NCBI GenBank assembly: GCA_017645785.1
Contig: JAGCNW010000019.1
Location: 62,001 to 126,000 of the forward strand
Direction of reading: 5' to 3'
DNA length: 64,000 bases
Source: Treponema sp.
GTDB taxonomy: Bacteria > Spirochaetota > Spirochaetia > Treponematales > Treponemataceae
Shown here one piece after another: positions 1 to 64,000 of the stretch. Position 1 is the stretch's first letter; each line of letters begins with the position of its first letter. The notes under the pieces were generated by a model that made no database searches, had not been told where the DNA came from, and saw only the letters and a list, made by a program, of their open reading frames with translations. The position numbers and the translations under genes are program-made.

Positions 1-20
1 AAGGGAGTTTTAGGAACAAA

Positions 21-731
21 ATGAAAGTCTTGATTACCGGCGGAGGCTGCTCCGAAAAAATCGACGACGTTAGGTCAATCACAAATTTCTCAAGCGGAAA
101 AACGGCTCTTCAAATCGCAAAGACAATTCAAGACCTTGATCCCGCCGCCGCTATAGATTTCCTTTTAGCCGAAAGCGCCGTCCAGCCCAAAGCCGCCGCA
201 AAAAGCGGCTTGGACTCGCAGGCTCAAAATGTCACTGTAAAAAACTTCCGCTCGTGCGACGACTTGCAAAAGCTTTTAAAAGAGCAGCTGACTTCAAATT
301 CTTACGACTTGATTTTTCACGCGGCGGCGGTCAGCGACTACACGGTTCAAAGCGTTGTGGCGGACGGAAAGGAATTTACGCCGGGAAAAATTTCCAAGTT
401 CAGCGGAGCCGGACAGCTTTTGGTAAAGCTTAAGAAGAATCCCAAGCTTCTGGAGTCGATTCCGGCATGGGCAAAGAAAAAGTCCGCCGCCGCGAAGCTT
501 GTGGGCTTTAAATTGACTTCGGACGCAAGCCAAGAGGAGAGGGCGGCCGCGGTTCAAAAGCTTTTTTCAGTGAAGAATCCGCCGGACTTTGTAATTTCAA
601 ACGACCTTAGCGAAATAACTCCCAAGAGCCATCCTTGCGTTTTGTGGCGCAATTACGGCGGCCTCGGAACTATTGTCGCCCGCGGACAAGTTCAAGACAT
701 TGTGAGGAAAATCTATGCTCTTGGCAGTTGA
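21..731 (+). CDS. coaB: Phosphopantothenate-cysteine ligase (CoaB), stand-alone
   Basis: CoaB joins cysteine to 4'-phosphopantothenate in coenzyme A synthesis. The 236-residue product looks like the C-terminal half of bifunctional CoaBC: a Rossmann start MKVLITGGG, then the nucleotide-binding stretch DVRSITNFSSGK near residues 17-27, an AAAVSDY motif near residue 102 and KISKFSG near residue 122. No CoaC flavoprotein domain is attached, so the decarboxylase must be a separate protein, perhaps just upstream of the window. An AAGGGAG ribosome site at bases 1-7 supports the start. Its end overlaps coaX by 17 bases, which suggests translational coupling. Confidence 0.9.
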   Translation: MKVLITGGGCSEKIDDVRSITNFSSGKTALQIAKTIQDLDPAAAIDFLLAESAVQPKAAAKSGLDSQAQNVTVKNFRSCDDLQKLLKEQLTSNSYDLIFHAAAVSDYTVQSVVADGKEFTPGKISKFSGAGQLLVKLKKNPKLLESIPAWAKKKSAAAKLVGFKLTSDASQEERAAAVQKLFSVKNPPDFVISNDLSEITPKSHPCVLWRNYGGLGTIVARGQVQDIVRKIYALGS

Positions 732-1524
732 TGTCGGAAACACAACGATTCAATGCGGCCTTTTTGAAGGCGAAAAATTGGCGCTGCAGTTCCGCCGTTC
801 CACAAATCCAAAGTTGAGTTCCGACGAGCTCGGCTTGTTTTTTCGCGACGTTTTGGCGCTCAATAATTTTGACTACAAGAGCGTGGAGCGGATCGCTTGC
901 TGCTCTGTCGTTCCCGCGATAAACCATTCGCTTTCAAACTGCTTTAGAAAATATTTTTCCAAGGAAGCGCTTTTTATCGCCGCTGGAATAAAGACCGGCC
1001 TAAAAATAAAATACGCCAATCCCCGCGAAATCGGAGCCGACAGAATCGCAGGCGCCATCGGAGCCGTTCACGCGGCGGCTTCGGCGAACGGCGCTGACGA
1101 TGGTTCCTGCAAAAATCCCGGCCGCAACTTGATCGTCGTTGACATGGGAACAGCCACGACAGTTGATGTCATCACCAAAAACAACGAATACTTGGGCGGA
1201 GCGATTCTGCCCGGCGCCGCGATGAGCGTTCACGCGCTTAGCGAAGGAACTGCCCAGCTTCCCAGCGTTGAAGTCGTTCAGCCCAAAAACGTTTGCGGCT
1301 CGTCAACGATCGAAGCGATTCAGTCAGGCGTTTTTTACGGCCAGGCCGGCGCCATCCGCGAGCTTGTTTCAAAAATGGAAGAAAAAGTTTTTGGCGGCGA
1401 GCGGGCCTTTGTAATAGGAACGGGCGGCTTCAGCCGTTCCTTTGAAGGGGCGGGCCTCTTTGACCTTGTCCTTCCGGACTTGGTTTTGCAGGGCCTTAAA
1501 GTCGCTTTGGACATGAACCCTTGA
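715..1524 (+). CDS. coaX: Type III pantothenate kinase (CoaX)
   Basis: CoaX phosphorylates pantothenate, the first step of coenzyme A synthesis. The 269-residue protein has the type III (ASKHA fold) signatures: DVGNTT at residues 5-10 for phosphate binding, a GADRIAGAIGA segment near 108-118, and VDMGTATTVDV near 141-151. Length is normal for the family, with a small loop insertion (ASANGADDGSCKNPG) before the second phosphate motif. It overlaps coaB and is followed by panD 46 bases later, giving a small pantothenate/CoA operon. Type III enzymes are known to resist feedback by CoA; that is family knowledge and was not tested here. Confidence 0.95.
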   Translation: MLLAVDVGNTTIQCGLFEGEKLALQFRRSTNPKLSSDELGLFFRDVLALNNFDYKSVERIACCSVVPAINHSLSNCFRKYFSKEALFIAAGIKTGLKIKYANPREIGADRIAGAIGAVHAAASANGADDGSCKNPGRNLIVVDMGTATTVDVITKNNEYLGGAILPGAAMSVHALSEGTAQLPSVEVVQPKNVCGSSTIEAIQSGVFYGQAGAIRELVSKMEEKVFGGERAFVIGTGGFSRSFEGAGLFDLVLPDLVLQGLKVALDMNP

Positions 1525-1570
1525 GCGGGCCGCTTTTTTGGCTTGCGAACATTTTTTCAGGAGGACTAGA

Positions 1571-1915
1571 ATGCAAATAACAGTTTTAAAATCAAAGATT
1601 CACCGCGCGACAGTCACCGACGCGAATTTGGAATATGTAGGCTCGATCACAATCGACAAGGCTTTGCTCGAAAAAGCCGGAATGCACCCTTGGGAAAAAG
1701 TCGACGTCCTCAACGTCAATAACGGCGAGCGGCTTACAACCTACATCATGCCCGGAAAAAAGGGCGAAATTTGCCTTAACGGAGCGGCCGCCCGCAAGGC
1801 CGCCATCGGCGACAAAGTCATTATCGTGACATACACTCAAATAGAAGAAGCCGCCGCCGACAATTGGCAGCCCAACATCGTCATTGTTGACGAAAAGAAC
1901 GCTCCCAAAAAATAA
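1571..1915 (+). CDS. panD: Aspartate 1-decarboxylase precursor (PanD)
   Basis: PanD converts L-aspartate to beta-alanine for pantothenate. The 114-residue product begins MQITVLKSKIHRATVTDANL and has the self-processing site YVGSITID: cleavage between Gly24 and Ser25 would leave the pyruvoyl group on Ser25. The start is set by an AGGAGG site about eight bases upstream; an earlier in-frame ATG at 1538 would add 11 residues not typical of the family. It is the last gene of the coaB-coaX-panD group. A strong promoter for the next gene begins four bases after its stop. Confidence 0.95.
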   Translation: MQITVLKSKIHRATVTDANLEYVGSITIDKALLEKAGMHPWEKVDVLNVNNGERLTTYIMPGKKGEICLNGAAARKAAIGDKVIIVTYTQIEEAAADNWQPNIVIVDEKNAPKK

Positions 1916-1918
1916 TCT

Positions 1919-1947
1919 TTGACATATATAAAAAGTCGCGCTAGAAT
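1919..1947 (+). promoter_or_regulatory. Sigma-70 type promoter for the chemoreceptor gene
   Basis: TTGACA at 1919-1924 and TAGAAT at 1942-1947 are separated by 17 bases. This predicts a leader of about 110 bases before the ATG at 2063, which has an AGGAGG ribosome site. Confidence 0.7.
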
Positions 1948-2062
1948 AAAAATTGAATTTTGTTTTATTTCTTATACGCGGCCGCCCGCCTTGGGCCAAC
2001 TTTTGTTTTGAAGCTGTCTTTGTTAGCGTTGCGTAAGAAACGGCAAGAACTAGGAGGTTCTT

Positions 2063-3883
2063 ATGGCGGAGACGGCAAAAAAAACAAAGGGGCTCGGCCT
2101 TTTCTTTAAGATTTTCACGGGATACATCATTTCAACCCTGATAATCGCTTTCCTTACGGTTTCAACCATTGTCAATTCGGCGGAATTTTTAAAGCGCTCG
2201 CATGAAGCCGAAACTGAAATCGTTCCGAACACTTTAAAGGCCAAGGAATTGCAGCTTCATGTAATTCAAGTTCAGCAGTGGCTCACGGACATTTCAGCCA
2301 CGCGCGGCGCTCCCGGCTACGACGACGGCTACGACGAGGCCGAAAACCACGCAAATTCCTTTGCGGAAAAGGTAAAGGAGTTCAAGGCCTTTTATCAGGA
2401 AAAGGGCGACTCCGCCTCTATCGCCGAGCTTGACGCGCTTCAAAGCGACTTTGACGCTTACTACGAAATGGGAAAGCAAATGGCCGCGGCTTACATCGAA
2501 TTTGGCCCGGACAGGGGAAACGAGTTCATGGAAAAATTCGACCCCTTTGCCGAGGCGATTACTGAAAAAGTTGACGGCTTTGTGGAAAAGCAAACCGCGC
2601 TTTTGACCGAGAACACGGCCGTAATCCGAACCCGCGCCGACGCTTTGCGCCTTGTGACCTTGCTTGTAAGCTCCGTCGCCATAGTGTTTTTGCTTGTCGT
2701 AGGCTTTGTCCTTTCTCTTAAGACTGTCGGCCCGATCAAAAAATTCACCGCTATCCTAAAGGACATTTCCGAAGGCGAAGGCGACTTGACCCGCCGCATA
2801 GAAATAAGCGCAAAAGACGAAATAGGCAACATGGCGCTTTACTTCAACAGCACCTTTGAAAAAATCCGCCAGCTGGTTTCCATCGTACAAAGCCAGTCTG
2901 AAAAACTAAGCGAAGTCGGCGTGAGCCTTTCTTCCAACATGACCGAGACCGCTTCCGCCATAAACCAAATCACGGCAAACATTCAAAGCATAAAGGGCGA
3001 AACCGTGAACCAGGCGTCCAGCGTCACCGAAACCAGCAGCACGATGGAAAACATTTCCTATGGAATAGAAAATCTGAACCAGCTGATAGGCGACCAGGCA
3101 AAGAACATTTCCGAATCTTCCGAATCAATCGGAACTTTGGTGGAAAGCATCGACGAGGTGGCTGAAACTCTTGTCAAAAACGGCGAGAGCATAAAGACTT
3201 TGACGGAAAATTCCGAATCGGGAAAAGACGCGCTTGACAAAATCACGGCTGCCATCGCGGAAGTTTCAAAGGAATCGGAAAGCCTCATGGAAATCAGCGA
3301 GGTGATAAACGCCATCGCAAACGAAACCAACTTGCTGGCCATGAACGCGGCGATTGAGGCCGCCCACGCCGGCGACAGCGGAAAGGGCTTTGCGGTAGTC
3401 GCTGACGAAGTCCGAAAGCTCGCCGAAAGCTCCGCTTCCCAGACCAAGACTATTGAAAGCGCTCTTAAAAAAATCACCGAGTCAATCACGGCCGTCTTTT
3501 CGCTTTCGGACGAAATCGTGGAAAAATTCAACTCGATCGCCCAAGATGTCGCCGTCGTCGCGAAGCAAGAGGAGACGATCCGCATGAGCATGGAAGAGCA
3601 GTCCCGGAACGGAAGCCGCGTCCGCGCGACAATCTCCGCGCTCAATGACATCACGAAAAAGGTCAAGGAAAGTTCGACTGAAATGTTTGAGGGAAGCCAG
3701 CAAGTCGCCGGCGAGGCTCGCAACATGACCGCGATTACAGAAGAAATCAACAGCGGCATGAGTGAAATGGCTGCCGGCGCGGACCAGATTACCGAAGCCG
3801 TTTCCGCCGTAAATTCTCTTGTCATTGAAAACAGGGACAGCATCGGAGCGCTTCTGGACGAGGTCAAGCGCTTTAAGGTTTGA
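2063..3883 (+). CDS. Methyl-accepting chemotaxis protein
   Basis: This 606-residue transmembrane chemoreceptor should relay ligand signals to CheA/CheW and the flagella. Domain order: short cytoplasmic start, membrane segment at about residues 14-36, periplasmic sensing region rich in helices to about 193, second membrane segment [23 protein letters not shown] domain, then a long signalling coiled coil. The conserved hairpin tip reads [17 protein letters not shown], followed by [16 protein letters not shown]. The ligand cannot be told from the sequence; the sensor part is like four-helix-bundle types. It is transcribed alone from its own promoter. Confidence 0.93.
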
Positions 3884-3886
3884 CCG

Positions 3887-3907
3887 CCGCAAGGTTTGCC
3901 TGCGGCA
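3887..3907 (+). terminator. Possible weak terminator after the chemoreceptor
   Basis: GCCGCAAGG and CCTGCGGC can pair around TTTG with one bulge, followed by a T-rich stretch rather than a clean T run. It overlaps the start of the thrA promoter region. Confidence 0.35.
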
Positions 3908-3908
3908 A

Positions 3909-3937
3909 TTGAATTTCTTTTGTTTTATTGATATAAT
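3909..3937 (+). promoter_or_regulatory. Promoter for thrA
   Basis: TTGAAT at 3909-3914 and a consensus TATAAT at 3932-3937 with a 17-base spacer. The transcript would carry a leader of about 60 bases to the ATG at 4004. I see no convincing attenuator in that leader. Confidence 0.65.
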
Positions 3938-4003
3938 TAGGCCGCTTGGCGCTGGGAATTTTCCCAAGTCCGGGCGGCTTTAGTTTTTTAAAAAGGAAAA
4001 CCT

Positions 4004-6502
4004 ATGTTAACATTAAAATTTGGCGGAACCTCGATGGGAAACGCCCGTCGCATTCTTGACTCGACGGACATTGTAATCGAACAGCAGCAAAAAGAGCGCG
4101 TCAGCGTAATAGTTTCGGCTGTGGCCGGAGTTTCAAATAAATTGCAGGAAAGCATCGACGGCTCAATCCGCGGCGAAAATCCCGAGCGCTTTGTAAAGGA
4201 CTTGCGCGCGGTTCACCAAGAAATTTGCCGCGAGCTCCAGTCCAAATTGCCGGGCTTTGACAGCGACGCGGTTATGAAAAGCCTTGAGGACAAGTTTGTT
4301 GAATTGCAAAATCTTTTGACGGCCGTCGTCGCTTTTGGTGAATGCACCGACACCGCTCACTGCCGTATTATGGGAATGGGCGAATTGCTTTGCGTTCCGA
4401 TTGTCGAAGCGGTTCTCCTTGCCAAAAAGCAAAGCGTGATCGTTCTCAACTCCCGCAAATTCATCATGGCCACCGGAAATCAAAAAGAGGCCAGCGCCGA
4501 CTACGCAAAGACGGCTGAGCTTTTGCGCCCCTACTGCGACGGAGAGTACAAGTCGCAGACAAGAATCATTTTGATGCCAGGCTTTGTTTGCTCATGGATT
4601 CCCGGCGAGGGAGCGGAGCCGGTGCCCGGCCTTTTGGGAAGGAACGGCTCGGACTTTAGCGCGGCGATTGTCGGCGCCTGCATGGGGTCAAAGAAAGTCC
4701 AGTTCTGGACTGACGTTGACGGCATTTACACGGCCGACCCCCGCATCGTAAAGGACGCGATTTTGGTCGACGACATGACATACGAAGAGGCGATGGAGCT
4801 TGCCTTCTTTGGCTCTAAAGTTCTACATCCAAAAACCTTGGCGCCTCTTGCCGCCAAGGGAATCGAAGCCTGGAGCCTCAATTCGCTCAACAAGAGCGCG
4901 CGCGGAACTAGAATCGGAAAGGGCCCCTTTGATAATTCAAAGGAAGGCGCCAACTTTGTCCGTGGCATCTCTTGCCTTAAAAAGACTTCGATAATTTCTG
5001 TAAGCGGAAGCGGAATGCGCGACCGCACAGGAATCGCAGGCCGCATTTTTGACGCGGTCTCGCGCGCGGGCATTTCTGTTTTGCTCATCACCCAGTCATC
5101 TTCTGAATACACGATAAGCTTTTGCGTCCGCGACGAATCGGCCGGCCGCGCCAAGGAAGCGATCGCGAACGAGTTTGACTTGGAAATCCAGGACGGCGTT
5201 ATAAATCCGGTTGAAATTTATTCCAACTGCGCGATTGTTTCCATCGTCGGCGACGGAATGAAAAAACAGCTTGGAGTTGCCAGCCGCTTCTTTGACTCGC
5301 TCGCCAACGCCGGAGTCAGCATCCTTGCCATCGCGCAAGGTTCCAGCGAGCGTTCGATCAGCGCCGTAATCGACGGAGAGATGGGCGACATCGCGGTCCG
5401 CATGGCCCACAACTTTTTCTTCCACACAGCGCAGTCGATCCAAGTGTTCGCTTTTGGAGCGGGAAACATCGGCGGCACTTTGCTTGACCAAATCGGCGAG
5501 CAGCAAGAAAGCCTCCTTGCGCAGGGAATCGACATCAAGGTTATGGCTATCTCCACCGTTGACGGCCTTATGATTGACGAAAACGGAATCGACCTTAAGA
5601 CTTGGCGCGAGGCGACAAAGAAAATGCCGCTCAAGACAAGCGTTGACGAAATCCTAAAGTTCGTGCGCGAAAAAAAGCCGCTCAATCCGGTATTCGTTGA
5701 CTGCACGGCAAGCTATGACTTGCCCGAGCGCTACCTTGACATTTTGGAAGCGGGAATGTCGATCGCCACTCCCAACAAGCGCGCCAACTCGATGACGATG
5801 GACTTTTACAAAAAGCTTAGAAAGACGGCCAACAAAAAGCGCCGCCGCTTCTTGTACGAGACCAACGTAGGAGCGGGACTTCCTATCATCGACACTTTGC
5901 AAAACTTGTTCCGCTCCGGCGACAAGCTTACCCGCTTTATGGGAATCATGTCAGGCTCTCTTTCTTACATCTTCGGCCGCTTGGACGAAGGCGTTCCCTT
6001 TAGCCAAGCCGTTCTCGAAGCCAAAGAAAAGCGCTACACCGAGCCCGATCCCCGCGACGACCTCAACGGAATGGATGTTGCCCGCAAGGGACTTATCATC
6101 GCGCGCGAAGCTGGCTACGACATCGAACTTAGCGATGTTGAGGTTTTAAAAGTTTTCCCCGAAGACTTTGACACGTCAGGCTCTACCGAAGAATTCTTGA
6201 AGAGGCTTCCGCAAGTTGACGACTACTTTAAGAAAAAAATCGACGCGCTCAAAAAGAACAACAAGGTCTTGCGCATGGGCGCCACAGTCCAAGACGGAAA
6301 GTGTACAGTCGGAATGTTTGAGGTTGGCCCCGAAGATCCCCTTTACGCGATTAAGGGCGGCGAAAACGCCTTTGTGTTCTACACTGCGCGCTACCAGCCG
6401 ATTCCCCTTACAGTTCGCGGCTATGGAGCGGGAGCGGGCGTAACAGCCGCCGGCGTCTTTGGCGACATTCTCCGCACGGTAAGCTTCAATACGGAACGGT
6501 AG
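4004..6502 (+). CDS. thrA: Bifunctional aspartokinase / homoserine dehydrogenase
   Basis: The 832-residue fusion carries out two steps of the aspartate pathway toward threonine and methionine: phosphorylation of aspartate and reduction of aspartate semialdehyde to homoserine. The kinase part starts LTLKFGGTSM (residues 2-11) and runs to about 300. Two ACT regulatory repeats follow (TGIAGRIFDAVSRAGISVLLI and LGVASRFFDSLANAGVSILAI regions). The dehydrogenase part starts near residue 475 with FGAGNIGG and contains ETNVGAGLPIIDTLQNL. Layout and length match E. coli ThrA/MetL. ACT repeats imply amino-acid feedback, but which amino acid is not decidable here. No thrB or thrC is adjacent. Confidence 0.95.
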   Translation: MLTLKFGGTSMGNARRILDSTDIVIEQQQKERVSVIVSAVAGVSNKLQESIDGSIRGENPERFVKDLRAVHQEICRELQSKLPGFDSDAVMKSLEDKFVELQNLLTAVVAFGECTDTAHCRIMGMGELLCVPIVEAVLLAKKQSVIVLNSRKFIMATGNQKEASADYAKTAELLRPYCDGEYKSQTRIILMPGFVCSWIPGEGAEPVPGLLGRNGSDFSAAIVGACMGSKKVQFWTDVDGIYTADPRIVKDAILVDDMTYEEAMELAFFGSKVLHPKTLAPLAAKGIEAWSLNSLNKSARGTRIGKGPFDNSKEGANFVRGISCLKKTSIISVSGSGMRDRTGIAGRIFDAVSRAGISVLLITQSSSEYTISFCVRDESAGRAKEAIANEFDLEIQDGVINPVEIYSNCAIVSIVGDGMKKQLGVASRFFDSLANAGVSILAIAQGSSERSISAVIDGEMGDIAVRMAHNFFFHTAQSIQVFAFGAGNIGGTLLDQIGEQQESLLAQGIDIKVMAISTVDGLMIDENGIDLKTWREATKKMPLKTSVDEILKFVREKKPLNPVFVDCTASYDLPERYLDILEAGMSIATPNKRANSMTMDFYKKLRKTANKKRRRFLYETNVGAGLPIIDTLQNLFRSGDKLTRFMGIMSGSLSYIFGRLDEGVPFSQAVLEAKEKRYTEPDPRDDLNGMDVARKGLIIAREAGYDIELSDVEVLKVFPEDFDTSGSTEEFLKRLPQVDDYFKKKIDALKKNNKVLRMGATVQDGKCTVGMFEVGPEDPLYAIKGGENAFVFYTARYQPIPLTVRGYGAGAGVTAAGVFGDILRTVSFNTER

Positions 6503-6510
6503 CGATAAAC

Positions 6511-6576
6511 GTCATTCCCGCGCTTGTCGCGGGAATCTTTTGGACGAAAGATTGTCGGGTCGAGCCCGACAATGAC
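6511..6576. repeat. Family A hairpin repeat, inverted pair
   Basis: Two units face each other: GTCATTCCCGCG..CGCGGGAATCTTT at 6511-6540 and AAAGATTGTCGGG..CCCGACAATGAC at 6547-6576. The flanks GTCATT and AATCTTT are fixed while the stems differ yet remain complementary. The first unit begins eight bases after the thrA stop. Confidence 0.85.
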
Positions 6577-6594
6577 ATATTTTAAGGATATAAA

Positions 6595-8601
6595 ATGGTA
6601 ATAGTATTAAAGAGCGGAATTTCCGCGGAAGAAAAAAAGTCGCTTGCCAAATTTTTAGGAAGCCAAAATTTTAAGACAAACGAAATCGCCGGCGAAGAAA
6701 AAACGATTATCGCCGCGGTCGGCCGCCTTAAAATGGATCCGCGCGAAGTCGAGGTTTTGCCCGGCGTTGAGCGCGTCATTCCGATCTCAAAGCCCTACAA
6801 AATGGCAAGCCGCGAATTTTCTCCGCAAAATTCCGTCGTGGAAATTCCTTCGCCAAGCGGCCAGTTGATTCGCGTCGGCGGCCAACGGATTGTTGCGATG
6901 GCCGGCCCTTGCGCGGTTGAAAGCCGCGAGCAAATGATGTCAATCGCCAAGCGCGTCGCCGAAAGCGGAGCGACGATTCTCCGCGGCGGAGCCTACAAGC
7001 CGCGCACTTCTCCATATTCATTCCAAGGCTTGGGAGAGGAGGGCTGCAAACTGCTAAAGGAGGCCGGCGACAAGTACGGCCTTCCTGTAGTGACTGAATG
7101 CGTGGCCGCCGAATACATTCCGGCGATGCAAAAGGCCGGAATCGACTGCTACCAAGTAGGCGCCCGCAACATGCAAAACTTTGAGATGCTCAAGCGCCTT
7201 GGAAAAATAAACAAGCCGGTAATCTTAAAGCGCGGCCTTAGCGCCACGATAGAAGAATGGCTTATGAGCGCCGAATACCTTTTGTCAAGCGGCTGCGAGA
7301 ACGTAATCCTTTGCGAGCGCGGAATCCGAACCTACGAACGCGCCACCCGCAACACTTTGGACCTTAGCGCCGTTCCGATTTTAAGAAGCTTGACCCACCT
7401 TCCGATAATCGTGGACCCCAGCCACGCGCTTGGAATCCGCGACAAAGTAAGTCCGATGGCCTTTGCCTCAATCGCGGCTGGCGCTGACGGCATTATCGTG
7501 GAAGTTCATTGCAATCCCGACAAGGCTTTGAGCGACGGCCCCCAGTCCTTGTATCCCGAACAGTTCGACAAGCTTATGCGCGACATCGACGCCCTGGCTC
7601 CGATTGTAGGAAGGGAAGTGGCCCACTTGCGCCGCGACGAGGCTCCGGTAAAAATTTCAAACGGAAAAAAATCCGCCAAGGCTGCGGAAAACAAAAAAGC
7701 GGCGCGGCAAAAATTGGCCGTCGCCTTTTGCGGAAAGCGGGGCGCCTACGCCGAGCAGGCTATCACCCGCCACTTTGACGACGAGGCCGAAGCGCTTCCC
7801 GTCGATTCATTCCGCGAAATTTTCCAGAGCGTTTTGGACGGCCGCGCCGACTACGGCATGGTTCCGATCGAAAATTCTTTGGCTGGGAGCGTCTACGAAA
7901 ACTACGACAACTTGGCGGGCTTTGAAGACATAAGCATCGTCTCTAGCGTAACCTTGCGAATCCAGCATGCGCTTTTGGGCGTGAAGGGCGCGACGCTTGC
8001 GGACATAAAATCAGTTTACTCGCATCCGCAAGGCCTTGCCCAGTGCTCAAAATTCTTGGCCGACCACACGGAGTGGAACAAAATCGATTCCGTTTCCACC
8101 GCCACGGCCGCGAAAATCGTTGGCGAAAAAGGCTCAAAGGCAAACGCCGCGATCGCAAGCGCGGTCAACGCAAAGTACTACAAGCTTAGCGTCATTAGCG
8201 AATCGATAGAAGACGACCCAAAAAACTACACGCGCTTTTTTGTCATCGCGGCCAACCATTTTGTCGCGCGCAAAAAGGGCGACAAGGCGGCCTCGCTTGC
8301 CTTTAGGGCGCAAAAGTCGGCCGGCGTAAAGCCCAACGCGGTTTCGTTCATGTTCAGCGTAAAAAACGAGCCGGGAAGCCTTTACAATTGCTTGGGCGTT
8401 TTTGACAAGAACAAGTTGAACCTTACGCGCTTGGAGTCGCGCCCGGTTCACGGAGAAACTTGGAAGTACAACTTTTACGCGGACGCGGAGCTTAGCCCCG
8501 ACGAGCGCAATGTTGACTATGTGAGCGACGTTTTGGCCGCCCTTGCAAAGGAAGCGCAAGACGTCCGCTTGCTTGGCGTATACAACGCCGAGACAAGATA
8601 A
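6595..8601 (+). CDS. DAHP synthase fused to prephenate dehydratase
   Basis: This 668-residue protein combines the first step of the shikimate pathway with a late step of phenylalanine synthesis. Residues 1-75 match the small N-terminal domain of class I-beta DAHP synthases. The barrel follows ([15 protein letters not shown] near 100, [23 protein letters not shown]). After a Lys/Ala-rich linker, residues 372-560 form a prephenate dehydratase ([25 protein letters not shown], catalytic-type NYTRFFVIA). The last 75 residues form an ACT domain with NEPGSL and ESRP motifs expected to bind phenylalanine. No chorismate mutase domain is visible. An AAGGAT site precedes the ATG. Confidence 0.9.
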
Positions 8602-8617
8602 TTTTGGAGGTGAAAAT

Positions 8618-9106
8618 ATGCAAAAATTCGTTCTTTCTGTTTTGGTGGAAAACCACGCGGGCGTTCTTAGCCGTGTTTCCGGCTTGTTCAGCCGCCGCGG
8701 TTACAACATTGACAGCCTTACCGTTTGCGAAACAAGCGACAAGGCGATTTCGCGCATGACGATTGTTGTTATGGGCGACGAGCGCATCCTTGACCAAATC
8801 GAAAAGCAGCTTTCAAAATTGGTCGAAGTAATCTCTATCGAGCGCTGCGACTCGGACACTTGCCAGCGCGAAACCGCCCTTATCAAAGTAAAGGCTGACG
8901 GAAGCAAGCGCGAAACAATCGTAAGCACTTGCGAAATTTTCCGCGCCCACATCGTTGACGTCGGCGCCGAAAGCGTCATCGTCGAAGCGTCAGGAAGCGA
9001 GACAAAAATCGACAGCCTTATCCGCTTGCTAGAGCCCTTTGGCATTTTGGAATACGCCAAAACAGGCCTAATCGCCATGCGTCGCGGAGAGCAAGTTCTA
9101 AAGTAG
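8618..9106 (+). CDS. ilvN: Acetolactate synthase small (regulatory) subunit
   Basis: IlvN/IlvH binds the catalytic large subunit and confers valine feedback in branched-chain amino-acid synthesis. The 162-residue product has the N-terminal ACT domain (LSVLVENHAGVLSRVSGLFSRRGYN, then SRMTIVV) and the usual C-terminal domain (ETALIKVKADGSKRETI). The ATG is fixed by GGAGGTG six bases upstream. It lies 16 bases after the DAHP synthase fusion, so the two are probably co-transcribed. The large subunit gene is not next to it in either direction, which is unusual for this pair. Confidence 0.93.
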   Translation: MQKFVLSVLVENHAGVLSRVSGLFSRRGYNIDSLTVCETSDKAISRMTIVVMGDERILDQIEKQLSKLVEVISIERCDSDTCQRETALIKVKADGSKRETIVSTCEIFRAHIVDVGAESVIVEASGSETKIDSLIRLLEPFGILEYAKTGLIAMRRGEQVLK

Positions 9107-9126
9107 CTTACGCTCCGCTTTGTAGA

Positions 9127-9167
9127 GGAAATTATCATACTCCGCTCCAGTCGGAGCGGGGAACAAT
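9127..9167 (+). repeat. Family B hairpin repeat
   Basis: Starts GGAAATTATC, then a CCGCTCC-AGTC-GGAGCGG hairpin, then AACAAT. Compare 15040-15077 and 26621-26658, which share the GGAAATTAT start and the CAAT end around different stems. Confidence 0.6.
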
Positions 9168-9210
9168 GGCTCGCGGCGGGCAGGTGTTAAAATAATTTTT
9201 GCAAAAGCTC

Positions 9211-9239
9211 TTGCAATAAATTAATTTTTTTGCTAATAT
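9211..9239 (+). promoter_or_regulatory. Promoter for tRNA-Leu
   Basis: TTGCAA at 9211-9216 and TAATAT at 9234-9239, spacer 17 bases; predicted start about five bases before the mature tRNA. Confidence 0.6.
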
Positions 9240-9250
9240 AGTTCCACCAT

Positions 9251-9333
9251 GCCGGAGTGATGGAATGGTAGACATGACAGACTCAAAATCTGTTGCGGGC
9301 GACTGCGTAAGAGTTCAAGTCTCTTCTCCGGTA
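9251..9333 (+). tRNA. tRNA-Leu (anticodon CAA)
   Basis: The acceptor stem pairs GCCGGAG at 9251-9257 with CTCCGGT at 9326-9332, discriminator A at 9333. The anticodon arm is ACAGA-CTCAAAA-TCTGT, placing CAA at positions 34-36 (reads UUG). A variable arm GCGGGCGACTGC and a T arm GAGTTCAAGTCTC fit a class II leucine tRNA. The 3' CCA is not encoded, so it must be added enzymatically. A promoter and a terminator bracket it, so it is a one-gene transcript. Confidence 0.93.
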
Positions 9334-9339
9334 TCAAAT

Positions 9340-9370
9340 CCCTTGCCAAAACGGCGAGGGTTTTTTTTTT
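9340..9370 (+). terminator. Rho-independent terminator of tRNA-Leu
   Basis: CCCTTGCC (9340-9347) pairs with GGCGAGGG (9353-9360) around AAAAC, followed by ten T. Confidence 0.85.
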
Positions 9371-9426
9371 CGCCCCCATCCGTTACGGTTTTGCCAGTAA
9401 AGCCGCAAGGGTATTGAAAACAGTCA

Positions 9427-9582
9427 AAAAACGCGCGCGAAGGCGCGGGGCGGCCGGCGGCGGCACTCGCATTGCGGCTGACGCGATAGCGGCAGCGTAA
9501 AATAGTTTCAAACGCAATGCGTGTGAAGCGACGATATCTAGCGGCGCCGACCGGACGCATCCGCAACTGGGAGCGCGTTTTT
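9427..9582 (+). repeat. Structured covarying element, copy 1
   Basis: Closing helix P1: AAAAACGCGC (9427-9436) with GCGCGTTTTT (9573-9582). Inside: conserved GCGAAGGCG (9437-9445); helix GCGG/CCGC (9445-9448 with 9561-9564); helix P3 9454-9462 with 9545-9554 containing one bulge; helix P4 CGCATTGCG (9468-9476) with CGCAATGCG (9513-9521); hairpin 9477-9496; then AAATAGTTTCAA and AAGCGACGATATCTAGCGG shared with copy 2, and AACTGGGAG just before P1'. It lies between the tRNA-Leu terminator and the pyrG promoter. Function unknown; the A and T tracts on P1 could also make it a terminator in either direction. Confidence 0.75.
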
Positions 9583-9586
9583 GGTA

Positions 9587-9626
9587 TTGAATTTTATTTC
9601 TCTTGCGGCTATACTTGCAAGTTATG
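9587..9626 (+). promoter_or_regulatory. Leaderless promoter and start of pyrG
   Basis: TTGAAT (9587-9592), 17-base spacer, TATACT (9610-9615), then eight bases to the ATG at 9624. No Shine-Dalgarno fits in the gap, so transcription should start at or next to the ATG. Confidence 0.6.
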
Positions 9627-11222
9627 AGCAAATACATACTGGTAACAAGCGGAGTCTGTTCAAGTCTTGGAAAGGGAGTGGCGTCTTCCACAATCGGAAG
9701 CCTTTTGGAATGCCACGGCCTCAAAGTCGCGATGATAAAATGCGACCCTTACGTAAACGTTGACGCGGGAAACATCAGCCCATACCAGCACGGCGAAGTT
9801 TACGTCACCGAAGACGGAGCGGAGACCGACTTGGACCTTGGAAATTTTTCCCGCTTTACCAGCGTAAACCTTACCAGCGACAACTGCATCACAATTGGAA
9901 AGGTCTACGAGCAAGTCATAAAAAACGAGCGCGCGGGCCGCTACAACGGACGCACCGTTCAAGTTATTCCCCACATCACTGACGAAATCAAGCGCCGTAT
10001 TTTGAGCGTTGGCGCGCAAAGCGGAGCGGACGTAGTAATCGTAGAAATCGGCGGAACGGTAGGCGACATCGAATCGATTCCTTACCTAGAAACCGCTCGC
10101 CAGCTTGTCCACGAGCTTGGAAAGGGAAACTCAATCGCAGTTCACTTGGCGCTTGTTCCCGTAATCACAGGCGGCGAGCTTAAGTCAAAGCCGGTCCAGC
10201 ATTCCGTAAAGCAATTGCAGGAAGCCGGAATCCAGCCCGACATTCTCTTGTGCCGCTGCGAAGTTCCTATTGACAAGTCGCTTAAGAAAAAGCTCGCCTT
10301 GTTCTGCAACGTTTCAGAAAGCGCTGTCTTTACAAGCGCCGACGTAGAAAAATCAATTTACGAGCTTCCCGTTCTCTTCCACAAGCAAGGCTTGGACGCG
10401 GAAATTCTTAAAAAGCTAAAGCTCACCGACTTAAAGTGCAACATAAAGCCGTGGACCCAGTTTTTGGCCAAGCTTGGCTCGCCCGAAAAGAAAGTTACGA
10501 TCGGCCTTATCGGAAAGCGCGACTACCTTGACGACTGCATAAAGAGCGTAAAGGAATCCCTCTTCCACGCCGCGGTGACTTCTTGCAACGCCGAATTGGA
10601 AATAAAGAAAATCGACGCCGAAGGCTTGGAACGCAGCCGCGACGCAAAGACCGCGCTTAATGGAGTTGACGGAATCGTGATTCCCGGCAACATGGGAAAC
10701 CGCGGCTTTTTGGGCCTTTTGGCCGCCGTCCGCTACGCGCGCGAAAACAAAATTCCTTATCTTGGAATCGACTTGGGAATGCAGCTTATGGCCATCGAAG
10801 CCGCGCGCGACTTGGCCAAATGGGAAGACGCCGACTCAACCGAGTTCATCCAAAACACAACCCATCCAATCGTAAGCTTGCCGGAAGAGCAGGCCGGCCT
10901 TAGCGCGTCTGGCCTTATGAAGCTTGGCGCGAGCGAAGTGAAAATCGTAAAGGGCTCAAAGCTCAATTCCATCTATAAAAAAACGGCCGTCTTGGAACGC
11001 CACCGCAACAAGCATTCGGTTGACCGCCGTTACATGGAAACTTTGGAAGGCTTGGGATTGGCTGTTACGGCCTCTAGCGCCGCCGACGGCCAAATCGAAG
11101 CCTTTGAGTGGAGCGACCACCCCTGGGGAATCGGAGTCCAATACCATCCGGAATTCGTTTCCAGGCCGGTAAAGCCCCATCCTCTTTTTACCGCTTTTAT
11201 TCAGGCGGCATTGGAGAAATAG
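9624..11222 (+). CDS. pyrG: CTP synthase with altered glutaminase site
   Basis: PyrG makes CTP from UTP and ATP using ammonia, normally released from glutamine by its C-terminal domain. The 532-residue protein starts MSKYILVTSGVCSSLGKG, the phosphate-loop region of the amidoligase domain, followed by CDPYVNVDAG and EDGAETDLDLGNF. The glutaminase domain keeps His508 and Glu510 (QYHPEF), but the nucleophile motif that normally reads GICLGMQ is GIDLGMQ, with Asp383 for Cys, and the oxyanion loop reads PGNMG rather than PGGFG. I infer it can use only free ammonia. Start chosen by family alignment and the leaderless promoter. Confidence 0.92.
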   Translation: MSKYILVTSGVCSSLGKGVASSTIGSLLECHGLKVAMIKCDPYVNVDAGNISPYQHGEVYVTEDGAETDLDLGNFSRFTSVNLTSDNCITIGKVYEQVIKNERAGRYNGRTVQVIPHITDEIKRRILSVGAQSGADVVIVEIGGTVGDIESIPYLETARQLVHELGKGNSIAVHLALVPVITGGELKSKPVQHSVKQLQEAGIQPDILLCRCEVPIDKSLKKKLALFCNVSESAVFTSADVEKSIYELPVLFHKQGLDAEILKKLKLTDLKCNIKPWTQFLAKLGSPEKKVTIGLIGKRDYLDDCIKSVKESLFHAAVTSCNAELEIKKIDAEGLERSRDAKTALNGVDGIVIPGNMGNRGFLGLLAAVRYARENKIPYLGIDLGMQLMAIEAARDLAKWEDADSTEFIQNTTHPIVSLPEEQAGLSASGLMKLGASEVKIVKGSKLNSIYKKTAVLERHRNKHSVDRRYMETLEGLGLAVTASSAADGQIEAFEWSDHPWGIGVQYHPEFVSRPVKPHPLFTAFIQAALEK

Positions 11223-11249
11223 AGCTTTTGCGCCGATAATTTAAAAATG
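11211..11249 (+). promoter_or_regulatory. Possible leaderless promoter of the lptC gene
   Basis: TTGGAG (11211-11216), 18-base spacer, GATAAT (11235-11240), six bases, ATG at 11247. It lies in the last codons of pyrG and just after; there is no Shine-Dalgarno for the ATG. Confidence 0.4.
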
Positions 11250-11855
11250 AAGTTTTTTTGTCCGCGCCTAATTCCGACAATTCTCGTTCCTGTCCTTGCC
11301 GCAGTGTTTTGCGCCGCGTGCAGCGTCAATTACGACAATATTTATGACACGGAGGGAACCGTTCCCGAACTGATGTTGGACGAGGCTGTCTTTAAGCGAA
11401 TCAAGGACAGCAAGGTTAGTTCGGAGATTCAAAGCAAGAGGCTCGAAGAATTTAAGGACGGAGGAACCGTTCTTGCCCAGGACATTCAGTTCGAAAGCAA
11501 AAATGACAAGGGCGAAGTCAACTCTTTTGGCAGCGCTGGCCTTATGAAAGCCGACACAAACAACGAACTTTACGAATTTTACAATGGCATACACATTGAG
11601 GCTCCGGACAGGGGCCTTGTCATAGACGGAGAAAGCCTCCGCTGGAACGGAAAGACAGAGCAGCTTGCCGGCGAAAAGGACAAGTCCGTCACGATTAAAA
11701 AAGATGGAGTCGTCTTGAGCGGGAACGGCTTTTCGGCCAGCGCGATAAGCGAATCCTTTAGCTTTGCCTCCAATGTCGGCGGCGTTTACGTCGACAAAAA
11801 AGAGGATGAGGGCGACGGGGCTCAAGAAGCCCAAGAAGAGGCTAAGCAAGAATGA
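11247..11855 (+). CDS. lptC: LptC-like lipoprotein
   Basis: The 202-residue product has a lipoprotein signal (hydrophobic stretch then FCAACS, lipidated Cys near residue 25) and a body of alternating beta strands with the LptC/OstA pattern (GGTVLAQDIQFE, YNGIHIEAPDRGLVIDGESLRWN). In other bacteria LptC links the inner-membrane LPS transporter to the periplasmic bridge. The gene order lptC-lptA-lptB with ATGA overlaps supports the role. The tail is Glu/Gln/Ala rich. Assignment rests on fold pattern and context rather than strong identity, and the carried lipid in this organism is unknown. Confidence 0.75.
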   Translation: MKFFCPRLIPTILVPVLAAVFCAACSVNYDNIYDTEGTVPELMLDEAVFKRIKDSKVSSEIQSKRLEEFKDGGTVLAQDIQFESKNDKGEVNSFGSAGLMKADTNNELYEFYNGIHIEAPDRGLVIDGESLRWNGKTEQLAGEKDKSVTIKKDGVVLSGNGFSASAISESFSFASNVGGVYVDKKEDEGDGAQEAQEEAKQE

Positions 11856-12580
11856 AAAAGCCGCTTTTCGCAGTTTTTTTCCTCTTGGCCGCCGCCATTT
11901 TGTTCGCGGAAGAAATTACTTTTAAGGCCGAAACTATGAGCGGCCGGGCCGGATCCAAGGAAGACACGACCCGTTTGGCCGGAAACGCCCAGGTTTTGAC
12001 CGAATCCATAGAAATTCGGGCCGATTCCATTGAATTGAGCGGAAAGGAATTTCGCTTTGTTTCGGCCGAAGGAAACATAAAGGGCTCCTACAAGGAATCC
12101 AACCTGGAATTCGAATGTTCCGAATTGAAATATGACCGCGAGTCCAAAATTGTAAGCCTTATGGGCGACGTAAAGCTCATTGACGTCGACAACGAGGTTA
12201 CCGCCTCCGCGCAGATGATTGAGTACAATTCCAACACGGACATAGCCGTTCTTCAGATAGAAGTCAAGCTTGAGCAAAAGAAAAACGTATGCTCGTCGGC
12301 CTACGCGGTCTATCGCAAAAAAGAGCAAATGCTTGAATTGAACGGAAGCGCCAAGGTAGTCCAAGACGACGATTCCTTTGCCGCCCAGTCCATCACATTC
12401 AACATGGACACAGAAGAAATCACTATGGACGGAAACGTTCACGGATCGGTTACTGACGACGGAAAAAAGCCTGAGAAGAAAAATAGCGAAGAGGATGCCC
12501 AAGAAGGACAAGAGGCTCAAGAGGGCCATGAAGGCCAAGAGAGTCAGGAAGCCCAAGAGGGCGGGGAGAAAAAAAAATGA
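11852..12580 (+). CDS. lptA: LptA/OstA-like periplasmic protein
   Basis: A 242-residue secreted protein (signal peptide MKKPLFAVFFLLAAAILFAEE) with repeated beta-jellyroll strands typical of LptA, which forms the periplasmic bridge for lipopolysaccharide: TRLAGNAQVLTESIEIRADSIELSG, then FRFVSAEGNIKGSY and SLMGDVKLIDVDNEVTA. The final 30 residues are a low-complexity run rich in Glu, Gln and Gly built of EGQE/EAQE units, not part of the family fold and likely variable in length. It overlaps lptC and lptB by four bases each. Confidence 0.8.
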   Translation: MKKPLFAVFFLLAAAILFAEEITFKAETMSGRAGSKEDTTRLAGNAQVLTESIEIRADSIELSGKEFRFVSAEGNIKGSYKESNLEFECSELKYDRESKIVSLMGDVKLIDVDNEVTASAQMIEYNSNTDIAVLQIEVKLEQKKNVCSSAYAVYRKKEQMLELNGSAKVVQDDDSFAAQSITFNMDTEEITMDGNVHGSVTDDGKKPEKKNSEEDAQEGQEAQEGHEGQESQEAQEGGEKKK

Positions 12581-13353
12581 GTGACCAAACGATTCCCCAA
12601 GGCCAAGAGGCCACCGCCGTTAAAAAAACGCATAATTTGAGGGTTTCAAGCCTCTACAAGTCCTTTGGAAAAAAGCAAGTTGTAAAGGGCGTGGACTTTT
12701 CCGTTCAAACCGGAGAAGTTTTGGGACTTTTGGGCCCCAACGGAGCCGGAAAAACGACTTCTTTCTATATGATAGTGGGGTTTTACCCCCCGACAAGCGG
12801 CGAAATTTTCCTTGACGAGGAGCGGATCACCCCCTTGCCCATGTACAAGCGGGCGCAAATGGGCATTTCCTACCTTCCGCAGGAACCGTCGGTCTTTAGA
12901 AAGCTGACGGTCGAAGACAACATTTGGGCCATTTTGGAAACCCGCAAGGATTTGGACGTCAAGCAAAAAAAGGCCCTTTTGGAAGAGCTGATCGAGGAAT
13001 TTTCGATAACCAGAATCCGCCGCCAGTACGCCTATACCCTTAGCGGAGGCGAACGTCGCCGCACCGAAATCGCTCGTTCCCTGGCCATAGCGCCTAAATT
13101 CCTCCTTTTGGACGAGCCTTTTGCCGGAATAGACCCGATTGCCGTAAGCGACCTTAAAAAAATGATCCAAATCCTTAAAAATCGCGGAATCGGCATCCTT
13201 ATCACCGACCACAACGTCCGCGACACCCTGGAAATCACCGACCGGGCCATAATCATCAACAACGGCGAAATCATCGCCCAGGGCCAGAGGGACGAAATCC
13301 TCCAAAACGAGCAGGCCCGCAAGGTCTATTTGGGCTCCGACTTCTCTATGTAA
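12577..13353 (+). CDS. lptB: LPS export ABC transporter ATP-binding protein
   Basis: LptB powers extraction of the lipid from the inner membrane by LptFG. The 258-residue ATPase has Walker A GPNGAGKTT near residue 51, Q-loop YLPQEPSVFRKLTVEDN characteristic of the LptB subfamily, the signature LSGGERRR, Walker B FLLLDEPFAGIDP and the switch His in ITDHNVRDTL. An N-terminal extension of about 20 residues precedes the family start. LptF and LptG are not in the window. Confidence 0.9.
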   Translation: MSDQTIPQGQEATAVKKTHNLRVSSLYKSFGKKQVVKGVDFSVQTGEVLGLLGPNGAGKTTSFYMIVGFYPPTSGEIFLDEERITPLPMYKRAQMGISYLPQEPSVFRKLTVEDNIWAILETRKDLDVKQKKALLEELIEEFSITRIRRQYAYTLSGGERRRTEIARSLAIAPKFLLLDEPFAGIDPIAVSDLKKMIQILKNRGIGILITDHNVRDTLEITDRAIIINNGEIIAQGQRDEILQNEQARKVYLGSDFSM

Positions 13354-13374
13354 TCCGCTCGCGCTGGCGTGTTT

Positions 13375-13397
13375 TGCCGCTCCGGGCATTTTTTTTT
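13375..13397 (+). terminator. Terminator after lptB
   Basis: TGCC (13375-13378) and GGCA (13385-13388) enclose GCTCCG; a run of nine T follows. Short stem, so moderate strength. Confidence 0.55.
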
Positions 13398-13417
13398 CAA
13401 TTTATTGAAAATATCAT

Positions 13418-13446
13418 TTGACAAAATGAATTTTCTCTGTTATTAT
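13418..13446 (+). promoter_or_regulatory. Promoter for rny
   Basis: TTGACA at 13418-13423 and TATTAT at 13441-13446 with a 17-base spacer. A leader of about 35 bases with a CAGGAG ribosome site precedes the ATG at 13488. Confidence 0.75.
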
Positions 13447-13487
13447 AGAAAAATAGAATTACTATAAGCAGAATCAGGAGAAAAAGT

Positions 13488-15020
13488 ATGAATAATCTTG
13501 TATTATTTATAGCTCTCCCGCTTGCTGGAGTGGTTCTTGGATGGACAATTCGCTGGCTGTATGCCAGATTTCAATTATCTGCGTCAGAACAAAAGGCTGA
13601 ACGTTTAAGACAGGATGCAATTAGAGAAGCTGAAGCTCAGAAAAAAGAAATTTTGCTTAACGCAAAAGATGAACTCATTCGGGAACGAAACCAACAGGAA
13701 CGGGAGAATCGCGAGCGCCGCGCGGAAGTGCAGCGCTACGAGGCGCGCGTAAGCCACAAAGAGGAGTTGCTTGACCAGCGCGCCGCCCAATACGACAAGC
13801 AGGACAAGGAATTTGTAGAAAAACTTGCCGCTTTGCAAAAGCGCGAGGGCATTGTCCAGGCTCAGGAAGAGGAATATAGGCGCGAATTGGAGCGCATTTC
13901 CGGCCTTACAGTGCAGGAAGCCAAAGACCTTATCATTAGGAATTTGGAAAACGACGCCCGCCACGACGCGCAGGCCCTTTTGAACAAGGTTGAGCAGGAA
14001 TCCCAGTTGAACGCCGAAAAAAAAGCGCGCGACATTCTTGTTTCCACAATTCAAAGAATCGCCACAGAAACCACCGGAGACATTACCGTCGCCACAGTGT
14101 CGTTGCCTTCTGACGAAATGAAGGGCCGCATCATCGGCCGCGAAGGACGCAACATCCGCGCTTTGGAAACTTTGACCGGCGTTGACATCATCATCGACGA
14201 CACGCCCGAAGCGGTAGTAATCTCTTGCTTTGATCCCGTCCGCAAGGAAATCGCCAAGGAATCTTTGGAGCGCCTCATCTCGGACGGCCGAATCCATCCG
14301 GCCCGCATCGAGGAAATCGTTCAAAAGGTTACCCGCGAAGTTCAGAACAAGATTTACGAAGAAGGCGAAAAAGCCTTGTTTGACTTGGGAATCCACAACA
14401 TGCCGACGGAAGGCGTCCGCGCCTTGGGCCGTTTGCATTTCCGCACAAGCTACGGACAGAACGTTTTGGTCCACTCAAAAGAAGTCGCCGAGATCGCGGG
14501 CCTTTTGGCCGCCGAGTTGGGCGCCGACCGCGAGTTGGCCAAGCGCGCCGCGATTTTGCACGATATAGGAAAGGGCGCTGAGAATGACAGCGACCAGAAC
14601 CACGCCGAAGTTGGCGCCGAAGCGGCGCGCAAGATGGGCGAGGCTCCTCTTGTTGTAAACGCGATCGCCGCCCACCACAACGACATCGAGCCTGGTAGCC
14701 TTGAGGCGATAATCGTTCAGATTGCCGACGCGATAAGCGCGGCCCGCCCCGGAGCGCGCAAAGAAACCGTTGACAATTACGTCAACCGCTTGGAAAACCT
14801 TGAAAAGATTGCCGAAGGCTTTAGCGGAGTCGAAAAGGCTTACGCAATTCAGGCTGGCCGCGAGCTTAGAATTCTTGTCAACAATGAGAAGATTCCTGAC
14901 GGAGACGTCAAGGAATTGGCCCGCAAGATTGCCAAGCAAATCGAAAACGACTTGCGCTATCCTGGCCGCATAAAGCTGACCATGATTCGCGAAACCCGCA
15001 TCGTAGAGTACGCGAGATGA
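13488..15020 (+). CDS. rny: Ribonuclease Y
   Basis: RNase Y is a membrane-anchored endonuclease that starts mRNA decay. The 510-residue protein shows the family order: one N-terminal membrane segment (LVLFIALPLAGVVLGWTI), a long charged coiled coil to about residue 195, a KH domain with MKGRIIGREGRNIRALE near 208-224, and an HD domain with AAILHDIGKG near 358 and a later AAHHNDIEP. The end is the usual RVVEYAR-like IVEYAR. Its stop codon lies in the first copy of a 21-base direct repeat. Confidence 0.96.
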   Translation: MNNLVLFIALPLAGVVLGWTIRWLYARFQLSASEQKAERLRQDAIREAEAQKKEILLNAKDELIRERNQQERENRERRAEVQRYEARVSHKEELLDQRAAQYDKQDKEFVEKLAALQKREGIVQAQEEEYRRELERISGLTVQEAKDLIIRNLENDARHDAQALLNKVEQESQLNAEKKARDILVSTIQRIATETTGDITVATVSLPSDEMKGRIIGREGRNIRALETLTGVDIIIDDTPEAVVISCFDPVRKEIAKESLERLISDGRIHPARIEEIVQKVTREVQNKIYEEGEKALFDLGIHNMPTEGVRALGRLHFRTSYGQNVLVHSKEVAEIAGLLAAELGADRELAKRAAILHDIGKGAENDSDQNHAEVGAEAARKMGEAPLVVNAIAAHHNDIEPGSLEAIIVQIADAISAARPGARKETVDNYVNRLENLEKIAEGFSGVEKAYAIQAGRELRILVNNEKIPDGDVKELARKIAKQIENDLRYPGRIKLTMIRETRIVEYAR

Positions 15021-15183
15021 TCCTATCGCGTTTTGCATAGGAAATTATCCACAGGCCCGCTCACGCGGGCTGGCAATATGCAAGGTAGGACTGGTCAAGG
15101 CGCGCTTCGCTTAAAGCCTTGACTCAGTCCTTTTGCGGCGCGAATGAAATTTTCGCGCCGCAATGATCCTATCGCGTTTTGCA
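15017..15183. repeat. Hairpin cluster framed by a 21-base direct repeat
   Basis: The same 21 bases starting ATGATCCTATCGCG occur at 15017-15037 and 15163-15183. Between them lie a family B hairpin (15040-15077), a 15-pair hairpin with one bulge (15087-15101 with 15116-15131) and a perfect 10-pair hairpin GCGGCGCGAA/TTCGCGCCGC (15135-15161). Confidence 0.8.
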
Positions 15184-15211
15184 AAAAAAAACCGCCCGAT
15201 GGGCGGTTTTT
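15184..15211. terminator. Bidirectional terminator between rny and the 15384-15965 gene
   Basis: Tract of A, then ACCGCCC (15191-15197), GAT, GGGCGGT (15201-15207) and a T run. It can stop transcription from rny and from the opposite gene. Confidence 0.85.
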
Positions 15212-15259
15212 CGTTTTAAAGCGCTTTATTTTAGACTGGCCAATTTTCGGCGTGCCAAT

Positions 15260-15375
15260 AAAACAGGCGGAAGCGGGGTTCAAACCGACGCAAACTTAGG
15301 ACACGTTAAGCTAATCGCTTTGCCCTAAAAGTACCTCGTTTGCGGGCGGTTGGGTTCCCGCTGGGAGCCTGTTTT
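15260..15375 (+). repeat. Structured covarying element, copy 4 (shortest)
   Basis: P1 AAAACAGGC (15260-15268) pairs perfectly with GCCTGTTTT (15367-15375). AGCGGG (15272-15277) pairs with CCCGCT (15357-15362). P3 AACCG-A-CGCAAAC (15283-15295) pairs with GTTTGCG-GG-CGGTT (15338-15351). The apical part forms TTAGG/CCTAA. The GGAAGCGGGG start and TGGGAGCC end match the other copies in place. It lies just downstream of the stop of the minus-strand gene. Confidence 0.7.
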
Positions 15376-15383
15376 TTTTGGGC

Positions 15384-15965
15384 CTAGTGGAAGGCCAGCC
15401 TGAAGTAGACGGCCAGGGTGTTGTCGTAATTGTTGTAGCCGGTGGGCAAGAAAATGTAGCTGGCTCCGACTACGGGAATGATTCCCTTGCCTTTTTTAAA
15501 GTCGTATTCGACCGCCAGCCTAAAGCCGTTGCCCCATTTTGTCTTGTCGATTTTTCTGTAGCGGGAGTTCAAGTCTTCCCAGTCGTGGCGGACGCCAAGC
15601 GCGTAGGCCAGCGAAAACGAAAGGTCTCCTATTCCTGGATAAAATTGAAGGCCTGCGAAAAATAGGGGAGTGGCGTGGTTTGTGCAGTCTCCGCCGCTCC
15701 AAATAAAGTCGAACATTGTTTGAAAGCCGCCCAAAAAATAAAGCTGGTCGGTCAATTTTAGGGTGATGCCGGCGTCGGTGTAAAGAATCATTCTGGCGTA
15801 ACCCCTGTTCATCGTGTCGCTGACGTTTGATTTTAGGTTGTCGTCGCCGTAAAAAGTGTATCCGCTTCCAAGCGCGAACTGGAATCCAAAGAAATTGCGC
15901 TCGTTTTCCGCAAAAAGCGCGGCGGAACAAATGAAAAATGCGGTAATTAATAGAAACTTCTTCAT
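15384..15965 (-). CDS. Secreted beta-barrel-like hypothetical protein
   Basis: A 193-residue protein with a clear signal peptide (MKKFLLITAFFICSAALFAE, cut after Ala). The mature part is rich in aromatic and Gly residues in alternating patterns (FFGFQFALGSGYTFYG, ARMILYTDAGITLKL, SFSLAYALGVRHDWED) and ends AVYFRLAFH, as expected for a small outer-membrane beta barrel. I do not recognise a named family. It is a single gene, convergent with rny, with the structured element and a shared terminator between them. Confidence 0.75.
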   Translation of the reverse strand: MKKFLLITAFFICSAALFAENERNFFGFQFALGSGYTFYGDDNLKSNVSDTMNRGYARMILYTDAGITLKLTDQLYFLGGFQTMFDFIWSGGDCTNHATPLFFAGLQFYPGIGDLSFSLAYALGVRHDWEDLNSRYRKIDKTKWGNGFRLAVEYDFKKGKGIIPVVGASYIFLPTGYNNYDNTLAVYFRLAFH

Positions 15966-16153
15966 AAATTATATATCGGAAAATTTTACTAGACTTTTCA
16001 GCAGATTTTTATTATCTTTAAAGGAGTGTACAGGAGAACTAGCGGCAAGAAAAACTGCAAAAAGACCAAGATTGCAGGATTGCCGCATAAGCCGCAACAT
16101 TTGCGCTTGCTTACGGGCGCGCGCAAACAGCGGTACTGATAGGAGAACTAAAA

Positions 16154-16990
16154 ATGGCAGAAAACTGCGGACACGATTGCGGACACTGTTCCGAAGGCTC
16201 TTGCGCGGAACGAAACGCTCCCCAAAAACTGGAACCCAATAAAGACAGCAAAATAAAAAAAGTCATAGCCATTGTGAGCGGAAAGGGCGGCGTAGGAAAG
16301 TCGCTTGTGACAAGCCTTTTGGCTTGCAAAATGCAAAAAATGGGCTATAAGTCGGCCATTTTGGACGCGGACATAACAGGCCCTTCAATCCCCGAAAGCT
16401 TTGGCGAAAGCGACGAGCGCGCCGACGTTGTCGAAGGCCAGGACTTGCTAAAGCCCGTAGTCACCGACTCAGGAATTCAGCTTATGTCGATGAACTTTTT
16501 GCTGCAAAACGAAAACGATCCGGTCGTATGGCGCGGCCCTGTCATCTCCGGCGCGGTAAAGCAGTTCTGGACTGACGTTGTTTGGAACGACGTTGACTTT
16601 ATGTTCGTCGATATGCCTCCGGGAACGGGCGACGTTCCGCTTACGGTATTCCAATCGCTCCCGATTGACGGAATCATCGTTGTCTCTTCGCCCCAGCAGT
16701 TGGTGCGCGTGATTGTAGAAAAGGCCGTAAAGATGGCCAACATGATGAACGTTCCGATTTTGGGCTTGATAGAAAACATGTCTTACGTAAAGTGCCCGGA
16801 CTGCTCAAAGGAAATTTATGTTTTTGGAAAGAGCAACATCGAAGGCATCGCAAAGACTTTCAACCTGCCTGTCTTGGCGCGCATTCCGATGAGGCCTGAA
16901 ACCAGCGCCCACGTCGATTCCGGCGACATCGAAAATCTCGAAGTCCCCGAACTAGACGCCGCCGCCGACGTCATCAAAAAATTATTGTAA
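16154..16990 (+). CDS. Mrp/NBP35-type iron-sulfur carrier ATPase
   Basis: This P-loop protein is expected to carry and deliver Fe-S clusters. The 278-residue product has a Cys/His-rich start (ENCGHDCGHCSEGSC) like NBP35 and some bacterial Mrp proteins, the deviant Walker A SGKGGVGKS near residues 41-49, VDMPPGTGDVPL near 156, and the bridging-cluster CxxC in KCPDCSKEI near 218. An AGGAGAAC site is correctly spaced for the ATG; the same AGGAGAACTA word also occurs about 120 bases earlier without a matching start. It is followed by a long noncoding repeat region. Confidence 0.92.
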   Translation: MAENCGHDCGHCSEGSCAERNAPQKLEPNKDSKIKKVIAIVSGKGGVGKSLVTSLLACKMQKMGYKSAILDADITGPSIPESFGESDERADVVEGQDLLKPVVTDSGIQLMSMNFLLQNENDPVVWRGPVISGAVKQFWTDVVWNDVDFMFVDMPPGTGDVPLTVFQSLPIDGIIVVSSPQQLVRVIVEKAVKMANMMNVPILGLIENMSYVKCPDCSKEIYVFGKSNIEGIAKTFNLPVLARIPMRPETSAHVDSGDIENLEVPELDAAADVIKKLL

Positions 16991-17246
16991 CTAGGCAAAT
17001 GAAATCATAAGTAATATAAAACGCTCTCGGGAAAATCGAACGGCCTTACTCGCGGTTGCGTCTTTTTGGGCGTAACAGTAAGATTAACGCGCAAAGCGAT
17101 TGCCCGCTCGCGCAAGCGAGCAAGTAAATAATTTCCTTACGCAAAACAGAGGGCTTGCCCGATGTAGCGGCCGTCCGCATTTTCCCTACGCGTTTTAATT
17201 GCTTGGCTTGTGTTTGCCCAGAACAAACGCAACGGTAAACAAGAGA
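16991..17246. other. Noncoding region with repeat debris
   Basis: No gene is supported here. It holds one inverted family B repeat at 17099-17136 (ATTGCCCGCTCGC..GCGAGC..AAATAATTTCC), short inverted repeats and no clear promoter. The structured element copy 2 follows directly. Confidence 0.6.
17099..17136 (-). repeat. Family B hairpin repeat
   Basis: On the minus strand it reads GGAAATTATTTACTTGC, then a GCTCGC-TTGC-GCGAGC hairpin, then GGGCAAT. Confidence 0.7.
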
Positions 17247-17396
17247 AAAGCGGCGCGAAGGCGCGGGCGGCATTGCGAAAACATTCTGTTTGCGCCTGCC
17301 GCATGAGCGGCAGCTTAAATAGTTTCAAGGCGCAAACAGCATGTAGCGACGATATCTAGCGGTTTCGCGATGCCGAACGCAACTGGGAGCCGCTTT
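17247..17396 (+). repeat. Structured covarying element, copy 2
   Basis: P1 AAAGCGGC (17247-17254) with GCCGCTTT (17389-17396). P3 GGCATTGCGAAA (17269-17280) with TTTCGCGATGCC (17363-17374), 12 pairs with one G-T. P4 CTGTTTGCGCC (17286-17296) with GGCGCAAACAG (17329-17339), 11 perfect pairs. P5 TGCCGC-ATGA-GCGGCA (17297-17312). Unpaired conserved parts match copy 1: GCGAAGGCG, AAATAGTTTCAA, AGCGACGATATCTAGCGG, AACTGGGAG. It sits between convergent mrp and dus genes. Confidence 0.8.
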
Positions 17397-17424
17397 GTTT
17401 TTATTTTTTTATCAATGCGCTTGA

Positions 17425-18483
17425 TTATTGTAAAGCTTTAAAACAATCGTCGGGCTGCTCGTTAAAGTAGGCGCGGAAAGTGTCTTGCGCTTCTTGGGGA
17501 GTGGCCGCGTTGAGCATCTTCATTTTAATGTAATGGCCAAAGGTAAAGTTGTCGCAGTAGTAGGAAAAGAAGCGCTGCATGCGGCTCTTAAAAAATTCCG
17601 GCGGCTGAAACTCTTGCAAAAGCGCGATGTAGTCCAAGCCGGTTTGCATTAGGTCGATGTTTGTGTCATTGCCGCGCTCGACGCGGCAATCTTTTTGCGA
17701 GCCGGAATTTTTGTCTTGAAAAGATTGTCGGGTCAGGCCCGACAATGACAAGGCGCCGCGCAGTTGGGCGAAAATCCAAGGCTTTTGAACGGAGGCCCTG
17801 CTTATCATCAATCCCGCGCAATCAGGGCAATCCGTTAGCGCGGCGCCGGCGCTTGGCGCGTCCTTTACGTTTCCATTGTAAATCACATCCACTCCGCGCC
17901 CCTTTAGGCGCTCGGCCAATCGCTGGGCGTAATAGCGGCGCGGCGGCCGGCTAAGCTTTTCCCTTTGCGTGCGCGGATGCAGGACAAGGCGTTGGACGCC
18001 AGAGTCGCAGAGGCCTTGGCAAAAATCGTAAAAGCCTTCTTCGTTAAACTTTTCGGCTCCGAGGCGGAGCTTTACGCTAAGCCTAAAAGCGGGCGCGGCT
18101 TTTTCCATCGCGCGTTTCACTCCGCGAACCATAGCGAAAGTTTCTTCTTGCGGCTTTAGCATCCAGGCGATGCCCGCGCCCGAATGAACGATTTCCGGCG
18201 CCGAGCAGCCCATGTTGATGTCGATTCCAATTCCGCCGAGCGGGGCAAGGACATTGACCGCGGCCGCCATAGAATCGGCTTCCTTGCTTGTGAGCTGCCA
18301 AACTATTTTTTGCGGGACCGGCCCGTTCATCAAATAGTATTTTTCAAAGGGCCCTTTTTGCATCAGCGTGGGAGCGTTTATCATTTCCGTGTAGTATTCG
18401 TCCGGGCCGCCAAATTTTTCTACAAGGCGGCGGAAGGCCTCGTGGCTAAGCGTCGCCATCGGCCCTGCAATCAGTTGCGTCAT
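17425..18483 (-). CDS. tRNA-dihydrouridine synthase carrying an in-frame repeat
   Basis: Dus enzymes reduce uridines in tRNA with FMN. The 352-residue protein shows INMGCSAPEIVHSGAGIAWM (catalytic Cys near residue 94), SVKLRLGAEKFNE, LVLHPRTQ and YNGNVKD, then GLMISRASVQKPWIF; it is closest to DusB-like members. Residues about 245-273 (LTRQSFQDKNSGSQKDC..) are encoded by a family A repeat pair at 17665-17749 inserted without a frameshift or stop; without it the length would be about 324, normal for the family. The insert falls between the barrel and the helical C-terminal domain, so activity may be kept. Confidence 0.9.
   Translation of the reverse strand: MTQLIAGPMATLSHEAFRRLVEKFGGPDEYYTEMINAPTLMQKGPFEKYYLMNGPVPQKIVWQLTSKEADSMAAAVNVLAPLGGIGIDINMGCSAPEIVHSGAGIAWMLKPQEETFAMVRGVKRAMEKAAPAFRLSVKLRLGAEKFNEEGFYDFCQGLCDSGVQRLVLHPRTQREKLSRPPRRYYAQRLAERLKGRGVDVIYNGNVKDAPSAGAALTDCPDCAGLMISRASVQKPWIFAQLRGALSLSGLTRQSFQDKNSGSQKDCRVERGNDTNIDLMQTGLDYIALLQEFQPPEFFKSRMQRFFSYYCDNFTFGHYIKMKMLNAATPQEAQDTFRAYFNEQPDDCFKALQ
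17665..17749. repeat. Family A repeat pair inside the dus reading frame
   Basis: Units GTCATTGCCGCG..CGCGGCAATCTTT (17665-17694) and AAAGATTGTCGGG..CCCGACAATGAC (17720-17749) face each other inside the coding sequence and are translated through. Confidence 0.85.
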
Positions 18484-18495
18484 ATTAATATTGTA
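18481..18495 (-). promoter_or_regulatory. Leaderless-type -10 box of the dus gene
   Basis: On the minus strand TACAAT (18490-18495) is followed by six bases and the ATG at 18483. A -35 match is poor. No ribosome site is present. Confidence 0.45.
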
Positions 18496-18511
18496 GCGTA
18501 AATTGATTTTT

Positions 18512-18531
18512 TATGCTATTATTATTGTATG
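18512..18531 (+). promoter_or_regulatory. Leaderless-type extended -10 box of the CYTH gene
   Basis: TGC-TATTAT (extended -10; hexamer 18517-18522), six bases, then ATG at 18529. Start codons of this divergent pair are only 45 bases apart. Confidence 0.45.
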
Positions 18532-19134
18532 GAGATTGAACTTAAGGCCCACGCGCGGGACCGCGAGGCTGTGCTGCAAAAGTTGCGCGCCTTTGCCGTT
18601 TTTGACAAAAGCGTTTCTAAGGACGACCGTTACTTTAAGATGGAAAAAAGCGGCGCCCCGAGCGGCCATATAACCGCGCGCATTCGCCAAGAAAAAACCG
18701 CGGACCAAAACGGCCGCGCGCTTGAAGAAAAAACTTTTTTGACTTACAAAAAAAAGGAAAAGCGGCTTGCGAGCGGGGGCGCCGCGATTGAGGTGAACCA
18801 AGAATTTGAGGCCTCCTTGGACAACGCCGAATGTTTGGAAGCCCTTTTTGCGGACATTGGCTTTGTTCCGCATTTTACAAAGCATAAAGACGCAATCGGC
18901 TTTTACGCCGACACCCCTTGCGGAAAAGCGCATTTGGAATTGTGTTCCGTTCCTCCCTTGGGAGATTTTTTGGAAATCGAATTTGTGACTGAGGGGGAAG
19001 CTGACGAAAGCCAAATCGCCGCGATGAGAGCGGAGCTTGAGTCGCTTGTGGTCAAGTGCGGCCTTGCCCTTGATGATATCGAAGAAAAGTATTATTCTGA
19101 ATTATTGGCGGAAGCCGGAATCATAAAGATTTAA
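18529..19134 (+). CDS. CYTH domain protein
   Basis: A 201-residue member of the CyaB/thiamine triphosphatase superfamily, which hydrolyse or cyclise triphosphates in a tunnel lined with charged residues. It begins MEIELKAH, the ExExK-type signature, and has further conserved pairs: ITARIRQEK, LTYKKKE, EVNQEFEA, GFVPHFTKHKDAIGFY, HLELCSVPPLGDFLEIEF. Substrate cannot be deduced; class IV adenylate cyclase, thiamine triphosphatase and tripolyphosphatase all share the fold. It is followed nine bases later by the DUF975-like gene. Confidence 0.85.
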   Translation: MEIELKAHARDREAVLQKLRAFAVFDKSVSKDDRYFKMEKSGAPSGHITARIRQEKTADQNGRALEEKTFLTYKKKEKRLASGGAAIEVNQEFEASLDNAECLEALFADIGFVPHFTKHKDAIGFYADTPCGKAHLELCSVPPLGDFLEIEFVTEGEADESQIAAMRAELESLVVKCGLALDDIEEKYYSELLAEAGIIKI

Positions 19135-19143
19135 GGAGAAAAA

Positions 19144-19848
19144 ATGTTTAATCGAGTAGCGTACAAAAAGGCCGCAAAGGCCCAGCTTAAGGGCAGGTGG
19201 AAGATTCCAGTTTTGTCCACTTTGTTGCTTTCGGCAATAGTCATGGTTTTTGTCAGCGCCATGTGCATGATATTTCCAGACCAAATAAATGTAAATCTTA
19301 CCGCTGGCGCCGGTTCCTTTAATTATGGCGTTCACAGCGATTCCGCTCCGACAATCTTCACTCTTTTTATTTGCGCCGTAGCGGTTGTTTTTATTTTCGC
19401 GCAAAAACTTTTGTTCGAAACAATGTCAAAAAATCCGGAGACTGTTTTCTTTGGCGACTTTTTGGAAGGCCTGGGCCAGTGGTTTAGGGCGGTCCGCGGC
19501 TTTCTTTGGTTCGCGCTTTGGGTATGGCTTTGGTCGCTTTTGTTCATCATACCTGGAATCGTCAAGAGATATTCTTATTCGATGATGTTCTATATCATGG
19601 CTGAGCATCCCAATGTAGGCGTTTGCAAGGCGATGAAAATCAGCAAGGAATTGACTCGCGGCTACAAGGGCGACTTGTTCTTCACCGACTTGACTTTTAT
19701 TCCCCTTTACCTTTTGTGCTGCTTGTCTATGGGAATCGGCTTTTTGTGGCTGCTTCCGTATTATCAAGCCACATACACAAACATTTATCACGCTCTCAAA
19801 GAGCTTGCGATAAATTCAAAAAGAATAAAAATAGAAGATTTTGAATAA
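19144..19848 (+). CDS. DUF975-like integral membrane protein
   Basis: A 234-residue protein with an amphipathic start (NRVAYKKAAKAQLKGRWKIP) and five or so hydrophobic segments, including VLSTLLLSAIVMVFVSAMC, IFTLFICAVAVVFIFA, WFALWVWLWSLLFIIPGIVKRYSYSMMFY and LYLLCCLSMGIGFLWLLPYYQ. The PGIVKRYSYSMMFYIMAEHP segment and the SKELTRGYKGDLFF motif are typical of the DUF975 family. Function of that family is unknown. A TAAGGAGAAAAA ribosome site precedes the ATG; sppA follows closely, so the three genes from 18529 probably form one transcript. Confidence 0.8.
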   Translation: MFNRVAYKKAAKAQLKGRWKIPVLSTLLLSAIVMVFVSAMCMIFPDQINVNLTAGAGSFNYGVHSDSAPTIFTLFICAVAVVFIFAQKLLFETMSKNPETVFFGDFLEGLGQWFRAVRGFLWFALWVWLWSLLFIIPGIVKRYSYSMMFYIMAEHPNVGVCKAMKISKELTRGYKGDLFFTDLTFIPLYLLCCLSMGIGFLWLLPYYQATYTNIYHALKELAINSKRIKIEDFE

Positions 19849-19863
19849 ATTTTGGAGCTTGTT

Positions 19864-20901
19864 ATGAACGAAGTGAAAAACAAAAAGAAGGGCGGCGGAG
19901 TCTTGTTTTTGATCATAATTATTGTGATCGCGCTTTTGACTTTGGCTTTTGGAATTTTAAAAGGTTTTGGAGTGATTAAGTTTGCCCCGCATTCCCAGTC
20001 AAGAAAGGAACGAAATAATCCTATGAACGTGAATCTTGGAAACTTTAAGTTTGGCAAATTCGCGTCAAGGGGAAAGTATGTCGCCCGCCTTTACATCACG
20101 GGCGTAATCCAAGAGGCCAACGAAACCTACAATCAAGAATGGCTTTTGGACACAATCGACTATTTGGAGCATGACGAAAGCAATGTAGGCATTTTGCTCG
20201 TGATCGATTCGCCCGGCGGAACGGTATACGAAGCCGACGAAGCTTACTTGGCTTTAAGAAAATACAAGAACGCCGGAAAAGAAGTTTGGGCCTACTTTAA
20301 GAGCATGGCGGCTTCGGGCGCTTATTACATCGCTTGCGCGGCCGATTCGGTTTACGCCAACCGCAACACTATGACTGGTTCTATCGGCGTTATCATCGGA
20401 CCTTCAATCGACGCGACAGGCTTGTTGGAAAAGATTGGAGTCAAGGCAACAAGCTTTGCTTCCGGCAGGAACAAGGGCATGCTCAATTACGACAGTCCTC
20501 TTACCGACGAGCAAAGAAAAATCATGCAGGGCTTGGTTGACGAAACTTACGAGCAGTTTGTTTCTATCGTGGCCGCCGGACGAAAAAAGTCTGTGTCCGA
20601 AATCCGCGACTTGGCGGACGGCCGCATTTATTCGGCCAAGCAGGCAAAGGAAAACGGCTTGATTGATTCCATCGGTTCCCTCGAAAACGCCGAAGACAGA
20701 ATGAAGGAGCGCCTTGCGATTTCATTGGGCTTGTCCAGCGACGATGCCGACGCGGTTGACTTCCGCGACTACGAATACATTTACCAGGCGCCCTTTATGC
20801 GCCGCGTGTTTGAGTCCACAACAGGCGTGTCGCTCAAGCGCGTCGTCGACGAGAACTTGGGACCCAGCATAAAGTATCCCGCTTATTTGTTCCAGTATTA
20901 A
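19864..20901 (+). CDS. sppA: Signal peptide peptidase SppA-type serine protease
   Basis: SppA cuts leftover signal peptides at the membrane. The 345-residue form is the short, single-domain type with one N-terminal membrane anchor (VLFLIIIIVIALLTLAFGIL). The catalytic Ser lies in SMAASGAYYIA and the general-base Lys probably in SGRNKGML; IDSPGG and TGSIGVI are also family marks. The start at 19864 is favoured over 19852 because GGAG at 19854-19857 is correctly spaced for it. Its last four bases overlap the stop of the opposing gene. Confidence 0.9.
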   Translation: MNEVKNKKKGGGVLFLIIIIVIALLTLAFGILKGFGVIKFAPHSQSRKERNNPMNVNLGNFKFGKFASRGKYVARLYITGVIQEANETYNQEWLLDTIDYLEHDESNVGILLVIDSPGGTVYEADEAYLALRKYKNAGKEVWAYFKSMAASGAYYIACAADSVYANRNTMTGSIGVIIGPSIDATGLLEKIGVKATSFASGRNKGMLNYDSPLTDEQRKIMQGLVDETYEQFVSIVAAGRKKSVSEIRDLADGRIYSAKQAKENGLIDSIGSLENAEDRMKERLAISLGLSSDDADAVDFRDYEYIYQAPFMRRVFESTTGVSLKRVVDENLGPSIKYPAYLFQY

Positions 20902-21281
20902 TTCATGCCGCCTTTTGAGACGATGGTTTTCATCATTTGGCTCAAAAGGTCAAGGTCTAAGTTTTCGGCCTCGTAGCTGACTTCGTCCTTTACGCGCTTC
21001 CAGTCGTCTTGGTCAAGCGCGTCCGTGTCTTCCTCTTGGTTGAGGAAGGCGTTTAGGGCGGACAGCTTTTCTAAGGCTGAGTCTTCCAATTCTGGGCCGC
21101 GCGCCCATTCGTTTTTCCACCAGTCAAATAGGGAAGAGGCCAAGTCTTTGGCTTGGGAATTTTGGCTTGTAAAAAGCCGTTCGATGTCGGCCAGGGCTCC
21201 GTTCAGGTTAAAATATGAGGCGGAACGGTTGGCTTTTTTTATTCGCTTTAAGTCCACCGAAAATTTTTCGCTTTTGTTCAT
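20898..21281 (-). CDS. Hypothetical helical protein
   Basis: A 127-residue acidic, mostly helical protein without signal peptide or membrane segment (SASYFNLNGALADIERLFTSQ, LFDWWKNEWARGPELEDSALEKL, LSQMMKTIVSKGG). I do not recognise a family. It is convergent with sppA, overlapping by four bases, and divergent from the PTS gene. On the minus strand a GATAAA box ends eight bases before the ATG, so it too may be leaderless. Length, clean frame and typical codon use argue it is real. Confidence 0.65.
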   Translation of the reverse strand: MNKSEKFSVDLKRIKKANRSASYFNLNGALADIERLFTSQNSQAKDLASSLFDWWKNEWARGPELEDSALEKLSALNAFLNQEEDTDALDQDDWKRVKDEVSYEAENLDLDLLSQMMKTIVSKGGMN

Positions 21282-21335
21282 TTTGACAATTTATCAGTTT
21301 TTTTGAAAAAAATCAATTTTTGACGGACTTTTCTC

Positions 21336-21374
21336 TTGACTTTTAGGGCAAGTGAATCTACAATAATGAATATG
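21336..21374 (+). promoter_or_regulatory. Leaderless promoter and start of the PTS IIA gene
   Basis: TTGACT (21336-21341), 17-base spacer, TACAAT (21359-21364), seven bases, ATG at 21372. An ATG at 21366 would lie upstream of the predicted transcript start, so 21372 is preferred. Confidence 0.65.
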
Positions 21375-21818
21375 GACTTAAGAACTGTACTTACACCCGA
21401 AACGGTGAACCTTCATTTGAAGGGAAAGACAAAAGACGACATTATCGACGAAATGCTTGACATCCTTGTAAAGGCGGGAAAAGTTACCGACAAGTCGGCC
21501 GCCCGCGATTGCGTCCTTGAAAGAGAGCGCAAGATGTCTACAGGAATGAAGCACGGAATCGCCATTCCCCACGGAAAGACTGACACTGTAAGCGACTTGG
21601 TCGCCTGCATCGGCATTTCTGACAATCCGGTTGACTTTGACTCCCTTGACCAGGATCCTTGCCGCATCTTTATTATGACGCTCTCTCCGGTTAACAAAAC
21701 TGGCCCGCACCTTCAGTTCTTGGCTGAAGTAAGCCTTTTGTTCAAGAGCGCCGGAAAGCGCCAGCAGATTCTTGAGACTCAAGACAAGGCCGAAGTTATC
21801 AAAATTTTGACAGAATAG
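21372..21818 (+). CDS. PTS fructose-type EIIA (PtsN-like) protein
   Basis: A 148-residue stand-alone EIIA domain of the mannitol/fructose/Ntr class. The phosphorylated His lies in MKHGIAIPHGKTD, and the C-terminal half has the usual LSPVNKTGPHLQFLAEVSLLFK. With no EIIB or EIIC partner nearby it is more likely a regulator of the PtsN kind than a sugar transporter component. It is monocistronic, from a promoter abutting the start codon and ending in a terminator-like hairpin at 21857. Confidence 0.9.
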   Translation: MDLRTVLTPETVNLHLKGKTKDDIIDEMLDILVKAGKVTDKSAARDCVLERERKMSTGMKHGIAIPHGKTDTVSDLVACIGISDNPVDFDSLDQDPCRIFIMTLSPVNKTGPHLQFLAEVSLLFKSAGKRQQILETQDKAEVIKILTE

Positions 21819-21856
21819 AAGGAGCGGCTTTGCCGTTCTTTAAACTCTTGAATGCG

Positions 21857-21890
21857 CCTCTGTGAAAGTCCTTTTTGCAGAGGTTTATTT
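21857..21890 (+). terminator. Terminator-like hairpin after the PTS gene
   Basis: CCTCTG (21857-21862) pairs with CAGAGG (21878-21883), followed by TTTATTTTG. It precedes the AGGTGG ribosome site of the next gene. Confidence 0.5.
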
Positions 21891-21911
21891 TGTTTAAATG
21901 GAGGTGGGCGA

Positions 21912-22253
21912 ATGCAAAAGATTCAAGTCGCCTACAAGGACATAGTTTTGCCGGGCGGCGGCCCAAACGAGGAATTTTTGGCCTCCCTTAGAAATCAATT
22001 GAAGGATTTGGAAGCCCAGGGCCAAGAAGTCATGCTTGTTCCGGAGCTTTCCGCCCAGGATTGCAAGGACGTTGACGCCGCCCTGGAAGCCACCGCGGCC
22101 TACAAGCACTGCGCCCGCCGCGTAAAGGATTGCCAAAGCGTAAAGGGCTTTGAGATTCCCGCCGTTTTCGCTTCGATGGAGCGAGGCGGCGAGCTGGCCG
22201 ACAACTTCAAGGCGGAATTGTTGGAAAAACATCCGCATTATGTGTTTGAGTAG
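21912..22253 (+). CDS. Hypothetical protein ending in a repeat-supplied stop
   Basis: A 113-residue soluble protein (MQKIQVAYKDIVLPGGGPNE..), of unknown function and without a motif I recognise. GGAGGTGG about six bases before the ATG supports the start and its being a real gene. The stop TAG at 22251-22253 overlaps the first bases of a family A repeat (TAGATTGCC..), so the repeat insertion may have set the present C-terminus, which ends KHPHYVFE. Confidence 0.7.
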   Translation: MQKIQVAYKDIVLPGGGPNEEFLASLRNQLKDLEAQGQEVMLVPELSAQDCKDVDAALEATAAYKHCARRVKDCQSVKGFEIPAVFASMERGGELADNFKAELLEKHPHYVFE

Positions 22254-22322
22254 ATTGCCGCGTCAAGCGCGGCAATGACAGAGGGCGGCTTTGTCATGTT
22301 CGGGCTTGACCCGAACATCTTT
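22252..22322. repeat. Family A hairpin repeat, inverted pair
   Basis: Units at 22252-22279 (AGATTGCCGCG..CGCGGCAATGAC) and 22293-22322 (GTCATGTTCGGG..CCCGAACATCTTT). The first provides the stop codon region of the upstream gene. The remaining 150 bases to the next gene contain its promoter and AT-rich sequence only. Confidence 0.85.
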
Positions 22323-22434
22323 CGGTGGAGTGATTGGAGATTTTGCGGTGATTTCAAGATACTGCGTAAAAATCAACAAACTGGCAAAAAAGGCGAAAAT
22401 TTGCGAAAATTCTTTAAATTTTTCCAAAATTCAC

Positions 22435-22474
22435 TTGCATAAAAGTAAAAAATGCGCTTTTATGTTGCGACATG
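22435..22474 (+). promoter_or_regulatory. Possible leaderless promoter of the transglycosylase gene
   Basis: TTGCAT (22435-22440), 17-base spacer, TTTTAT (22458-22463), eight bases, ATG at 22472. The -10 match is weak. Confidence 0.4.
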
Positions 22475-23290
22475 ACAAAGAACTATAAAGAGCATTCGGA
22501 ATTTTATCACACGGCCTTTTTTGCCGTGGTCCTCTCAATCTTGTTCGCGGCCGCCGGCGTCGCCGCCCTTCTTTTTGTTCCCAAATCTTCAGAGCCGGTT
22601 TTTGCCAACGCAGTGTCTGTAATCGAAGAGCCCCTCTTGCCGGAGGAGCAAGTTTACATTGAGGAAATCAGGGCCGGAATCCAAAACGTTTCTTGGCTTG
22701 AAAGCAAGGCTTCTTTTAGCGCGATTTATTTTGACGACGATGAAAAGGCCCAGTCCGTCGACAAGGGCTTGCAGTTTTACCGCAATCCGTCTACCCGCGC
22801 GGCTGTCGAATGGTTCTACCTCCGCGTGACAGGAAGCCGCGACGTTACGATGGCCGTTCTTGACGCCGCCAACCGCGAGGACATTCCGCTCAGCCTGGCC
22901 TTTGCCCTTTGCTACACAGAAAGCCGCTATAACCGCTACGCCTACAACCTCAACGCGAACGGCTCGATTGACCGCGGCCTTTTTCAGCTTAACGACCGCA
23001 GCTTTCCCCATTTGGGAGAGAACGACTTTTACGCCGCCGAGACAAGCGCCCGCGTGGGCATGAAGCACTTGCGCTTTTGCATGAACGTTGCCGGCAACGA
23101 CCTTACGGCCGTCGCCATGTACAACGCCGGCGTTACCCGCGTTCGCAACGACCAGACCCCGGCCAGCACTTTGCGCTATGTAAGCCGCATCGCCAGCTAC
23201 CGCGCCAATTTGCAGACTGCCTTTGCCGAAGAGGTTTTGAGCCACTACAGGCCGGGCAGCGAGCAAATCGTTCCTGCCTTTGCAAGGTAG
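22472..23290 (+). CDS. Membrane-anchored lytic transglycosylase
   Basis: A 272-residue enzyme expected to cleave peptidoglycan glycan strands in the periplasm. One N-terminal membrane segment (AFFAVVLSILFAAAGVAALLFV) is followed by a spacer and an SLT domain from about residue 130: catalytic Glu in ALCYTESRYNRYAYN, then GLFQLND and AVAMYNAGVTRV. The overall shape fits family 1 transglycosylases. It is monocistronic and followed by the rex control region. Confidence 0.88.
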   Translation: MTKNYKEHSEFYHTAFFAVVLSILFAAAGVAALLFVPKSSEPVFANAVSVIEEPLLPEEQVYIEEIRAGIQNVSWLESKASFSAIYFDDDEKAQSVDKGLQFYRNPSTRAAVEWFYLRVTGSRDVTMAVLDAANREDIPLSLAFALCYTESRYNRYAYNLNANGSIDRGLFQLNDRSFPHLGENDFYAAETSARVGMKHLRFCMNVAGNDLTAVAMYNAGVTRVRNDQTPASTLRYVSRIASYRANLQTAFAEEVLSHYRPGSEQIVPAFAR

Positions 23291-23309
23291 GCAATTAATT
23301 AGTGATTAC

Positions 23310-23327
23310 TTGTGATTTATTTCACAA
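23310..23327. promoter_or_regulatory. Rex operator, perfect palindrome
   Basis: TTGTGA-TTTATT-TCACAA, an exact match to the known Rex consensus half-sites, 147 bases upstream of the rex start region. Confidence 0.8.
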
Positions 23328-23394
23328 TAAAATCAATTTTTTCAAATTTCCTCCCTCTTTATGTAAAAAAGTATAAGTAAAAAAAGCCTTTTTC

Positions 23395-23423
23395 TTGACA
23401 AAAAATCACATTGCCTTTAGAAT
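23395..23423 (+). promoter_or_regulatory. Promoter of rex
   Basis: TTGACA (23395-23400), 17-base spacer containing an AATCACA half-site, TAGAAT (23418-23423). Confidence 0.7.
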
Positions 23424-23436
23424 TAAAGGCGTGATT

Positions 23437-23454
23437 ATGTGAAAAAAATCACAA
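23437..23454. promoter_or_regulatory. Second Rex operator, just downstream of +1
   Basis: ATGTGA-AAAAAA-TCACAA, one mismatch to the Rex consensus. Its place over the start of transcription fits repression by road-block. Confidence 0.75.
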
Positions 23455-23473
23455 AATCGAGGTGGTTGAAAGT

Positions 23474-24088
23474 ATGGACAAAATTCCTGAAGCGTCAAGA
23501 AGAAGGCTTGCCTTGCTTTCGGCCCTTTTGGCTTCGTACAAAGGGGAAAAAATCACTTCGATCCAAATTCAAAAGATGACCGGAATAGACCGCGCCCTGA
23601 TACGCAAGGACATTTCGCTTGCGGGCTTTAAGGGCGGCGTTTCCAACGGCTACAAGGCGCAAGACTTGCAAGAGGCGGTTAGGGCGGCTCTAAAGCTTCC
23701 GCTTCCAGGCCAAAAGCGCTTTTGCTGCATTGCGGGCCTTGGAAAGCTAGGCGCGGCCTTGATGCAAAGCGGAATCTTTGACGAGTCGCCATTTAAAATT
23801 GTGGCGGGCTTTGACAGCCGCGTAAACAGAACGGAAGTTTTGAGCGCGGACTTTCCCCTTTACCCCGCGGCAAAGATGGAGACTGTGATTCCAGAGTCAA
23901 AGATCGAGTTCGCGATTTTGGCGGTGGAAGACGACCAAGCCCGCTTGATGGCCGAGCGCTTGGCGACCAGCGGCGTAAAGGGAATCGTAAACTTTACGGG
24001 TGAGATTTTGGAAGTTCCGGCCGGAGTGGTGGTGGAGAACGTTTCGCCGCTTTTGGCCTTGAACAATATCTGCGCGAAACTGAATTAG
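23474..24088 (+). CDS. rex: Redox-sensing transcriptional repressor Rex
   Basis: Rex senses the NADH/NAD+ ratio and represses fermentation and respiration genes when NADH is low. The 204-residue protein has an N-terminal winged helix (SRRRLALLSALLASYKGEKITSIQIQKMTGIDRALIRKDIS region), a Rossmann domain with GLGKLGAALM near residue 87, and the C-terminal swapped helix (NVSPLLALNNICAKLN). The ATG at 23474 is chosen for the GAGGTGG site at 23459; an upstream GTG at 23462 is inside that site. Two Rex boxes upstream indicate autoregulation. serC follows 57 bases later. Confidence 0.95.
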   Translation: MDKIPEASRRRLALLSALLASYKGEKITSIQIQKMTGIDRALIRKDISLAGFKGGVSNGYKAQDLQEAVRAALKLPLPGQKRFCCIAGLGKLGAALMQSGIFDESPFKIVAGFDSRVNRTEVLSADFPLYPAAKMETVIPESKIEFAILAVEDDQARLMAERLATSGVKGIVNFTGEILEVPAGVVVENVSPLLALNNICAKLN

Positions 24089-24092
24089 CGAA

Positions 24093-24122
24093 AAAGATTG
24101 CCGCGTCGCGCGCGGCAATGAC
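24093..24122. repeat. Family A hairpin repeat, single unit
   Basis: AAAGATTGCCGCG..CGCGGCAATGAC, four bases after the rex stop. Confidence 0.8.
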
Positions 24123-24145
24123 ATATAGAATTACAGGAGAAAATT

Positions 24146-25255
24146 ATGAGCAGAGTGTGGAATTTTAGCGCGGGTCCTTCTTGCCTGCCTGAAGAAGTGT
24201 TGAAAGAGTGCGCGGCCGAGATGCTTGATTGCAACGGCACAGGCCAGAGCGTTATGGAAATGAGCCACCGTTCGGCGGCCTTTGAGCCTATCATTCAGGA
24301 CGCGGAGGCGCGCGTTCGCAAATTGATGAAGGTGCCGGACAACTACAAGATTTTGTTCTTGCAGGGCGGCGGCTCGACACAGTTTGCCATGGTGGCCCAG
24401 AATTTGGGAAACAAAAAAGGCAAGGCCGCTTACATCCAGACCGGCGTTTGGGCCAAGAAAGCCGCCGCCGAAGCGCGCCATCTTGGAGTTCAGGTTGACG
24501 TTATCGCTTCAAGCGAAGACAAAAATTATTCATACATTCCCAAGGTTGAAAAAATCGAAGGCGACTACGACTACGCATACATTTGCTTTAACAACACAAT
24601 CATGGGAACCCACTACGAATACATTCCCGAAACAGGAAACATTCCGCTTGTGGCCGACATCTCTTCTTGCGTCTTGAGCGAGCCGCTTGACGTTTCTAAG
24701 TTCGGCCTTTTGTTCGCGGGAGCGCAGAAGAACTTGGCGCCGGCCGGCGTTACGCTTGTCATTATCCGCGAAGACTTGGTTTGCGATTTGGACCAGTGCC
24801 GCCCGGGAACTCCGACAATGCTTTGCTACAAGACTCACGTGGAAGGCGAGAGCATGTACAACACGCCGCCGTGCTACACAATTTACGTTTTGGGAAAAGT
24901 CCTCAAGTGGATCGAGGCCAACGGCGGAGCGGAAGGAATGCTCAAGCGCAATAAGGAAAAGGCCGACTTGCTTTACAACTATTTGGACAAGAACGAAGGG
25001 AATTTTTATCATGCAACTGCATTGATTGGCAGCCGTTCACTTATGAACATACCTTTTCTTACAAAATACGCGGGAGCGGAAAACGAAAAGGAAATCAACG
25101 CCAAGTTCGTTAAGGAAGCCGAGGCCGCCGGCCTTGTCAACCTTAAGGGCCACCGCTTGGTTGGCGGAATGCGCGCCAGCATTTACAACGCGATGAGCTT
25201 GGACGGCGTCAAGGCGCTTGTTGAGTTTATGAAAGGTTTTGCAAAAAATAATTAA
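24146..25255 (+). CDS. serC: Phosphoserine aminotransferase
   Basis: SerC turns 3-phosphohydroxypyruvate into phosphoserine with glutamate and PLP. The 369-residue protein begins with the family mark WNFSAGPSCLPEEVL. It also has LQGGGSTQFAM, FNNTIMGTHY, ADISSCVLSEPLD, and the PLP-binding Lys in LLFAGAQKNLAPAG near residue 195. An AGGAGAAAA site precedes the ATG. serA follows after a single repeat unit, so the two consecutive serine-pathway genes are probably one transcript. Confidence 0.96.
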   Translation: MSRVWNFSAGPSCLPEEVLKECAAEMLDCNGTGQSVMEMSHRSAAFEPIIQDAEARVRKLMKVPDNYKILFLQGGGSTQFAMVAQNLGNKKGKAAYIQTGVWAKKAAAEARHLGVQVDVIASSEDKNYSYIPKVEKIEGDYDYAYICFNNTIMGTHYEYIPETGNIPLVADISSCVLSEPLDVSKFGLLFAGAQKNLAPAGVTLVIIREDLVCDLDQCRPGTPTMLCYKTHVEGESMYNTPPCYTIYVLGKVLKWIEANGGAEGMLKRNKEKADLLYNYLDKNEGNFYHATALIGSRSLMNIPFLTKYAGAENEKEINAKFVKEAEAAGLVNLKGHRLVGGMRASIYNAMSLDGVKALVEFMKGFAKNN

Positions 25256-25268
25256 GGCATAAAGCGTT

Positions 25269-25300
25269 GTCATTGCCCGACTTGATCGGGCAATCCTTTG
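25269..25300. repeat. Family A hairpin repeat, single unit
   Basis: GTCATTGCCCGA-CTTGA-TCGGGCAATCCTTTG, 13 bases after the serC stop, in the serC-serA gap. Confidence 0.8.
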
Positions 25301-25338
25301 ACGATTGAGTTAACGCCAAAAAAATAGGAAGGATTATC

Positions 25339-26517
25339 ATGTTTAAGATTCAGACTTTGAATAAAATCAGCGCGGTGGGCTTGGAAGAATTTCCCCGCGA
25401 CAACTACGAGACGGCAAGCGGCCTCAACGACCCGGACGCGATTTTGGTCCGCTCGGCCGACATGCACAATATGGAAATCCCCGGAAGCCTCAAGGCTGTT
25501 GCCCGCGCCGGAGCCGGCGTCAACAACATTCCGATCGACTCTATGACCGACAAGGGAATCGTTGTGTTCAACACGCCCGGAGCCAACGCCAACGCCGTTA
25601 AGGAATTGGTTTTGCTTTCGCTTTTGATTTCAAGCCGACCGGTTTTTGAGGCGGCCGATTGGGTAAAGACCCTTGCCGGAAAGGGAGAGGAAATTCCTGA
25701 CTTGGCGGAGAAGGGCAAGAGCCAGTTTGTTGGCCACGAGCTTAAAGGAAAGAAGCTTGGCGTCATCGGCTTGGGCGCGATCGGCGCTTTGGTCGCCAAC
25801 GCCGCCGTCCGCCTTGGAATGGAAGTAATCGGATACGATCCCTTTATGTCTATCGCCGCCGCTTGGAGATTGGATTCTTCAATCAAGCACGCGGAAACTT
25901 TGGACGTTCTTTTGAGCAAGGCCGACTACGTTACGATTCACATTCCGCAGACGCCCGACACAAAGGGCTTGATTAACGAAAAGACAATCAAGAACATGAA
26001 GGACGGCGTTGTCGTCATCAACATCGCGCGCGGCGGCTTGGTCAACAACGACGACATTTTGGCGGCGTTGGACAGCGGAAAGGTTCGCTGCTTTGTGACT
26101 GATTTTGCCAGCGAAGAATTGTTGAACAAAAAGAACGTGATTTGCTTCCCCCACCTTGGAGCGTCAACGCCCGAAGCGGAAGACAACTGCGCGGTCATGG
26201 CCGTCAACGAGCTTCGCGAATTTTTGGAGAAGGGCAACATCACAAATTCCGTCAACTTCCCCAAGTGCGTCACGGAAAACCCGATTCCCAAAAACGGAAC
26301 GCGCCTTTGCATCAGCCACAAGAACGCGCCTGGAATCGTTTCTAAGTTCACGACAGTTTTGGGCGACGCCAAGCTTAACATCGCCGGCATGATCAACCAA
26401 AACAGGGGAGACACGGCCTACAACATCATCGACATCGACGGCGTTGTTCCCGAAGAAACCCTCCGCGCTTTGGCCGGCATCGACACCGTCACCAAAGTCC
26501 GCCCGATCTTTAATTGA
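25339..26517 (+). CDS. serA: D-3-phosphoglycerate dehydrogenase
   Basis: SerA oxidises 3-phosphoglycerate to start serine synthesis. The 392-residue protein has the substrate-domain ends, a Rossmann fold with KLGVIGLGAIGALVANAA, the catalytic-type motifs NIARGGLVNNDDI and FPHLGASTPEAEDN, and a C-terminal ACT domain (NAPGIVSKFTTVLGDAKLNIAGM) expected to bind serine. It is the short class without an intervening domain. A GGAAGG ribosome site supports the ATG. Structured element copy 3 lies 33 bases past the stop. Confidence 0.95.
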   Translation: MFKIQTLNKISAVGLEEFPRDNYETASGLNDPDAILVRSADMHNMEIPGSLKAVARAGAGVNNIPIDSMTDKGIVVFNTPGANANAVKELVLLSLLISSRPVFEAADWVKTLAGKGEEIPDLAEKGKSQFVGHELKGKKLGVIGLGAIGALVANAAVRLGMEVIGYDPFMSIAAAWRLDSSIKHAETLDVLLSKADYVTIHIPQTPDTKGLINEKTIKNMKDGVVVINIARGGLVNNDDILAALDSGKVRCFVTDFASEELLNKKNVICFPHLGASTPEAEDNCAVMAVNELREFLEKGNITNSVNFPKCVTENPIPKNGTRLCISHKNAPGIVSKFTTVLGDAKLNIAGMINQNRGDTAYNIIDIDGVVPEETLRALAGIDTVTKVRPIFN

Positions 26518-26550
26518 AATAAAGAGATAAGCGCAACATTTAAGGTGAAC

Positions 26551-26803
26551 AAAAAAACGCGCGAGGGAGCGGGGCGGCTGACGGCAACACTACGTCGGGC
26601 TAGCCCTCCGTTTTGCTTTTGGAAATTATTTACTTGCGCGCTCTCGCGCGCGGGCAATCATTTTGCCTGTTTTAACAGCAGAAGCGACGAGCCGTGCGGA
26701 GCGCGTATGCGCGACTGCAGTACCTTTAGAGGCCTCGTTTCCAACGGAAACGAGATAATCTAGTGGTGCCGTCGGACGCATCTGCGACCGGGAGCGTTTT
26801 TTT
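26551..26803 (+). repeat. Structured covarying element, copy 3 with nested insert
   Basis: P1: seven A plus CGC (26551-26560) with GCG plus seven T (26794-26803). GCGG (26569-26572) pairs with CTGC (26782-26785). P3 CTGACGGCAACACTA (26578-26592) pairs with TAGTGGTGCCGTCGG (26761-26775), 14 of 15. Conserved GCGAGGGAGCGGGGCGGC start, GGACGCATC and GACCGGGAGC end. The apical part is enlarged by a family B repeat (26621-26658) and further hairpins; AAGCGACGA and ATAATCTAG, adjacent in copies 1 and 2, are split apart here. Confidence 0.75.
26621..26658 (+). repeat. Family B hairpin repeat inside element copy 3
   Basis: GGAAATTATTTACTTGC, hairpin GCGCGCTCTCGCGCGC, then GGGCAAT. Confidence 0.7.
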
Positions 26804-26833
26804 TGTTTGTTGTTTTTGTTTGATTTTGCGCGC

Positions 26834-27592
26834 TTATATGTTTATAGAGCCGATGACGGTAGTTTCGTCGTCGGCTTTTTTGTTGCCCCAAAAGCTTTTT
26901 TTGCGTGGCGAGTTGTTGTCGATTTCTTGCAGGCGCTCGGCGTTTGAGGATGAGGCGGAAGCGGCAGCGGCCGTTCTGCGAGTTTTGGGAGCGGTCAAAA
27001 AGCCCGCCATGCTTCCGGCAAGGGCGCCGGCGAGTTGGACAAAAATGCTTGTGACTGCAAGGCGGTCAAGGCCGCCATTCATTGACGCAAGGTAAAGGTT
27101 TCCTGTCAGGCAAAGAAATAAGGTCAAAAGGCTTGAAAGATGGATTTCGTTTTTGGCGATTGAAGTGATCGAAGAAAGCAAAATCAGCATAAGGGCCACG
27201 GAAGCCGCTCCGCACAAGGCTTGAGGAACAAGGCAAGCGTTTAGGGCGCCTGTCACAAAGGCGCAAATGCTTGTCATCAAGGCGACGGCGGGGGAGCCGT
27301 AACGTTCCTCCATAAGGGCGCCAAAAGGCAAGATAAAGGCGCAAGAAAAAAGTGCTTGCAAAAAGTTTTGGTTTCCAAAGACAAAAAGGAAAAGGCGCGC
27401 GTAGCTTGCGGGCGACGAAAAATTGAAGGCTTGCGCGGCTCCCTTGGCTCCGGGAGCGGAAAAAATGTTTTGCGTCAAGCTGTAGTTTTTAAGCGCGAAG
27501 TTGTCCAAAAAGAAAATCAAAAGGGAGGCGACGCAAAAGCTGATAGAGACGCAAGCGTCAAAGTTAATCTTAAACTTTTTTTTAGAAGCCAT
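26834..27592 (-). CDS. Rhomboid-like membrane protein, probably inactive
   Basis: A 252-residue protein with about six membrane segments and a charged C-terminal tail. The placing of LFLFVFGNQNFLQALFSCAFILPFGALMEERYGS resembles the rhomboid region after TM1, including the WR-like and E-R-xG positions. Where active rhomboids have GxSG, it reads CGAASVA, and no His occurs in the late membrane segment (FVQLAGALAGSMAGFL), so the Ser/His dyad is missing. I infer a rhomboid pseudoprotease; distant similarity means the family call itself is moderate. AGGAA is spaced for the ATG. Confidence 0.65.
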   Translation of the reverse strand: MASKKKFKINFDACVSISFCVASLLIFFLDNFALKNYSLTQNIFSAPGAKGAAQAFNFSSPASYARLFLFVFGNQNFLQALFSCAFILPFGALMEERYGSPAVALMTSICAFVTGALNACLVPQALCGAASVALMLILLSSITSIAKNEIHLSSLLTLFLCLTGNLYLASMNGGLDRLAVTSIFVQLAGALAGSMAGFLTAPKTRRTAAAASASSSNAERLQEIDNNSPRKKSFWGNKKADDETTVIGSINI

Positions 27593-27699
27593 GTTATATT
27601 CCTAACAAAAAATTGCCCGCGCTTTTTCCAACTTGCGCGCTGTTTTTTTTATCGGAAAATTCAATCATATTATTTAATTTTTTTGCCGAAAATAGAAGC

Positions 27700-28890
27700 A
27701 TGAAAAAGTTTTTGTTAAGCGGATTTTTTATGTCAGCGCTGGCGCTTTCTGTATTTGCGCAGAACAGTCTTTTAATCACGCCGGACGACATACGCGTCGA
27801 AAAAGTTGACGGCGGAACAAACATTTACATTAGAAAGAAACCCGGGCTTGAATCGGTAATGCTTACAGAGACGACAAAGGACCCGCTAGGAAAGGAAGAC
27901 AATTACGCCTACCGCGCCCGCGAATGGAATCCCGTCAACGGCGATGAAAAGCGAATCCTTGACGGCGAGGTTCTTGACGCAAAAGAGAAGGGCCTTTACT
28001 TTTTGGTTGACTCAAACGCCGGCAACGACGAGCAGTTTGGAAAAGCCTTTTTGATTTTTGTTCCCGACGAGTTGGTGTATGGATATGACTGGAGCCGGCA
28101 TGGAACGGTAAAAGTCGGCATGGGAACTTTCATAAACATTCGCGGCTTTGAAAAGCCTTATTGCGATTACACCGGCTCCTTCTTTGATAATCCATACATG
28201 TTCAATTTGGAAAAGCGCAAAAGGCCGCGTTCCGTTCCCGAGCCGGAACCAGAGCCCGAAGTGGTTGTCCTCACCGACGAATACAATCCAATCGCCGCCG
28301 ACAAGTTCAAGGAATTCTCGGACATGCTGATTTATTCCAAGGGACCCGAAACCTTGCTTGACGACATAGTCTCCGTTTTGAGGGCCATTAATCCCAAGGA
28401 CAAGGTTGACGTTGTGTTCGCGCTTGACGCGACCGGCAGCATGAAGGACGACATCGAGCGCTTGCGAAAAGAAATGATTCCCCGTCTTGCGCATGAGCTG
28501 GAATCTTTCGGCGACGTTCGCTTTGGACTCTTGCTTTACCGCGACTACGGCGACAACTTTTGGACAAAGGGCCTTCCTGTAAAATTCTTTGACTTTACAA
28601 AATCCCTTGACGAATTCTTGGTAAGCCTGAACAGCTTTAGGATTATCGGAACGGAGGGCGGCGACATACCGGAGCCTGTTTACGAGGCGCTTTTCGCTTC
28701 CATGGATTTTTACAATTGGAGGGACGACGCGCAAAAAAAGATCATCTTGATTGGTGACGCGGAGCCTCATCCTAAACCGCGCCGCAGCGGAAAGTATTCA
28801 AAGGAATTGGTTGAGAAAACCGCCAGCGAAAAGAACGTCAGCATCACCGCAATCATCACGCCTGACGAAAAGAGCCGCAGGGGCAGGTAG
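27700..28890 (+). CDS. Secreted von Willebrand factor A domain protein
   Basis: A 396-residue exported protein (signal peptide MKKFLLSGFFMSALALSVFAQ). The first 170 residues resemble a small SH3-like or beta region (NIYIRKKPGLESVML). A Pro/Glu linker (PEPEPEPEV) leads to a VWA domain from about residue 240: DVVFALDATGSMKDDI gives the metal-site DxTxS-like motif (DATGS), with later GDIPEPVYEAL and IILIGDAEPH. VWA domains bind protein partners through a metal. The start at 27700 is set by the signal peptide; the longer frame begins inside AT-rich noncoding sequence. It is convergent with the next gene, five bases apart. Confidence 0.8.
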   Translation: MKKFLLSGFFMSALALSVFAQNSLLITPDDIRVEKVDGGTNIYIRKKPGLESVMLTETTKDPLGKEDNYAYRAREWNPVNGDEKRILDGEVLDAKEKGLYFLVDSNAGNDEQFGKAFLIFVPDELVYGYDWSRHGTVKVGMGTFINIRGFEKPYCDYTGSFFDNPYMFNLEKRKRPRSVPEPEPEPEVVVLTDEYNPIAADKFKEFSDMLIYSKGPETLLDDIVSVLRAINPKDKVDVVFALDATGSMKDDIERLRKEMIPRLAHELESFGDVRFGLLLYRDYGDNFWTKGLPVKFFDFTKSLDEFLVSLNSFRIIGTEGGDIPEPVYEALFASMDFYNWRDDAQKKIILIGDAEPHPKPRRSGKYSKELVEKTASEKNVSITAIITPDEKSRRGR

Positions 28891-28895
28891 CCGCG

Positions 28896-29477
28896 TTATT
28901 CGTTGTCGCCGCTTTCAGAAGATTCGCTTGAGCCTTCCGATTCGGGAGGCTCAATTTCTTTTTGCTCCTCTTTGGGAGCGTCTTGGAATGTCGGAGCGAC
29001 CTGGACTTCGGGAGTCCTTGGGCTTTGCTTGGCTTCTTCCTTGGGAGCTTCCTCTTCTTGCGGAGCGTTTGCCCTGGCTTCAAATTCCTTTATTTTTTCT
29101 TCGGGAATCTTTGCAAGCTCTATGCCGCACAAAATTCTATAAGAGCCGGGAAGTCCTACCGGAACGCTTTCGTAGATTTCTTGGATTTCCATAAAGTTGT
29201 CGTAGGCCGCGGAATACTTTTTTTGCTTTAGGTAAAGGTGACCCAACTCGTATTTTGCCTCAAGGTAGTGCTTGGGGTCGTCGCCATAGCGGTCCAAAAC
29301 TGTGTTAAAGTAGATTTCGGCCGCCAAGTAGTGGTGGGTGTCGTAATTGTCCTGGCCAAGCTGGATAAGCTGGCGCGCGTCAAGGTCTTCGGAAATTTCG
29401 GTTGGAACGGTTTGACAGCCGCTAAAAATAGTCAAAAGGGCAAAAACCGCGCTTGAAAATATAATCGTTTTTTTCAT
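28896..29477 (-). CDS. TPR-containing lipoprotein
   Basis: A 193-residue lipoprotein: signal MKKTIIFSSAVFALLTIFSGC with Cys21 as lipidation site. Two or three TPR-like helical pairs follow (LIQLGQDNYDTHHYLAAEIYF, LEAKYELGHLYLKQKKYSAAYDNF), as in outer-membrane assembly lipoproteins of the BamD kind. The C-terminal 60 residues are an acidic low-complexity tail of Glu, Pro and Ser. The start is chosen at the signal peptide, with AGGAAA upstream. Real function unknown. Confidence 0.75.
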   Translation of the reverse strand: MKKTIIFSSAVFALLTIFSGCQTVPTEISEDLDARQLIQLGQDNYDTHHYLAAEIYFNTVLDRYGDDPKHYLEAKYELGHLYLKQKKYSAAYDNFMEIQEIYESVPVGLPGSYRILCGIELAKIPEEKIKEFEARANAPQEEEAPKEEAKQSPRTPEVQVAPTFQDAPKEEQKEIEPPESEGSSESSESGDNE

Positions 29478-29565
29478 AATGTTTCCTAATATAAAATATA
29501 AACAACCTAACTCAAAAAAGGTTAAGGCCGCGCGGCTCTTTTTGTTCGGTCCGCGCATTTTTCTA

Positions 29566-29604
29566 TTGTAATATTTTTTTAAACAATTTACAATATAATT
29601 TATG
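29566..29604 (+). promoter_or_regulatory. Leaderless promoter of the GH2 gene
   Basis: TTGTAA (29566-29571), 17-base spacer, TACAAT (29589-29594), seven bases, ATG at 29602; no ribosome site. Confidence 0.55.
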
Positions 29605-31992
29605 GAAAGAATCGATATAAATGACCTCTGGCTTTGGACTCCAAAATTTGAGCCGGATCTTTGTTCCCCAAAAATAAAGAGCGCCGCGCTCAAAAAGTCC
29701 CTGGAAGAGGTTCGTTTGCCCCACAGCGTGGCGACAAGCCCATACAACTACTTTTCGCCGGCCATATATCAAATGCTTTCCGGCTACAGGCGCGAGTTCA
29801 AGAGCCAAAAGTCTTGGAAAAATCGCCGCGTTTTTATAACTTTTTTTGCCGCAGCCCACGAAGCGAGCGTTTACATTAACGGAAATCTTTTGAGAACCCA
29901 TTCAAGCGGCTACACAGCCTTTTCTTTTGAGCTTACCGAATTTCTCGCGCCTGCGGGAAAGACTAACGTTTTGGCGGTAAAGCTTGATTCCCGCGAAAAC
30001 TTGGACGTTCCGCCCTTTGGCTTTGTAATCGACTATATGACATACGGCGGCCTTTACCGCGGTGTTTGCCTTGAAGTTTGCAATGAAAATTTTGTCAAGG
30101 ACATTTTTGTGACCACAAGGGGAAAGTCCTTTAGCGCCGAAATTTCTTTGGACAAAAAGACTGACGCAAGCATCCGCATTTTGCTTTGCAAGAACGGCGA
30201 CAAAAAAAGTATTTTTGAAAAAGAGTGGCAAGTCAAGGACGCCGCCAGCTTGCGCGCGGACTCCGATTCTCTTGGTGTGGAATTGTGGTCGTCCGACAAT
30301 CCCGCGCTTTACGTTTTGACGGCCGAGCTTTATTACGGAAAAAATCTTATCGACTCAAAATCCGTCCGCTTTGGCTTCCGCGACATAGAGATGAAAGGCG
30401 AGGGCCTTTTTTTGAACGGAAAGAAATTCCTCTTGCGCGGAATCGACAGGCACCAAAGCTTTCCTTACGTCGGCTACGCGATGCCGGCCGGCATTCAAAG
30501 GCTTGACGCAGACATATTGAAAAACGAGCTTGGCCTCAACGCGGTCCGCACATCCCACTATCCCCAATCGCAAGACTTCATCGACCGCTGCGACGAGCTG
30601 GGCCTTTTGGTCTTTACAGAAATTCCCGGCTGGCAGCATGTTGGTTCTTCGGACAAGTGGCGGGAGCAAGTTCTTGCAAATACAGAGGAGATGGTGACCC
30701 AATACCGAAACCATCCGTCAATCTTTTTGTGGGGCGTCCGCATAAACGAGTCGGCTGACGACGACGAGCTTTATAAAAAGACCAACAGCCTCTGCCGCCG
30801 CTTGGATCCCAGCCGACCGACTGGCGGCGTGCGCTGCATTAAAAAATCAAATTTGCTCGAAGACGTTTACACATTCAACGACTTTATACACGAAGGAAAC
30901 AACGCCGCCGTTTCAAAAAAGAGCGCGGTCGTTCGCGCGGGCGACAGGTCCAAGCCTTACTTGATTTCCGAGTATGCGGGCCACATGTTCCCCACAAAGA
31001 ATTTTGACGACGAAATTCACAGGACGGAACACGCTCTCCGCCACGCAAACGTTCTTGACGCCGCTGCCGCCGCAAAAGGACTTGCGGGAACTTTTGCCTG
31101 GTGCGCCTTTGACTACAACACCCACAAGGATTTTGGAAGCGGCGATTACATTTGCTACCACGGCGTGATGGACATGTTCAGAAATCCAAAACTCGCGGCG
31201 GCCGTCTACCAAAGCCAGCAAGAAAAAATTCCTGTCTTGGAAATTTCTTCTTCGATGGACGTCGGCGAGCATCCCGCCAGCGCCCGCGGAAAAAACTGGA
31301 TTTTCACCAACGCCGATTCCGTCAAAATGTACCTCAACGGAAAATTTATCCACGAGTATTCCAAGAAGGATTCGCCCTACAAAAATCTTTCGCATGGGCC
31401 GATCTTGATTGACGACTATGTCGGAAATCGTTTGGTCGACGAAGCGGGCCTTTCTTCCGGCGCGTCAAAAGACTTAAAGAACATTTTGAACCACGTGGCG
31501 CTTTACGGACAAAACGCGGCGGGCCTTAGCCAAGCGCTTTCTTTTGTCCGCCTCTTGTTCCGCGGAATAAACCGAGCCAAGATCACCGACTATTACACAA
31601 GCTTTGTCGGAAACTGGGGAGCGGAATCCGCCGTCTTTAGGTTTGAGGCTTACAAGGGCGGAAAGCTTGTCAAGACAGTCTTTAAGGGGCCGGTTCAATC
31701 GATTGAGCTTTGCGCGCAAGTTTCGAGCGATGTTTTGCATGAAGAAGAAAGCTGGGACGCCGCGCTTGTCCGCTTTAGCGCGCGCGACAATTACGGAAAC
31801 GTCTTGCCGTACTTCTTTGAGCCGGCCCAGCTTAAGGCAAGCGGCGCGATCGAACTTGTGGGCCCGGACTTGATTTCGTTCAAGGCGGGCTATTGCGCGG
31901 CCTACGTTCGCTCCGCAGGAAAAAAGGGCAGGGGAACGCTGTCTTTGAGGTGCGGAGATATGGAAAACGAAGTCGAATTTACGGTAAAATAA
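29602..31992 (+). CDS. Glycoside hydrolase family 2 enzyme (beta-galactosidase-like)
   Basis: A 796-residue cytoplasmic enzyme without a signal peptide. Order: sugar-binding jelly roll (residues 20-175, with YRREF and YGGLYRGV), immunoglobulin-like domain, then the catalytic barrel from about 270 (LRGIDRHQSFPYVG, NAVRTSHYPQSQDFIDRCDELGLLVFTEIPG). The acid/base Glu is probably in FLWGVRINESADD and the nucleophile in PYLISEYAGHM. A C-terminal beta domain completes it. GH2 covers galactosidases, glucuronidases and mannosidases; the exact sugar is not decided. It suggests use of host or plant glycans. Single gene. Confidence 0.85.
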   Translation: MERIDINDLWLWTPKFEPDLCSPKIKSAALKKSLEEVRLPHSVATSPYNYFSPAIYQMLSGYRREFKSQKSWKNRRVFITFFAAAHEASVYINGNLLRTHSSGYTAFSFELTEFLAPAGKTNVLAVKLDSRENLDVPPFGFVIDYMTYGGLYRGVCLEVCNENFVKDIFVTTRGKSFSAEISLDKKTDASIRILLCKNGDKKSIFEKEWQVKDAASLRADSDSLGVELWSSDNPALYVLTAELYYGKNLIDSKSVRFGFRDIEMKGEGLFLNGKKFLLRGIDRHQSFPYVGYAMPAGIQRLDADILKNELGLNAVRTSHYPQSQDFIDRCDELGLLVFTEIPGWQHVGSSDKWREQVLANTEEMVTQYRNHPSIFLWGVRINESADDDELYKKTNSLCRRLDPSRPTGGVRCIKKSNLLEDVYTFNDFIHEGNNAAVSKKSAVVRAGDRSKPYLISEYAGHMFPTKNFDDEIHRTEHALRHANVLDAAAAAKGLAGTFAWCAFDYNTHKDFGSGDYICYHGVMDMFRNPKLAAAVYQSQQEKIPVLEISSSMDVGEHPASARGKNWIFTNADSVKMYLNGKFIHEYSKKDSPYKNLSHGPILIDDYVGNRLVDEAGLSSGASKDLKNILNHVALYGQNAAGLSQALSFVRLLFRGINRAKITDYYTSFVGNWGAESAVFRFEAYKGGKLVKTVFKGPVQSIELCAQVSSDVLHEEESWDAALVRFSARDNYGNVLPYFFEPAQLKASGAIELVGPDLISFKAGYCAAYVRSAGKKGRGTLSLRCGDMENEVEFTVK

Positions 31993-32007
31993 GACGAGGC
32001 GCGATAT

Positions 32008-33399
32008 ATGGACAACTTGATGGAAAAAAAACGGACTAAAAAGAAGGGTTCTTGTAGTTGACGACGAAGAGATAAACCGCGAGCTTTTGGGGAACATTCT
32101 TTCCGAGCACTACGAGCTTTCGTACGCGGCCAACGGAGAGGAAGCGTTCGAAAAGCTTTTTGACAGGAACGCGCATTATTCGCTTGTCCTTCTTGACCTT
32201 CTTATGCCGATAATGTCAGGCCTTGAGCTTTTGGAAAAAATCCAGGCGGACGAAAGGCTTAAGGCCGTTCCGATAATCGTGATGACTTCCGAAAAGCCCG
32301 CCGAAGTCAAAAGCATAATCAAGGCGGCGGAGAAAGATTCGCTTACCGGACTTTTTAACCGCGAATTCTTTTTTGAATACATTCACCAAATGGAAGACTG
32401 CAACAAGGGCAAGAGCATCGACGCGCTCGCTCTCAACATCGACCACTTCCACATTCTTAACGAAAGCTACGGACGAAAAATCGACGACAGCGTTTTAAAG
32501 ACTACGGCCTCGCTTTTGATGAAGGCCTTTGAAAACTCTTACATCGAGTGCCGCACCGATTCAGACCACTTCTTTATGTGCGGCTTCCACAGGGACGATT
32601 ACGTTTCCATTTTCAACGCGCTGCAAGAGGAGCTTTCGCGCGTGACGCAAATTCCAAAGATTCACTTTAGGGTAGGCATCTACCAAAACGTCGACAAGAG
32701 CGCTCCGATGGAAACATGGTTTGACCACGCGAAGCTTGCCTGCGACAGAATCAAAGGCGACTACACAAAGCAAATTTTCTTTTACACAAAGGAACTCAAC
32801 GACGCGGACCTTTACCATGAGCGGCTCATAAACGACATAGAGGACGCGATAAAAAACCGCGACTTGCAAGTTTACTTTCAGCCCAAGTACGGAATCCTTG
32901 GCGAGAAGCCTGTCCTAAAAAGCGCCGAGGCTCTGGTCCGGTGGAAGCACCCAAAGCTTGGAATGATAAGCCCTGGCGACTTCATTCCCTTGTTTGAGGA
33001 AAACGGCCTCATACAAAAGGTTGACCATTTTGTATGGCGGGAGGCGGCCGACAGAATCAGGGAATGGAAGGACACAATCGGCGCTTCGGTTCCCGTTTCG
33101 GTGAACGTTTCTCGAATCGACATTTACGACGAAGGCTTTGAAGAGCGCGTCAACTCGCTTTTAAAGGAAAAAAATCTTACGCCCGCCGACATTTACCTTG
33201 AGATAACCGAGTCTGCTTACTCCGAGGACGCGGCGCGCTTGACAGAAAGGACGCAAAGACGATTCCAATCATCGCGCTCACGGCCAAAGCCTTTGACGAG
33301 GACGTTCAGCGAAGCCTTCAAGCCGGCCTAAACGCCCACCTAAGCAAGCCCGTCGAGCCCGACGCGCTCTTTGCCACGCTGGAAAGCATGATAAGGTAG
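32008..33399 (+). pseudogene. Decayed REC-GGDEF-EAL gene fused to a REC tail
   Basis: An intact start at 32008 or 32020 is out of frame with the receiver: removing one A from the run of eight at 32024-32031 would give MEKNGLKRRVLVVDDEEINREL. The receiver stops after TSEKPAEVKS and jumps to the linker helix IIKAAEKDSLTGL, lacking its last strand and helix. The GGDEF site is degenerate (RTDSDHF). The EAL domain (AEALVRW) runs to EITESAYSED and then breaks off near 33235. From there another frame encodes a receiver C-terminus (TIPIIALTAKAFDEDVQ..LSKPVEPDALF) ending TAG at 33397. Three lesions point to a pseudogene, though the frameshift could also be slippage. Confidence 0.8.
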
Positions 33400-33419
33400 G
33401 GGGTGTGGGAGAATAAGCT

Positions 33420-33776
33420 TTATTTTTCTTTTTCGGAAGTTTTTTTTGACTTCCCATTTGACAAAGCTGTTTTAAACTCTTTTTCAATTGTCAGTAAGAT
33501 AGTATCCTGTAATTTTGTTTTGAAACTGGCGAAATCAAATGAATCAAGTTTTTGAGATCCGTTTTGTGTCAATAATTCTGCTGGCGAACAATGCAGAGCT
33601 TCTGCAAGTTTAACCAGAGTTTTATCGCTTACCCAAGTTCTTCCGCCTTCAATATCGTTTATTGTTTGAGCTGAAAGCCCTGTCTCTTCTGCCAATTTTT
33701 CTTGTGTAAAACCATATCTTTTTCGTTGTCGTTTGATATTGAGCGAAAGGTGTTTTCTTAAATCCATTTGATTCAT
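33420..33776 (-). CDS. XRE-family transcriptional regulator
   Basis: A 118-residue protein with an N-terminal helix-turn-helix of the Xre/Cro type (LSLNIKRQRKRYGFTQEKLAEETGLSAQTINDIEGGRTWVSDKTLVKLAEALHCSPAELL, residues 10-70) and a helical charged tail. It is more AT-rich than its neighbours, as is the divergent lipoprotein gene, suggesting a recently acquired pair. Its own promoter shares the -35 region with that gene. It probably regulates both. Confidence 0.88.
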   Translation of the reverse strand: MNQMDLRKHLSLNIKRQRKRYGFTQEKLAEETGLSAQTINDIEGGRTWVSDKTLVKLAEALHCSPAELLTQNGSQKLDSFDFASFKTKLQDTILLTIEKEFKTALSNGKSKKTSEKEK

Positions 33777-33811
33777 ATCTGAGATTCTACGATAAAAATA
33801 AGTGTTGACAA
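33774..33811 (-). promoter_or_regulatory. Leaderless promoter of the XRE regulator
   Basis: On the minus strand TTGTCA (33806-33811), 16-base spacer, TAGAAT (33784-33789), seven bases, ATG at 33776. Confidence 0.5.
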
Positions 33812-33842
33812 CTTGGTAATATCGGATTAGTATATAACTAAT
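33805..33842 (+). promoter_or_regulatory. Promoter and possible operator of the island lipoprotein
   Basis: TTGACA (33805-33810) overlaps the -35 box of the opposite gene inside GTTGACAAC, a near palindrome. A 17-base spacer leads to TAGTAT (33828-33833), overlapping the inverted repeat TTAGT-ATATA-ACTAA, a candidate site for the XRE protein. Confidence 0.5.
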
Positions 33843-33881
33843 AGTAAGTGTAAGTTGTTGTTAAAAATTATGGAGGATTTT

Positions 33882-34853
33882 ATGAAAAAATTATCTTTTG
33901 TTTTTGCGACTCTTTTTGTGGTCGCATTTTTTGTGGCTTGTTCAAACTCTGCAGGCAATTCTAGCGGAGGCGATTCCGGAACCCCTGTTAACAACGGCCC
34001 AAAAATTCTTGACTTGCGAATAAAGAAGAATGGGGTTGTGAATGTCTCAAAAAAAGTTACGACCGGATATGAAGACGGCGCAATATTTACTGGTCCAGAA
34101 AAATTGACCTCAGAGCATGCTAAAATAGAAAAAGTTGAGGGCGGCCTAAACTTTACAATAACAAGACCTACGGCTGATTGTTATAAGTATAGCAAAGATG
34201 GGTCAACAGGATGGCGTTATGTGGCAATTTATCGTGAAGAAAAAATAAACGGCGTAGAATGGCAAACTACATGCGCTGTGGTTGACTTTGGCGATAGAAA
34301 AAGTGACACATTAAATTGTTTTTACCCCCTTTGTGAGCCAGGCGAACGTTATATTTTTAAGGTTCAACTAGAACCGGTTAATGTCGAAAACAACAGGGAT
34401 TATCATTATTATGAATGGCTTTCTGTCACTGCTGGCAGCGGAATTGGCGACATAGACTACTCAAATATAGACGCAGGTGGTTTTGTTGTGGTGACTTATG
34501 ATGGAACGAAGCCAATTGTTGAACTAAAAAATTGTATTCCGCTAGAAAATGCAAATAATCCTAAAACGACCCTTGGCTTTTTTGTAACAAATAAGGCCAC
34601 TCTTAAAGGTGAGAACCCTGATTGGGATACAAACAATGCTACAATTTATTTTGGAGGTTATACAAGTCTTAAAGGCGTAGAACTGATAGTAGAAAACGGC
34701 TTCAATGATTTCAAAAAAAAAATTGCCGCCTCGTCATATGATTCTGTATTCGCTCAGTATTCTTTTACATTCGATGTTTCAGGGGCCACAGGAATTAGCG
34801 AATGGAGAACTACAGCCATTCAGTCAAATATAGTAACTGTTTCAAAGAATTAA
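33882..34853 (+). CDS. Hypothetical lipoprotein, AT-rich
   Basis: A 323-residue lipoprotein with signal MKKLSFVFATLFVVAFFVACS (lipidated Cys20) followed by a Ser/Gly linker. The rest has alternating strand patterns (ILDLRIKKNGVVNVS, YIFKVQLEPV, FTFDVSGATGI) suggesting fibronectin-like or other beta domains; no family recognised. GGAGG at 33872 fixes the start. Codons are clearly more A/T-ending than in flanking genes. Its pairing with a divergent XRE regulator suggests regulated surface exposure. Confidence 0.8.
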   Translation: MKKLSFVFATLFVVAFFVACSNSAGNSSGGDSGTPVNNGPKILDLRIKKNGVVNVSKKVTTGYEDGAIFTGPEKLTSEHAKIEKVEGGLNFTITRPTADCYKYSKDGSTGWRYVAIYREEKINGVEWQTTCAVVDFGDRKSDTLNCFYPLCEPGERYIFKVQLEPVNVENNRDYHYYEWLSVTAGSGIGDIDYSNIDAGGFVVVTYDGTKPIVELKNCIPLENANNPKTTLGFFVTNKATLKGENPDWDTNNATIYFGGYTSLKGVELIVENGFNDFKKKIAASSYDSVFAQYSFTFDVSGATGISEWRTTAIQSNIVTVSKN

Positions 34854-34876
34854 ATTTTTTTTCATGTGAACCAAGC

Positions 34877-34912
34877 GCCGGATTGCCTTTTGTTGGGCGG
34901 TCCGGCTTTTTT
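34877..34912 (+). terminator. Terminator after the island lipoprotein
   Basis: GCCGGA (34877-34882) pairs with TCCGGC (34901-34906), with an inner TGCC/GGGC pairing, followed by six T. Confidence 0.8.
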
Positions 34913-34951
34913 ATTTTCCTAAAAAAAAATTCAATTTTTTTTCTGTTTCTA

Positions 34952-34980
34952 TTGACAGAAACAAAAATCTCTTGTATATT
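34952..34980 (+). promoter_or_regulatory. Promoter of the trp operon
   Basis: TTGACA (34952-34957), 17-base spacer, TATATT (34975-34980). A second overlapping set (TTGTAT at 34972, TATAAA at 34997-35002) would start transcription close to a GTG at 35011. Confidence 0.65.
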
Positions 34981-35010
34981 TTATTTACGCTGTTACTATA
35001 AATAGAAACG

Positions 35011-35070
35011 GTGGCGGGCTGGGGCGGCCTTTTTTGGGGCTGGCTTTTGTTCCGCCGTATGGAGAAAAAT
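35011..35070 (+). promoter_or_regulatory. Trp-codon-rich trp leader
   Basis: From a GTG at 35011 the frame reads MAGWGGLFWGWLLFRRMEKN with Trp codons 4, 9 and 11 and runs without a stop into trpE. GGCGG (35023-35027) can pair with CCGCC (35052-35056), close to the trpE ribosome site. It could be a regulatory leader or an N-terminal extension of TrpE. Confidence 0.45.
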
Positions 35071-36516
35071 ATGCAAAAGAGAAACGACACGGTTTATGTC
35101 TGCTTGTCCAGCGAGCGCTACACGCCTTTTTCGCTGGCGAAGAAAATCGGCGCCAAGGCGATTTTGGAGTCGGCCTCCTTTAACAAGGGCCGCGAGCGCT
35201 ATTCAATCATAATGGCCGAAGAAGCCTTTAAAATCGTTCAGGACGAGGAAGGCGCCGCCTTTTTGATTGACGGCCGCCGCTTGCCCTTTAACGCAGAAGG
35301 CGTTGTAAGCAAAAACGCCGTCGGACAGACAAAAGAGGCCGACGTTCTTGACGCGCTCGTCTACTTGGCCGGCCAAAACGAATGCCCGGTAAAAGACATT
35401 CCGCTTCCCGCAAGCGGAATCGGCTACCTTAGCTACGAGTTTGTCCAGCGCTGCGACACCGTTCGTCTGGAAAACCAGTTTGACGAGCTTCGCATCCCGG
35501 AATGCTGTTTTGTCGCGGGCCACATCTACATCGTGTTTGACCACTTTACAGAAAAGCTCCACATCTTTGGATTGAACTACTCCGAGCGCCAGATTGACCT
35601 AAAGAAAAAAGTGGACGAGCTTGTAAAAAAGCTGGGCAACATGGACTTCTCCTACATGGAACAAACCGAAGAAGCCGCGTCCTGCAAGGTCATCACCAAC
35701 ATCGAGCAAAGCAAAAAAGAGTATTGCGAAAAAGTCGTCGAGCTAAAAAAGCATATCGTCGCGGGCGACATCGTTCAAGCCGTTCCATCGCGCCGCATCC
35801 AGCTTGAATGCGACATGAGCGCCTTGGAATTGTACCGCCGCTTGCGATTGATCAATCCTTCGCCTTACTTGATGTACATCGATTTTGGCGACTTTCAGTT
35901 GGCGGGAGCGTCGCCCGAAAGTTTGGTGCGCGTTGTCGGCGGCCGCGCCTCAATCCATCCGATCGCAGGAACAATTCGCCGCGGAAAGAACGAGGCCGAA
36001 GACGAAAAGCTTAAGCTGCAGCTTTTGGCCGACCCAAAAGAAAACGCCGAGCACCTTATGCTTGTTGACTTGGCCAGAAACGACTTGGGTCGCGTTTGCG
36101 CTCCGGGAAGCGTAAAGGTCACGCAGTATATGGAAACCGAAACATTCAGCCACGTCATTCACTTGGTCAGCAATGTCGAGGGAGACGTCGCTGAGGGAAT
36201 CACGCCGGTTCAAGTTTTGCGCGCTTCTTTCCCCGCTGGAACGTTGAGCGGCGCTCCGAAAATTTCGGCCATGCAAATTGTGTCGCGCTTGGAAAAAACA
36301 AAAAGGCGCTTTTACGCCGGAGCGGTTGGCTACATTCGGCCAAACGGCGACTTGGACTTTTGCATCGCGATTCGCTGCGCCTTAAAGCAGGGAAAGGTTT
36401 GGACGCTCCAGGCCGGAAGCGGAATCGTTTACGACAGCGTTCCCGAACGCGAGTTTGAGGAAACCAACGAAAAGCTCGGCGCGCTCATCGCCACTTTCGA
36501 AACGGAGGAGAAATAA
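35071..36516 (+). CDS. trpE: Anthranilate synthase component I
   Basis: TrpE makes anthranilate from chorismate with ammonia delivered by TrpG. The 481-residue product has the chorismate-binding C-terminal half with HPIAGTIRRG, AEHLMLVDLARNDLGRV, FSHVIHLVSNVEG, AGTLSGAPKISAM and YAGAVGYI. The feedback region near the N-terminus carries LESASFNKGRERYS, matching the LLES-type tryptophan-binding motif. The ATG at 35071 is supported by GGAG at 35061; a continuous frame reaches back to 35011. The stop is directly followed by the trpGD start. Confidence 0.95.
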   Translation: MQKRNDTVYVCLSSERYTPFSLAKKIGAKAILESASFNKGRERYSIIMAEEAFKIVQDEEGAAFLIDGRRLPFNAEGVVSKNAVGQTKEADVLDALVYLAGQNECPVKDIPLPASGIGYLSYEFVQRCDTVRLENQFDELRIPECCFVAGHIYIVFDHFTEKLHIFGLNYSERQIDLKKKVDELVKKLGNMDFSYMEQTEEAASCKVITNIEQSKKEYCEKVVELKKHIVAGDIVQAVPSRRIQLECDMSALELYRRLRLINPSPYLMYIDFGDFQLAGASPESLVRVVGGRASIHPIAGTIRRGKNEAEDEKLKLQLLADPKENAEHLMLVDLARNDLGRVCAPGSVKVTQYMETETFSHVIHLVSNVEGDVAEGITPVQVLRASFPAGTLSGAPKISAMQIVSRLEKTKRRFYAGAVGYIRPNGDLDFCIAIRCALKQGKVWTLQAGSGIVYDSVPEREFEETNEKLGALIATFETEEK

Positions 36517-38121
36517 ATGATTTTAGTAATCGACAATTACGATTCGTTCACATACAATGTTGTCCAGGCCTTGCAAACTTACGGAAGCGAAAAGGTTGAG
36601 GTTGTCCGAAACGACGCGGTGACGGTTGCCGACATCGAGGCGATGAAGCCCGACTACTTGGTCGTGTCTCCCGGCCCGGGAACTCCGCGCGACGCTGGAA
36701 TCAGCGAAGAGGCGATAAAGTATTTCGCCGGAAAAATTCCCATTTTGGGAATTTGCTTGGGCCACCAGGCGATCGCCGAAGCCTTTGGCACCAAGATTGT
36801 CGGAGCCAAGTTCATCAAGCACGGAATCGTCGAAGAAATGGACTTGGACGGAAAGGGCCTTTTCCGCGCGATCGGAAAAAAAGGAAAGTTTACGCGCTAC
36901 CATTCGCTTGTTGTTGACGAGTCCACTTTAAGCGACGACTTTGAAGTCACCGCTCGCGCTTCCGACGGCGACATCATGGGAATCCGCCACAAAAAGTACG
37001 ACATCGAAGGCGTCCAATTCCACCCGGAATCAATCGCAAGCGGCGACGTCCAAAAATTCTTCATGGCCTTTTTGAACTACCGCCGCGAAAACCTTCCTGT
37101 GGCCGAATACCTTAACCAGTTGATTTTCAAAAAAGACTTGTCCGAAAAGCAGGCCGAATTCTTTATGGACATCATGACCGACGGAATGATGGACGAGCGC
37201 GTCATGGCCGCGATTCTTGTCGCCATGGCCGCCAAGGGCGTCGCTGAATCCGAAATCACCGGCTGCGCCAAGGCCCTTCTAAAAAAGAAAAAGTCTTTCC
37301 CGCTAAAGCTTTCGGGCCACGCCGAAATCGTTGGAACCGGCGGCGACGGAAAGGGAAGCTTTAACATTTCCTCGCTTTCTGCGATTGTCGCCGACGCTTG
37401 CGGCCAGCCGGTGATCAAGCACGGAAACCGCGCCGTTTCCTCCAAGTCTGGAGCGGCGGACTTTTTTGAGGCGCTCGGAATCAACATAAGCGCAAGCCCC
37501 GACAAGACGGCGGAGCTTGCCCAAAAGACAGGCTTCGCCTTTTTGATGGCGCCCCTTTACCATTCGGCGATGCGCTTTGCGGCTCCGGTAAGAAAGGCCT
37601 TGGGCGTAAAGACCGTGATGAACGTTTTGGGCCCGCTCCTAAATCCTTCTTGCCCCGACTACCAAGTGCTTGGCGTTTACAGCCATGATTTGCTTGAAAC
37701 CTACGCGCGCGCGGCAAAGGCTTTGGGAGCCAAGCGCGTCATGGTAATCGCAAGCCGCGACGGCTACGACGAAATCAGCCCCTGCGCGATCACTGACGTT
37801 TTCCAAATCGACGGAAACGGAAACGAAACGCGCTACGCGATCGACCCTGCTAAGTTTGGAATCGAAGGCGTTGACGAGGCGGAGCTTATGGGCGGAAGCG
37901 GAGCGGACAACGCCGCGCTCGCCATGGATGTTCTTAACGGAAAGGGAAAGAAAACAATCCGCGCCTCAATCGGCCTTAACACCGGCGCCGTTTTGTACTT
38001 GAGCGGAAAAACCAAGACGCTAAAAGAAGGCTACGACATGGCGCTTGCCGCGCTTGACAGCGGAAAGGCCTTGAAAAAGTTGCAGGAAATCCAAGCGGTT
38101 TCAAAGGAATTGGCGGGCTAA
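36517..38121 (+). CDS. trpGD: Anthranilate synthase glutaminase fused to anthranilate phosphoribosyltransferase
   Basis: A 534-residue fusion as in enteric bacteria. TrpG (1-195): ILVIDNYDSFTYNVVQ, SPGPGTP, nucleophile in LGICLGHQAIAEAFG (Cys82 region) and EGVQFHPESI. TrpD (about 200-534): GTGGDGKGSFNISSLSAIVADACG near 271, KHGNRAVSSKSGAADFFEALG, and FLMAPLYHSAMRFAAPVRKALGVKTVMNVLGPLLNP. It supplies ammonia to TrpE and then adds phosphoribose to anthranilate. It abuts trpE and is one base before trpCF. Confidence 0.96.
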   Translation: MILVIDNYDSFTYNVVQALQTYGSEKVEVVRNDAVTVADIEAMKPDYLVVSPGPGTPRDAGISEEAIKYFAGKIPILGICLGHQAIAEAFGTKIVGAKFIKHGIVEEMDLDGKGLFRAIGKKGKFTRYHSLVVDESTLSDDFEVTARASDGDIMGIRHKKYDIEGVQFHPESIASGDVQKFFMAFLNYRRENLPVAEYLNQLIFKKDLSEKQAEFFMDIMTDGMMDERVMAAILVAMAAKGVAESEITGCAKALLKKKKSFPLKLSGHAEIVGTGGDGKGSFNISSLSAIVADACGQPVIKHGNRAVSSKSGAADFFEALGINISASPDKTAELAQKTGFAFLMAPLYHSAMRFAAPVRKALGVKTVMNVLGPLLNPSCPDYQVLGVYSHDLLETYARAAKALGAKRVMVIASRDGYDEISPCAITDVFQIDGNGNETRYAIDPAKFGIEGVDEAELMGGSGADNAALAMDVLNGKGKKTIRASIGLNTGAVLYLSGKTKTLKEGYDMALAALDSGKALKKLQEIQAVSKELAG

Positions 38122-38122
38122 G

Positions 38123-39703
38123 ATGGCGTTGGACATTCTTACAAAGATTGTGGAAGGCCGCAAAGCCGACATAAAAAAGCGCGGCCTTGATTTTGGCTAC
38201 GAGATTCCGCAGGAGCGAAAGCGGCGCGTCCATCCCTTTATTCAAGAGAAGGGAGTGGTTTTGGAAGTAAAGCGAGCGTCGCCCAGCAAGGGAGACATCG
38301 CTCCAAAATTGAACGCGTCGGAAACCGCCTTGGCTTACCAAGAGGCCGGCGCGTCCGCGATAAGCGTCTTGACCGAAGAAAATTATTTTAAGGGAAACCT
38401 TGGCGACTTGATAAGCGTTTGCCAATCCGTTGACATCGCCGTTTTGCGAAAAGACTTTTTGTTTTACCCTGACGAAATCGACATCGCCTACAAGTGCGGA
38501 GCGGACGCGGTTTTGCTTATCGCCCGCATTTTGGAAAAAGATGTCTTGGCGCGAATGTTGGAGCGCGTTTCTTCTTTTGGAATGACGGCCTTTGTCGAAT
38601 TGCGCTTGGCGGACGACTTGCAAAAGTTGGTGGAGGCAAGAGCGATTGCCGGCGCGAACGTTCCCGCAATCGTTTGCGGAGTGAACGCGCGCGACCTTAA
38701 AGATTTTTCTATCGACCTTTTGACGCCGCTTGGCTTTTTGGAAGAGATAAAGGCCGCGATGGGGCAGGACTGCAACGTTGTTTTTGAAAGCGGAATCAGG
38801 ACCGCCCAAGCCGCTTCTTTTGCCGGAAGTCTTGGCTTCGCAGGCCTTTTGCTGGGAGAAGCCGCCGCGCGCGACACAAGCAAGGCCGCTTCTTTTGTCA
38901 AAGCCTTTGTGTCTGGAACGGAAACGCCAAACGCGCTTGCTTGGAAAAAAATCACTGTGCGAAAAATATCTTGCAAGACTAAGAACGGGGCCGCAGTCCC
39001 GGGCTTGCCAAAAATCAAGCCGCTTGTAAAAATCTGCGGCCTTACGAATAACGAAGACGCGATGGCGGCCGCGGAACTTGGCGCCGACCTTTTGGGCTTT
39101 GTCTTTTGCGAAGCCTCTCCGCGCAACGCAAGTGAAGCCGTTGTTCGCGAAGTCCGCGTCGCCTTGCAAGACTTGTCGCAAGCCAAAAAAGGCGCGGCGT
39201 TTTTAGTTGGCGTAATCACCGACACGACAAGCCAGCAGGCAAAGACGGCTCTTGCCCTTGCGCGACAAGGCGTTTTGGACTTCATTCAGTTGCACGGACA
39301 GACAGCCGCCAACGATTTTTTTGCGGACAAGGAAAACCTTTCCATTCCGCATTATTGCGCGGCGAATTTATTCGGCGCGGATGGTTTGGACAAAATCCAA
39401 GGCCTTCTTAACCTTGGCGAGCCGCGCGTTTTGATAGACGCGAAGGTTGGCGACAAAGTTGGCGGAACGGGAACGCAGGTCGCGGAGGACTTGGTTTTTG
39501 AAGCCAAGAAAAAGTCGCCCTTGTGGCTTGCAGGCGGTTTGAGCGCGGACAACGTTCGGGAAATAATAGAAAAATATTCCCCCGAATTGATCGACGCTTG
39601 CAGCTTGTTGGAGGCCGCTCCCGGAAAAAAAGATTTGGAAAAACTTAAGGCTTTCTTTGCGGAGATTGGCGCGGCTGTTGCGGGCGGCGCTTCCCAGTCT
39701 TGA
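38123..39703 (+). CDS. trpCF: Indole-3-glycerol phosphate synthase fused to phosphoribosylanthranilate isomerase
   Basis: A 526-residue two-barrel fusion. TrpC (1-265) has the family start DILTKIVEGRKADI, VVLEVKRASPSKGDI, AISVLTEENYFKGNLGDL and LRKDFLFYPDEI. TrpF (about 299-526) has KPLVKICGLTNNEDAMAAAELGADLLGFVFCEASPRNAS and ending motifs LAGGLSADNV. The joining segment carries extra residues ITVRKISCKTKNGAAVPGLPK. It catalyses two consecutive steps between phosphoribosylanthranilate and indole-glycerol phosphate. A long frame on the opposite strand here is an antisense shadow. Confidence 0.95.
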   Translation: MALDILTKIVEGRKADIKKRGLDFGYEIPQERKRRVHPFIQEKGVVLEVKRASPSKGDIAPKLNASETALAYQEAGASAISVLTEENYFKGNLGDLISVCQSVDIAVLRKDFLFYPDEIDIAYKCGADAVLLIARILEKDVLARMLERVSSFGMTAFVELRLADDLQKLVEARAIAGANVPAIVCGVNARDLKDFSIDLLTPLGFLEEIKAAMGQDCNVVFESGIRTAQAASFAGSLGFAGLLLGEAAARDTSKAASFVKAFVSGTETPNALAWKKITVRKISCKTKNGAAVPGLPKIKPLVKICGLTNNEDAMAAAELGADLLGFVFCEASPRNASEAVVREVRVALQDLSQAKKGAAFLVGVITDTTSQQAKTALALARQGVLDFIQLHGQTAANDFFADKENLSIPHYCAANLFGADGLDKIQGLLNLGEPRVLIDAKVGDKVGGTGTQVAEDLVFEAKKKSPLWLAGGLSADNVREIIEKYSPELIDACSLLEAAPGKKDLEKLKAFFAEIGAAVAGGASQS

Positions 39704-39731
39704 GAGAAATTTTTGTATAAAGGAAAAATAT

Positions 39732-41000
<1,269 letters not shown>

Positions 41001-41009
41001 GAGACGATT

Positions 41010-41786
41010 ATGGCAAAAATAAAATTAATGTCGCACTTGGTGGCGGGCTATCCCACCGACGAACTTTCGCTTGAGGCGGCCAGAGCTTTGGTCGCGGGTG
41101 GAGCGGACATTTTGGAAATACAATTGGCTTTTAGCGACCCAAGCGCGGACGGCCCCGCGATTCAGGGAGCGTGCACAAAAGTTTTGGAACGCGGCTACAA
41201 GACCGCCGACGGCCTTGCCTTGATAAAAAAAATCCATGACGAGTTTCCGCAAACTACGATTTATCTTATGAGCTACGGCTCGCTTGTGTTCACTCCGGGC
41301 GTAAAAGAATTTTGCAAGCGCGCCGCGGCCGCCGGCGTTAACGGAATGATCATTCCCGACCTTCCCTTTGACTTTGACGAAGGGCTTACCGCCGCTTGCC
41401 GCGAAAACGGAATGGAAAACATTCCCGTCGCCGCTCCCAGCATGAGCGCCGAGCGTTTGCAAAAAATGGCGGGCGCTGGCTTTAAGTACATTTACGCCGC
41501 CTTGCGCACCGGCATCACCGGAAGCGACACGACAATCGGGCAAGACACAATCGACTTTATAAAAAAAGTCGCCTCGGGTGGAAGCCTTGTTTACGGCGGC
41601 TTTGGAATCTCGAAGGGCGAGCAGTCAAAAGCGCTTGCCCCTTACGTTGAGGCCGTCGTCGCAGGAAGCGTTTTTGTGCGGACGATAAACGCCGCGCTTC
41701 CCGGCCTTGCAAGCGATTCCGGTAACAAATCCCCGCTCTTTGACGCGGTCAAGGCCAAGGCGATTGAGTTGACGGGGCAGGCGTAA
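41010..41786 (+). CDS. trpA: Tryptophan synthase alpha chain
   Basis: TrpA cleaves indole-glycerol phosphate and passes indole to TrpB. The 258-residue barrel keeps the catalytic Glu and Asp: DILEIQLAFSDPSADGPAIQ (usual form ELGxPFSDPxADGP, so slightly divergent). It also has MIIPDLPFDFDEGL, YAALRTGITGSDT and YGGFGISKGEQ. It is the last gene of the trp operon; no clear hairpin terminator with T run follows, only a degenerate family B-like patch near 41815. Confidence 0.95.
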   Translation: MAKIKLMSHLVAGYPTDELSLEAARALVAGGADILEIQLAFSDPSADGPAIQGACTKVLERGYKTADGLALIKKIHDEFPQTTIYLMSYGSLVFTPGVKEFCKRAAAAGVNGMIIPDLPFDFDEGLTAACRENGMENIPVAAPSMSAERLQKMAGAGFKYIYAALRTGITGSDTTIGQDTIDFIKKVASGGSLVYGGFGISKGEQSKALAPYVEAVVAGSVFVRTINAALPGLASDSGNKSPLFDAVKAKAIELTGQA

Positions 41787-41862
41787 GCGGCCGCGGCGTT
41801 TTTGGGCTTGCAAACAATTTCCGCGTCCTATGGACGCTGCTTTGCGTCTGTTCCCCGCGTTC

Positions 41863-41900
41863 TTGCAAAGCCCGCGCAAATTCGATACAATGTAAATATG
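41863..41900 (+). promoter_or_regulatory. Leaderless promoter of gatB
   Basis: TTGCAA (41863-41868), 17-base spacer, TACAAT (41886-41891), six bases, ATG at 41898; no ribosome site. Confidence 0.65.
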
Positions 41901-43436
41901 CCTATCGAAAAAACAGAAATCGTGATCGGCTGCGAAATTCACACGCAGCTTTTGACTAAAACAAAGGCCTTTTGCGCTTGCGAAAACCGTTATGGCGGAA
42001 TGCCCGACACCCGCGTTTGCCCGGTTTGCTTGGGCCTTCCCGGAGCCATGCCGCGCGTAAGCAAGGGCTACGTGGAGCTAGGCGCTGTGGCGGGCCTTGC
42101 GCTCAATTGCAACATCGCGCGCTTCACAAAGTTTGACAGAAAGCATTATTTTTATCCCGACCTTGCCAAGGGCTACCAAATCACGCAGTACGACTTGCCG
42201 CTTTGCACAGACGGCTACGTCGACCTTCCCTTCTTCCATTATCCTAAGGACGAGCAGCCCGGCGGAACGAAATTCCGCCCCAACAACTTTAAGGGCGAAC
42301 CCTGCGTGAGCGCCGACAAAAAATACCGCCGCGTCCGCATCGAGCGCATTCACCTTGAGGAAGACGTAGGCAAGTCCCTCCACATGGAAGGAAAACATTC
42401 CTACATCGACTACAACCGTTCCGGCACCCCGCTTATCGAAATCGTCACAAAGCCCGACATGACAAGCCCGGAAGAAGCCGCGCTTTTCATGCAGACCGTT
42501 CAGGAAATTTTGCGCTACGTTTGCGTCACAAAGGGAAACTTGGAAGAAGGCAACATGAGATGCGACGCCAACATCAACCTCAACGTTTGGGAAGACGGAA
42601 AACTCTATCACACTCCGATATCGGAAATCAAAAACCTCAACTCCTTCAAGGCCATCCGCGAGGCGTGTACCTACGAAGCCGCCCGCCAGCTAGAAGAGTT
42701 CAAGACCGACAGGCAGGAATTCAATCCTGGCTTTAAGGTGACTATGGGCTGGGACGAGGCGGCCGGAAAGACTGTCGTCCAGCGCACCAAAAACTCGTTC
42801 GTTGACTACCGCTTTGTAGTCGAGCCGGACATAAAGCCCTTTAGCGTTGAGGAGGAATTGATCGAGCGCGCCCGCGGCCGCGTGGGAGAGCTTCCAGAAG
42901 CCAAGCGCACCCGCTTTAAGGCGGAATTCGGCCTTAGCGACTTTGACGCGGAAACGCTCACTTCAACGCGCGAGCTGAGCCTTTGGTTTGAGGAGGCCGC
43001 CAAAAATTCCAAGAGCGCAAAGAGAACCGCAAACCTTATTTTGTCGGAACTTCTTGCAGTCCTTAACGAAAAGAACATGACAATCGGCGATGTCGCCTTG
43101 ACGCCCGCCCACATCACCGAGCTTTCAAACGCTTTGGAAGAAAACAAAATCACTTCAAAGCAAGGAAAGGAAGTCTTTGCCAAGATGCTCGCTACAAACA
43201 AAATGCCTTCCGAGATTATAAAGGAAGAGGGCATGGAGCAGGTCAGCGACACCGGCCTTATCGAAGGCTTGGTCGACAAGGTCTTGGCGGAAAATCCCAA
43301 GGCCATCCAGGACTTTAAGGCCGGAAAGACAAACGTCGTCGGCTGGCTCATGGGCCAGGTGATGAAATTGTCTCAGGGAAAGGCCAACCCCAAGCAGGCC
43401 ACCGAACTTTTGAACAAAAAGTTGGCCGCTCTTTAA
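41898..43436 (+). CDS. gatB: Aspartyl/glutamyl-tRNA amidotransferase subunit B
   Basis: GatB, with GatA and GatC, converts Glu-tRNA(Gln) or Asp-tRNA(Asn) to the amides. The 512-residue protein shows IVIGCEIHTQLLTKTKAFC, the Cys pairs CACEN and CPVCLGLPGAMPRV of the zinc site, KHYFYPDLAKGYQITQYDLPL, GVP-like RSGTPLIEIVTKPD and EEGNMRCDANIN. The YqeY-like tail ends GQVMKLSQGKANPKQATELL. gatA and gatC are not adjacent. The start at 41898 follows the leaderless promoter and family alignment; an in-frame ATG at 41802 is rejected. A family A repeat begins two bases after the stop. Confidence 0.96.
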   Translation: MPIEKTEIVIGCEIHTQLLTKTKAFCACENRYGGMPDTRVCPVCLGLPGAMPRVSKGYVELGAVAGLALNCNIARFTKFDRKHYFYPDLAKGYQITQYDLPLCTDGYVDLPFFHYPKDEQPGGTKFRPNNFKGEPCVSADKKYRRVRIERIHLEEDVGKSLHMEGKHSYIDYNRSGTPLIEIVTKPDMTSPEEAALFMQTVQEILRYVCVTKGNLEEGNMRCDANINLNVWEDGKLYHTPISEIKNLNSFKAIREACTYEAARQLEEFKTDRQEFNPGFKVTMGWDEAAGKTVVQRTKNSFVDYRFVVEPDIKPFSVEEELIERARGRVGELPEAKRTRFKAEFGLSDFDAETLTSTRELSLWFEEAAKNSKSAKRTANLILSELLAVLNEKNMTIGDVALTPAHITELSNALEENKITSKQGKEVFAKMLATNKMPSEIIKEEGMEQVSDTGLIEGLVDKVLAENPKAIQDFKAGKTNVVGWLMGQVMKLSQGKANPKQATELLNKKLAAL

Positions 43437-43438
43437 AA

Positions 43439-43517
43439 AAAGATTCCCGCGTCTACGCGCGGGAATGACACTTGATTCGCTATGTCATTGCCGGGCTTGG
43501 CCCGGCAATCTTTTTTT
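43439..43517. repeat. Family A hairpin repeat, inverted pair
   Basis: AAAGATTCCCGCG..CGCGGGAATGAC (43439-43469) and GTCATTGCCGGG..CCCGGCAATCTTTTTTT (43484-43517) between convergent gatB and the membrane protein gene. The second ends in a T run and could terminate gatB transcripts. Confidence 0.85.
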
Positions 43518-43524
43518 CAAGCCA

Positions 43525-43914
43525 TTAGTCGTTCAACGACCACAAGGCTCCCAAGATGATCACGTGGCCCGCGAAGTTGTAAAGCCAGGGCAAGAAGGGG
43601 TCAAAGTCGCCCTTGATGATGTCGCCCACGACAATCGCTACAAGCCAAACAATCATGATGATAAGGCCAAGAATGTTGTCGAACTTTCCAAAAATGTCTT
43701 TGGTAAAGCATTCGATGACGAGCAAAACGCCGGCCACCAATTCAATCACGCCAAAAATGACGCCGAATGTCTTTCCGAGCCAGCCGGCCAAAGCCTTTGC
43801 TCCAAAGTCTCCGCCGCCCTGCAAGGCCCAGATTCCGCCAACGATGAGCATGGCGCCCAAGGCCAACTGAAGGATCAATCTTCCGATTGACTTTGATTTA
43901 GCTGAATTTCCCAT
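43525..43914 (-). CDS. Small four-helix membrane protein, DoxX-like
   Basis: A 129-residue protein with four hydrophobic segments (LILQLALGAMLIVGGIWAL, VIFGVIELVAGVLLVIECF, ILGLIIMIVWLVAIVVGDII, WLYNFAGHVIILGALWSL). The pattern, including the G-x-x-E-L-V-A-G-x-L segment, resembles DoxX/DUF-type small membrane proteins, but the family call is tentative. A GGGGAGAAGAAA site precedes the ATG. Single gene, convergent with gatB. No cofactor-binding residues can be named. Confidence 0.7.
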   Translation of the reverse strand: MGNSAKSKSIGRLILQLALGAMLIVGGIWALQGGGDFGAKALAGWLGKTFGVIFGVIELVAGVLLVIECFTKDIFGKFDNILGLIIMIVWLVAIVVGDIIKGDFDPFLPWLYNFAGHVIILGALWSLND

Positions 43915-44021
43915 TTTCTTCTCCCCTTGTCATAAGACAAGTCTTTTTGGTTTTATCCCGTATGCGCGGAACATTTCATAATTATAGCGCCAGATTCTGA
44001 TTTTTGCAAATTTTTTGCTTG

Positions 44022-44061
44022 TTGACTTATATCAAATTTTGATTTATAATGTTCTATTATG
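44022..44061 (+). promoter_or_regulatory. Leaderless promoter of the PilZ gene
   Basis: TTGACT (44022-44027), 17-base spacer, consensus TATAAT (44045-44050), eight bases, ATG at 44059; no ribosome site. Confidence 0.7.
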
Positions 44062-45141
44062 GCATTGGTAACAACACAGCAGCTGCAAGATTATTACGAC
44101 CATTATCGCGACTCGGAGCTAACTTTTACTAAGGAAATAACCAACATTCTAAAAGTTGACCCGCGCCAAATCTATGTAAAATGCAACGGAAACCAATGGC
44201 CTTGCATCATCAATTCAACGTCTTTGATGGCTTGCCGCATTATTGTAGGAATCAAGGGCGGCGCCTATTCCCAACTTTCGCAAAAAGACACCGGTTCTGT
44301 AAGCGTTCGCTTTTGCTTTACGGATTCAGACAAGCAAGTCATAAGTTTTTTTGTCAACGGAAGGGTGAGCGACATAAAGCCCTTTATGAATTCCGCGGAA
44401 CTGGCCATCATCACAATATCATTTACCCAGCGGCCGCCGGACGATTTGATCGAGCGCTTGGGAAGCTTGCTTGACGCCAACGCCAACGCCATGCGCCGCA
44501 AGGACGAGCGCATCATTTTAAATCCAGACGTAAAGCGCAAGCTGGGCCTTGCCAAGGAAGAGGCTATTGTCCAAATCCAAGGCGTTCCCCGCCACTGCAT
44601 CATTCGCGACCTTTCTTTTGGCGGAGTCAAGCTCATTATGGTGGGCATCCAAAAGTATGTTGAGAACCAGCAGGCGCTTTTGCAAATGCGCTTTGAGGAT
44701 CCGGGAGAAGTGATTCAGGTTGGCGGAGTTGTCGTCGCCTCAAGCCCGATCGAAGGACGCAAAGACATCTTGATGGTTTCAATCAAGTTCGGCGACAAAA
44801 CGGTTCCCATCGCTTATAGAATTAGAATAAATAATTATCTCGTCAATATGCGCAAGCACGTCTTCGCTCCGGCCGAGACGACAGAGCAAAAGCTTGCCGC
44901 CGCAAAGGCCGCGCAAGAAAAAGCCGTCGCCGAAGAAAAGGCAAAGATGGAAGCGGAAGAAAAAGCCAAGGCCCAAGCCGCCGCCGCTGGAACCGCTCCC
45001 GACGCGGCCGCCGAGCCTGTTGCCGATGCCGAGCCCGTGGAAGATGCCGCTCCTGTCCAGGAAGCGCCGGCCACAGAAGCCGCTCCCGCGCAAGAAGCTC
45101 CCGCTGACGCTGCCGCCGCTCCCGCTCCGGAGACAAAATGA
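44059..45141 (+). CDS. PilZ domain c-di-GMP-binding protein
   Basis: A 360-residue protein. Residues 1-150 form an N-terminal domain like those joined to PilZ in treponemes (YYDHYRDSELTFTKEITNIL, FVNGRVSDIKPF). The PilZ domain follows with a charged ERIILNPDVKRKLG lead segment and CIIRDLSFGGVKLIMVG, matching the D/NxSxxG motif; the RxxxR arginines are not clear-cut. The last 90 residues are a low-complexity helix of Ala, Glu, Lys and Pro. It probably senses cyclic di-GMP in motility or surface control. It overlaps the TPR gene by four bases. Confidence 0.85.
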   Translation: MALVTTQQLQDYYDHYRDSELTFTKEITNILKVDPRQIYVKCNGNQWPCIINSTSLMACRIIVGIKGGAYSQLSQKDTGSVSVRFCFTDSDKQVISFFVNGRVSDIKPFMNSAELAIITISFTQRPPDDLIERLGSLLDANANAMRRKDERIILNPDVKRKLGLAKEEAIVQIQGVPRHCIIRDLSFGGVKLIMVGIQKYVENQQALLQMRFEDPGEVIQVGGVVVASSPIEGRKDILMVSIKFGDKTVPIAYRIRINNYLVNMRKHVFAPAETTEQKLAAAKAAQEKAVAEEKAKMEAEEKAKAQAAAAGTAPDAAAEPVADAEPVEDAAPVQEAPATEAAPAQEAPADAAAAPAPETK

Positions 45142-46286
45142 GCGGTTCAAAACAGCTTGAATCAATTTACTACATCACGCTCCCCGAAAACTTTGAGCTT
45201 TCAAAGAACGCGATGCATATCGACAAGACGATTCCCTTGCCCGTGCAAAAAAAAGACAAGGATTCCGGCGACAACTTTAACATGGCGGAGCTTACCGAGG
45301 AACAGATTCTTTCGGGCATATTGACTGTGTTGGCTTACGACCGAAACAACGAGCATTTGGATTACTATCGTTCCATCATAAAAGAGGCGCGCCCCAACTT
45401 AAAGCAAGAGCTTAGCGCGGCCGCCATTCTAAAAACAAAAAACGAAGACTACGACATCGCCGAAGAAATCTTGATGGCCTTGCGGGGCTTTGATCCTGAC
45501 GACGTTGCGATAACGCTCAACACCGCGCTTTTCTTTGACCAGCGCGCGGACAGCTACAGAAGAAGCGGCCTAAATGACGACGCGGACGCTTATGACGCCG
45601 ACGCGGAAGGATACTACAAGATGGCGATGGACAAGGACCCGCCGCCTCCTGACGCTTTCTTTAACGCGGGTTTCTTTTACTTAAAGCGCAACGATTACTT
45701 TAACGCGCGCGGCTGCTTTGAGTCGTACTTGGCCCTCACTTGCGACGTAAAGGACGAAGACTTGGGCGAGAACGGCATTTACAAAAAAGAGCGCGCCCAA
45801 GAAATCATAAACGAAATTCAAAACGGCAACATGGACGACGCGCGCTTTAAGAACGCCTACAAGTTGATTCAGGGCGGCCAAGAAGAGAAGGGCTTGGAAG
45901 AGCTCCGCGTCTTTTTGCAGCATAACCCTGACGTTTGGAACGCTTGGTTCATGTTGGGCTGGGGACTTAGGCGCTTGGGCCGTTACGAAGACGCAGCCGG
46001 CGCTTTTGAAAAGGCGCTTGAATGCGGCGGCGACACAAACGCTGACTGCTATAACGAATTGAGCATTTGCTGCATGGAGCGCGGCTCCTTTGACCAAGCC
46101 AAAGCGCATTTGCTAAAGGCGCTTGAAATCGCTCCCGAAAACACAAAGATAATTTCCAACCTTGGATACGCGGCGTTAAAAATGGGCGATGTCGCCACCG
46201 CCCAAAAATATTTTCAAACTGTTTTGGAATTTGATCCCAACGACAAAATCGCCGCTATGGAATTGCAGCGCTTGGAGCGCGAGTAG
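45138..46286 (+). CDS. TPR repeat protein
   Basis: A 382-residue soluble protein built largely of tetratricopeptide repeats: about residues 145-185 (YYKMAMDKDPPPPDAFFNAGFFYLKRNDYFNARGCF) and a run of four from 260 (DVWNAWFMLGWGLRRLGRYEDAAGAFEKALECGG and following, ending LGYAALKMGDVATAQKYFQTVLEFDP). Such proteins act as scaffolds. Overlap with the PilZ gene (ATGA) suggests that the two products work together. Confidence 0.85.
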   Translation: MSGSKQLESIYYITLPENFELSKNAMHIDKTIPLPVQKKDKDSGDNFNMAELTEEQILSGILTVLAYDRNNEHLDYYRSIIKEARPNLKQELSAAAILKTKNEDYDIAEEILMALRGFDPDDVAITLNTALFFDQRADSYRRSGLNDDADAYDADAEGYYKMAMDKDPPPPDAFFNAGFFYLKRNDYFNARGCFESYLALTCDVKDEDLGENGIYKKERAQEIINEIQNGNMDDARFKNAYKLIQGGQEEKGLEELRVFLQHNPDVWNAWFMLGWGLRRLGRYEDAAGAFEKALECGGDTNADCYNELSICCMERGSFDQAKAHLLKALEIAPENTKIISNLGYAALKMGDVATAQKYFQTVLEFDPNDKIAAMELQRLERE

Positions 46287-46326
46287 GCCGCCCCAGTTAA
46301 GGTCTTGCAAAGCCTAAAACGCGCCG

Positions 46327-46815
46327 TTAAAAATCTAGTTTCAACTTGTCGCCGACTTTGATTCCCGCGCGGCCAAACCAGCCTTGCGGAACTTCAAGCG
46401 CGTAGCGGACATAGCCTGTGGCCGTCGTGTCGTTTAGGTCAAAAGGCTTCATGTCAAAAATGTCTTTTATCTCGCCCTTGTAGTCTATGTAAGCGATGCT
46501 CAAAGGCGAGGGCGTGTTTTTCATCCAAAAGCGCAAAACCTTGTCCTCTTCAAAGACAAAGAGCATTCCTGTTCCGTCGGGAATGTTTTTTCGGAACATG
46601 TATCCTTTTTCGCGAGTTTCCGGCTTGTCGGCGATTTCGGCCTCCACAAAAACTGTCGAGCCCGAAGCCGTGGCTATGCTAAGAGTTTTGGTCTTGAGCT
46701 TGGGGTTTCCTTTTTGGCAGGAAGCGGCGGCCGCGCAAAGAAGAGCGGCGGCGAAAATGGCCGCGAGTTTTTTTGCGGCCGCAGTCTTGGGCTTGCAAAG
46801 ATTTTGGTATTTCAT
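46327..46815 (-). CDS. DUF192 family lipoprotein
   Basis: A 162-residue exported protein: signal with a lipobox-like AAASC, then a DUF192 domain (VEAEIADKPETREKGYMFRKNIPDGTGMLFVFEEDKVLRFWMKNTPSPLSIAYID, and YALEVPQGWFGRAGIKVGDKL). The family's role is unknown. The start at 46815 has GAGAGGAACGA directly upstream; a start 18 bases earlier lies in that site. It follows the next-listed gene by 18 bases, probably in the same transcript. Confidence 0.85.
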   Translation of the reverse strand: MKYQNLCKPKTAAAKKLAAIFAAALLCAAAASCQKGNPKLKTKTLSIATASGSTVFVEAEIADKPETREKGYMFRKNIPDGTGMLFVFEEDKVLRFWMKNTPSPLSIAYIDYKGEIKDIFDMKPFDLNDTTATGYVRYALEVPQGWFGRAGIKVGDKLKLDF

Positions 46816-46833
46816 TCGTTCCTCTCGCCGCAA

Positions 46834-47367
46834 TTAAAGTTCATCCAAGAACATTTGGCGGGTCACTTCCCAACCGTTCTTTTGAACCAAAGACTTTTGC
46901 GACAAGTCGTCCATTGTTTTGTTGTCGGTGTACTTTAGTGTCAGCGGCCGTTCCAAGCTCATCGTGACGCTGTCGTTTTTCCAAACGCTCCTCTCCGGGC
47001 TAAAGTCGTTGGGCTCGCCGTATTTTTTTACCAGCGCGGTGTATACGCTGTAGTGGTCCACCCGCTCGGGGTTGAGGTTGAGTATGATGGAATACAAATT
47101 TTCTTTATAAAATTGGAACCAGCACTGGGTCAAAAATCCGTGCTTTTGCATGTTGCGGGAATCGGTTTCTATCAAGACGCGCGCGTCGCCGGGCAAAAGA
47201 GAAACGTCCCTGTCGCCGGCGTAGCCAAAATCGCTCTTGCTTTTGAGGGCTTGCTTCGCGCTGTCCAAAGACATGCCCAACTCAACTCCGCCATAACCTT
47301 TTGGCAAAGACTCCGCGAAGGCCGCGAACGAGAGAAATGCGATTAAAAGAAAAAAAGCCTTTTTCAT
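46834..47367 (-). CDS. Secreted hypothetical protein
   Basis: A 177-residue protein with a signal peptide (MKKAFFLLIAFLSFAAFAES). The mature part LPKGYGGVELGMSLDSAKQALKSKSDFGY and LVKKYGEPND resembles small periplasmic proteins in which a GVxLGMS motif opens a two-repeat fold; function is unknown. GATAAT ends six bases before the ATG and GGAG overlaps the gap, so initiation may be leaderless or by a very short leader. It is the first gene of a pair with the DUF192 gene. Confidence 0.75.
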   Translation of the reverse strand: MKKAFFLLIAFLSFAAFAESLPKGYGGVELGMSLDSAKQALKSKSDFGYAGDRDVSLLPGDARVLIETDSRNMQKHGFLTQCWFQFYKENLYSIILNLNPERVDHYSVYTALVKKYGEPNDFSPERSVWKNDSVTMSLERPLTLKYTDNKTMDDLSQKSLVQKNGWEVTRQMFLDEL

Positions 47368-47411
47368 AACTCCATTATCGGAAAAAGGCCGCGCGAAGTT
47401 TAGGGCCTGAC

Positions 47412-48590
47412 CTAGGCTTTTGAGCGGTAGAAGGCCGCCGACTTGATGATCTCGCTGGGCTTGGAAACGTAAATCTTTCCGGCGACAATCTTGGGCTGCA
47501 CGAGGTTGGTAAAGTCGTTGATGGCCTGGGCCTGGTGGCTTGTAGGAATTCCGCACATTGTGACCAAGTCCTGGACAGAAAGGTTTGTCTGGAATCCTTG
47601 GGTGCTTGTGATGTTGAGCTTGGCTTTTTCAAGCTGCAAGGCAAGCATGTCCACCAATTTGTGTGAGTATTCTTTTATCTGTGAGTTTGTCAATTGTCTG
47701 TGCTGGGCCCAAAGGCGTTCGGCCAAGGTTGTGGTCAAGCGGGCGATCAATTGGGCTTGCGTGGCTACCATCAAGTCAAAGTTCTTGCGGTTTACAACCA
47801 TCAATACGCATTCTTCGTGAGCGATTGCCGAAGCGCTTCTGGGCTTGTTTTCCAACAAGGCCATTTCTCCGAACATGTCGCCTTTTCTAAGAACGGCGAG
47901 GGTGACTTCGTTTCCGTCAACAACTTTGCTGATTGAAACTTCGCCAGACTGGATGATGAACATGTCGGCGCCCGACTGGTTTTCGCAGAAGATCATCGTT
48001 CCCTTGGGATACTTGCGGGTCATCTCTTCTGTAGGCTCAAAGTAGACCGCGCGCGAGCGGGGCTTAAGAGCGACAAAGCGCTGCTTGGCTGTCTCGACGT
48101 TGGCGCCGTTGGGGCAATTCTTCAAGTATTGGTAGTAGGCGTAAATCGCCACGTCGGGGCGGTTGGCCTTGTCGTAAAAGCTTGCTACGTTAAAGAGCTG
48201 TTCGGGCGACTCTGACGCCACGTTGTTCAATGTCAATTTTGTAAGAACGCCGTTCAAAACGCGCATCTTGTTTGCGAACGTGCGAATGATTTTCATGGCG
48301 ACCGGTGTGTTCTTCGCGATCAATTCCGGATATTGGTCGCGCATTACCGCGATTACGGTAACGTCGGTCATGGCGATTACAGTTTCAATCTGCAAGTGGT
48401 TGGACATGCAAGGAATTACGCCTACGAAGTCGCCAGGACCAAGTATCACTTGCTCCTGGCCGGGAATTTTTACTTCGCTGACGCACTGAACTTGGCCAAC
48501 TTGTATGATGAAAAATCTGTCAGTTTGCGCCTTGCCTTCTACGACAATCGCGGCGCCTTTTTTATAATTAACAAATGAAAGCTGTAACAC
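47412..48590 (-). CDS. Cyclic-nucleotide-binding regulator with two cNMP domains
   Basis: A 392-residue Crp-like protein. A first cNMP-type beta barrel covers residues 5-115 (GDFVGVIPCMSNHLQIETVIA), a helical TPR-like section follows, a second barrel covers 195-305 (GTMIFCENQSGADMFIIQSGEVSISK, GDMFGEMALLENKPRSASAIA, with the phosphate-cassette-like FGEMALLENKPRSA), and the C-terminal 80 residues look like a winged helix (NLSVQDLVTMCGIPTSHQAQAINDF). The start codon appears to be GTG at 48590, with AAGGAAGAG upstream. Which nucleotide, if any, is bound is unknown. Confidence 0.8.
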   Translation of the reverse strand: MLQLSFVNYKKGAAIVVEGKAQTDRFFIIQVGQVQCVSEVKIPGQEQVILGPGDFVGVIPCMSNHLQIETVIAMTDVTVIAVMRDQYPELIAKNTPVAMKIIRTFANKMRVLNGVLTKLTLNNVASESPEQLFNVASFYDKANRPDVAIYAYYQYLKNCPNGANVETAKQRFVALKPRSRAVYFEPTEEMTRKYPKGTMIFCENQSGADMFIIQSGEVSISKVVDGNEVTLAVLRKGDMFGEMALLENKPRSASAIAHEECVLMVVNRKNFDLMVATQAQLIARLTTTLAERLWAQHRQLTNSQIKEYSHKLVDMLALQLEKAKLNITSTQGFQTNLSVQDLVTMCGIPTSHQAQAINDFTNLVQPKIVAGKIYVSKPSEIIKSAAFYRSKA

Positions 48591-48679
48591 CGGCTCTTCC
48601 TTTAAATAATATCAATGAATTATAGCGCAAAATAGAAAAATATTCAATAAAAAAGCAAATTTTTTGAAAAAAAGCGCTA

Positions 48680-48718
48680 TTGCAATTGCCGGCCGGGATT
48701 GCTATTATGTTCCCCATG
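48680..48718 (+). promoter_or_regulatory. Leaderless promoter of the HAD gene
   Basis: TTGCAA (48680-48685), 17-base spacer, TGC-TATTAT extended -10 (hexamer 48703-48708), seven bases, ATG at 48716. Confidence 0.65.
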
Positions 48719-49366
48719 GAAAAAGGTGTGAAAGCGCTTGTTTTTGACATGGACGGAGTTTTGTTGGATTCCGAATCCATTTGCGACCAAATTTGGGAAC
48801 TTTTGGCCGAACAAATGGATTTGCCCGACATCCAGGCGGCCATATTGGAAAACCGGGGCTGCAACGAGGCCCTTATGGCCCAAAACCTGATTGCCCGCTA
48901 CGGGGAAGCCTTTGACTGCAAAAAGTTTTTCTCTGATTTTCGCGTTCATTTTCACGAGGTGGAGTTTTCCAAGGGAATTCCCCTTTTGCCCCATGTCCGG
49001 GAAACCTTGGATTACCTAAAGGGGCGCGGCTACAGGCTGGCCTTGGCCACAAGCACAAGGCGGACAACTGCGACCCGCCAGCTTAAGGCGGTCGGCATTT
49101 ACGATTTTTTTGAGGCTTGCGCTTTTGGCGACGAGGTGGAACATTCCAAGCCCGCGCCGGACATTTACCTAAAGGCCGCCAGGGAGCTTGGGGTGGAGCC
49201 GGATTTTTGCGCCGGAGTAGAGGACAGTCCAAACGGAATAATAAGCGTCCACAGCGCGGGCTTTAAGCCCATCATGGTTCCCGACAGAATTCTTCCCAGC
49301 GACCAAATAAAGAGTCTTTGCTGGAAAATCGGAAAGCCCCTTTCCACGCTGAAGGAATTTTTGTAG
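48716..49366 (+). CDS. HAD superfamily phosphatase (phosphoglucomutase-like subgroup)
   Basis: A 216-residue haloacid dehalogenase-fold enzyme. Motif I is VFDMDGVLLDSE near residues 7-18 (nucleophile Asp9), motif II LATSTRR, motif III Lys in HSKPAPDIYLKAARELG, motif IV GVEDSPNGIISVHSAGF. The helical cap after motif I and the GVLLDSE end place it with the beta-phosphoglucomutase/sugar-phosphatase group. Substrate not determinable. The start at 48716 follows the promoter; the longer frame starts in the promoter. It is followed by the 130-base composite repeat. Confidence 0.88.
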   Translation: MEKGVKALVFDMDGVLLDSESICDQIWELLAEQMDLPDIQAAILENRGCNEALMAQNLIARYGEAFDCKKFFSDFRVHFHEVEFSKGIPLLPHVRETLDYLKGRGYRLALATSTRRTTATRQLKAVGIYDFFEACAFGDEVEHSKPAPDIYLKAARELGVEPDFCAGVEDSPNGIISVHSAGFKPIMVPDRILPSDQIKSLCWKIGKPLSTLKEFL

Positions 49367-49367
49367 G

Positions 49368-49497
49368 AAAGATTCCCGCGTCAAGCGCGGGAATGACAGC
49401 GCTCGTGAGAGCGCAAGCAAATAATTTCCTTGCCATAATGCCGCATCGCGGCAGAATGACATAAATGTCATGTTCGGGCTTGACCCGGACATCTTTT
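49368..49497. repeat. 130-base composite repeat, copy 1
   Basis: Order: family A unit (AAAGATTCCCGCG..), inverted family B unit (49399-49429), hairpin TGCCGC-ATC-GCGGCA, and a facing family A unit (GTCATGTTCGGG..ATCTTTT). It is identical to 61411-61540 except for one base. Confidence 0.9.
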
Positions 49498-50614
49498 ATT
49501 CTACTGTCACAATCTCTTCTTCCAAGTCAAAGCCGAATTTTGCCTTGGCCTCTTTTTTGCACAAATCTATCAGGGCAAGAACGTCGGAGGCCTTGGCGCC
49601 GCCGTTGTTTATTATGATGTTTCCGTGGAAGGGGGCGATTTGGGCCCTGCCGGAGGATTTGCCCTTTAGCCCGAGTTCGTCGATGATTTTTCCGGTTGGG
49701 CGGCCAAAGGCATGGTTGTTCTTAAAGACGCTTCCGGCGCAGGGCGCCTTGTAGTGGCCCTTGTCCTTTCGGGCTTGGATGTAGGCGGCGGCTCTTTTGG
49801 ATATTTCTTCCTTACAGCCTTGATAGAGGGGGAATTCTACGGAAGTAACAATTAAATTGTTTACGCCCCCGGCAACCGTAACTGAATTGTGGTCCGGGCG
49901 ACCGTTTATGGAACTGCTTGCCATAAAGGGGGATTTTTTGTAGGCCCAGTCGGAGGGGGCGAAGGCCGCCTCTTTTTGGACAAAGGCGCGGGCTTTTTGG
50001 TCCCATTCAAGCCATTGGATTTTTTGGACAACCTGCGATATTTCCTTTTCAAAGCAGCGGGCGTTCATATAGACCGCGCCGCCAACCGTTCCCGGAAGGC
50101 CCGCGAATTCTTCAAGGCCGGAGAGGGCGTTTTCTTGCGCGAAGGAAACGAGGCTCGCCATGCTGGCTCCGGCGGCCGCGATGACGGTAACGGTTGGTTT
50201 AAGGATTGTCGGGTCGCGCCCGACAATGACAGGGGCGGCCTCCGTGTCATTGCCCGACTTGATTGACAGCCCGCGTGAGCGGGCAGTTGAATCACTACCT
50301 AAATCAAAACGGAGTATCGGGCAATCTTTTGTGACATCTATTTCCGACAATTTTTTGGTTGACACCACGATTCCGTCAAAACCGGCGTCGTTAAAGAGGA
50401 CGTTGGTTCCGCCTCCAAGGACAAAATAGGGGATTCCGCTCCTTTTAATCTCTGTCAGGGCAAAGGCAAGGGCTTCCGCGTCGCTTGGCTCCGCCAGAAG
50501 CGCGGCTTTTCCGCCAATCTTGAAGGAGGAATGATTGGCCAAGACTTCGTCAAAAAAAAGGCCGATTTTTGCGTTTTGCTTGAAACTTTCTACGACTTGC
50601 GTTATATTATACAT
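49496..50614 (-). CDS. murB: UDP-N-acetylenolpyruvoylglucosamine reductase with in-frame repeats
   Basis: MurB reduces the enolpyruvyl group to form UDP-MurNAc for peptidoglycan. The 372-residue product has NHSSFKIGGKAALLAEP, VLGGGTNVLFNDAGFDG, LSGLEEFAGLPGTVGGAVYMNARCF and KGHYKAPCAGSVFKNN (Ser of the proton relay). Residues about 95-138 (KDCPILRFDLGSDSTARSRG..VIVGRDPTIL) come from repeats at 50201-50331 read in frame; without them the length is near 329, typical of the family. The insert separates two FAD-domain strands. The start is chosen from the leaderless promoter and family start; the reading frame extends upstream. Confidence 0.92.
   Translation of the reverse strand: MYNITQVVESFKQNAKIGLFFDEVLANHSSFKIGGKAALLAEPSDAEALAFALTEIKRSGIPYFVLGGGTNVLFNDAGFDGIVVSTKKLSEIDVTKDCPILRFDLGSDSTARSRGLSIKSGNDTEAAPVIVGRDPTILKPTVTVIAAAGASMASLVSFAQENALSGLEEFAGLPGTVGGAVYMNARCFEKEISQVVQKIQWLEWDQKARAFVQKEAAFAPSDWAYKKSPFMASSSINGRPDHNSVTVAGGVNNLIVTSVEFPLYQGCKEEISKRAAAYIQARKDKGHYKAPCAGSVFKNNHAFGRPTGKIIDELGLKGKSSGRAQIAPFHGNIIINNGGAKASDVLALIDLCKKEAKAKFGFDLEEEIVTVE
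50201..50331. repeat. Nested family A and B repeats inside murB
   Basis: A complete family A unit (50201-50230) faces a second one whose halves, GTCATTGCCCGACTTGAT (50246-50263) and ATCGGGCAATCTTTT (from about 50315), are split by about 50 bases holding a family B-like hairpin CAGCCCGC-GTGA-GCGGGC. Confidence 0.85.
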
Positions 50615-50650
50615 TGAAGTTATTATAACCAAAAAATATTTGATGCGCAA
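50612..50650 (-). promoter_or_regulatory. Leaderless promoter of murB
   Basis: On the minus strand TTGCGC (50645-50650), 17-base spacer, consensus TATAAT (50622-50627), seven bases, ATG at 50614. Confidence 0.7.
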
Positions 50651-50662
50651 GGCGGTTTTTTT

Positions 50663-52141
50663 ATGGCGTTAAAGTTGTTCAACACGATGGGAAAAAAATT
50701 GCAGGAATTTGTTCCTTTGCAGGAAGGTTTTTGCGGCTTTTACGGCTGCGGCCCCACGGTTTACAATTACGCCCACATCGGAAACTTGCGCGCCTACGTC
50801 TTTTTGGACACCCTTGACCGCACGCTGACCTTTCTCGGCTACAAGAAAAAGCACGTTATGAACATCACCGACATCGGCCACTTGACCGGCGACGCGGACG
50901 ACGGCGAAGACAAAATGCTCAAGACCGCAAAGGAGCGCCAGCAGTCGGTTTTGGACATCGCCAAATTTTACACCGACGCCTTTTTTAGCGACATCGACCG
51001 CTTGAACATACTCCGCCCCGACGTGGTTTGCAAGGCCACCGACCACGTTCCCGAAATGATCGAATTGATAAAAAAGATCGAGGAAAACGGCCACACTTAC
51101 ATGGCCGGCGGAAACCTCTACTACGACGTTTCGACATACCCGGACTACGGAAAGCTTGCCAATCTCAACCTTGACGACTTGCAGGCCGGCGCCGGAAAGC
51201 GAAAAGTAGTCGTCGTAGACCAAAACAAGCGGAATCCCCAGGACTTTGTCCTATGGTTCACCAAGAGCAAATTTGAGGAGCAGGCGCTTGTTTGGGATTC
51301 TCCTTGGGGAAAGGGCTATCCAGGCTGGCACATCGAGTGCTCGGCGATGAGCATGAAGTACCTTGGAAAGCATTTTGACATCCACACGGGCGGAATCGAC
51401 CACGTTCCCGTCCACCATACAAACGAAATCGCGCAGTCCGAAGGCTCCTTTAGCCCCGAAGACCGAGCGCAGGGCCCTTGGGTAAACTACTGGCTCCACA
51501 ACGCCTTTCTGGTTATCGAAGGCGCCACAAAGATGAGCAAGTCTAGCGGAAACTTCCTTACCCTGCAGTCTTTGATAGACAAGGGCTACGATCCGCTTGA
51601 CTACCGATACTTCTTGCTGGGAGCGCACTACAGAAGCCCGGCCAACTTTAGCTGGAATTCGATGGATTCGGCCAAAAATTCCCGCGCGTCTTTGGTAAAG
51701 AGGGCGGCCAAGGTTTTTGAGGCCGCTGGAGGAAAGGCCGCCGCTTCTTTGGGAGAAAAGGCCCAGGAAACTTTGCAAAAGTTCACCGCGGCGATGGAAA
51801 ACGATTTGGGAACTCCGGCCGCTTTGGGCGTTTTGCAGACGGCCATAAAGGACGAAAGCGTTCCGCCAGCGGAAACTTTGCTTTTAATTCAAAAGATGGA
51901 CGCTGTTTTGGGCTTAAAATTGGAGGAAACTGCCAAGGAGAGCCTAAAAAAGCCCGCAACTGAGATAAATTCCCACGAGGGAGACCCAGAGGCGGCCGAA
52001 ATCGACGCCTTGGTCGCCGAGCGAACCGCCGCCAAAAAGGCCAAGGACTTTGCCAAGGCCGACAAAATCCGCGACGAGCTTACTGCCCGCGGAATCGTCA
52101 TCGTTGACACGCCCTCCGGCGTAATATGGAAAAGGCAATAA
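50663..52141 (+). CDS. cysS: Cysteinyl-tRNA synthetase
   Basis: A 492-residue class I synthetase that charges tRNA-Cys. It has the zinc/active-site start GFYGCGPTVYNYAHIGNLRAYVFLD (HIGN for HIGH), NITDIGHLTGDADDGEDKM, WHIECSAMSMKYLGKHFDIHTGGIDHVPVHHTNEIAQSE and KMSKSSGNF (KMSKS). The C-terminal helical part ends AKADKIRDELTARGIVIVDTPSGVIWKR. AAGGCGG precedes the ATG by about eight bases. It is divergent from murB, and the start codons are 48 bases apart. Confidence 0.97.
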   Translation: MALKLFNTMGKKLQEFVPLQEGFCGFYGCGPTVYNYAHIGNLRAYVFLDTLDRTLTFLGYKKKHVMNITDIGHLTGDADDGEDKMLKTAKERQQSVLDIAKFYTDAFFSDIDRLNILRPDVVCKATDHVPEMIELIKKIEENGHTYMAGGNLYYDVSTYPDYGKLANLNLDDLQAGAGKRKVVVVDQNKRNPQDFVLWFTKSKFEEQALVWDSPWGKGYPGWHIECSAMSMKYLGKHFDIHTGGIDHVPVHHTNEIAQSEGSFSPEDRAQGPWVNYWLHNAFLVIEGATKMSKSSGNFLTLQSLIDKGYDPLDYRYFLLGAHYRSPANFSWNSMDSAKNSRASLVKRAAKVFEAAGGKAAASLGEKAQETLQKFTAAMENDLGTPAALGVLQTAIKDESVPPAETLLLIQKMDAVLGLKLEETAKESLKKPATEINSHEGDPEAAEIDALVAERTAAKKAKDFAKADKIRDELTARGIVIVDTPSGVIWKRQ

Positions 52142-52166
52142 TTTTTTGTAACTAAAAGGCTGTTTA

Positions 52167-52730
52167 ATGGTTAAAGATATAAGCGAGAACCAAAGCGAAA
52201 CAAGCGTCCTCAACGCCGCCGACGAAAAGGATTTTAAGGAAATCTACGACGCGACTTTCAACTTGCTCTTCAAAGTTTCATACAGGATTGTGAACGATGA
52301 AGAAGCCGCGGAAGATTTGGTCCACGATTCCTACATCAAGGCGAACGAAAAGGCGATGCAGTTTCCGACGATGAACGACGCGACATTCTGGCTTATCCGA
52401 GTTGTCAAAAACGCGTCGCTAAATTACGTCAAGCGCAAGGGCCGCGAAAAGAAAGCCTTGCAGCGGGAATTTTACGAAGACCGCAGGCAAGTTGTTTCCG
52501 GCGAGACGGACGCCTTGCGCTCCGAGACTATCGAGAAGGCAAAGGAGGCTTTGAAGCAATTGCCTGATAACCTTCGCGAGGTTTTGGTTTTGCGCGAATA
52601 CGCCGATATGAACTATAAGGAAATCGGCAAAGCCTTGGGCATTACCGAAGGCAACGTTAAAGTGCGAGTGTTTAGGGCGCGAGAGGCGCTATCGAAGCTT
52701 ATAGGAGAAGAAGATGTTTCATTGTCCTGA
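52167..52730 (+). CDS. ECF-type RNA polymerase sigma factor
   Basis: A 187-residue sigma-70 family protein with region 2 (FKEIYDATFNLLFKVSYRIVNDEEAAEDLVHDSYIKA, residues 23-60) and region 4 (LKQLPDNLREVLVLREYADMNYKEIGKALGITEGNVKVRVFRAREAL, residues 128-175). Regions 1 and 3 are absent, so it is an extracytoplasmic-function type. It overlaps the anti-sigma gene by 17 bases. Signal and regulon are unknown. Confidence 0.92.
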   Translation: MVKDISENQSETSVLNAADEKDFKEIYDATFNLLFKVSYRIVNDEEAAEDLVHDSYIKANEKAMQFPTMNDATFWLIRVVKNASLNYVKRKGREKKALQREFYEDRRQVVSGETDALRSETIEKAKEALKQLPDNLREVLVLREYADMNYKEIGKALGITEGNVKVRVFRAREALSKLIGEEDVSLS

Positions 52731-53361
52731 GAACGACATTCATTCAATTTATCTCGACGGCGAATTGCCCCAAAACTTTGTGAAGGACTACGAGGCTCAT
52801 TTGGCTTCTTGCGACAAGTGCCGCGCCAAGCTGGAAAAGCTCAAGGCAATGCATGCGGCATTCGCGGCGGACTCCAAGTCCCTTGACGTTGACGAAACTT
52901 TCAAGGCCCAAAGCTTTGAGCGCTTGCAAAGCCGAATGCGCTTCTCAAAAGTCGTCAAGGCTTCGGAGCCCAACAAGAACATTGTTCGCATCGCAAACTA
53001 TATTCCTCTTGCCGCCGCGGCAGCCGCGGTCTTCGCGCTTGTTCTTCCTGTCAGAATGAAGGCCGGACAAAACCGCCAGAACCTTGACGAAAGCGTCTTG
53101 GCCGTATCCGCCGTAAGGCCCAACAAGGCAATCGCCGACAACGACATCATCGTTGACGGCTCTCTTTCCAACGTGGCTCTCAGCAAAAACGCGGAGACGC
53201 CTCTTGCGATAAAGGCCAGCGATTTTGAAAGCCTTAAGAGCGACAATTCCGAACAAGAGGACGGATTGACAATCAGCGTCACAAAGCTTACAAACTTAAA
53301 TTCAATCTCGGCGTCAAATGTTTCCAACGCGCGCCTTGACGCTTTGGACTTCTTAAAGTGA
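52714..53361 (+). CDS. Zinc-finger-type anti-sigma factor
   Basis: A 215-residue membrane protein. The N-terminus MFHCPENDIHSIYLDGELPQN.. with HLASCDKCRAKL (HxxxCxxC) matches the anti-sigma zinc-finger domain that holds ECF sigma factors. One membrane segment (YIPLAAAAAAVFALVLPV) lies near residues 93-110, and a Ser/Asn-rich extracytoplasmic part of about 100 residues follows. It overlaps both the sigma gene and the next gene (ATGA-type), so all three are one translation-coupled operon. Confidence 0.88.
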   Translation: MFHCPENDIHSIYLDGELPQNFVKDYEAHLASCDKCRAKLEKLKAMHAAFAADSKSLDVDETFKAQSFERLQSRMRFSKVVKASEPNKNIVRIANYIPLAAAAAAVFALVLPVRMKAGQNRQNLDESVLAVSAVRPNKAIADNDIIVDGSLSNVALSKNAETPLAIKASDFESLKSDNSEQEDGLTISVTKLTNLNSISASNVSNARLDALDFLK

Positions 53362-55079
53362 ACCGCTTTGCCTACATTTTGCGAAAGTCTCCCGTCGCCC
53401 GCTTGCTTGCCTTTGCGCTTGCTATAGCGGCCGGCGTTTCTTTGTTGCTTTTCTTGACCCGCTCTGTTTTGCGAAAGCCAAGCTTGGCGGAAATTTCTCC
53501 CAGCGTTGGCGCGCCCGGCGACGTCCTTTATTTGCGGGGCCAGAACTTTGGCGCCTCAAGGGGCTTTAGCTACGTCGAGCTTTGCGGGAACCGGCTTACA
53601 GAAAGCAGTTATGTTTCTTGGGACGACGACTTGATCAAGGTAATCGTTCCGGGCAACACCGAAGACGGCTTGATTTACGTCGTCACCCGCGCCGGAAAGT
53701 CAAATCCGGAATTCTTCGCAAACGAATTGGCGATTCCCGTCGAGATGCCCGAGAATCCTATGTTCAGCGTTCCGATCATAAGCGACCTTTCTGTGACGGA
53801 AGCTTTCGTTGGACAAGTCATTTCCATCACCGGAAGAAACTTTGGTTCCAGCAGGGGAGACTCCAACGTATATTTTACAACCTACAAGGGAAGCGAGCGG
53901 GAAGAAAAAATTCCTGACATCGCGGGCGTTGACTCAAATTACGAGCGGCAAAAATATCCGGGCTTTGTTAGTCCCAGCGAAGCGGACTTTGACTTTGAGT
54001 ATTGGAGCGACAACGAAATCCGCGTTAGAGTTCCGGAAGGCGCCACAAACGGTTCGGTCTTTGTAGCCACAAACGAGGGCCGCTCCATCTTGCAGCCCTT
54101 CGCCATTAAGAGCAGGGCGGGCGTAAAGACTCTTGCCAGCCAGCACACTTACTTGGTTCAAGTGGGAGCGGATTTTTACGACATAAAGGGAACGGGCGAC
54201 GCCGCGGTTACGATTCATTTGCCGCGGCCGATAACTTACGCTTGGCAGCCCCAAGCGGTTTTGACCGAAAGCGTTCCCGAGCCCGCGCTCTTGGAATACA
54301 GGGGCGCTTCTATTTTTCAAATCACTCCCGCGGACAAAACTTCGGCGAAAAATTCCGCTGGCGCGAGGCAAAATTTTGTCGTGACTTCTTGCGGAATCGA
54401 ATGCGAAATTTGGAAGGATTACGTCGCTCCCTTTAGGGAAAAGGACAGAATGCTTTACAAGACATACACCCGCGCCGACGAAATCATTCCCGCAAACAGC
54501 AAGGCGGTCTTGGACTTGCTTCCGCAAATTATTTTCCAAGTGAAAAATCCTTACAGGCAGGCGGAATTGGTTTACGATTACTTTGTCGCCAACTACAGCG
54601 TCTTGCCAAAAAATCGCAACAGCGACGCGGAGCCTCTTGATTTGATTCGCAGGAAGAAGGGCGACGCTTATGACTTTGCCGTCTTGTACGCGGCGCTTCT
54701 TAGGTCGGCCGGCGTTCCTTGCAGAATCCTAAGCGGAATTTTGATCGACGCTGACAAGCATTCAAGGAACCATTGGTGGAACGAATTTTATCTTGAAGAT
54801 TTTGGATGGGTTCCCGTTGACACGGCGCTTGCGGCTGGAATGGACTTTAAGGCCTTTCCTGGCGAGCCGACTTACGGCAAGCGTTGTTTTGGAAACATCG
54901 ACGCGCAGCGCGTTGCCTTTTCTTTGGGCTACAAGGTTCTCAAGCAATCCTTGTTGAGCAACAAGACGGTAAGCATGCCGCGCTCTTTTGCCTTGCAGTC
55001 CATTTGGGAGGAGTCCACCGCCGATGTCGAAAGCTACAGCTCGTATTGGATAGTTCCCGCTGTTTTAGGAATATATTAA
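53358..55079 (+). CDS. IPT/TIG and transglutaminase-fold membrane protein, Cys missing
   Basis: A 573-residue exported protein with an N-terminal membrane anchor (LLAFALAIAAGVSLLLFL). Two IPT/TIG immunoglobulin-like domains follow (PSVGAPGDVLYLRGQNFGASRG near 48 and VTEAFVGQVISITGRNFGSSRG near 145). From about 370 to 500 lies a transglutaminase-like fold: KKGDAYDFAVLYAALLRSAGVPCRILSG, HWWNEFYLEDFGWVPVD. His472 and Asp488 of the triad are kept but the Cys position is Ala437, so it is likely a binding rather than catalytic domain. Its place behind the sigma and anti-sigma genes suggests an envelope sensor role. Confidence 0.82.
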   Translation: MNRFAYILRKSPVARLLAFALAIAAGVSLLLFLTRSVLRKPSLAEISPSVGAPGDVLYLRGQNFGASRGFSYVELCGNRLTESSYVSWDDDLIKVIVPGNTEDGLIYVVTRAGKSNPEFFANELAIPVEMPENPMFSVPIISDLSVTEAFVGQVISITGRNFGSSRGDSNVYFTTYKGSEREEKIPDIAGVDSNYERQKYPGFVSPSEADFDFEYWSDNEIRVRVPEGATNGSVFVATNEGRSILQPFAIKSRAGVKTLASQHTYLVQVGADFYDIKGTGDAAVTIHLPRPITYAWQPQAVLTESVPEPALLEYRGASIFQITPADKTSAKNSAGARQNFVVTSCGIECEIWKDYVAPFREKDRMLYKTYTRADEIIPANSKAVLDLLPQIIFQVKNPYRQAELVYDYFVANYSVLPKNRNSDAEPLDLIRRKKGDAYDFAVLYAALLRSAGVPCRILSGILIDADKHSRNHWWNEFYLEDFGWVPVDTALAAGMDFKAFPGEPTYGKRCFGNIDAQRVAFSLGYKVLKQSLLSNKTVSMPRSFALQSIWEESTADVESYSSYWIVPAVLGIY

Positions 55080-55091
55080 AGGAGGAATTTT

Positions 55092-55790
55092 ATGACAACG
55101 AAAGTTTTGTCTGTCGGCGGATCGATGATCGCGCCCGAAAAGCCTGACGTAGAATTTTTGGCGGCCTTTGTTAAGATGGCCAAGGAATGGCTGGCCGCCG
55201 ACGACAGCCGCCGCTTGATTTTGGTAGCCGGAGGCGGCGCTCCCGCCCGCGTTTATCAGGGCGCTTACAAAGATGTTTGCGCGGCCACTTCTCAAGAGCC
55301 GCAAAACGAGGCCGCCGACTGGATCGGTGTTATGGCCACCCGCATCAACGCGCAGCTTTTAAAGGCTTCCTTTGGTTCCCTTTGCAAAAACGACGTTGTC
55401 ACAAATCCCACTGCCGACATCAACTTTGACGGAAAGGTTTTGGTCGCGAGCGGCTGGAAGCCCGGCTTTTCAAGCGACAACGACGCGGTCTTGCTTGCCG
55501 AAAAATTTGGCGCGGACACGGTGGTCAACCTGAGCAACATAGAAAAAGTCTACACCGACGACCCCCGCAAAAATCCCGACGCAAAGCCGCTTGACGAGAT
55601 TTCTTGGGCGGACTTTAGAAAGATGGTCGGCGACGAATGGGTTCCCGGAAAGAACGTTCCCTTTGACCCTGTTGCCAGCAAAAAGGCCGCCGAACTTGGC
55701 CTTGTCGTGATTTGTTCCGCCGGAAAGAACAACGCCAACACAAAGAACATCTTGGACGGCGAGTCCTACGTCGGCACGACAATAAAATAG
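55092..55790 (+). CDS. pyrH: Archaeal-type UMP kinase
   Basis: A 232-residue amino-acid-kinase-fold protein that phosphorylates UMP. The start VLSVGGSMIAPEKPDVEFLAAF, VAGGGAPARVYQGAY, NEAADWIGVMATRINAQLL and VNLSNIEKVYTDDPRKNPDAKPLDEISW are marks of the archaeal/spirochaete PyrH branch rather than the usual bacterial one. AAAGGAGG supports the start. A strong terminator follows at 55822. It is 12 bases after the sigma-factor operon and may share its transcript. Confidence 0.9.
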   Translation: MTTKVLSVGGSMIAPEKPDVEFLAAFVKMAKEWLAADDSRRLILVAGGGAPARVYQGAYKDVCAATSQEPQNEAADWIGVMATRINAQLLKASFGSLCKNDVVTNPTADINFDGKVLVASGWKPGFSSDNDAVLLAEKFGADTVVNLSNIEKVYTDDPRKNPDAKPLDEISWADFRKMVGDEWVPGKNVPFDPVASKKAAELGLVVICSAGKNNANTKNILDGESYVGTTIK

Positions 55791-55821
55791 TTGCGGCTGA
55801 TAATTATATACAACCAGAATG

Positions 55822-55848
55822 AGCCGGCCAGCGAGCCGGCTTTTTTTT
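55822..55848 (+). terminator. Terminator after the UMP kinase gene
   Basis: AGCCGGC (55822-55828) pairs with GCCGGCT (55835-55841), followed by eight T. Confidence 0.88.
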
Positions 55849-55912
55849 CTCTTTTTTAATTTTTTTTCAAAATTTGCGCCAAAATCTCAAAAAAAAACTC
55901 TACCTTATAGGC

Positions 55913-56569
55913 ATGGGAAAAACAAAATTAGATTTACGCGAGCGGGTCTTTGCGCGCGGGCTTTCGTACCCAAGCGACCCGGAGCTTTTGATGTTGGTTT
56001 TGGGGAGCGGAACCAAGGCCCTGCCGGTGGAAGAAATCGCCTACAAGATGATGGACGCGATTGACCTTTGCGGCGGAGAAAATCTTGTGGACGCTTTTCT
56101 AAAAATTCCTGGCGTGGGTTTGGGAAAGGCGCTTGCGGTTTCGGCCGCCTTGGAATTTGGAAGGAGGCGGGCGGCCCACCTTAACGCGGTGATAAACCAG
56201 CCCTACGACCTTTTGCCCTTTGTAAAGCAATACGCCTTTAAGTCCAGCGAGCATTTTATCGCAGTGTCGCTTTCGGGCGCGAGGGAAATAATAAGCCAAA
56301 AGGTCGTGGCCTTGGGGAATTCCAACAGCGCGATAATAAACCCCCGCGAGGTTTTCTTTGACGCCGTTCAAGCCAGGGCAAGCGCCGTTATTTTGGTCCA
56401 CAACCATCCTTCGGGGAACGTGTCTCCAAGCGATGACGACATTGACGCGACCAAACGCCTTTGCGCCGCGGCGGACATTTTGGGCATAAGCGTGCTTGAC
56501 CACATAATAATAACCAAAAACGAATATTTTAGTTTTAAGGAACATAATCTGTTGAAAGAAGCGGCTTAA
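55913..56569 (+). CDS. radC: RadC/MPN-domain protein
   Basis: A 218-residue RadC family protein. A helix-hairpin-helix region (FLKIPGVGLGKALAVSAALEFGRR, near 60-85) precedes the JAB/MPN metal-binding domain with HNHPSGNVSPSDDD, the HxHx(7)D-type motif, near residue 163. The old name refers to DNA repair, but the family's true role is unclear. The start at ATG 55913 is preferred to an earlier TTG-initiated frame; there is no good ribosome site. Confidence 0.9.
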   Translation: MGKTKLDLRERVFARGLSYPSDPELLMLVLGSGTKALPVEEIAYKMMDAIDLCGGENLVDAFLKIPGVGLGKALAVSAALEFGRRRAAHLNAVINQPYDLLPFVKQYAFKSSEHFIAVSLSGAREIISQKVVALGNSNSAIINPREVFFDAVQARASAVILVHNHPSGNVSPSDDDIDATKRLCAAADILGISVLDHIIITKNEYFSFKEHNLLKEAA

Positions 56570-56590
56570 TCATATAGAATGAAAAATATG
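56552..56590 (+). promoter_or_regulatory. Leaderless promoter of the PEGA lipoprotein gene
   Basis: TTGAAA (56552-56557), 17-base spacer, TAGAAT (56575-56580), seven bases, ATG at 56588. An ATG at 56579 falls inside the -10 box. Confidence 0.55.
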
Positions 56591-57112
56591 ATTGGACAAA
56601 AAAACATTGAACATGCGCGCCGCGGCTTTTTTAGCGGGGCCCTCGTTTTTGCCGCTTTTTTTGCGGCCGCGCTTATGTCAGCCCTCGCTTCTTGCGCGAG
56701 CGTTTCAAGCCAGAGGGAGGCGCAAAGCCAAGAGGGCGGAGAATTTTTGCAAGAGAAAGAAGCGGCGCGGGAGACTGCCGAACAATTGGTTTCCGACGAA
56801 TTTTTTGAGCCGGAGCGTTTTGAAGAAATATTGCCAGGATTCAGCGCCGCGACCTTTAAGACAAGCAAGCCTAAGTGCGCCCTTTACGTCAACGGCGAAT
56901 ACCACGGCTTGACGCCCTTAAGGGTGGCGGGGCTTGTTTCCGGCCGTTACGCCGTTCAAATCAAAAGGGAAGGATACAAGACTGTGAACATTACGATCCA
57001 AGTTAAAGACGGAATATCGGATTTTTATTACATAGAAATGGAAACTGCCCAAGACCCCGCCGCCGGCAGCGATTTTACTCAAGAGCAAAACCAAGAAGCG
57101 CGGGAACCTTGA
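56588..57112 (+). CDS. PEGA-domain lipoprotein
   Basis: A 174-residue lipoprotein: basic start, hydrophobic stretch and LASC lipobox near residue 37. An acidic low-complexity section is followed by a PEGA domain (KPKCALYVNGEYHGLTPLRVAGLVSGRYAVQIKREGYKTVNITIQV, residues 97-143), a beta fold common in spirochaete surface proteins. The C-terminus is Gln/Glu rich and overlaps the opposing gene by 38 bases. The start at 56588 follows the predicted transcript start. Confidence 0.8.
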   Translation: MIGQKNIEHARRGFFSGALVFAAFFAAALMSALASCASVSSQREAQSQEGGEFLQEKEAARETAEQLVSDEFFEPERFEEILPGFSAATFKTSKPKCALYVNGEYHGLTPLRVAGLVSGRYAVQIKREGYKTVNITIQVKDGISDFYYIEMETAQDPAAGSDFTQEQNQEAREP

Positions 57113-57923
57113 CGTAATTCTTATAGCCCAAAACTGACTTTCCGTTCACGCAAAATTGGGTGGAAGATCCGCCGTCGAATTCCATCGCGTTCTCGCAGCC
57201 AAGAGCCAAGAAAAATTCGGCGCATTCCATATAGGTGAGGCCGGCGCTTTTTGCCGGGTTTTCGCCTTCGACCGCGATTGCGTAAAGGGTTGTTCCTTGC
57301 GCGTCCAAACCGACGGCGGTGCGTGAGTCGCGCAATTCCTTGAACTGAATTATTTTTTTGTCCTTCAATATTTGCCAAAAGCCGCCGGCGGCGTGGCGCG
57401 CGTTCGCCAAGTCCTTGTCTTTTTGCGAGGCGAAAATTTGGGCGCGGCGGGCTTGCGCGTCCATTCCTTTTTCAAAGCCGTAAAAGCCGATCGCGCAATA
57501 GCCTGCCAAGGCCCTTGAATAAAGTTTTCCGTCGTTTACGCAAAGGCCGGCCGTTGAATGTTTTTTGTCGGCGCCGTTTTCGTTTACGTAAAAGGGAGTT
57601 GTGTTAAAGGCCAATATCGCGCCGCTTTGCCTGCAAAATTCTTCGGCGTAAAAAATGTCGCGCGAGTTTTCTTTTTGCGGAAGCATTTTAATTTTTAGGT
57701 TTGGGCAAGTCAAATCGATTTTCGCGCAATGAATCGTAAGCTGGCTTTCGCGGTAGTCGGCGATTTGTATGGCCGGACAGTTTTCAAGCGCCTTCCATTC
57801 TACATGGACGGAAGAAAAATCCCTTGCGCGCGCGTTTGGCAAGGCCGACGATTGGCTTGCAAAGAGAAAAAATAGAAAAAAAATCGCCGAAAAATACCAT
57901 GCGGCGCGCTTGGAGATGGTCAT
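57075..57923 (-). CDS. Phosphodiester glycosidase (NAGPA-like) exported protein
   Basis: A 282-residue protein with a signal peptide (AAWYFSAIFFLFFLFASQSSA). The body has the NAGPA fold marks: ILAFNTTPFYVN, GLCVNDGKLYSR, DSRTAVGLDAQGTTLYAIAVEG, LTYMECAEFFLALGCENAMEFDGGSSTQFCVNG. Family members remove sugar phosphodiester caps or act on exopolysaccharide. GATAAT ends five bases before the ATG and no ribosome site is seen. Its 3' end overlaps the PEGA gene tail to tail. Confidence 0.82.
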   Translation of the reverse strand: MTISKRAAWYFSAIFFLFFLFASQSSALPNARARDFSSVHVEWKALENCPAIQIADYRESQLTIHCAKIDLTCPNLKIKMLPQKENSRDIFYAEEFCRQSGAILAFNTTPFYVNENGADKKHSTAGLCVNDGKLYSRALAGYCAIGFYGFEKGMDAQARRAQIFASQKDKDLANARHAAGGFWQILKDKKIIQFKELRDSRTAVGLDAQGTTLYAIAVEGENPAKSAGLTYMECAEFFLALGCENAMEFDGGSSTQFCVNGKSVLGYKNYVKVPALLGFALE

Positions 57924-58006
57924 ACTATATTATCGGATTTTTTTTGGGCGCTTTTTAGCAAAAAGGGCGGGGCGTTTTTTGGGCAAAAAGGATTTTGGAC
58001 AAAAAA

Positions 58007-58031
58007 AATCCCGCCGTTTGCTGGCGGGATT
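58007..58031 (-). terminator. Terminator of rpsU
   Basis: AATCCCGCC (58007-58015) and GGCGGGATT (58023-58031) pair around seven bases; on the minus strand a run of T follows. Confidence 0.88.
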
Positions 58032-58039
58032 CGTTCAGA

Positions 58040-58252
58040 TTAGTAAGACGCTCGGCTGTCGTGCGGCTTGCGGTTCTTTTTCATAAGCTTGCGAGCCAAG
58101 GTCTTGTTCTTTCGGTTCAAAATTGTGGAAGGCTTTTCGTAGTATTCGCGCTTTTTCCATTCGCGGATGATGCCTTCTTTTTCTACCATTCTCTTAAAGC
58201 GTTTGATAGCTTTTTCAAGATTCTCTGAATCTTCAACTAAAATTGTTGCCAT
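58040..58252 (-). CDS. rpsU: 30S ribosomal protein S21
   Basis: A 70-residue basic protein, [42 protein letters not shown].., the standard S21 sequence that sits near the anti-Shine-Dalgarno end of 16S rRNA. The start at 58252 has a strong GGAGGTG site; a longer frame upstream is not used. S21 helps initiation on leadered mRNAs, which is of interest beside the leaderless genes seen here. A terminator follows directly. Confidence 0.97.
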
Positions 58253-58329
58253 TGTGTTTTCACCTCCTTTTTGCGGAGTTCCGTCAAGTTCGCCTATTAT
58301 GACAGATTGCGGCGTTTTGGTCAAGCGCT

Positions 58330-59475
58330 TTATTCAATGACTAATATTTTTGAGCGGGTTATGACCTCGTTGCCGGATTCGGTAATCAGAACGTCGTTTT
58401 CAAGGCGGACGCCGCCGAGGTCCGGGTCGTAGAGGCCTGGCTCCAGGGTGACAATCATGCCGGGCTTAAAGACGCATTCGGGATCGGCCCTCTGGCGCAC
58501 AAAGGGAGACTCGTGGATTTCCAGGCCGATTCCGTGTCCAAGGCCGTGGGGCATTGACCTTCTGGCCTTGTTGAAGATTTCGTCGGCTTTGGCGGCGGCG
58601 GCCTTTACCGGAACGTCCTTTTTGTAAAGGTTCAGGCATTCGTCATAGGCTTTTTGAACCAAGCTCAAAAGCTTCTTTTGTTCCGGGCTCAATTTTCCCT
58701 TGGCCACGGTAAGCGTCGTGTCGCTTGTGTAGCCCTTGTAAACCACGCCAAAGTCAAGGATGCTAAGGCCCTTTCCTGGCCAGGCTCCAGCCGTGTATCC
58801 CGGAAAGGCGTGGATTGCAAAGCTGCGGTCTGGGCCGGCCGCCAAAGTTTCAAAGCCGGTTTTTTCGCAGCCGTGGGCGCGGCATTCTTTTTCAATCAAA
58901 AGCGCGACGTCAGTCTCGGTCTTGATTTTTCCGCTCTTTGTTTGCTTTTCGATTTGGGCGATGATAAGGTCTCCGACGCGGGCCGCCTCTTTTAAGCATT
59001 CGATTTCGTAGTCGTCCTTTGTGGCGCGCATTTGGGTGGCGTAGGAGTGGACGCCCTTTTCTTTGCAGAGGACGTCGTAAATGTTAAGCTCGTCAACGTA
59101 TTCCAAAAATTTTGGGTAGGGCGTGGCGGGGCTTATTTCGATTTTTTGGCTTGTAAATTTCATCGTTCCCAAGACGGCCTTGATGGCGCGCAAGGTGTTG
59201 CGTTCGTATCTGGTGGATGGAATTATTTTGTCAACAAAGGCGTTTTTGCGCGCCAAGTTTTCGTCCCAGGCGATCAATACCGCCGCTCCCGATTGGTTTA
59301 TTATAAGGGAGGCGTCGTTTGGGTGGCCCGAAAAATACCGCACGTTGGGGTCACGATGGTCTTCGCTGTCTTCAAAAATCACAGCGTCGATGTTTTCGGC
59401 CTTCATCTTTTGAATGAATTTATCTCGTCTTTCGGCGTAAACTTTTAAAAGCTGGTCTCTTGTTCTTTCTTTCAT
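58330..59475 (-). CDS. Xaa-Pro aminopeptidase (M24 family)
   Basis: A 381-residue metallopeptidase that removes N-terminal residues before proline. The N-terminal creatinase-like domain spans 1-135 and the pita-bread catalytic domain has [21 protein letters not shown] (metal Asp residues), [15 protein letters not shown] (metal His and catalytic His), [10 protein letters not shown] and VRLENDVLI (metal Glu residues). The ATG at 59475 has GGAG eight bases upstream. It follows murJ on the same strand by 43 bases and may be co-transcribed with it. Confidence 0.92.
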
Positions 59476-59518
59476 AATACGCTCCATTTTAATGAAAGCG
59501 CGGCCTTGTGTCAAAAGA

Positions 59519-61105
59519 TTATTTGTCTTGGCCGCCAAATCTTTTGTCGCGCCGCAAAATTCCCATCGCGGCTTGGTCGCGGCTTATAATCAAAAGCAGC
59601 GCTCCGATCGCGGCGAAAATCAAGGCCGTAAAGAGCAGGGGAAGTCCGTTCCCCAAAAGACGGCCTAGGCCGGAGAAGCGCGCCGTAAAATATTTGTGCG
59701 CAAAGTAAGAAGGAACGCTGGCTACTAGCGAGAACAAAATCATTTTTAGCGAATACAAAATCGTTTCGCGGACTGTCTTTCCCACGTCGATGCTTTGCAG
59801 GCGGCGCAAAAAGGCAAAGAGCGCGATTGTGTTCACAAGGCTGGCCGCGCTAAGAGCGAACGCGATTCCGCCTCCGCTCCACTTGAACGAAAGGACAAAG
59901 GCAAGCGTGATGTTCACCGCAAAGCCGATGATTCCCGCCAGCGTCGGAAGCTTTGTGTTCCCTTGCGCGTAAAAGGCCGGAGAAATTATTCTGTTGGCCG
60001 CGATGAAGAAGAGGCCCGCGATGTGAAAGCTAAAGGCGCGCAAAGTGAGGACGACGGAATTTTCGTCAAAGCGCTTTGTCTTGTAAACCAATTGGATTAT
60101 TTCGCGGCCGCCAATCAAGGAATAAAATGTTATTGGAATCGTTATCAAAGCGATTATTTTTATCGCCCACGTAAGCATAGCGTTGTATTCTTCCCAGCGC
60201 TCGCTTTTTGCGTAGGCCGAAAGGTCGGGCAAGATTACCGTTCCGATCGAAACTGCGAATACGCCCAAAATCAATTCTTGCAGGCGCAAAGAGTATTGAA
60301 GGCTTGAAACGATGCCTGTTCCGGCGCGGCCCGCGAGCGCGGTGCTTACCATGTCGTTTATTTGGTAGCTTGCCATTCCGATTATCGTGGGAACTATCAG
60401 CGCCACCACTTGCCGCGTTCCCGGATTGGTAAAGGCTTTTTTGAGGCTTGTGAAGCGCATGGGCCAGCCGGCCTTCGCCACAAAGGGAAGCTGGAAGGCG
60501 GCTTGCAAAAATCCTCCAACGATGACTCCGACCGACATGGCGCGGGCGGAATTTTCCATCTTGCTCGAAAGAAGATACGTTCCAAAAATCACGCACAAGT
60601 TGAAAAGGATTGGGGTAAAGCCGCTTGGCAAAAATATTTTTTCGCCGTTAAGAATTCCCTGGAAGCAAGCCGCCACCGAAATCACGAACAAGTAGGGGAA
60701 CATGATGCGGGTAAGAAGGGCGGTTTCGGCGATCAAGGCTTCTTCGCCGGCCTTCAAAAAAATGCGGACTATAAAGGGCGCGACAAGAATTCCAAGGCTT
60801 ACGACGCAGGCGGTCAAGAAAGAAATCAGGGTGAATGTCGCCCGTACAAATTCAAGCGTCTCTTCCTTGCTCTTTTTGTTTTCCAAGTAACCGCGGAAGG
60901 TCGGGATGAAGGCGACGGAAATCGAGTTTTCGGCAAAAAGGCGGCGCAGCAAATTGGGGATCAAAAAGGCGATTCCAAAGGCGTCGGCCAGGGAAGACGT
61001 TCCCAAAAAGCGGGCCTTTGTCATTTCTCGAACCAAGCCCAATACGCGGGAGATTAGGGTCAAAAAAGAGAGCTTTATGCCTGAGCTGACTAAATTTTTT
61101 TTCAT
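59519..61105 (-). CDS. murJ: Lipid II flippase MurJ (MviN)
   Basis: A 528-residue membrane protein with about 14 hydrophobic segments that flips lipid II outward for peptidoglycan. Family marks: [58 protein letters not shown]-like start (present as [22 protein letters not shown]) with its conserved Arg residues, and [20 protein letters not shown] later. Full length. Its promoter abuts the start codon and mirrors that of the divergent ACT gene. Confidence 0.95.
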   Translation of the reverse strand: [528 protein letters not shown]

Positions 61106-61145
61106 GTTGCCATTCTAGCGCATTTTTTGTATAATGGCAAATATG
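61103..61145. promoter_or_regulatory. Mirror-image divergent leaderless promoters (murJ and ACT gene)
   Basis: Plus strand: TTGCCA (61107-61112), 17 bases, TATAAT (61130-61135), seven bases, ATG 61143. Minus strand: TTGCCA (61135-61140), 17 bases, TAGAAT (61112-61117), six bases, ATG 61105. Each -35 box overlaps the other gene's -10 edge in a TTGCCATT..AATGGCAA inverted repeat. Confidence 0.75.
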
Positions 61146-61412
61146 AACGCGATTATTACCGTAGTCGGCTCGGACAAAGTCGGCATTGTAGCCAAGGTCA
61201 CAAGTTTTTTGGCGGAGCATTCCGCCAACATCGTTGACATCACCCAGTCAATCCTTTCTGGCAATTTTGTCATGATGCTTATGGTCAACCTTGACAAGGC
61301 CGACCTTACAATTGACAGCTTTAGGGACCAAATGTTGGATTTGGGAAAAAAGATTGGAGTCGAAATCAACGTGATGAACGAGGCCGTCTTTTCGGCCATG
61401 CATAGAGTATAA
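61143..61412 (+). CDS. ACT domain protein (YkvR/UPF0237-like)
   Basis: An 89-residue two-part ACT protein (AIITVVGSDKVGIVAKVTSFLAEHSANIVDITQSILSGNFVMMLMVNL), matching the small stand-alone ACT family annotated UPF0237. Such proteins bind small ligands, probably amino acids, but no function is established. The start at 61143 rather than 61134 is chosen from the promoter and family start. The stop TAA overlaps the first A bases of the composite repeat. Confidence 0.9.
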   Translation: MNAIITVVGSDKVGIVAKVTSFLAEHSANIVDITQSILSGNFVMMLMVNLDKADLTIDSFRDQMLDLGKKIGVEINVMNEAVFSAMHRV

Positions 61413-61540
61413 AGATTCCCGCGTCAAGCGCGGGAATGACAGCGCTCGTGAGAGCGCAAGCAAATAATTTCCTTGCCATAATGCCGCATCGCGGCAGAAT
61501 GACATGAATGTCATGTTCGGGCTTGACCCGGACATCTTTT
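61411..61540. repeat. 130-base composite repeat, copy 2
   Basis: Same order as 49368-49497, differing at one base (GACATGAATG here, GACATAAATG there). It lies between the ACT gene and convergent dgt; the last bases reach the dgt stop. Confidence 0.9.
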
Positions 61541-61541
61541 G

Positions 61542-62813
61542 TCAGAACGAAATTATTTCTTCGTACAGGCCAATGGCGAATTGGTCTGTCATTCCGCTTA
61601 TGTATTCAATCAAGCACTTTTGCCATGACTCGTCGTTCGTGATGTCAAAGACTTGGGGCGTGGCGTAGCGCAAAATCCGCTTGCGGTCGGGCTGCTTTAT
61701 CGGCGCGTAGTTTGTGTATTTGACAAGCCAGTCCTCGAAGTTTTCAAGCAATTTTGGAAAGTATCTCAGCGCGTTGTAAAGGCGGCCCCTTTGCGCGTAG
61801 ATTTGCGTCCGCATTAGGGTAGTGTAAATCGTTTCTATTACGTTGCGCGCGTAGTTTTGGAATTCCTTTAAGCGCCAGTGGGTGTAAATCTTTGAATAGC
61901 TGAACTTGTGCAATTCCACGATGAACTTAAAGTATTCGTCGCTAAAGGTGATTCCCCGTTCTGGGTCGCTTTGCTCGCACAAATCGACAATCATGTCGTT
62001 TATCAAGACTGTCGTGTTGACGGCCTTGCCTGACCTTAAGGCTTTTTGTCCCTTTCCTTCAAAGCCAAGGCTGCTTCCAACTATGTCGCGAAGCATTCTG
62101 TAGGAACCCATGTCTAAAAGGTGGTAGGTTCGGGCGTCCTCCAAGTCGCGGCCAAGGAAAGAAATTTTGTCGGACACTTTCACCACGCAGCCTTCCCAAG
62201 TGTAGGGCTGCAAGAGGCCAGGCCGCTTTATCGTGTACAAGTCTATCGCGTCGTCGCGCGGAATTATTCCCTGTTGGTGGATCTCTCCGCAATGGCTTAT
62301 GAGGCCGTCGCGAACCGCGTAGGTAAGGTCAAGGTTTCGGTGGATGCCTTCCGGGTCCGAGAGAGTTTCGATGTAGTCGGCGAAAAAGAGGCTGTTGCGC
62401 TCGTGCCAAAATTTTTTGGGAGCGCCCGCGCCTTCCTTTTGCTTTAGGAGGGAATTGAGGCATTCCTCTCCAAAGTGGCCGAAGGGAGCGTGGCCAATGT
62501 CGTGGCCCAGCGCGATGGCCTTTGTAAGCTCTGCGTTGAGTCCAAGGTATTTTGAAATGGTCGTCGCGACGCTGGCCACGTGCTGGACGTGCTCCATCCT
62601 TGTGCAAATGTGGTCGTTGCGCGGCGCGAAAAACACTTGCGTCTTGTGCTTTAGCCGGCTGTAGGCCTGGCTGTGAAGGATGCGGGTGTAGTCGCGCTCA
62701 AACTCGCTTCGGATGTCGTTGCCCCTTTCGTACAGGGCGGAGGAACGTTTAATCGCCTCTTGCCATTTTGGAGAGCCCTGGACTGTGGCGACGCCTTTGA
62801 ATGAGTCTTTCAT
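61542..62813 (-). CDS. dgt: dGTPase-like HD-domain triphosphohydrolase
   Basis: A 423-residue HD-domain protein that removes triphosphate from deoxynucleotides. Marks: SEFERDYTRILHSQAYSRLKHKTQVFF, TRMEHVQHVASVATTISKYLGL (first His), ALGHDIGHAPFGHFGEECLN (HD pair) and the later GLISHCGEIHQQG. It is three bases after the HD-GYP gene on the same strand, so the two are translated together. Role in nucleotide pool control is inferred from the family. Confidence 0.92.
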   Translation of the reverse strand: MKDSFKGVATVQGSPKWQEAIKRSSALYERGNDIRSEFERDYTRILHSQAYSRLKHKTQVFFAPRNDHICTRMEHVQHVASVATTISKYLGLNAELTKAIALGHDIGHAPFGHFGEECLNSLLKQKEGAGAPKKFWHERNSLFFADYIETLSDPEGIHRNLDLTYAVRDGLISHCGEIHQQGIIPRDDAIDLYTIKRPGLLQPYTWEGCVVKVSDKISFLGRDLEDARTYHLLDMGSYRMLRDIVGSSLGFEGKGQKALRSGKAVNTTVLINDMIVDLCEQSDPERGITFSDEYFKFIVELHKFSYSKIYTHWRLKEFQNYARNVIETIYTTLMRTQIYAQRGRLYNALRYFPKLLENFEDWLVKYTNYAPIKQPDRKRILRYATPQVFDITNDESWQKCLIEYISGMTDQFAIGLYEEIISF

Positions 62814-62816
62814 TTT

Positions 62817-63878
62817 TTAGCCGCGCGCGTTTTTCTTTAAATTGTCGGCGGCCTTTTTTAGGCTGGAAACGATCTCGGGATTAAAGGCGCCGCATTCTCC
62901 GCTCTCGATCATTTTTATCGCGTCTTCGTGGCTGTAAGCCTTTTTGTACACGCGCTTTGAAATCAAAACTTCGTAGGCTTCAGCCGCTCCGGCAAGCTGC
63001 GCGCTGATGGGAATCTGGTTTTCCTTTAATCCTTCAGGATAACCGTTTCCGTCAAAGCGTTCCATGTGGCTTCGGCAAATTTCCTTTGCAAAAGTAAAGA
63101 ATGGTTCCGGGATTCCCTGAACCTCGCTCAAGATTTTTACGCCCGACTTAGGAGCGGCCTTGATTATTTCCATTTCGTCGTTTGTAAGCTTTTGGGGTTT
63201 TGTAAGAATCGCCTCGTTTACAAAAATTTTTCCAAGGTCGTGAAGGACGCTGGCGTTTGCGATCGCTGCGATGATGTCGCCTTTTAGTCCGTACTCAGGA
63301 TGGTCCAAGGCGAACTGTTCCGTCAAGATTTTAGTAATCTGGCGAACGCTGCGGTTGTGCTCCGTGTCTTCTACCGTTCGGCTTTCGACGGCCTCGCAAA
63401 TGTGGCCGATCAAGGAGCCTACGGCGTGGTTGAGATCCTCGCGCTGCATTTGAAGAATTTGGTCAATTTGAACTACGTCCGAATCCCTTTGCCTTTTTGC
63501 CTCAAAGAATTCGATCATGTTCTGCACGCGGCGCTTTATGATCATTGTGTTGAAGGGTTTGGGAATTACGTCAACCGCGCCGTAGTCGTAGGCGCGCTCG
63601 ATTACGTTGCTCGTCGCGTCGGTCGTAATCAAAAACACCGGGATTTTTTGAATCAAGGAATTGATGTTCAGTTCCTGCAAAACGCCAAAGCCGTCCATCT
63701 CGGGCATGATGATGTCCAAGAAAACCGCCGCGATGTCGTCTTGGTTTTCCTTTATCTTTTTAAGTCCGATGGAACCGTTCTCCGCCTCAAGGACTTCGTA
63801 TTCGCTCTTGAAGGCTTCTCCCAAAATGACTCGGTTCAACTCTACGTCGTCGATGACAATAACTTTCTTCTTTGACAT
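62817..63878 (-). CDS. HD-GYP response regulator (cyclic di-GMP phosphodiesterase)
   Basis: A 353-residue protein with a receiver domain (VIVIDDVELNRVILGEAF, phosphorylated Asp in AAVFLDIIMPEMDGFGVLQEL, Lys in VIPKPFNTMII) and an HD-GYP domain from about residue 150 (ASVLHDLGKIFVNEAIL, then SHMERFDGNGYPEGLKENQIPISAQL). The HD and GYP residues are intact, so it should hydrolyse cyclic di-GMP, matching the PilZ receptor at 44059. Its start overlaps the end of an upstream gene. Confidence 0.93.
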   Translation of the reverse strand: MSKKKVIVIDDVELNRVILGEAFKSEYEVLEAENGSIGLKKIKENQDDIAAVFLDIIMPEMDGFGVLQELNINSLIQKIPVFLITTDATSNVIERAYDYGAVDVIPKPFNTMIIKRRVQNMIEFFEAKRQRDSDVVQIDQILQMQREDLNHAVGSLIGHICEAVESRTVEDTEHNRSVRQITKILTEQFALDHPEYGLKGDIIAAIANASVLHDLGKIFVNEAILTKPQKLTNDEMEIIKAAPKSGVKILSEVQGIPEPFFTFAKEICRSHMERFDGNGYPEGLKENQIPISAQLAGAAEAYEVLISKRVYKKAYSHEDAIKMIESGECGAFNPEIVSSLKKAADNLKKNARG

Positions 63879-63881
63879 GTC

Positions 63882-64000
63882 TCACTCCACTTGCGACAAA
63901 ACGCCGCATACTGTATCCAATTCAGACAATACTGTTGGAATGCCTGATCGCGCTCCGTCATAATTCTTTGCCCTTATGTCCGCGACAACTTGCGAGCAAG
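63882..64000 (-). CDS. C-terminal end of an unidentified upstream gene
   Basis: On the minus strand an open frame enters from beyond the window and ends TGA at 63882-63884, giving VVADIRAKNYDGARSGIPTVLSELDTVCGVLSQVE. The stop lies three bases before the HD-GYP ATG, as in an operon. It could be a sensor kinase or phosphotransfer partner, but 38 residues are too few to tell. Confidence 0.5.
   Translation of the reverse strand, partial: CSQVVADIRAKNYDGARSGIPTVLSELDTVCGVLSQVE

Follow-up and report, generated by a model that had tools for sequence, protein, structure and literature searches.

Covarying fold-back elements dispersed in Treponema genomes, a probable family of non-autonomous mobile DNA

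Introduction

MITEs are thought to be derived mainly from IS elements. Examples such as QMITE2 of Coxiella are short, non-coding and intergenic, and carry terminal inverted repeats and target duplications (PMC10969869). The BOX, RUP and SPRITE families of Streptococcus pneumoniae are small interspersed repeats found almost exclusively in close relatives. SPRITE ends in AAAA/TTTT and has a stem like that of a terminator, BOX has a modular, folded build, and members of these families seem to insert into one another; each family has some MITE features (PMC3049150). The CGTC and GTAG REP elements are dispersed, mostly intergenic palindromes of 20-40 bp, and some REP dimers lie within other palindromes. 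GTAG REPs go with RAYT transposases; CGTC REPs have no dedicated transposase and are found in Spirochaetes (PMC3733652).

Covariation of paired positions is commonly regarded as the strongest sequence evidence for a functional RNA. Integron attC sites fold as single strands into hairpins whose stems vary and whose unpaired features are constant, and they are used as DNA.

The window analysed here is a stretch of 64,000 nucleotides from a Treponema sp. genome. A preliminary description of it listed four intergenic segments closed by complementary arms, took them for copies of one structured element, and offered two readings, a dispersed structured RNA or a structure-dependent mobile unit that might also act as a terminator. 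We refer to the family under study as type A and to the window's own genome (2.82 Mb, 49 contigs) as G000. Type A probably belongs to the mobile DNA of Treponema, as a non-autonomous element of the fold-back (MITE-like) kind in which the folded DNA strand, more than an RNA, is likely to be the object of selection.

Members of the family in the window

Complementary closing arms are present at all four places where they had been described (Table 1). Each of the four segments has a better fold than every one of its own 200 dinucleotide-preserving shuffles (z of -3.38 for copy 1, -6.4 for copy 3, -3.9 for 15260-15375 and -3.9 for copy 4). Their membership in a single family holds for three of them, 9427-9582, 17247-17396 and 26551-26803, and is doubtful for 15260-15375. 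Model R1 was built from 17 genomic copies, and copies 1 and 3 match it partly by construction because both sit in the model. Copy 4 was left out of R1. The match to it spans its whole length and its helix P4 is damaged; on its R1 score copy 4 is therefore a member with two additional segments. An 87% identical long copy of it lies on contig C42. Part of the insert at 26592-26659 recurs at more than 10 places in the genome and also within relatives' elements, while the insert at 26689-26755 is also found in the long copies L030 and L031 and partly in L038 and L039. The block GCGAAGGCGCGGG, described as constant, is exact in copies 1 and 3 and in those two only.

Segment 15260-15375 was rejected as a type A member. 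It gives no R1 match at default filters in searches of the window and of the genome, and blastn of its own genome returns only the segment itself. With filters off it scores 21 bits, close to the reverse strand of copy 3 (22.4 bits); a plain terminator hairpin nearby scores 14.1 bits. It has the A-run/T-run stem of type A and an adjacent CTGGGAG, and its core is a separate element in relatives (L259, L310, L257). With 21 bits it is therefore a different element, named here type C, or at most a distant relative.

Table 1. Positions of type A copies, their parts and other hairpin elements in the window
Feature	Position	Strand	Remarks
Copy 1, type A element	9427..9582	+	upstream of pyrG; R1 171.8 bits over 9421-9587; closing arms 9427-9436/9573-9582
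Copy 1, outer arm P0 (AGCCGCAAG)	9401..9409	+	can pair with 9602-9610
Copy 1, P1 closing helix 5' arm, A-run + GC	9427..9436	+	P1 covaries in 17-copy alignment
Copy 1, conserved 5' internal-loop block GCGAAGG	9437..9444	+	columns mostly near-invariant
Copy 1, helix P4 5' arm	9464..9476	+	13-bp helix
Copy 1, hairpin P5 region	9477..9493	+	
Copy 1, conserved unpaired block AAAATAGTTTCAA	9499..9511	+	ATAGTT near-invariant
Copy 1, P4 3' arm	9513..9525	+	
Copy 1, conserved block and small hairpin P6 (GAAGCGACGATATCTAGCGG)	9525..9544	+	nearly constant in this genome
Copy 1, conserved 3' internal-loop block AACTGGGAG	9565..9573	+	
Copy 1, P1 3' arm, GC + T-run, terminator-like	9573..9582	+	
Copy 1, outer arm P0' (CTTGCGGCT)	9602..9610	+	immediately upstream of pyrG
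Type C, different hairpin element within stem AAAACAGGC/GCCTGTTTT	15260..15375	+	not a clear family member; closing arms 15260-15268/15367-15375
Copy 3, type A element	17247..17396	+	R1 168.7 bits over 17239-17403; same copy found in G035; closing arms 17247-17254/17389-17396
Copy 4, long type A with two internal segments	26551..26803	+	R1 72.2 bits over 26545-26808; closing arms 26551-26560/26794-26803
Insert in copy 4, ~68-nt hairpin element, named type D	26592..26659	+	
Insert in copy 4, within P6 block, GAGCCGTGCGG..GGAAACGAGA	26689..26755	+	
Short palindromes	6510-6577, 17664-17750, 22243-22322, 24086-24123, 43483-43513		
Short palindromes, continued	49361-49398, 49466-49496, 50194-50231, 61404-61441, 61509-61539		

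Structure and covariation

The type A body of about 150 nt is predicted to fold as one long bulged hairpin. Sequence and alignment give the order P1 (A-run + GC / GC + T-run), internal loop GCGARGG / RACYGGGAG, P2-P3, P4, ATAGTT and GTAGC-P6-GCGG. The 13-bp P4 is capped by P5 in most copies, and P5 is absent in L119-L121. Both sides of the loop inside P1, ATAGTT and the GTAGC...GCGG block are the constant parts. In many other species P6 is a small hairpin with changing sequence.

The helices covary, as had been proposed from the window, and the changes are compensatory. The 17 copies were aligned from sequence alone, and the RNAalifold consensus has 46 pairs; for 28 of them at least one copy has both sides altered. 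Pairing holds in 95.7% of the cells of this alignment, and both sides are altered in 114 cells, compared with 33 +/- 4 in shuffles (0 of 500 reach 114) and at most 19 with partners slid. Among 89 distinct sequences of the genus, in an alignment that was fitted to R1 and hence leans towards the model, both-side changes affect 40 of the 46 pairs, and the paired share of cells is 96.8%. Over these 89 rows P4 is paired in 99.0% of cells and changed on both sides at 13 of 13 pairs. The mean information is 1.27 bits in unpaired core columns and 1.18 bits in paired ones; the contrast of loop and stem therefore rests on the constant blocks and not on all loops.

P1 has 15 distinct 6-nt arms among the 19 copies of G000, where each of nine positions is paired in 12-19 of 19, and the same 9-nt arm at all six loci examined in G032. 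The pyrG site had suggested that P1 is the stem of a terminator that pre-existed at the target site. This was rejected: P1 is identical at the six G032 loci and A/T-run stems also occur between divergent genes, and P1 therefore mostly travels with the element. Content exchange within a kept stem remains a reading at some sites.

Copies in the genome and distribution in the genus

The count of four copies proved too low. With copy 1 as query, blastn of the own genome finds 28 places, 17 of them at E<=1e-10. R1, with 150 of 1366 first-look candidates scored, finds 19 copies of at least 142 bits; three further matches are weaker and lie below E = 0.001. In a search of 59 genomes with stricter filters, R1 matches occur in 22 of 36 genomes of the same genus and in none of 23 from other genera of the order. 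Copies per genome range from 0 (14 of the 36, several of these assemblies being incomplete) to at least 48 (G010, G032, G035); up to 48 candidates were scored per genome, and high counts are lower bounds. The close relatives by pyrG product are uncultured Treponema or Spirochaetaceae assemblies, several labelled gut. When 64 pyrG-product loci (1.08 Mb) were searched with R1, six were found to carry a match of at least 137 bits, and their PyrG is 96-99% identical to that of the window.

Carriage by phages was considered and rejected. Nine viral contigs contain a 17-base motif, the best R1 score among them is just 12.3 bits, and the 17-base matches are therefore taken as chance. Exact matches in viral contigs numbered zero for the type C core and zero for the G010 terminal repeat described below.

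Different elements at orthologous sites

Besides type A, further hairpin elements are found in these genomes. Types B and C were recognised by reading sequences. Type B was noted as a shell GGGACGCAG-A7..T7-CGTCGCTGGGACCCGCC around an inner core (L160:1780-1980 and 4960-5150, L161, L256:18640-18900, L314:15330-15500), and a similar shell surrounds type A in L015 and L017.

Copy 1 lies beside pyrG, the gene for CTP synthase (named by NCBIfam). This site was compared in ten assemblies, the window and nine others. It holds type A in three (window, L254, L257), type B within apparent remains of A in L258 (same assembly as G035), a 3' remnant of B in L314, element C in L259, a remnant of C in L260, and nothing in L255, L256 and L310. 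L254, L259, L258 and L314 share parts of the flanking arms around differing cores. The site at window 18484-18511 is empty in the window and in L254. It holds type A in L257, L310 and L314, A together with B in G035, a reversed type A inside 25-bp arms in L255, and B only in L256. At the 15260 site the arms that enclose C in the window enclose a different core in L255; type A occupies the site in L256 and type B in G035 and L314, L310 and L257 have C in other arms, and L254 has neither. Nesting is seen in copy 4 and also in L015 and L017, in which A is enclosed by a shell known from other places with another core.

Several smaller observations were made alongside. Type D (GGAAATTATTTAC-stem-GGCAAT with an adjoining hairpin) is found at window 17098-17138, 15040-15077 and 26592-26659, and was seen by eye within type A and type B copies of several assemblies. 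At L256:15600-15860, orthologous to window 15014-15388, 21 bp of intergenic sequence beside the element repeat, in inverted orientation, the 3' coding end of the neighbouring convergent gene; a template switch would leave such a copy. An apparent tandem duplication of a terminator and its flank adjoins a type B element at L160:1560-1800 (G035). Short palindromes of the form TGTCATTsCCGsG...CsGGsAATCTTT and its reverse are scattered over the window (Table 1), and their stems also vary in step between copies. A 172-nt block that holds such palindromes and a type D-like hairpin is repeated with 90% identity at 49368-49539 and 61411-61582, and is possibly a composite mobile unit.

Outer repeats and flanks

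In one species, G010, type A lies in a unit of about 213 bp (212-214 bp) with terminal inverted repeats of about 20 bp. Repeat arms with at most two mismatches number 164 in that genome (85 forward, 79 reverse). A direct repeat matching in at least 8 of 10 positions at exactly 10 bp flanks 5 of 19 complete copies, compared with 2 of 342 swapped flanks, and direct repeats at 8, 9 or 11 bp flank none of the 19. In the other genomes examined no target duplication signal was detectable. The G010-type terminal repeat is also present in G006 and G011 (loci L113, L418, L421, L422); most copies examined elsewhere have P1 plus mere traces of the outer repeat. Together with the patchy copy number, presence or absence at orthologous sites and nesting, the G010 inverted repeats and 10-bp direct repeats speak for the mobile-unit reading.

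Many of the listed repeat arms of G010 (e.g. L225-L253) are found in the first 300 or so bases of a contig, and the repeat may therefore be what breaks the assembly. It also contains a TATAAT that faces outward and might serve as a -10 promoter box.

Past the first 22 nt, the pairing of a flank with its own partner is on average better than with a swapped one. The mean local scores (own/swapped) are 14.5/9.8 in 19 copies of G000, 11.4/9.6 in 22 of G035, 11.9/9.7 in 19 of G004, 15.8/10.6 in 25 other copies and 12.8/8.1 in 20 further copies. The copies above the 99th percentile of swapped pairs number five in G000, none in G035, four in G004 and three among the 25 others. Some of the copies thus have an outer helix, P0. 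In G006 and G011 this helix takes in the G010-type terminal repeat, and in L256 it takes in the 21-bp inverted copy of the neighbouring gene's end.

Terminator-like ends and gene context

The ends of type A resemble terminators, in keeping with the terminator role suggested earlier. Of 86 copies (G010 left out), 73 have a run of T4 or longer 3' of the core, 68 have a run of A4 or longer 5' of it, and 63 have both. A family of domesticated host bidirectional terminators, kept for termination between genes, would explain this pairing of runs. It would also suit the position of three of the four window segments between convergent genes, a position that agrees with the ORF list of the window and that the family at large does not share. 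By a crude ORF rule, 23 of 84 copies lie between convergent genes, 21 lie among genes co-directional with the element, 24 between divergent genes and 16 with both genes opposite (one unclear). Termination between convergent genes is therefore not the common denominator. In addition, some 130 nt of constant-loop structure would be unneeded for termination, and the G010 copies displayed have no T-run directly after P1. A host terminator family is, in our judgement, a very improbable account of type A.

RNA or DNA

Type A could also be a functional structured RNA, acting in trans or as a leader or terminator, that is copied around the genome and owes its covariation to RNA selection. Constant loops beside covarying helices are as expected from such an RNA, and some copies lie directly upstream of a start codon (e.g. 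L193, L209, L210, L216). G-U pairs outnumber A-C mismatches in the element (98 and 46); some preference for the + strand therefore remains, as strand-specific selection would give. The frequency of G-U pairs itself speaks against an RNA-only reading. One pipeline (MAFFT, RNAalifold) was applied to 91 element sequences and to RNase P RNA of 30 genomes of the same genus. G-U occupies 99 of 3701 cells (2.7%) in the element and 211 of 2212 (9.5%) in RNase P, which makes it 3-4 times rarer in the element, and three random subsets of 29 element copies gave 2.8-3.2%. tRNAs were discarded as a control, those listed being copies of one tRNA-Leu, and RNase P was used instead. The scarcity of G-U relative to RNase P points to folding at the DNA level. 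The use of all four gene contexts, the 14 of 36 genomes of the genus without a match and the differing elements at the same site also argue against a structured RNA, which we hold to be unlikely. The second of the two readings offered at the outset, a structure-dependent mobile unit, thus fits better, and a dispersed structured RNA fits less well.

Covariation as such is about equal in the two data sets, with both-side changes in 708 of 3701 cells of the element and 438 of 2212 of RNase P. Cells are not independent in these comparisons, which are offered as plain proportions. The share of two-sided changes was counted along minimum spanning trees; it is 159/189 in P3+P4, 70/122 in P1 and 153/311 in P2 with its adjoining part. 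For the whole element it is 399/668, close to the 344/634 of RNase P. Since P1, the P2 region and the whole element resemble RNase P, rare intermediates or arm copying are supported for P3+P4 only.

Template switching (quasipalindrome correction) is a mechanism described in PMC8794818. It might by itself keep inverted repeats complementary, with no selection on structure, in copies that spread as ordinary MITEs. The concerted two-sided changes with few intermediates in P3+P4 agree with this, as does the 21-bp inverted gene end that adjoins the element at site 2 of L256. Template switching alone does not readily explain why some loop blocks are near-invariant across the genus as stems are rewritten, even if the averaged contrast is small (1.27 and 1.18 bits). 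Asymmetric bulges are kept as well, and arm copying would tend to erase them. We regard it as decidedly unlikely that this process acts alone, and infer that the fold is important at the level of DNA, with template switching adding some copying between arms.

Searches for enzymes and known families

Profiles PF01797 (Y1), PF00078 (RVT_1) and PF13808 (ISAs1-associated domain) were searched in 39 genomes of the genus, and PF01609 (DDE_Tnp_1) in G000, G010 and G035. Y1 has no match in G000, G035, G004 and G032 (the last three assemblies are 86-97% complete) and three matches in G010. RVT_1 has none in G000, G035, G010, G004 and G032. Y1 and RT each occur in 9 of the 39 genomes. Mobilisation by an HUH/Y1 enzyme or by RT was rejected, as no such gene matched in the window's genome. 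The repeat ends of G010 and the 10-bp duplication prompted our guess that the parent was presumably ISAs1-like; this was also rejected, with no match in the copy-rich genomes examined. The ISAs1-associated domain and DDE_Tnp_1 each gave zero matches in G000, G010 and G035.

A known Rfam RNA family was likewise rejected, as none of the copies scanned reaches a gathering threshold. In an Rfam scan of the whole window only a tRNA reached threshold. The best sub-threshold scores in a 261-bp stretch around copy 1 were isrK (16.8 bits) and Mahella-1 (16.3 bits), and six further loci with copies gave no match over an element. A match to a known family, named earlier as grounds for giving up a new one, is thus absent in Rfam, and a repeat resembling a transposon end does surround the element in some species. 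No description of the type A family or of such Treponema repeats was found in the literature covered, with preprints and most subscription journals outside coverage.

Discussion

The mobile element that we favour could work as follows. A transposase or recombinase supplied in trans would place the folded element, by copying or moving it, in intergenic sites and within other hairpin elements, and the constant loops would be recognition marks for that enzyme or for a host protein. The A-run/T-run ends may terminate transcripts arriving from either side, which would protect the genes next to the element. Pairing of the stems would be kept up in part by selection and in part by template switching at replication, in which one arm is copied onto the other. 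In G010 a composite with inverted ends of about 20 bp may have spread by ordinary transposition, marked by the 10-bp target duplications. Constant loops inside a MITE would be unusual if they had no function, which counts against this account, as do the negative enzyme searches, the lack of a duplication signal outside G010, the excess of G-U over A-C and the outer flanks of G035.

A more radical proposal is that the folded single strand is itself the mobile substrate. It would enter the loops of other hairpins, swap content within a kept stem and have its stems rewritten by template switching, and so spread and diversify with no dedicated transposase. The pyrG site, with three hairpin cores within related flanking arms in sister species, would be an example of such a content swap. 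We consider this proposal doubtful.

Type A has covariation like that of RNase P, yet it behaves like mobile DNA and has few G-U pairs. It is therefore well suited to testing how often covariation reflects DNA hairpins or arm-copying mutation and not RNA function. Several hairpin families are documented here in one host genus, where they nest in each other and replace each other at fixed sites.

Among described systems, integron attC sites share the folded strand with constant unpaired features. The closing arms of type A differ from copy to copy and lack the invariant recombination triplet of the attC consensus, and no cassette array was seen.

Type A resembles MITEs in that its body is too short for a transposase and it is non-coding and intergenic, with terminal inverted repeats in G010 and, at some copies there, direct repeats that may be target duplications (PMC10969869). 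It differs in an interior that is conserved in loop blocks and covarying in stems, and no parent IS was found among the families searched. Like REP elements it is dispersed and mostly intergenic; it is much longer and has several helices (PMC3733652). The GTAG REP tag stands at one end, whereas in type A the GTAG-like block lies in the interior, where some copies have GAAG or GGAG, and no RAYT transposase matched in the window's genome. The short palindromes of the window resemble the CGTC REPs as described there.

With BOX, RUP and SPRITE, type A shares a near confinement to close relatives, and with SPRITE A-run/T-run ends and a terminator-like stem; this likeness is one of described features, and the Treponema body is longer and multi-bulge, with strong covariation and constant loop blocks (PMC3049150). 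Elements of this kind are thus already known, as MITEs and as the BOX, RUP and SPRITE repeats, for which nesting is known as well. What is new in type A is a covarying body with constant loop blocks, the low frequency of G-U pairs, and the exchange of cores inside kept arms.
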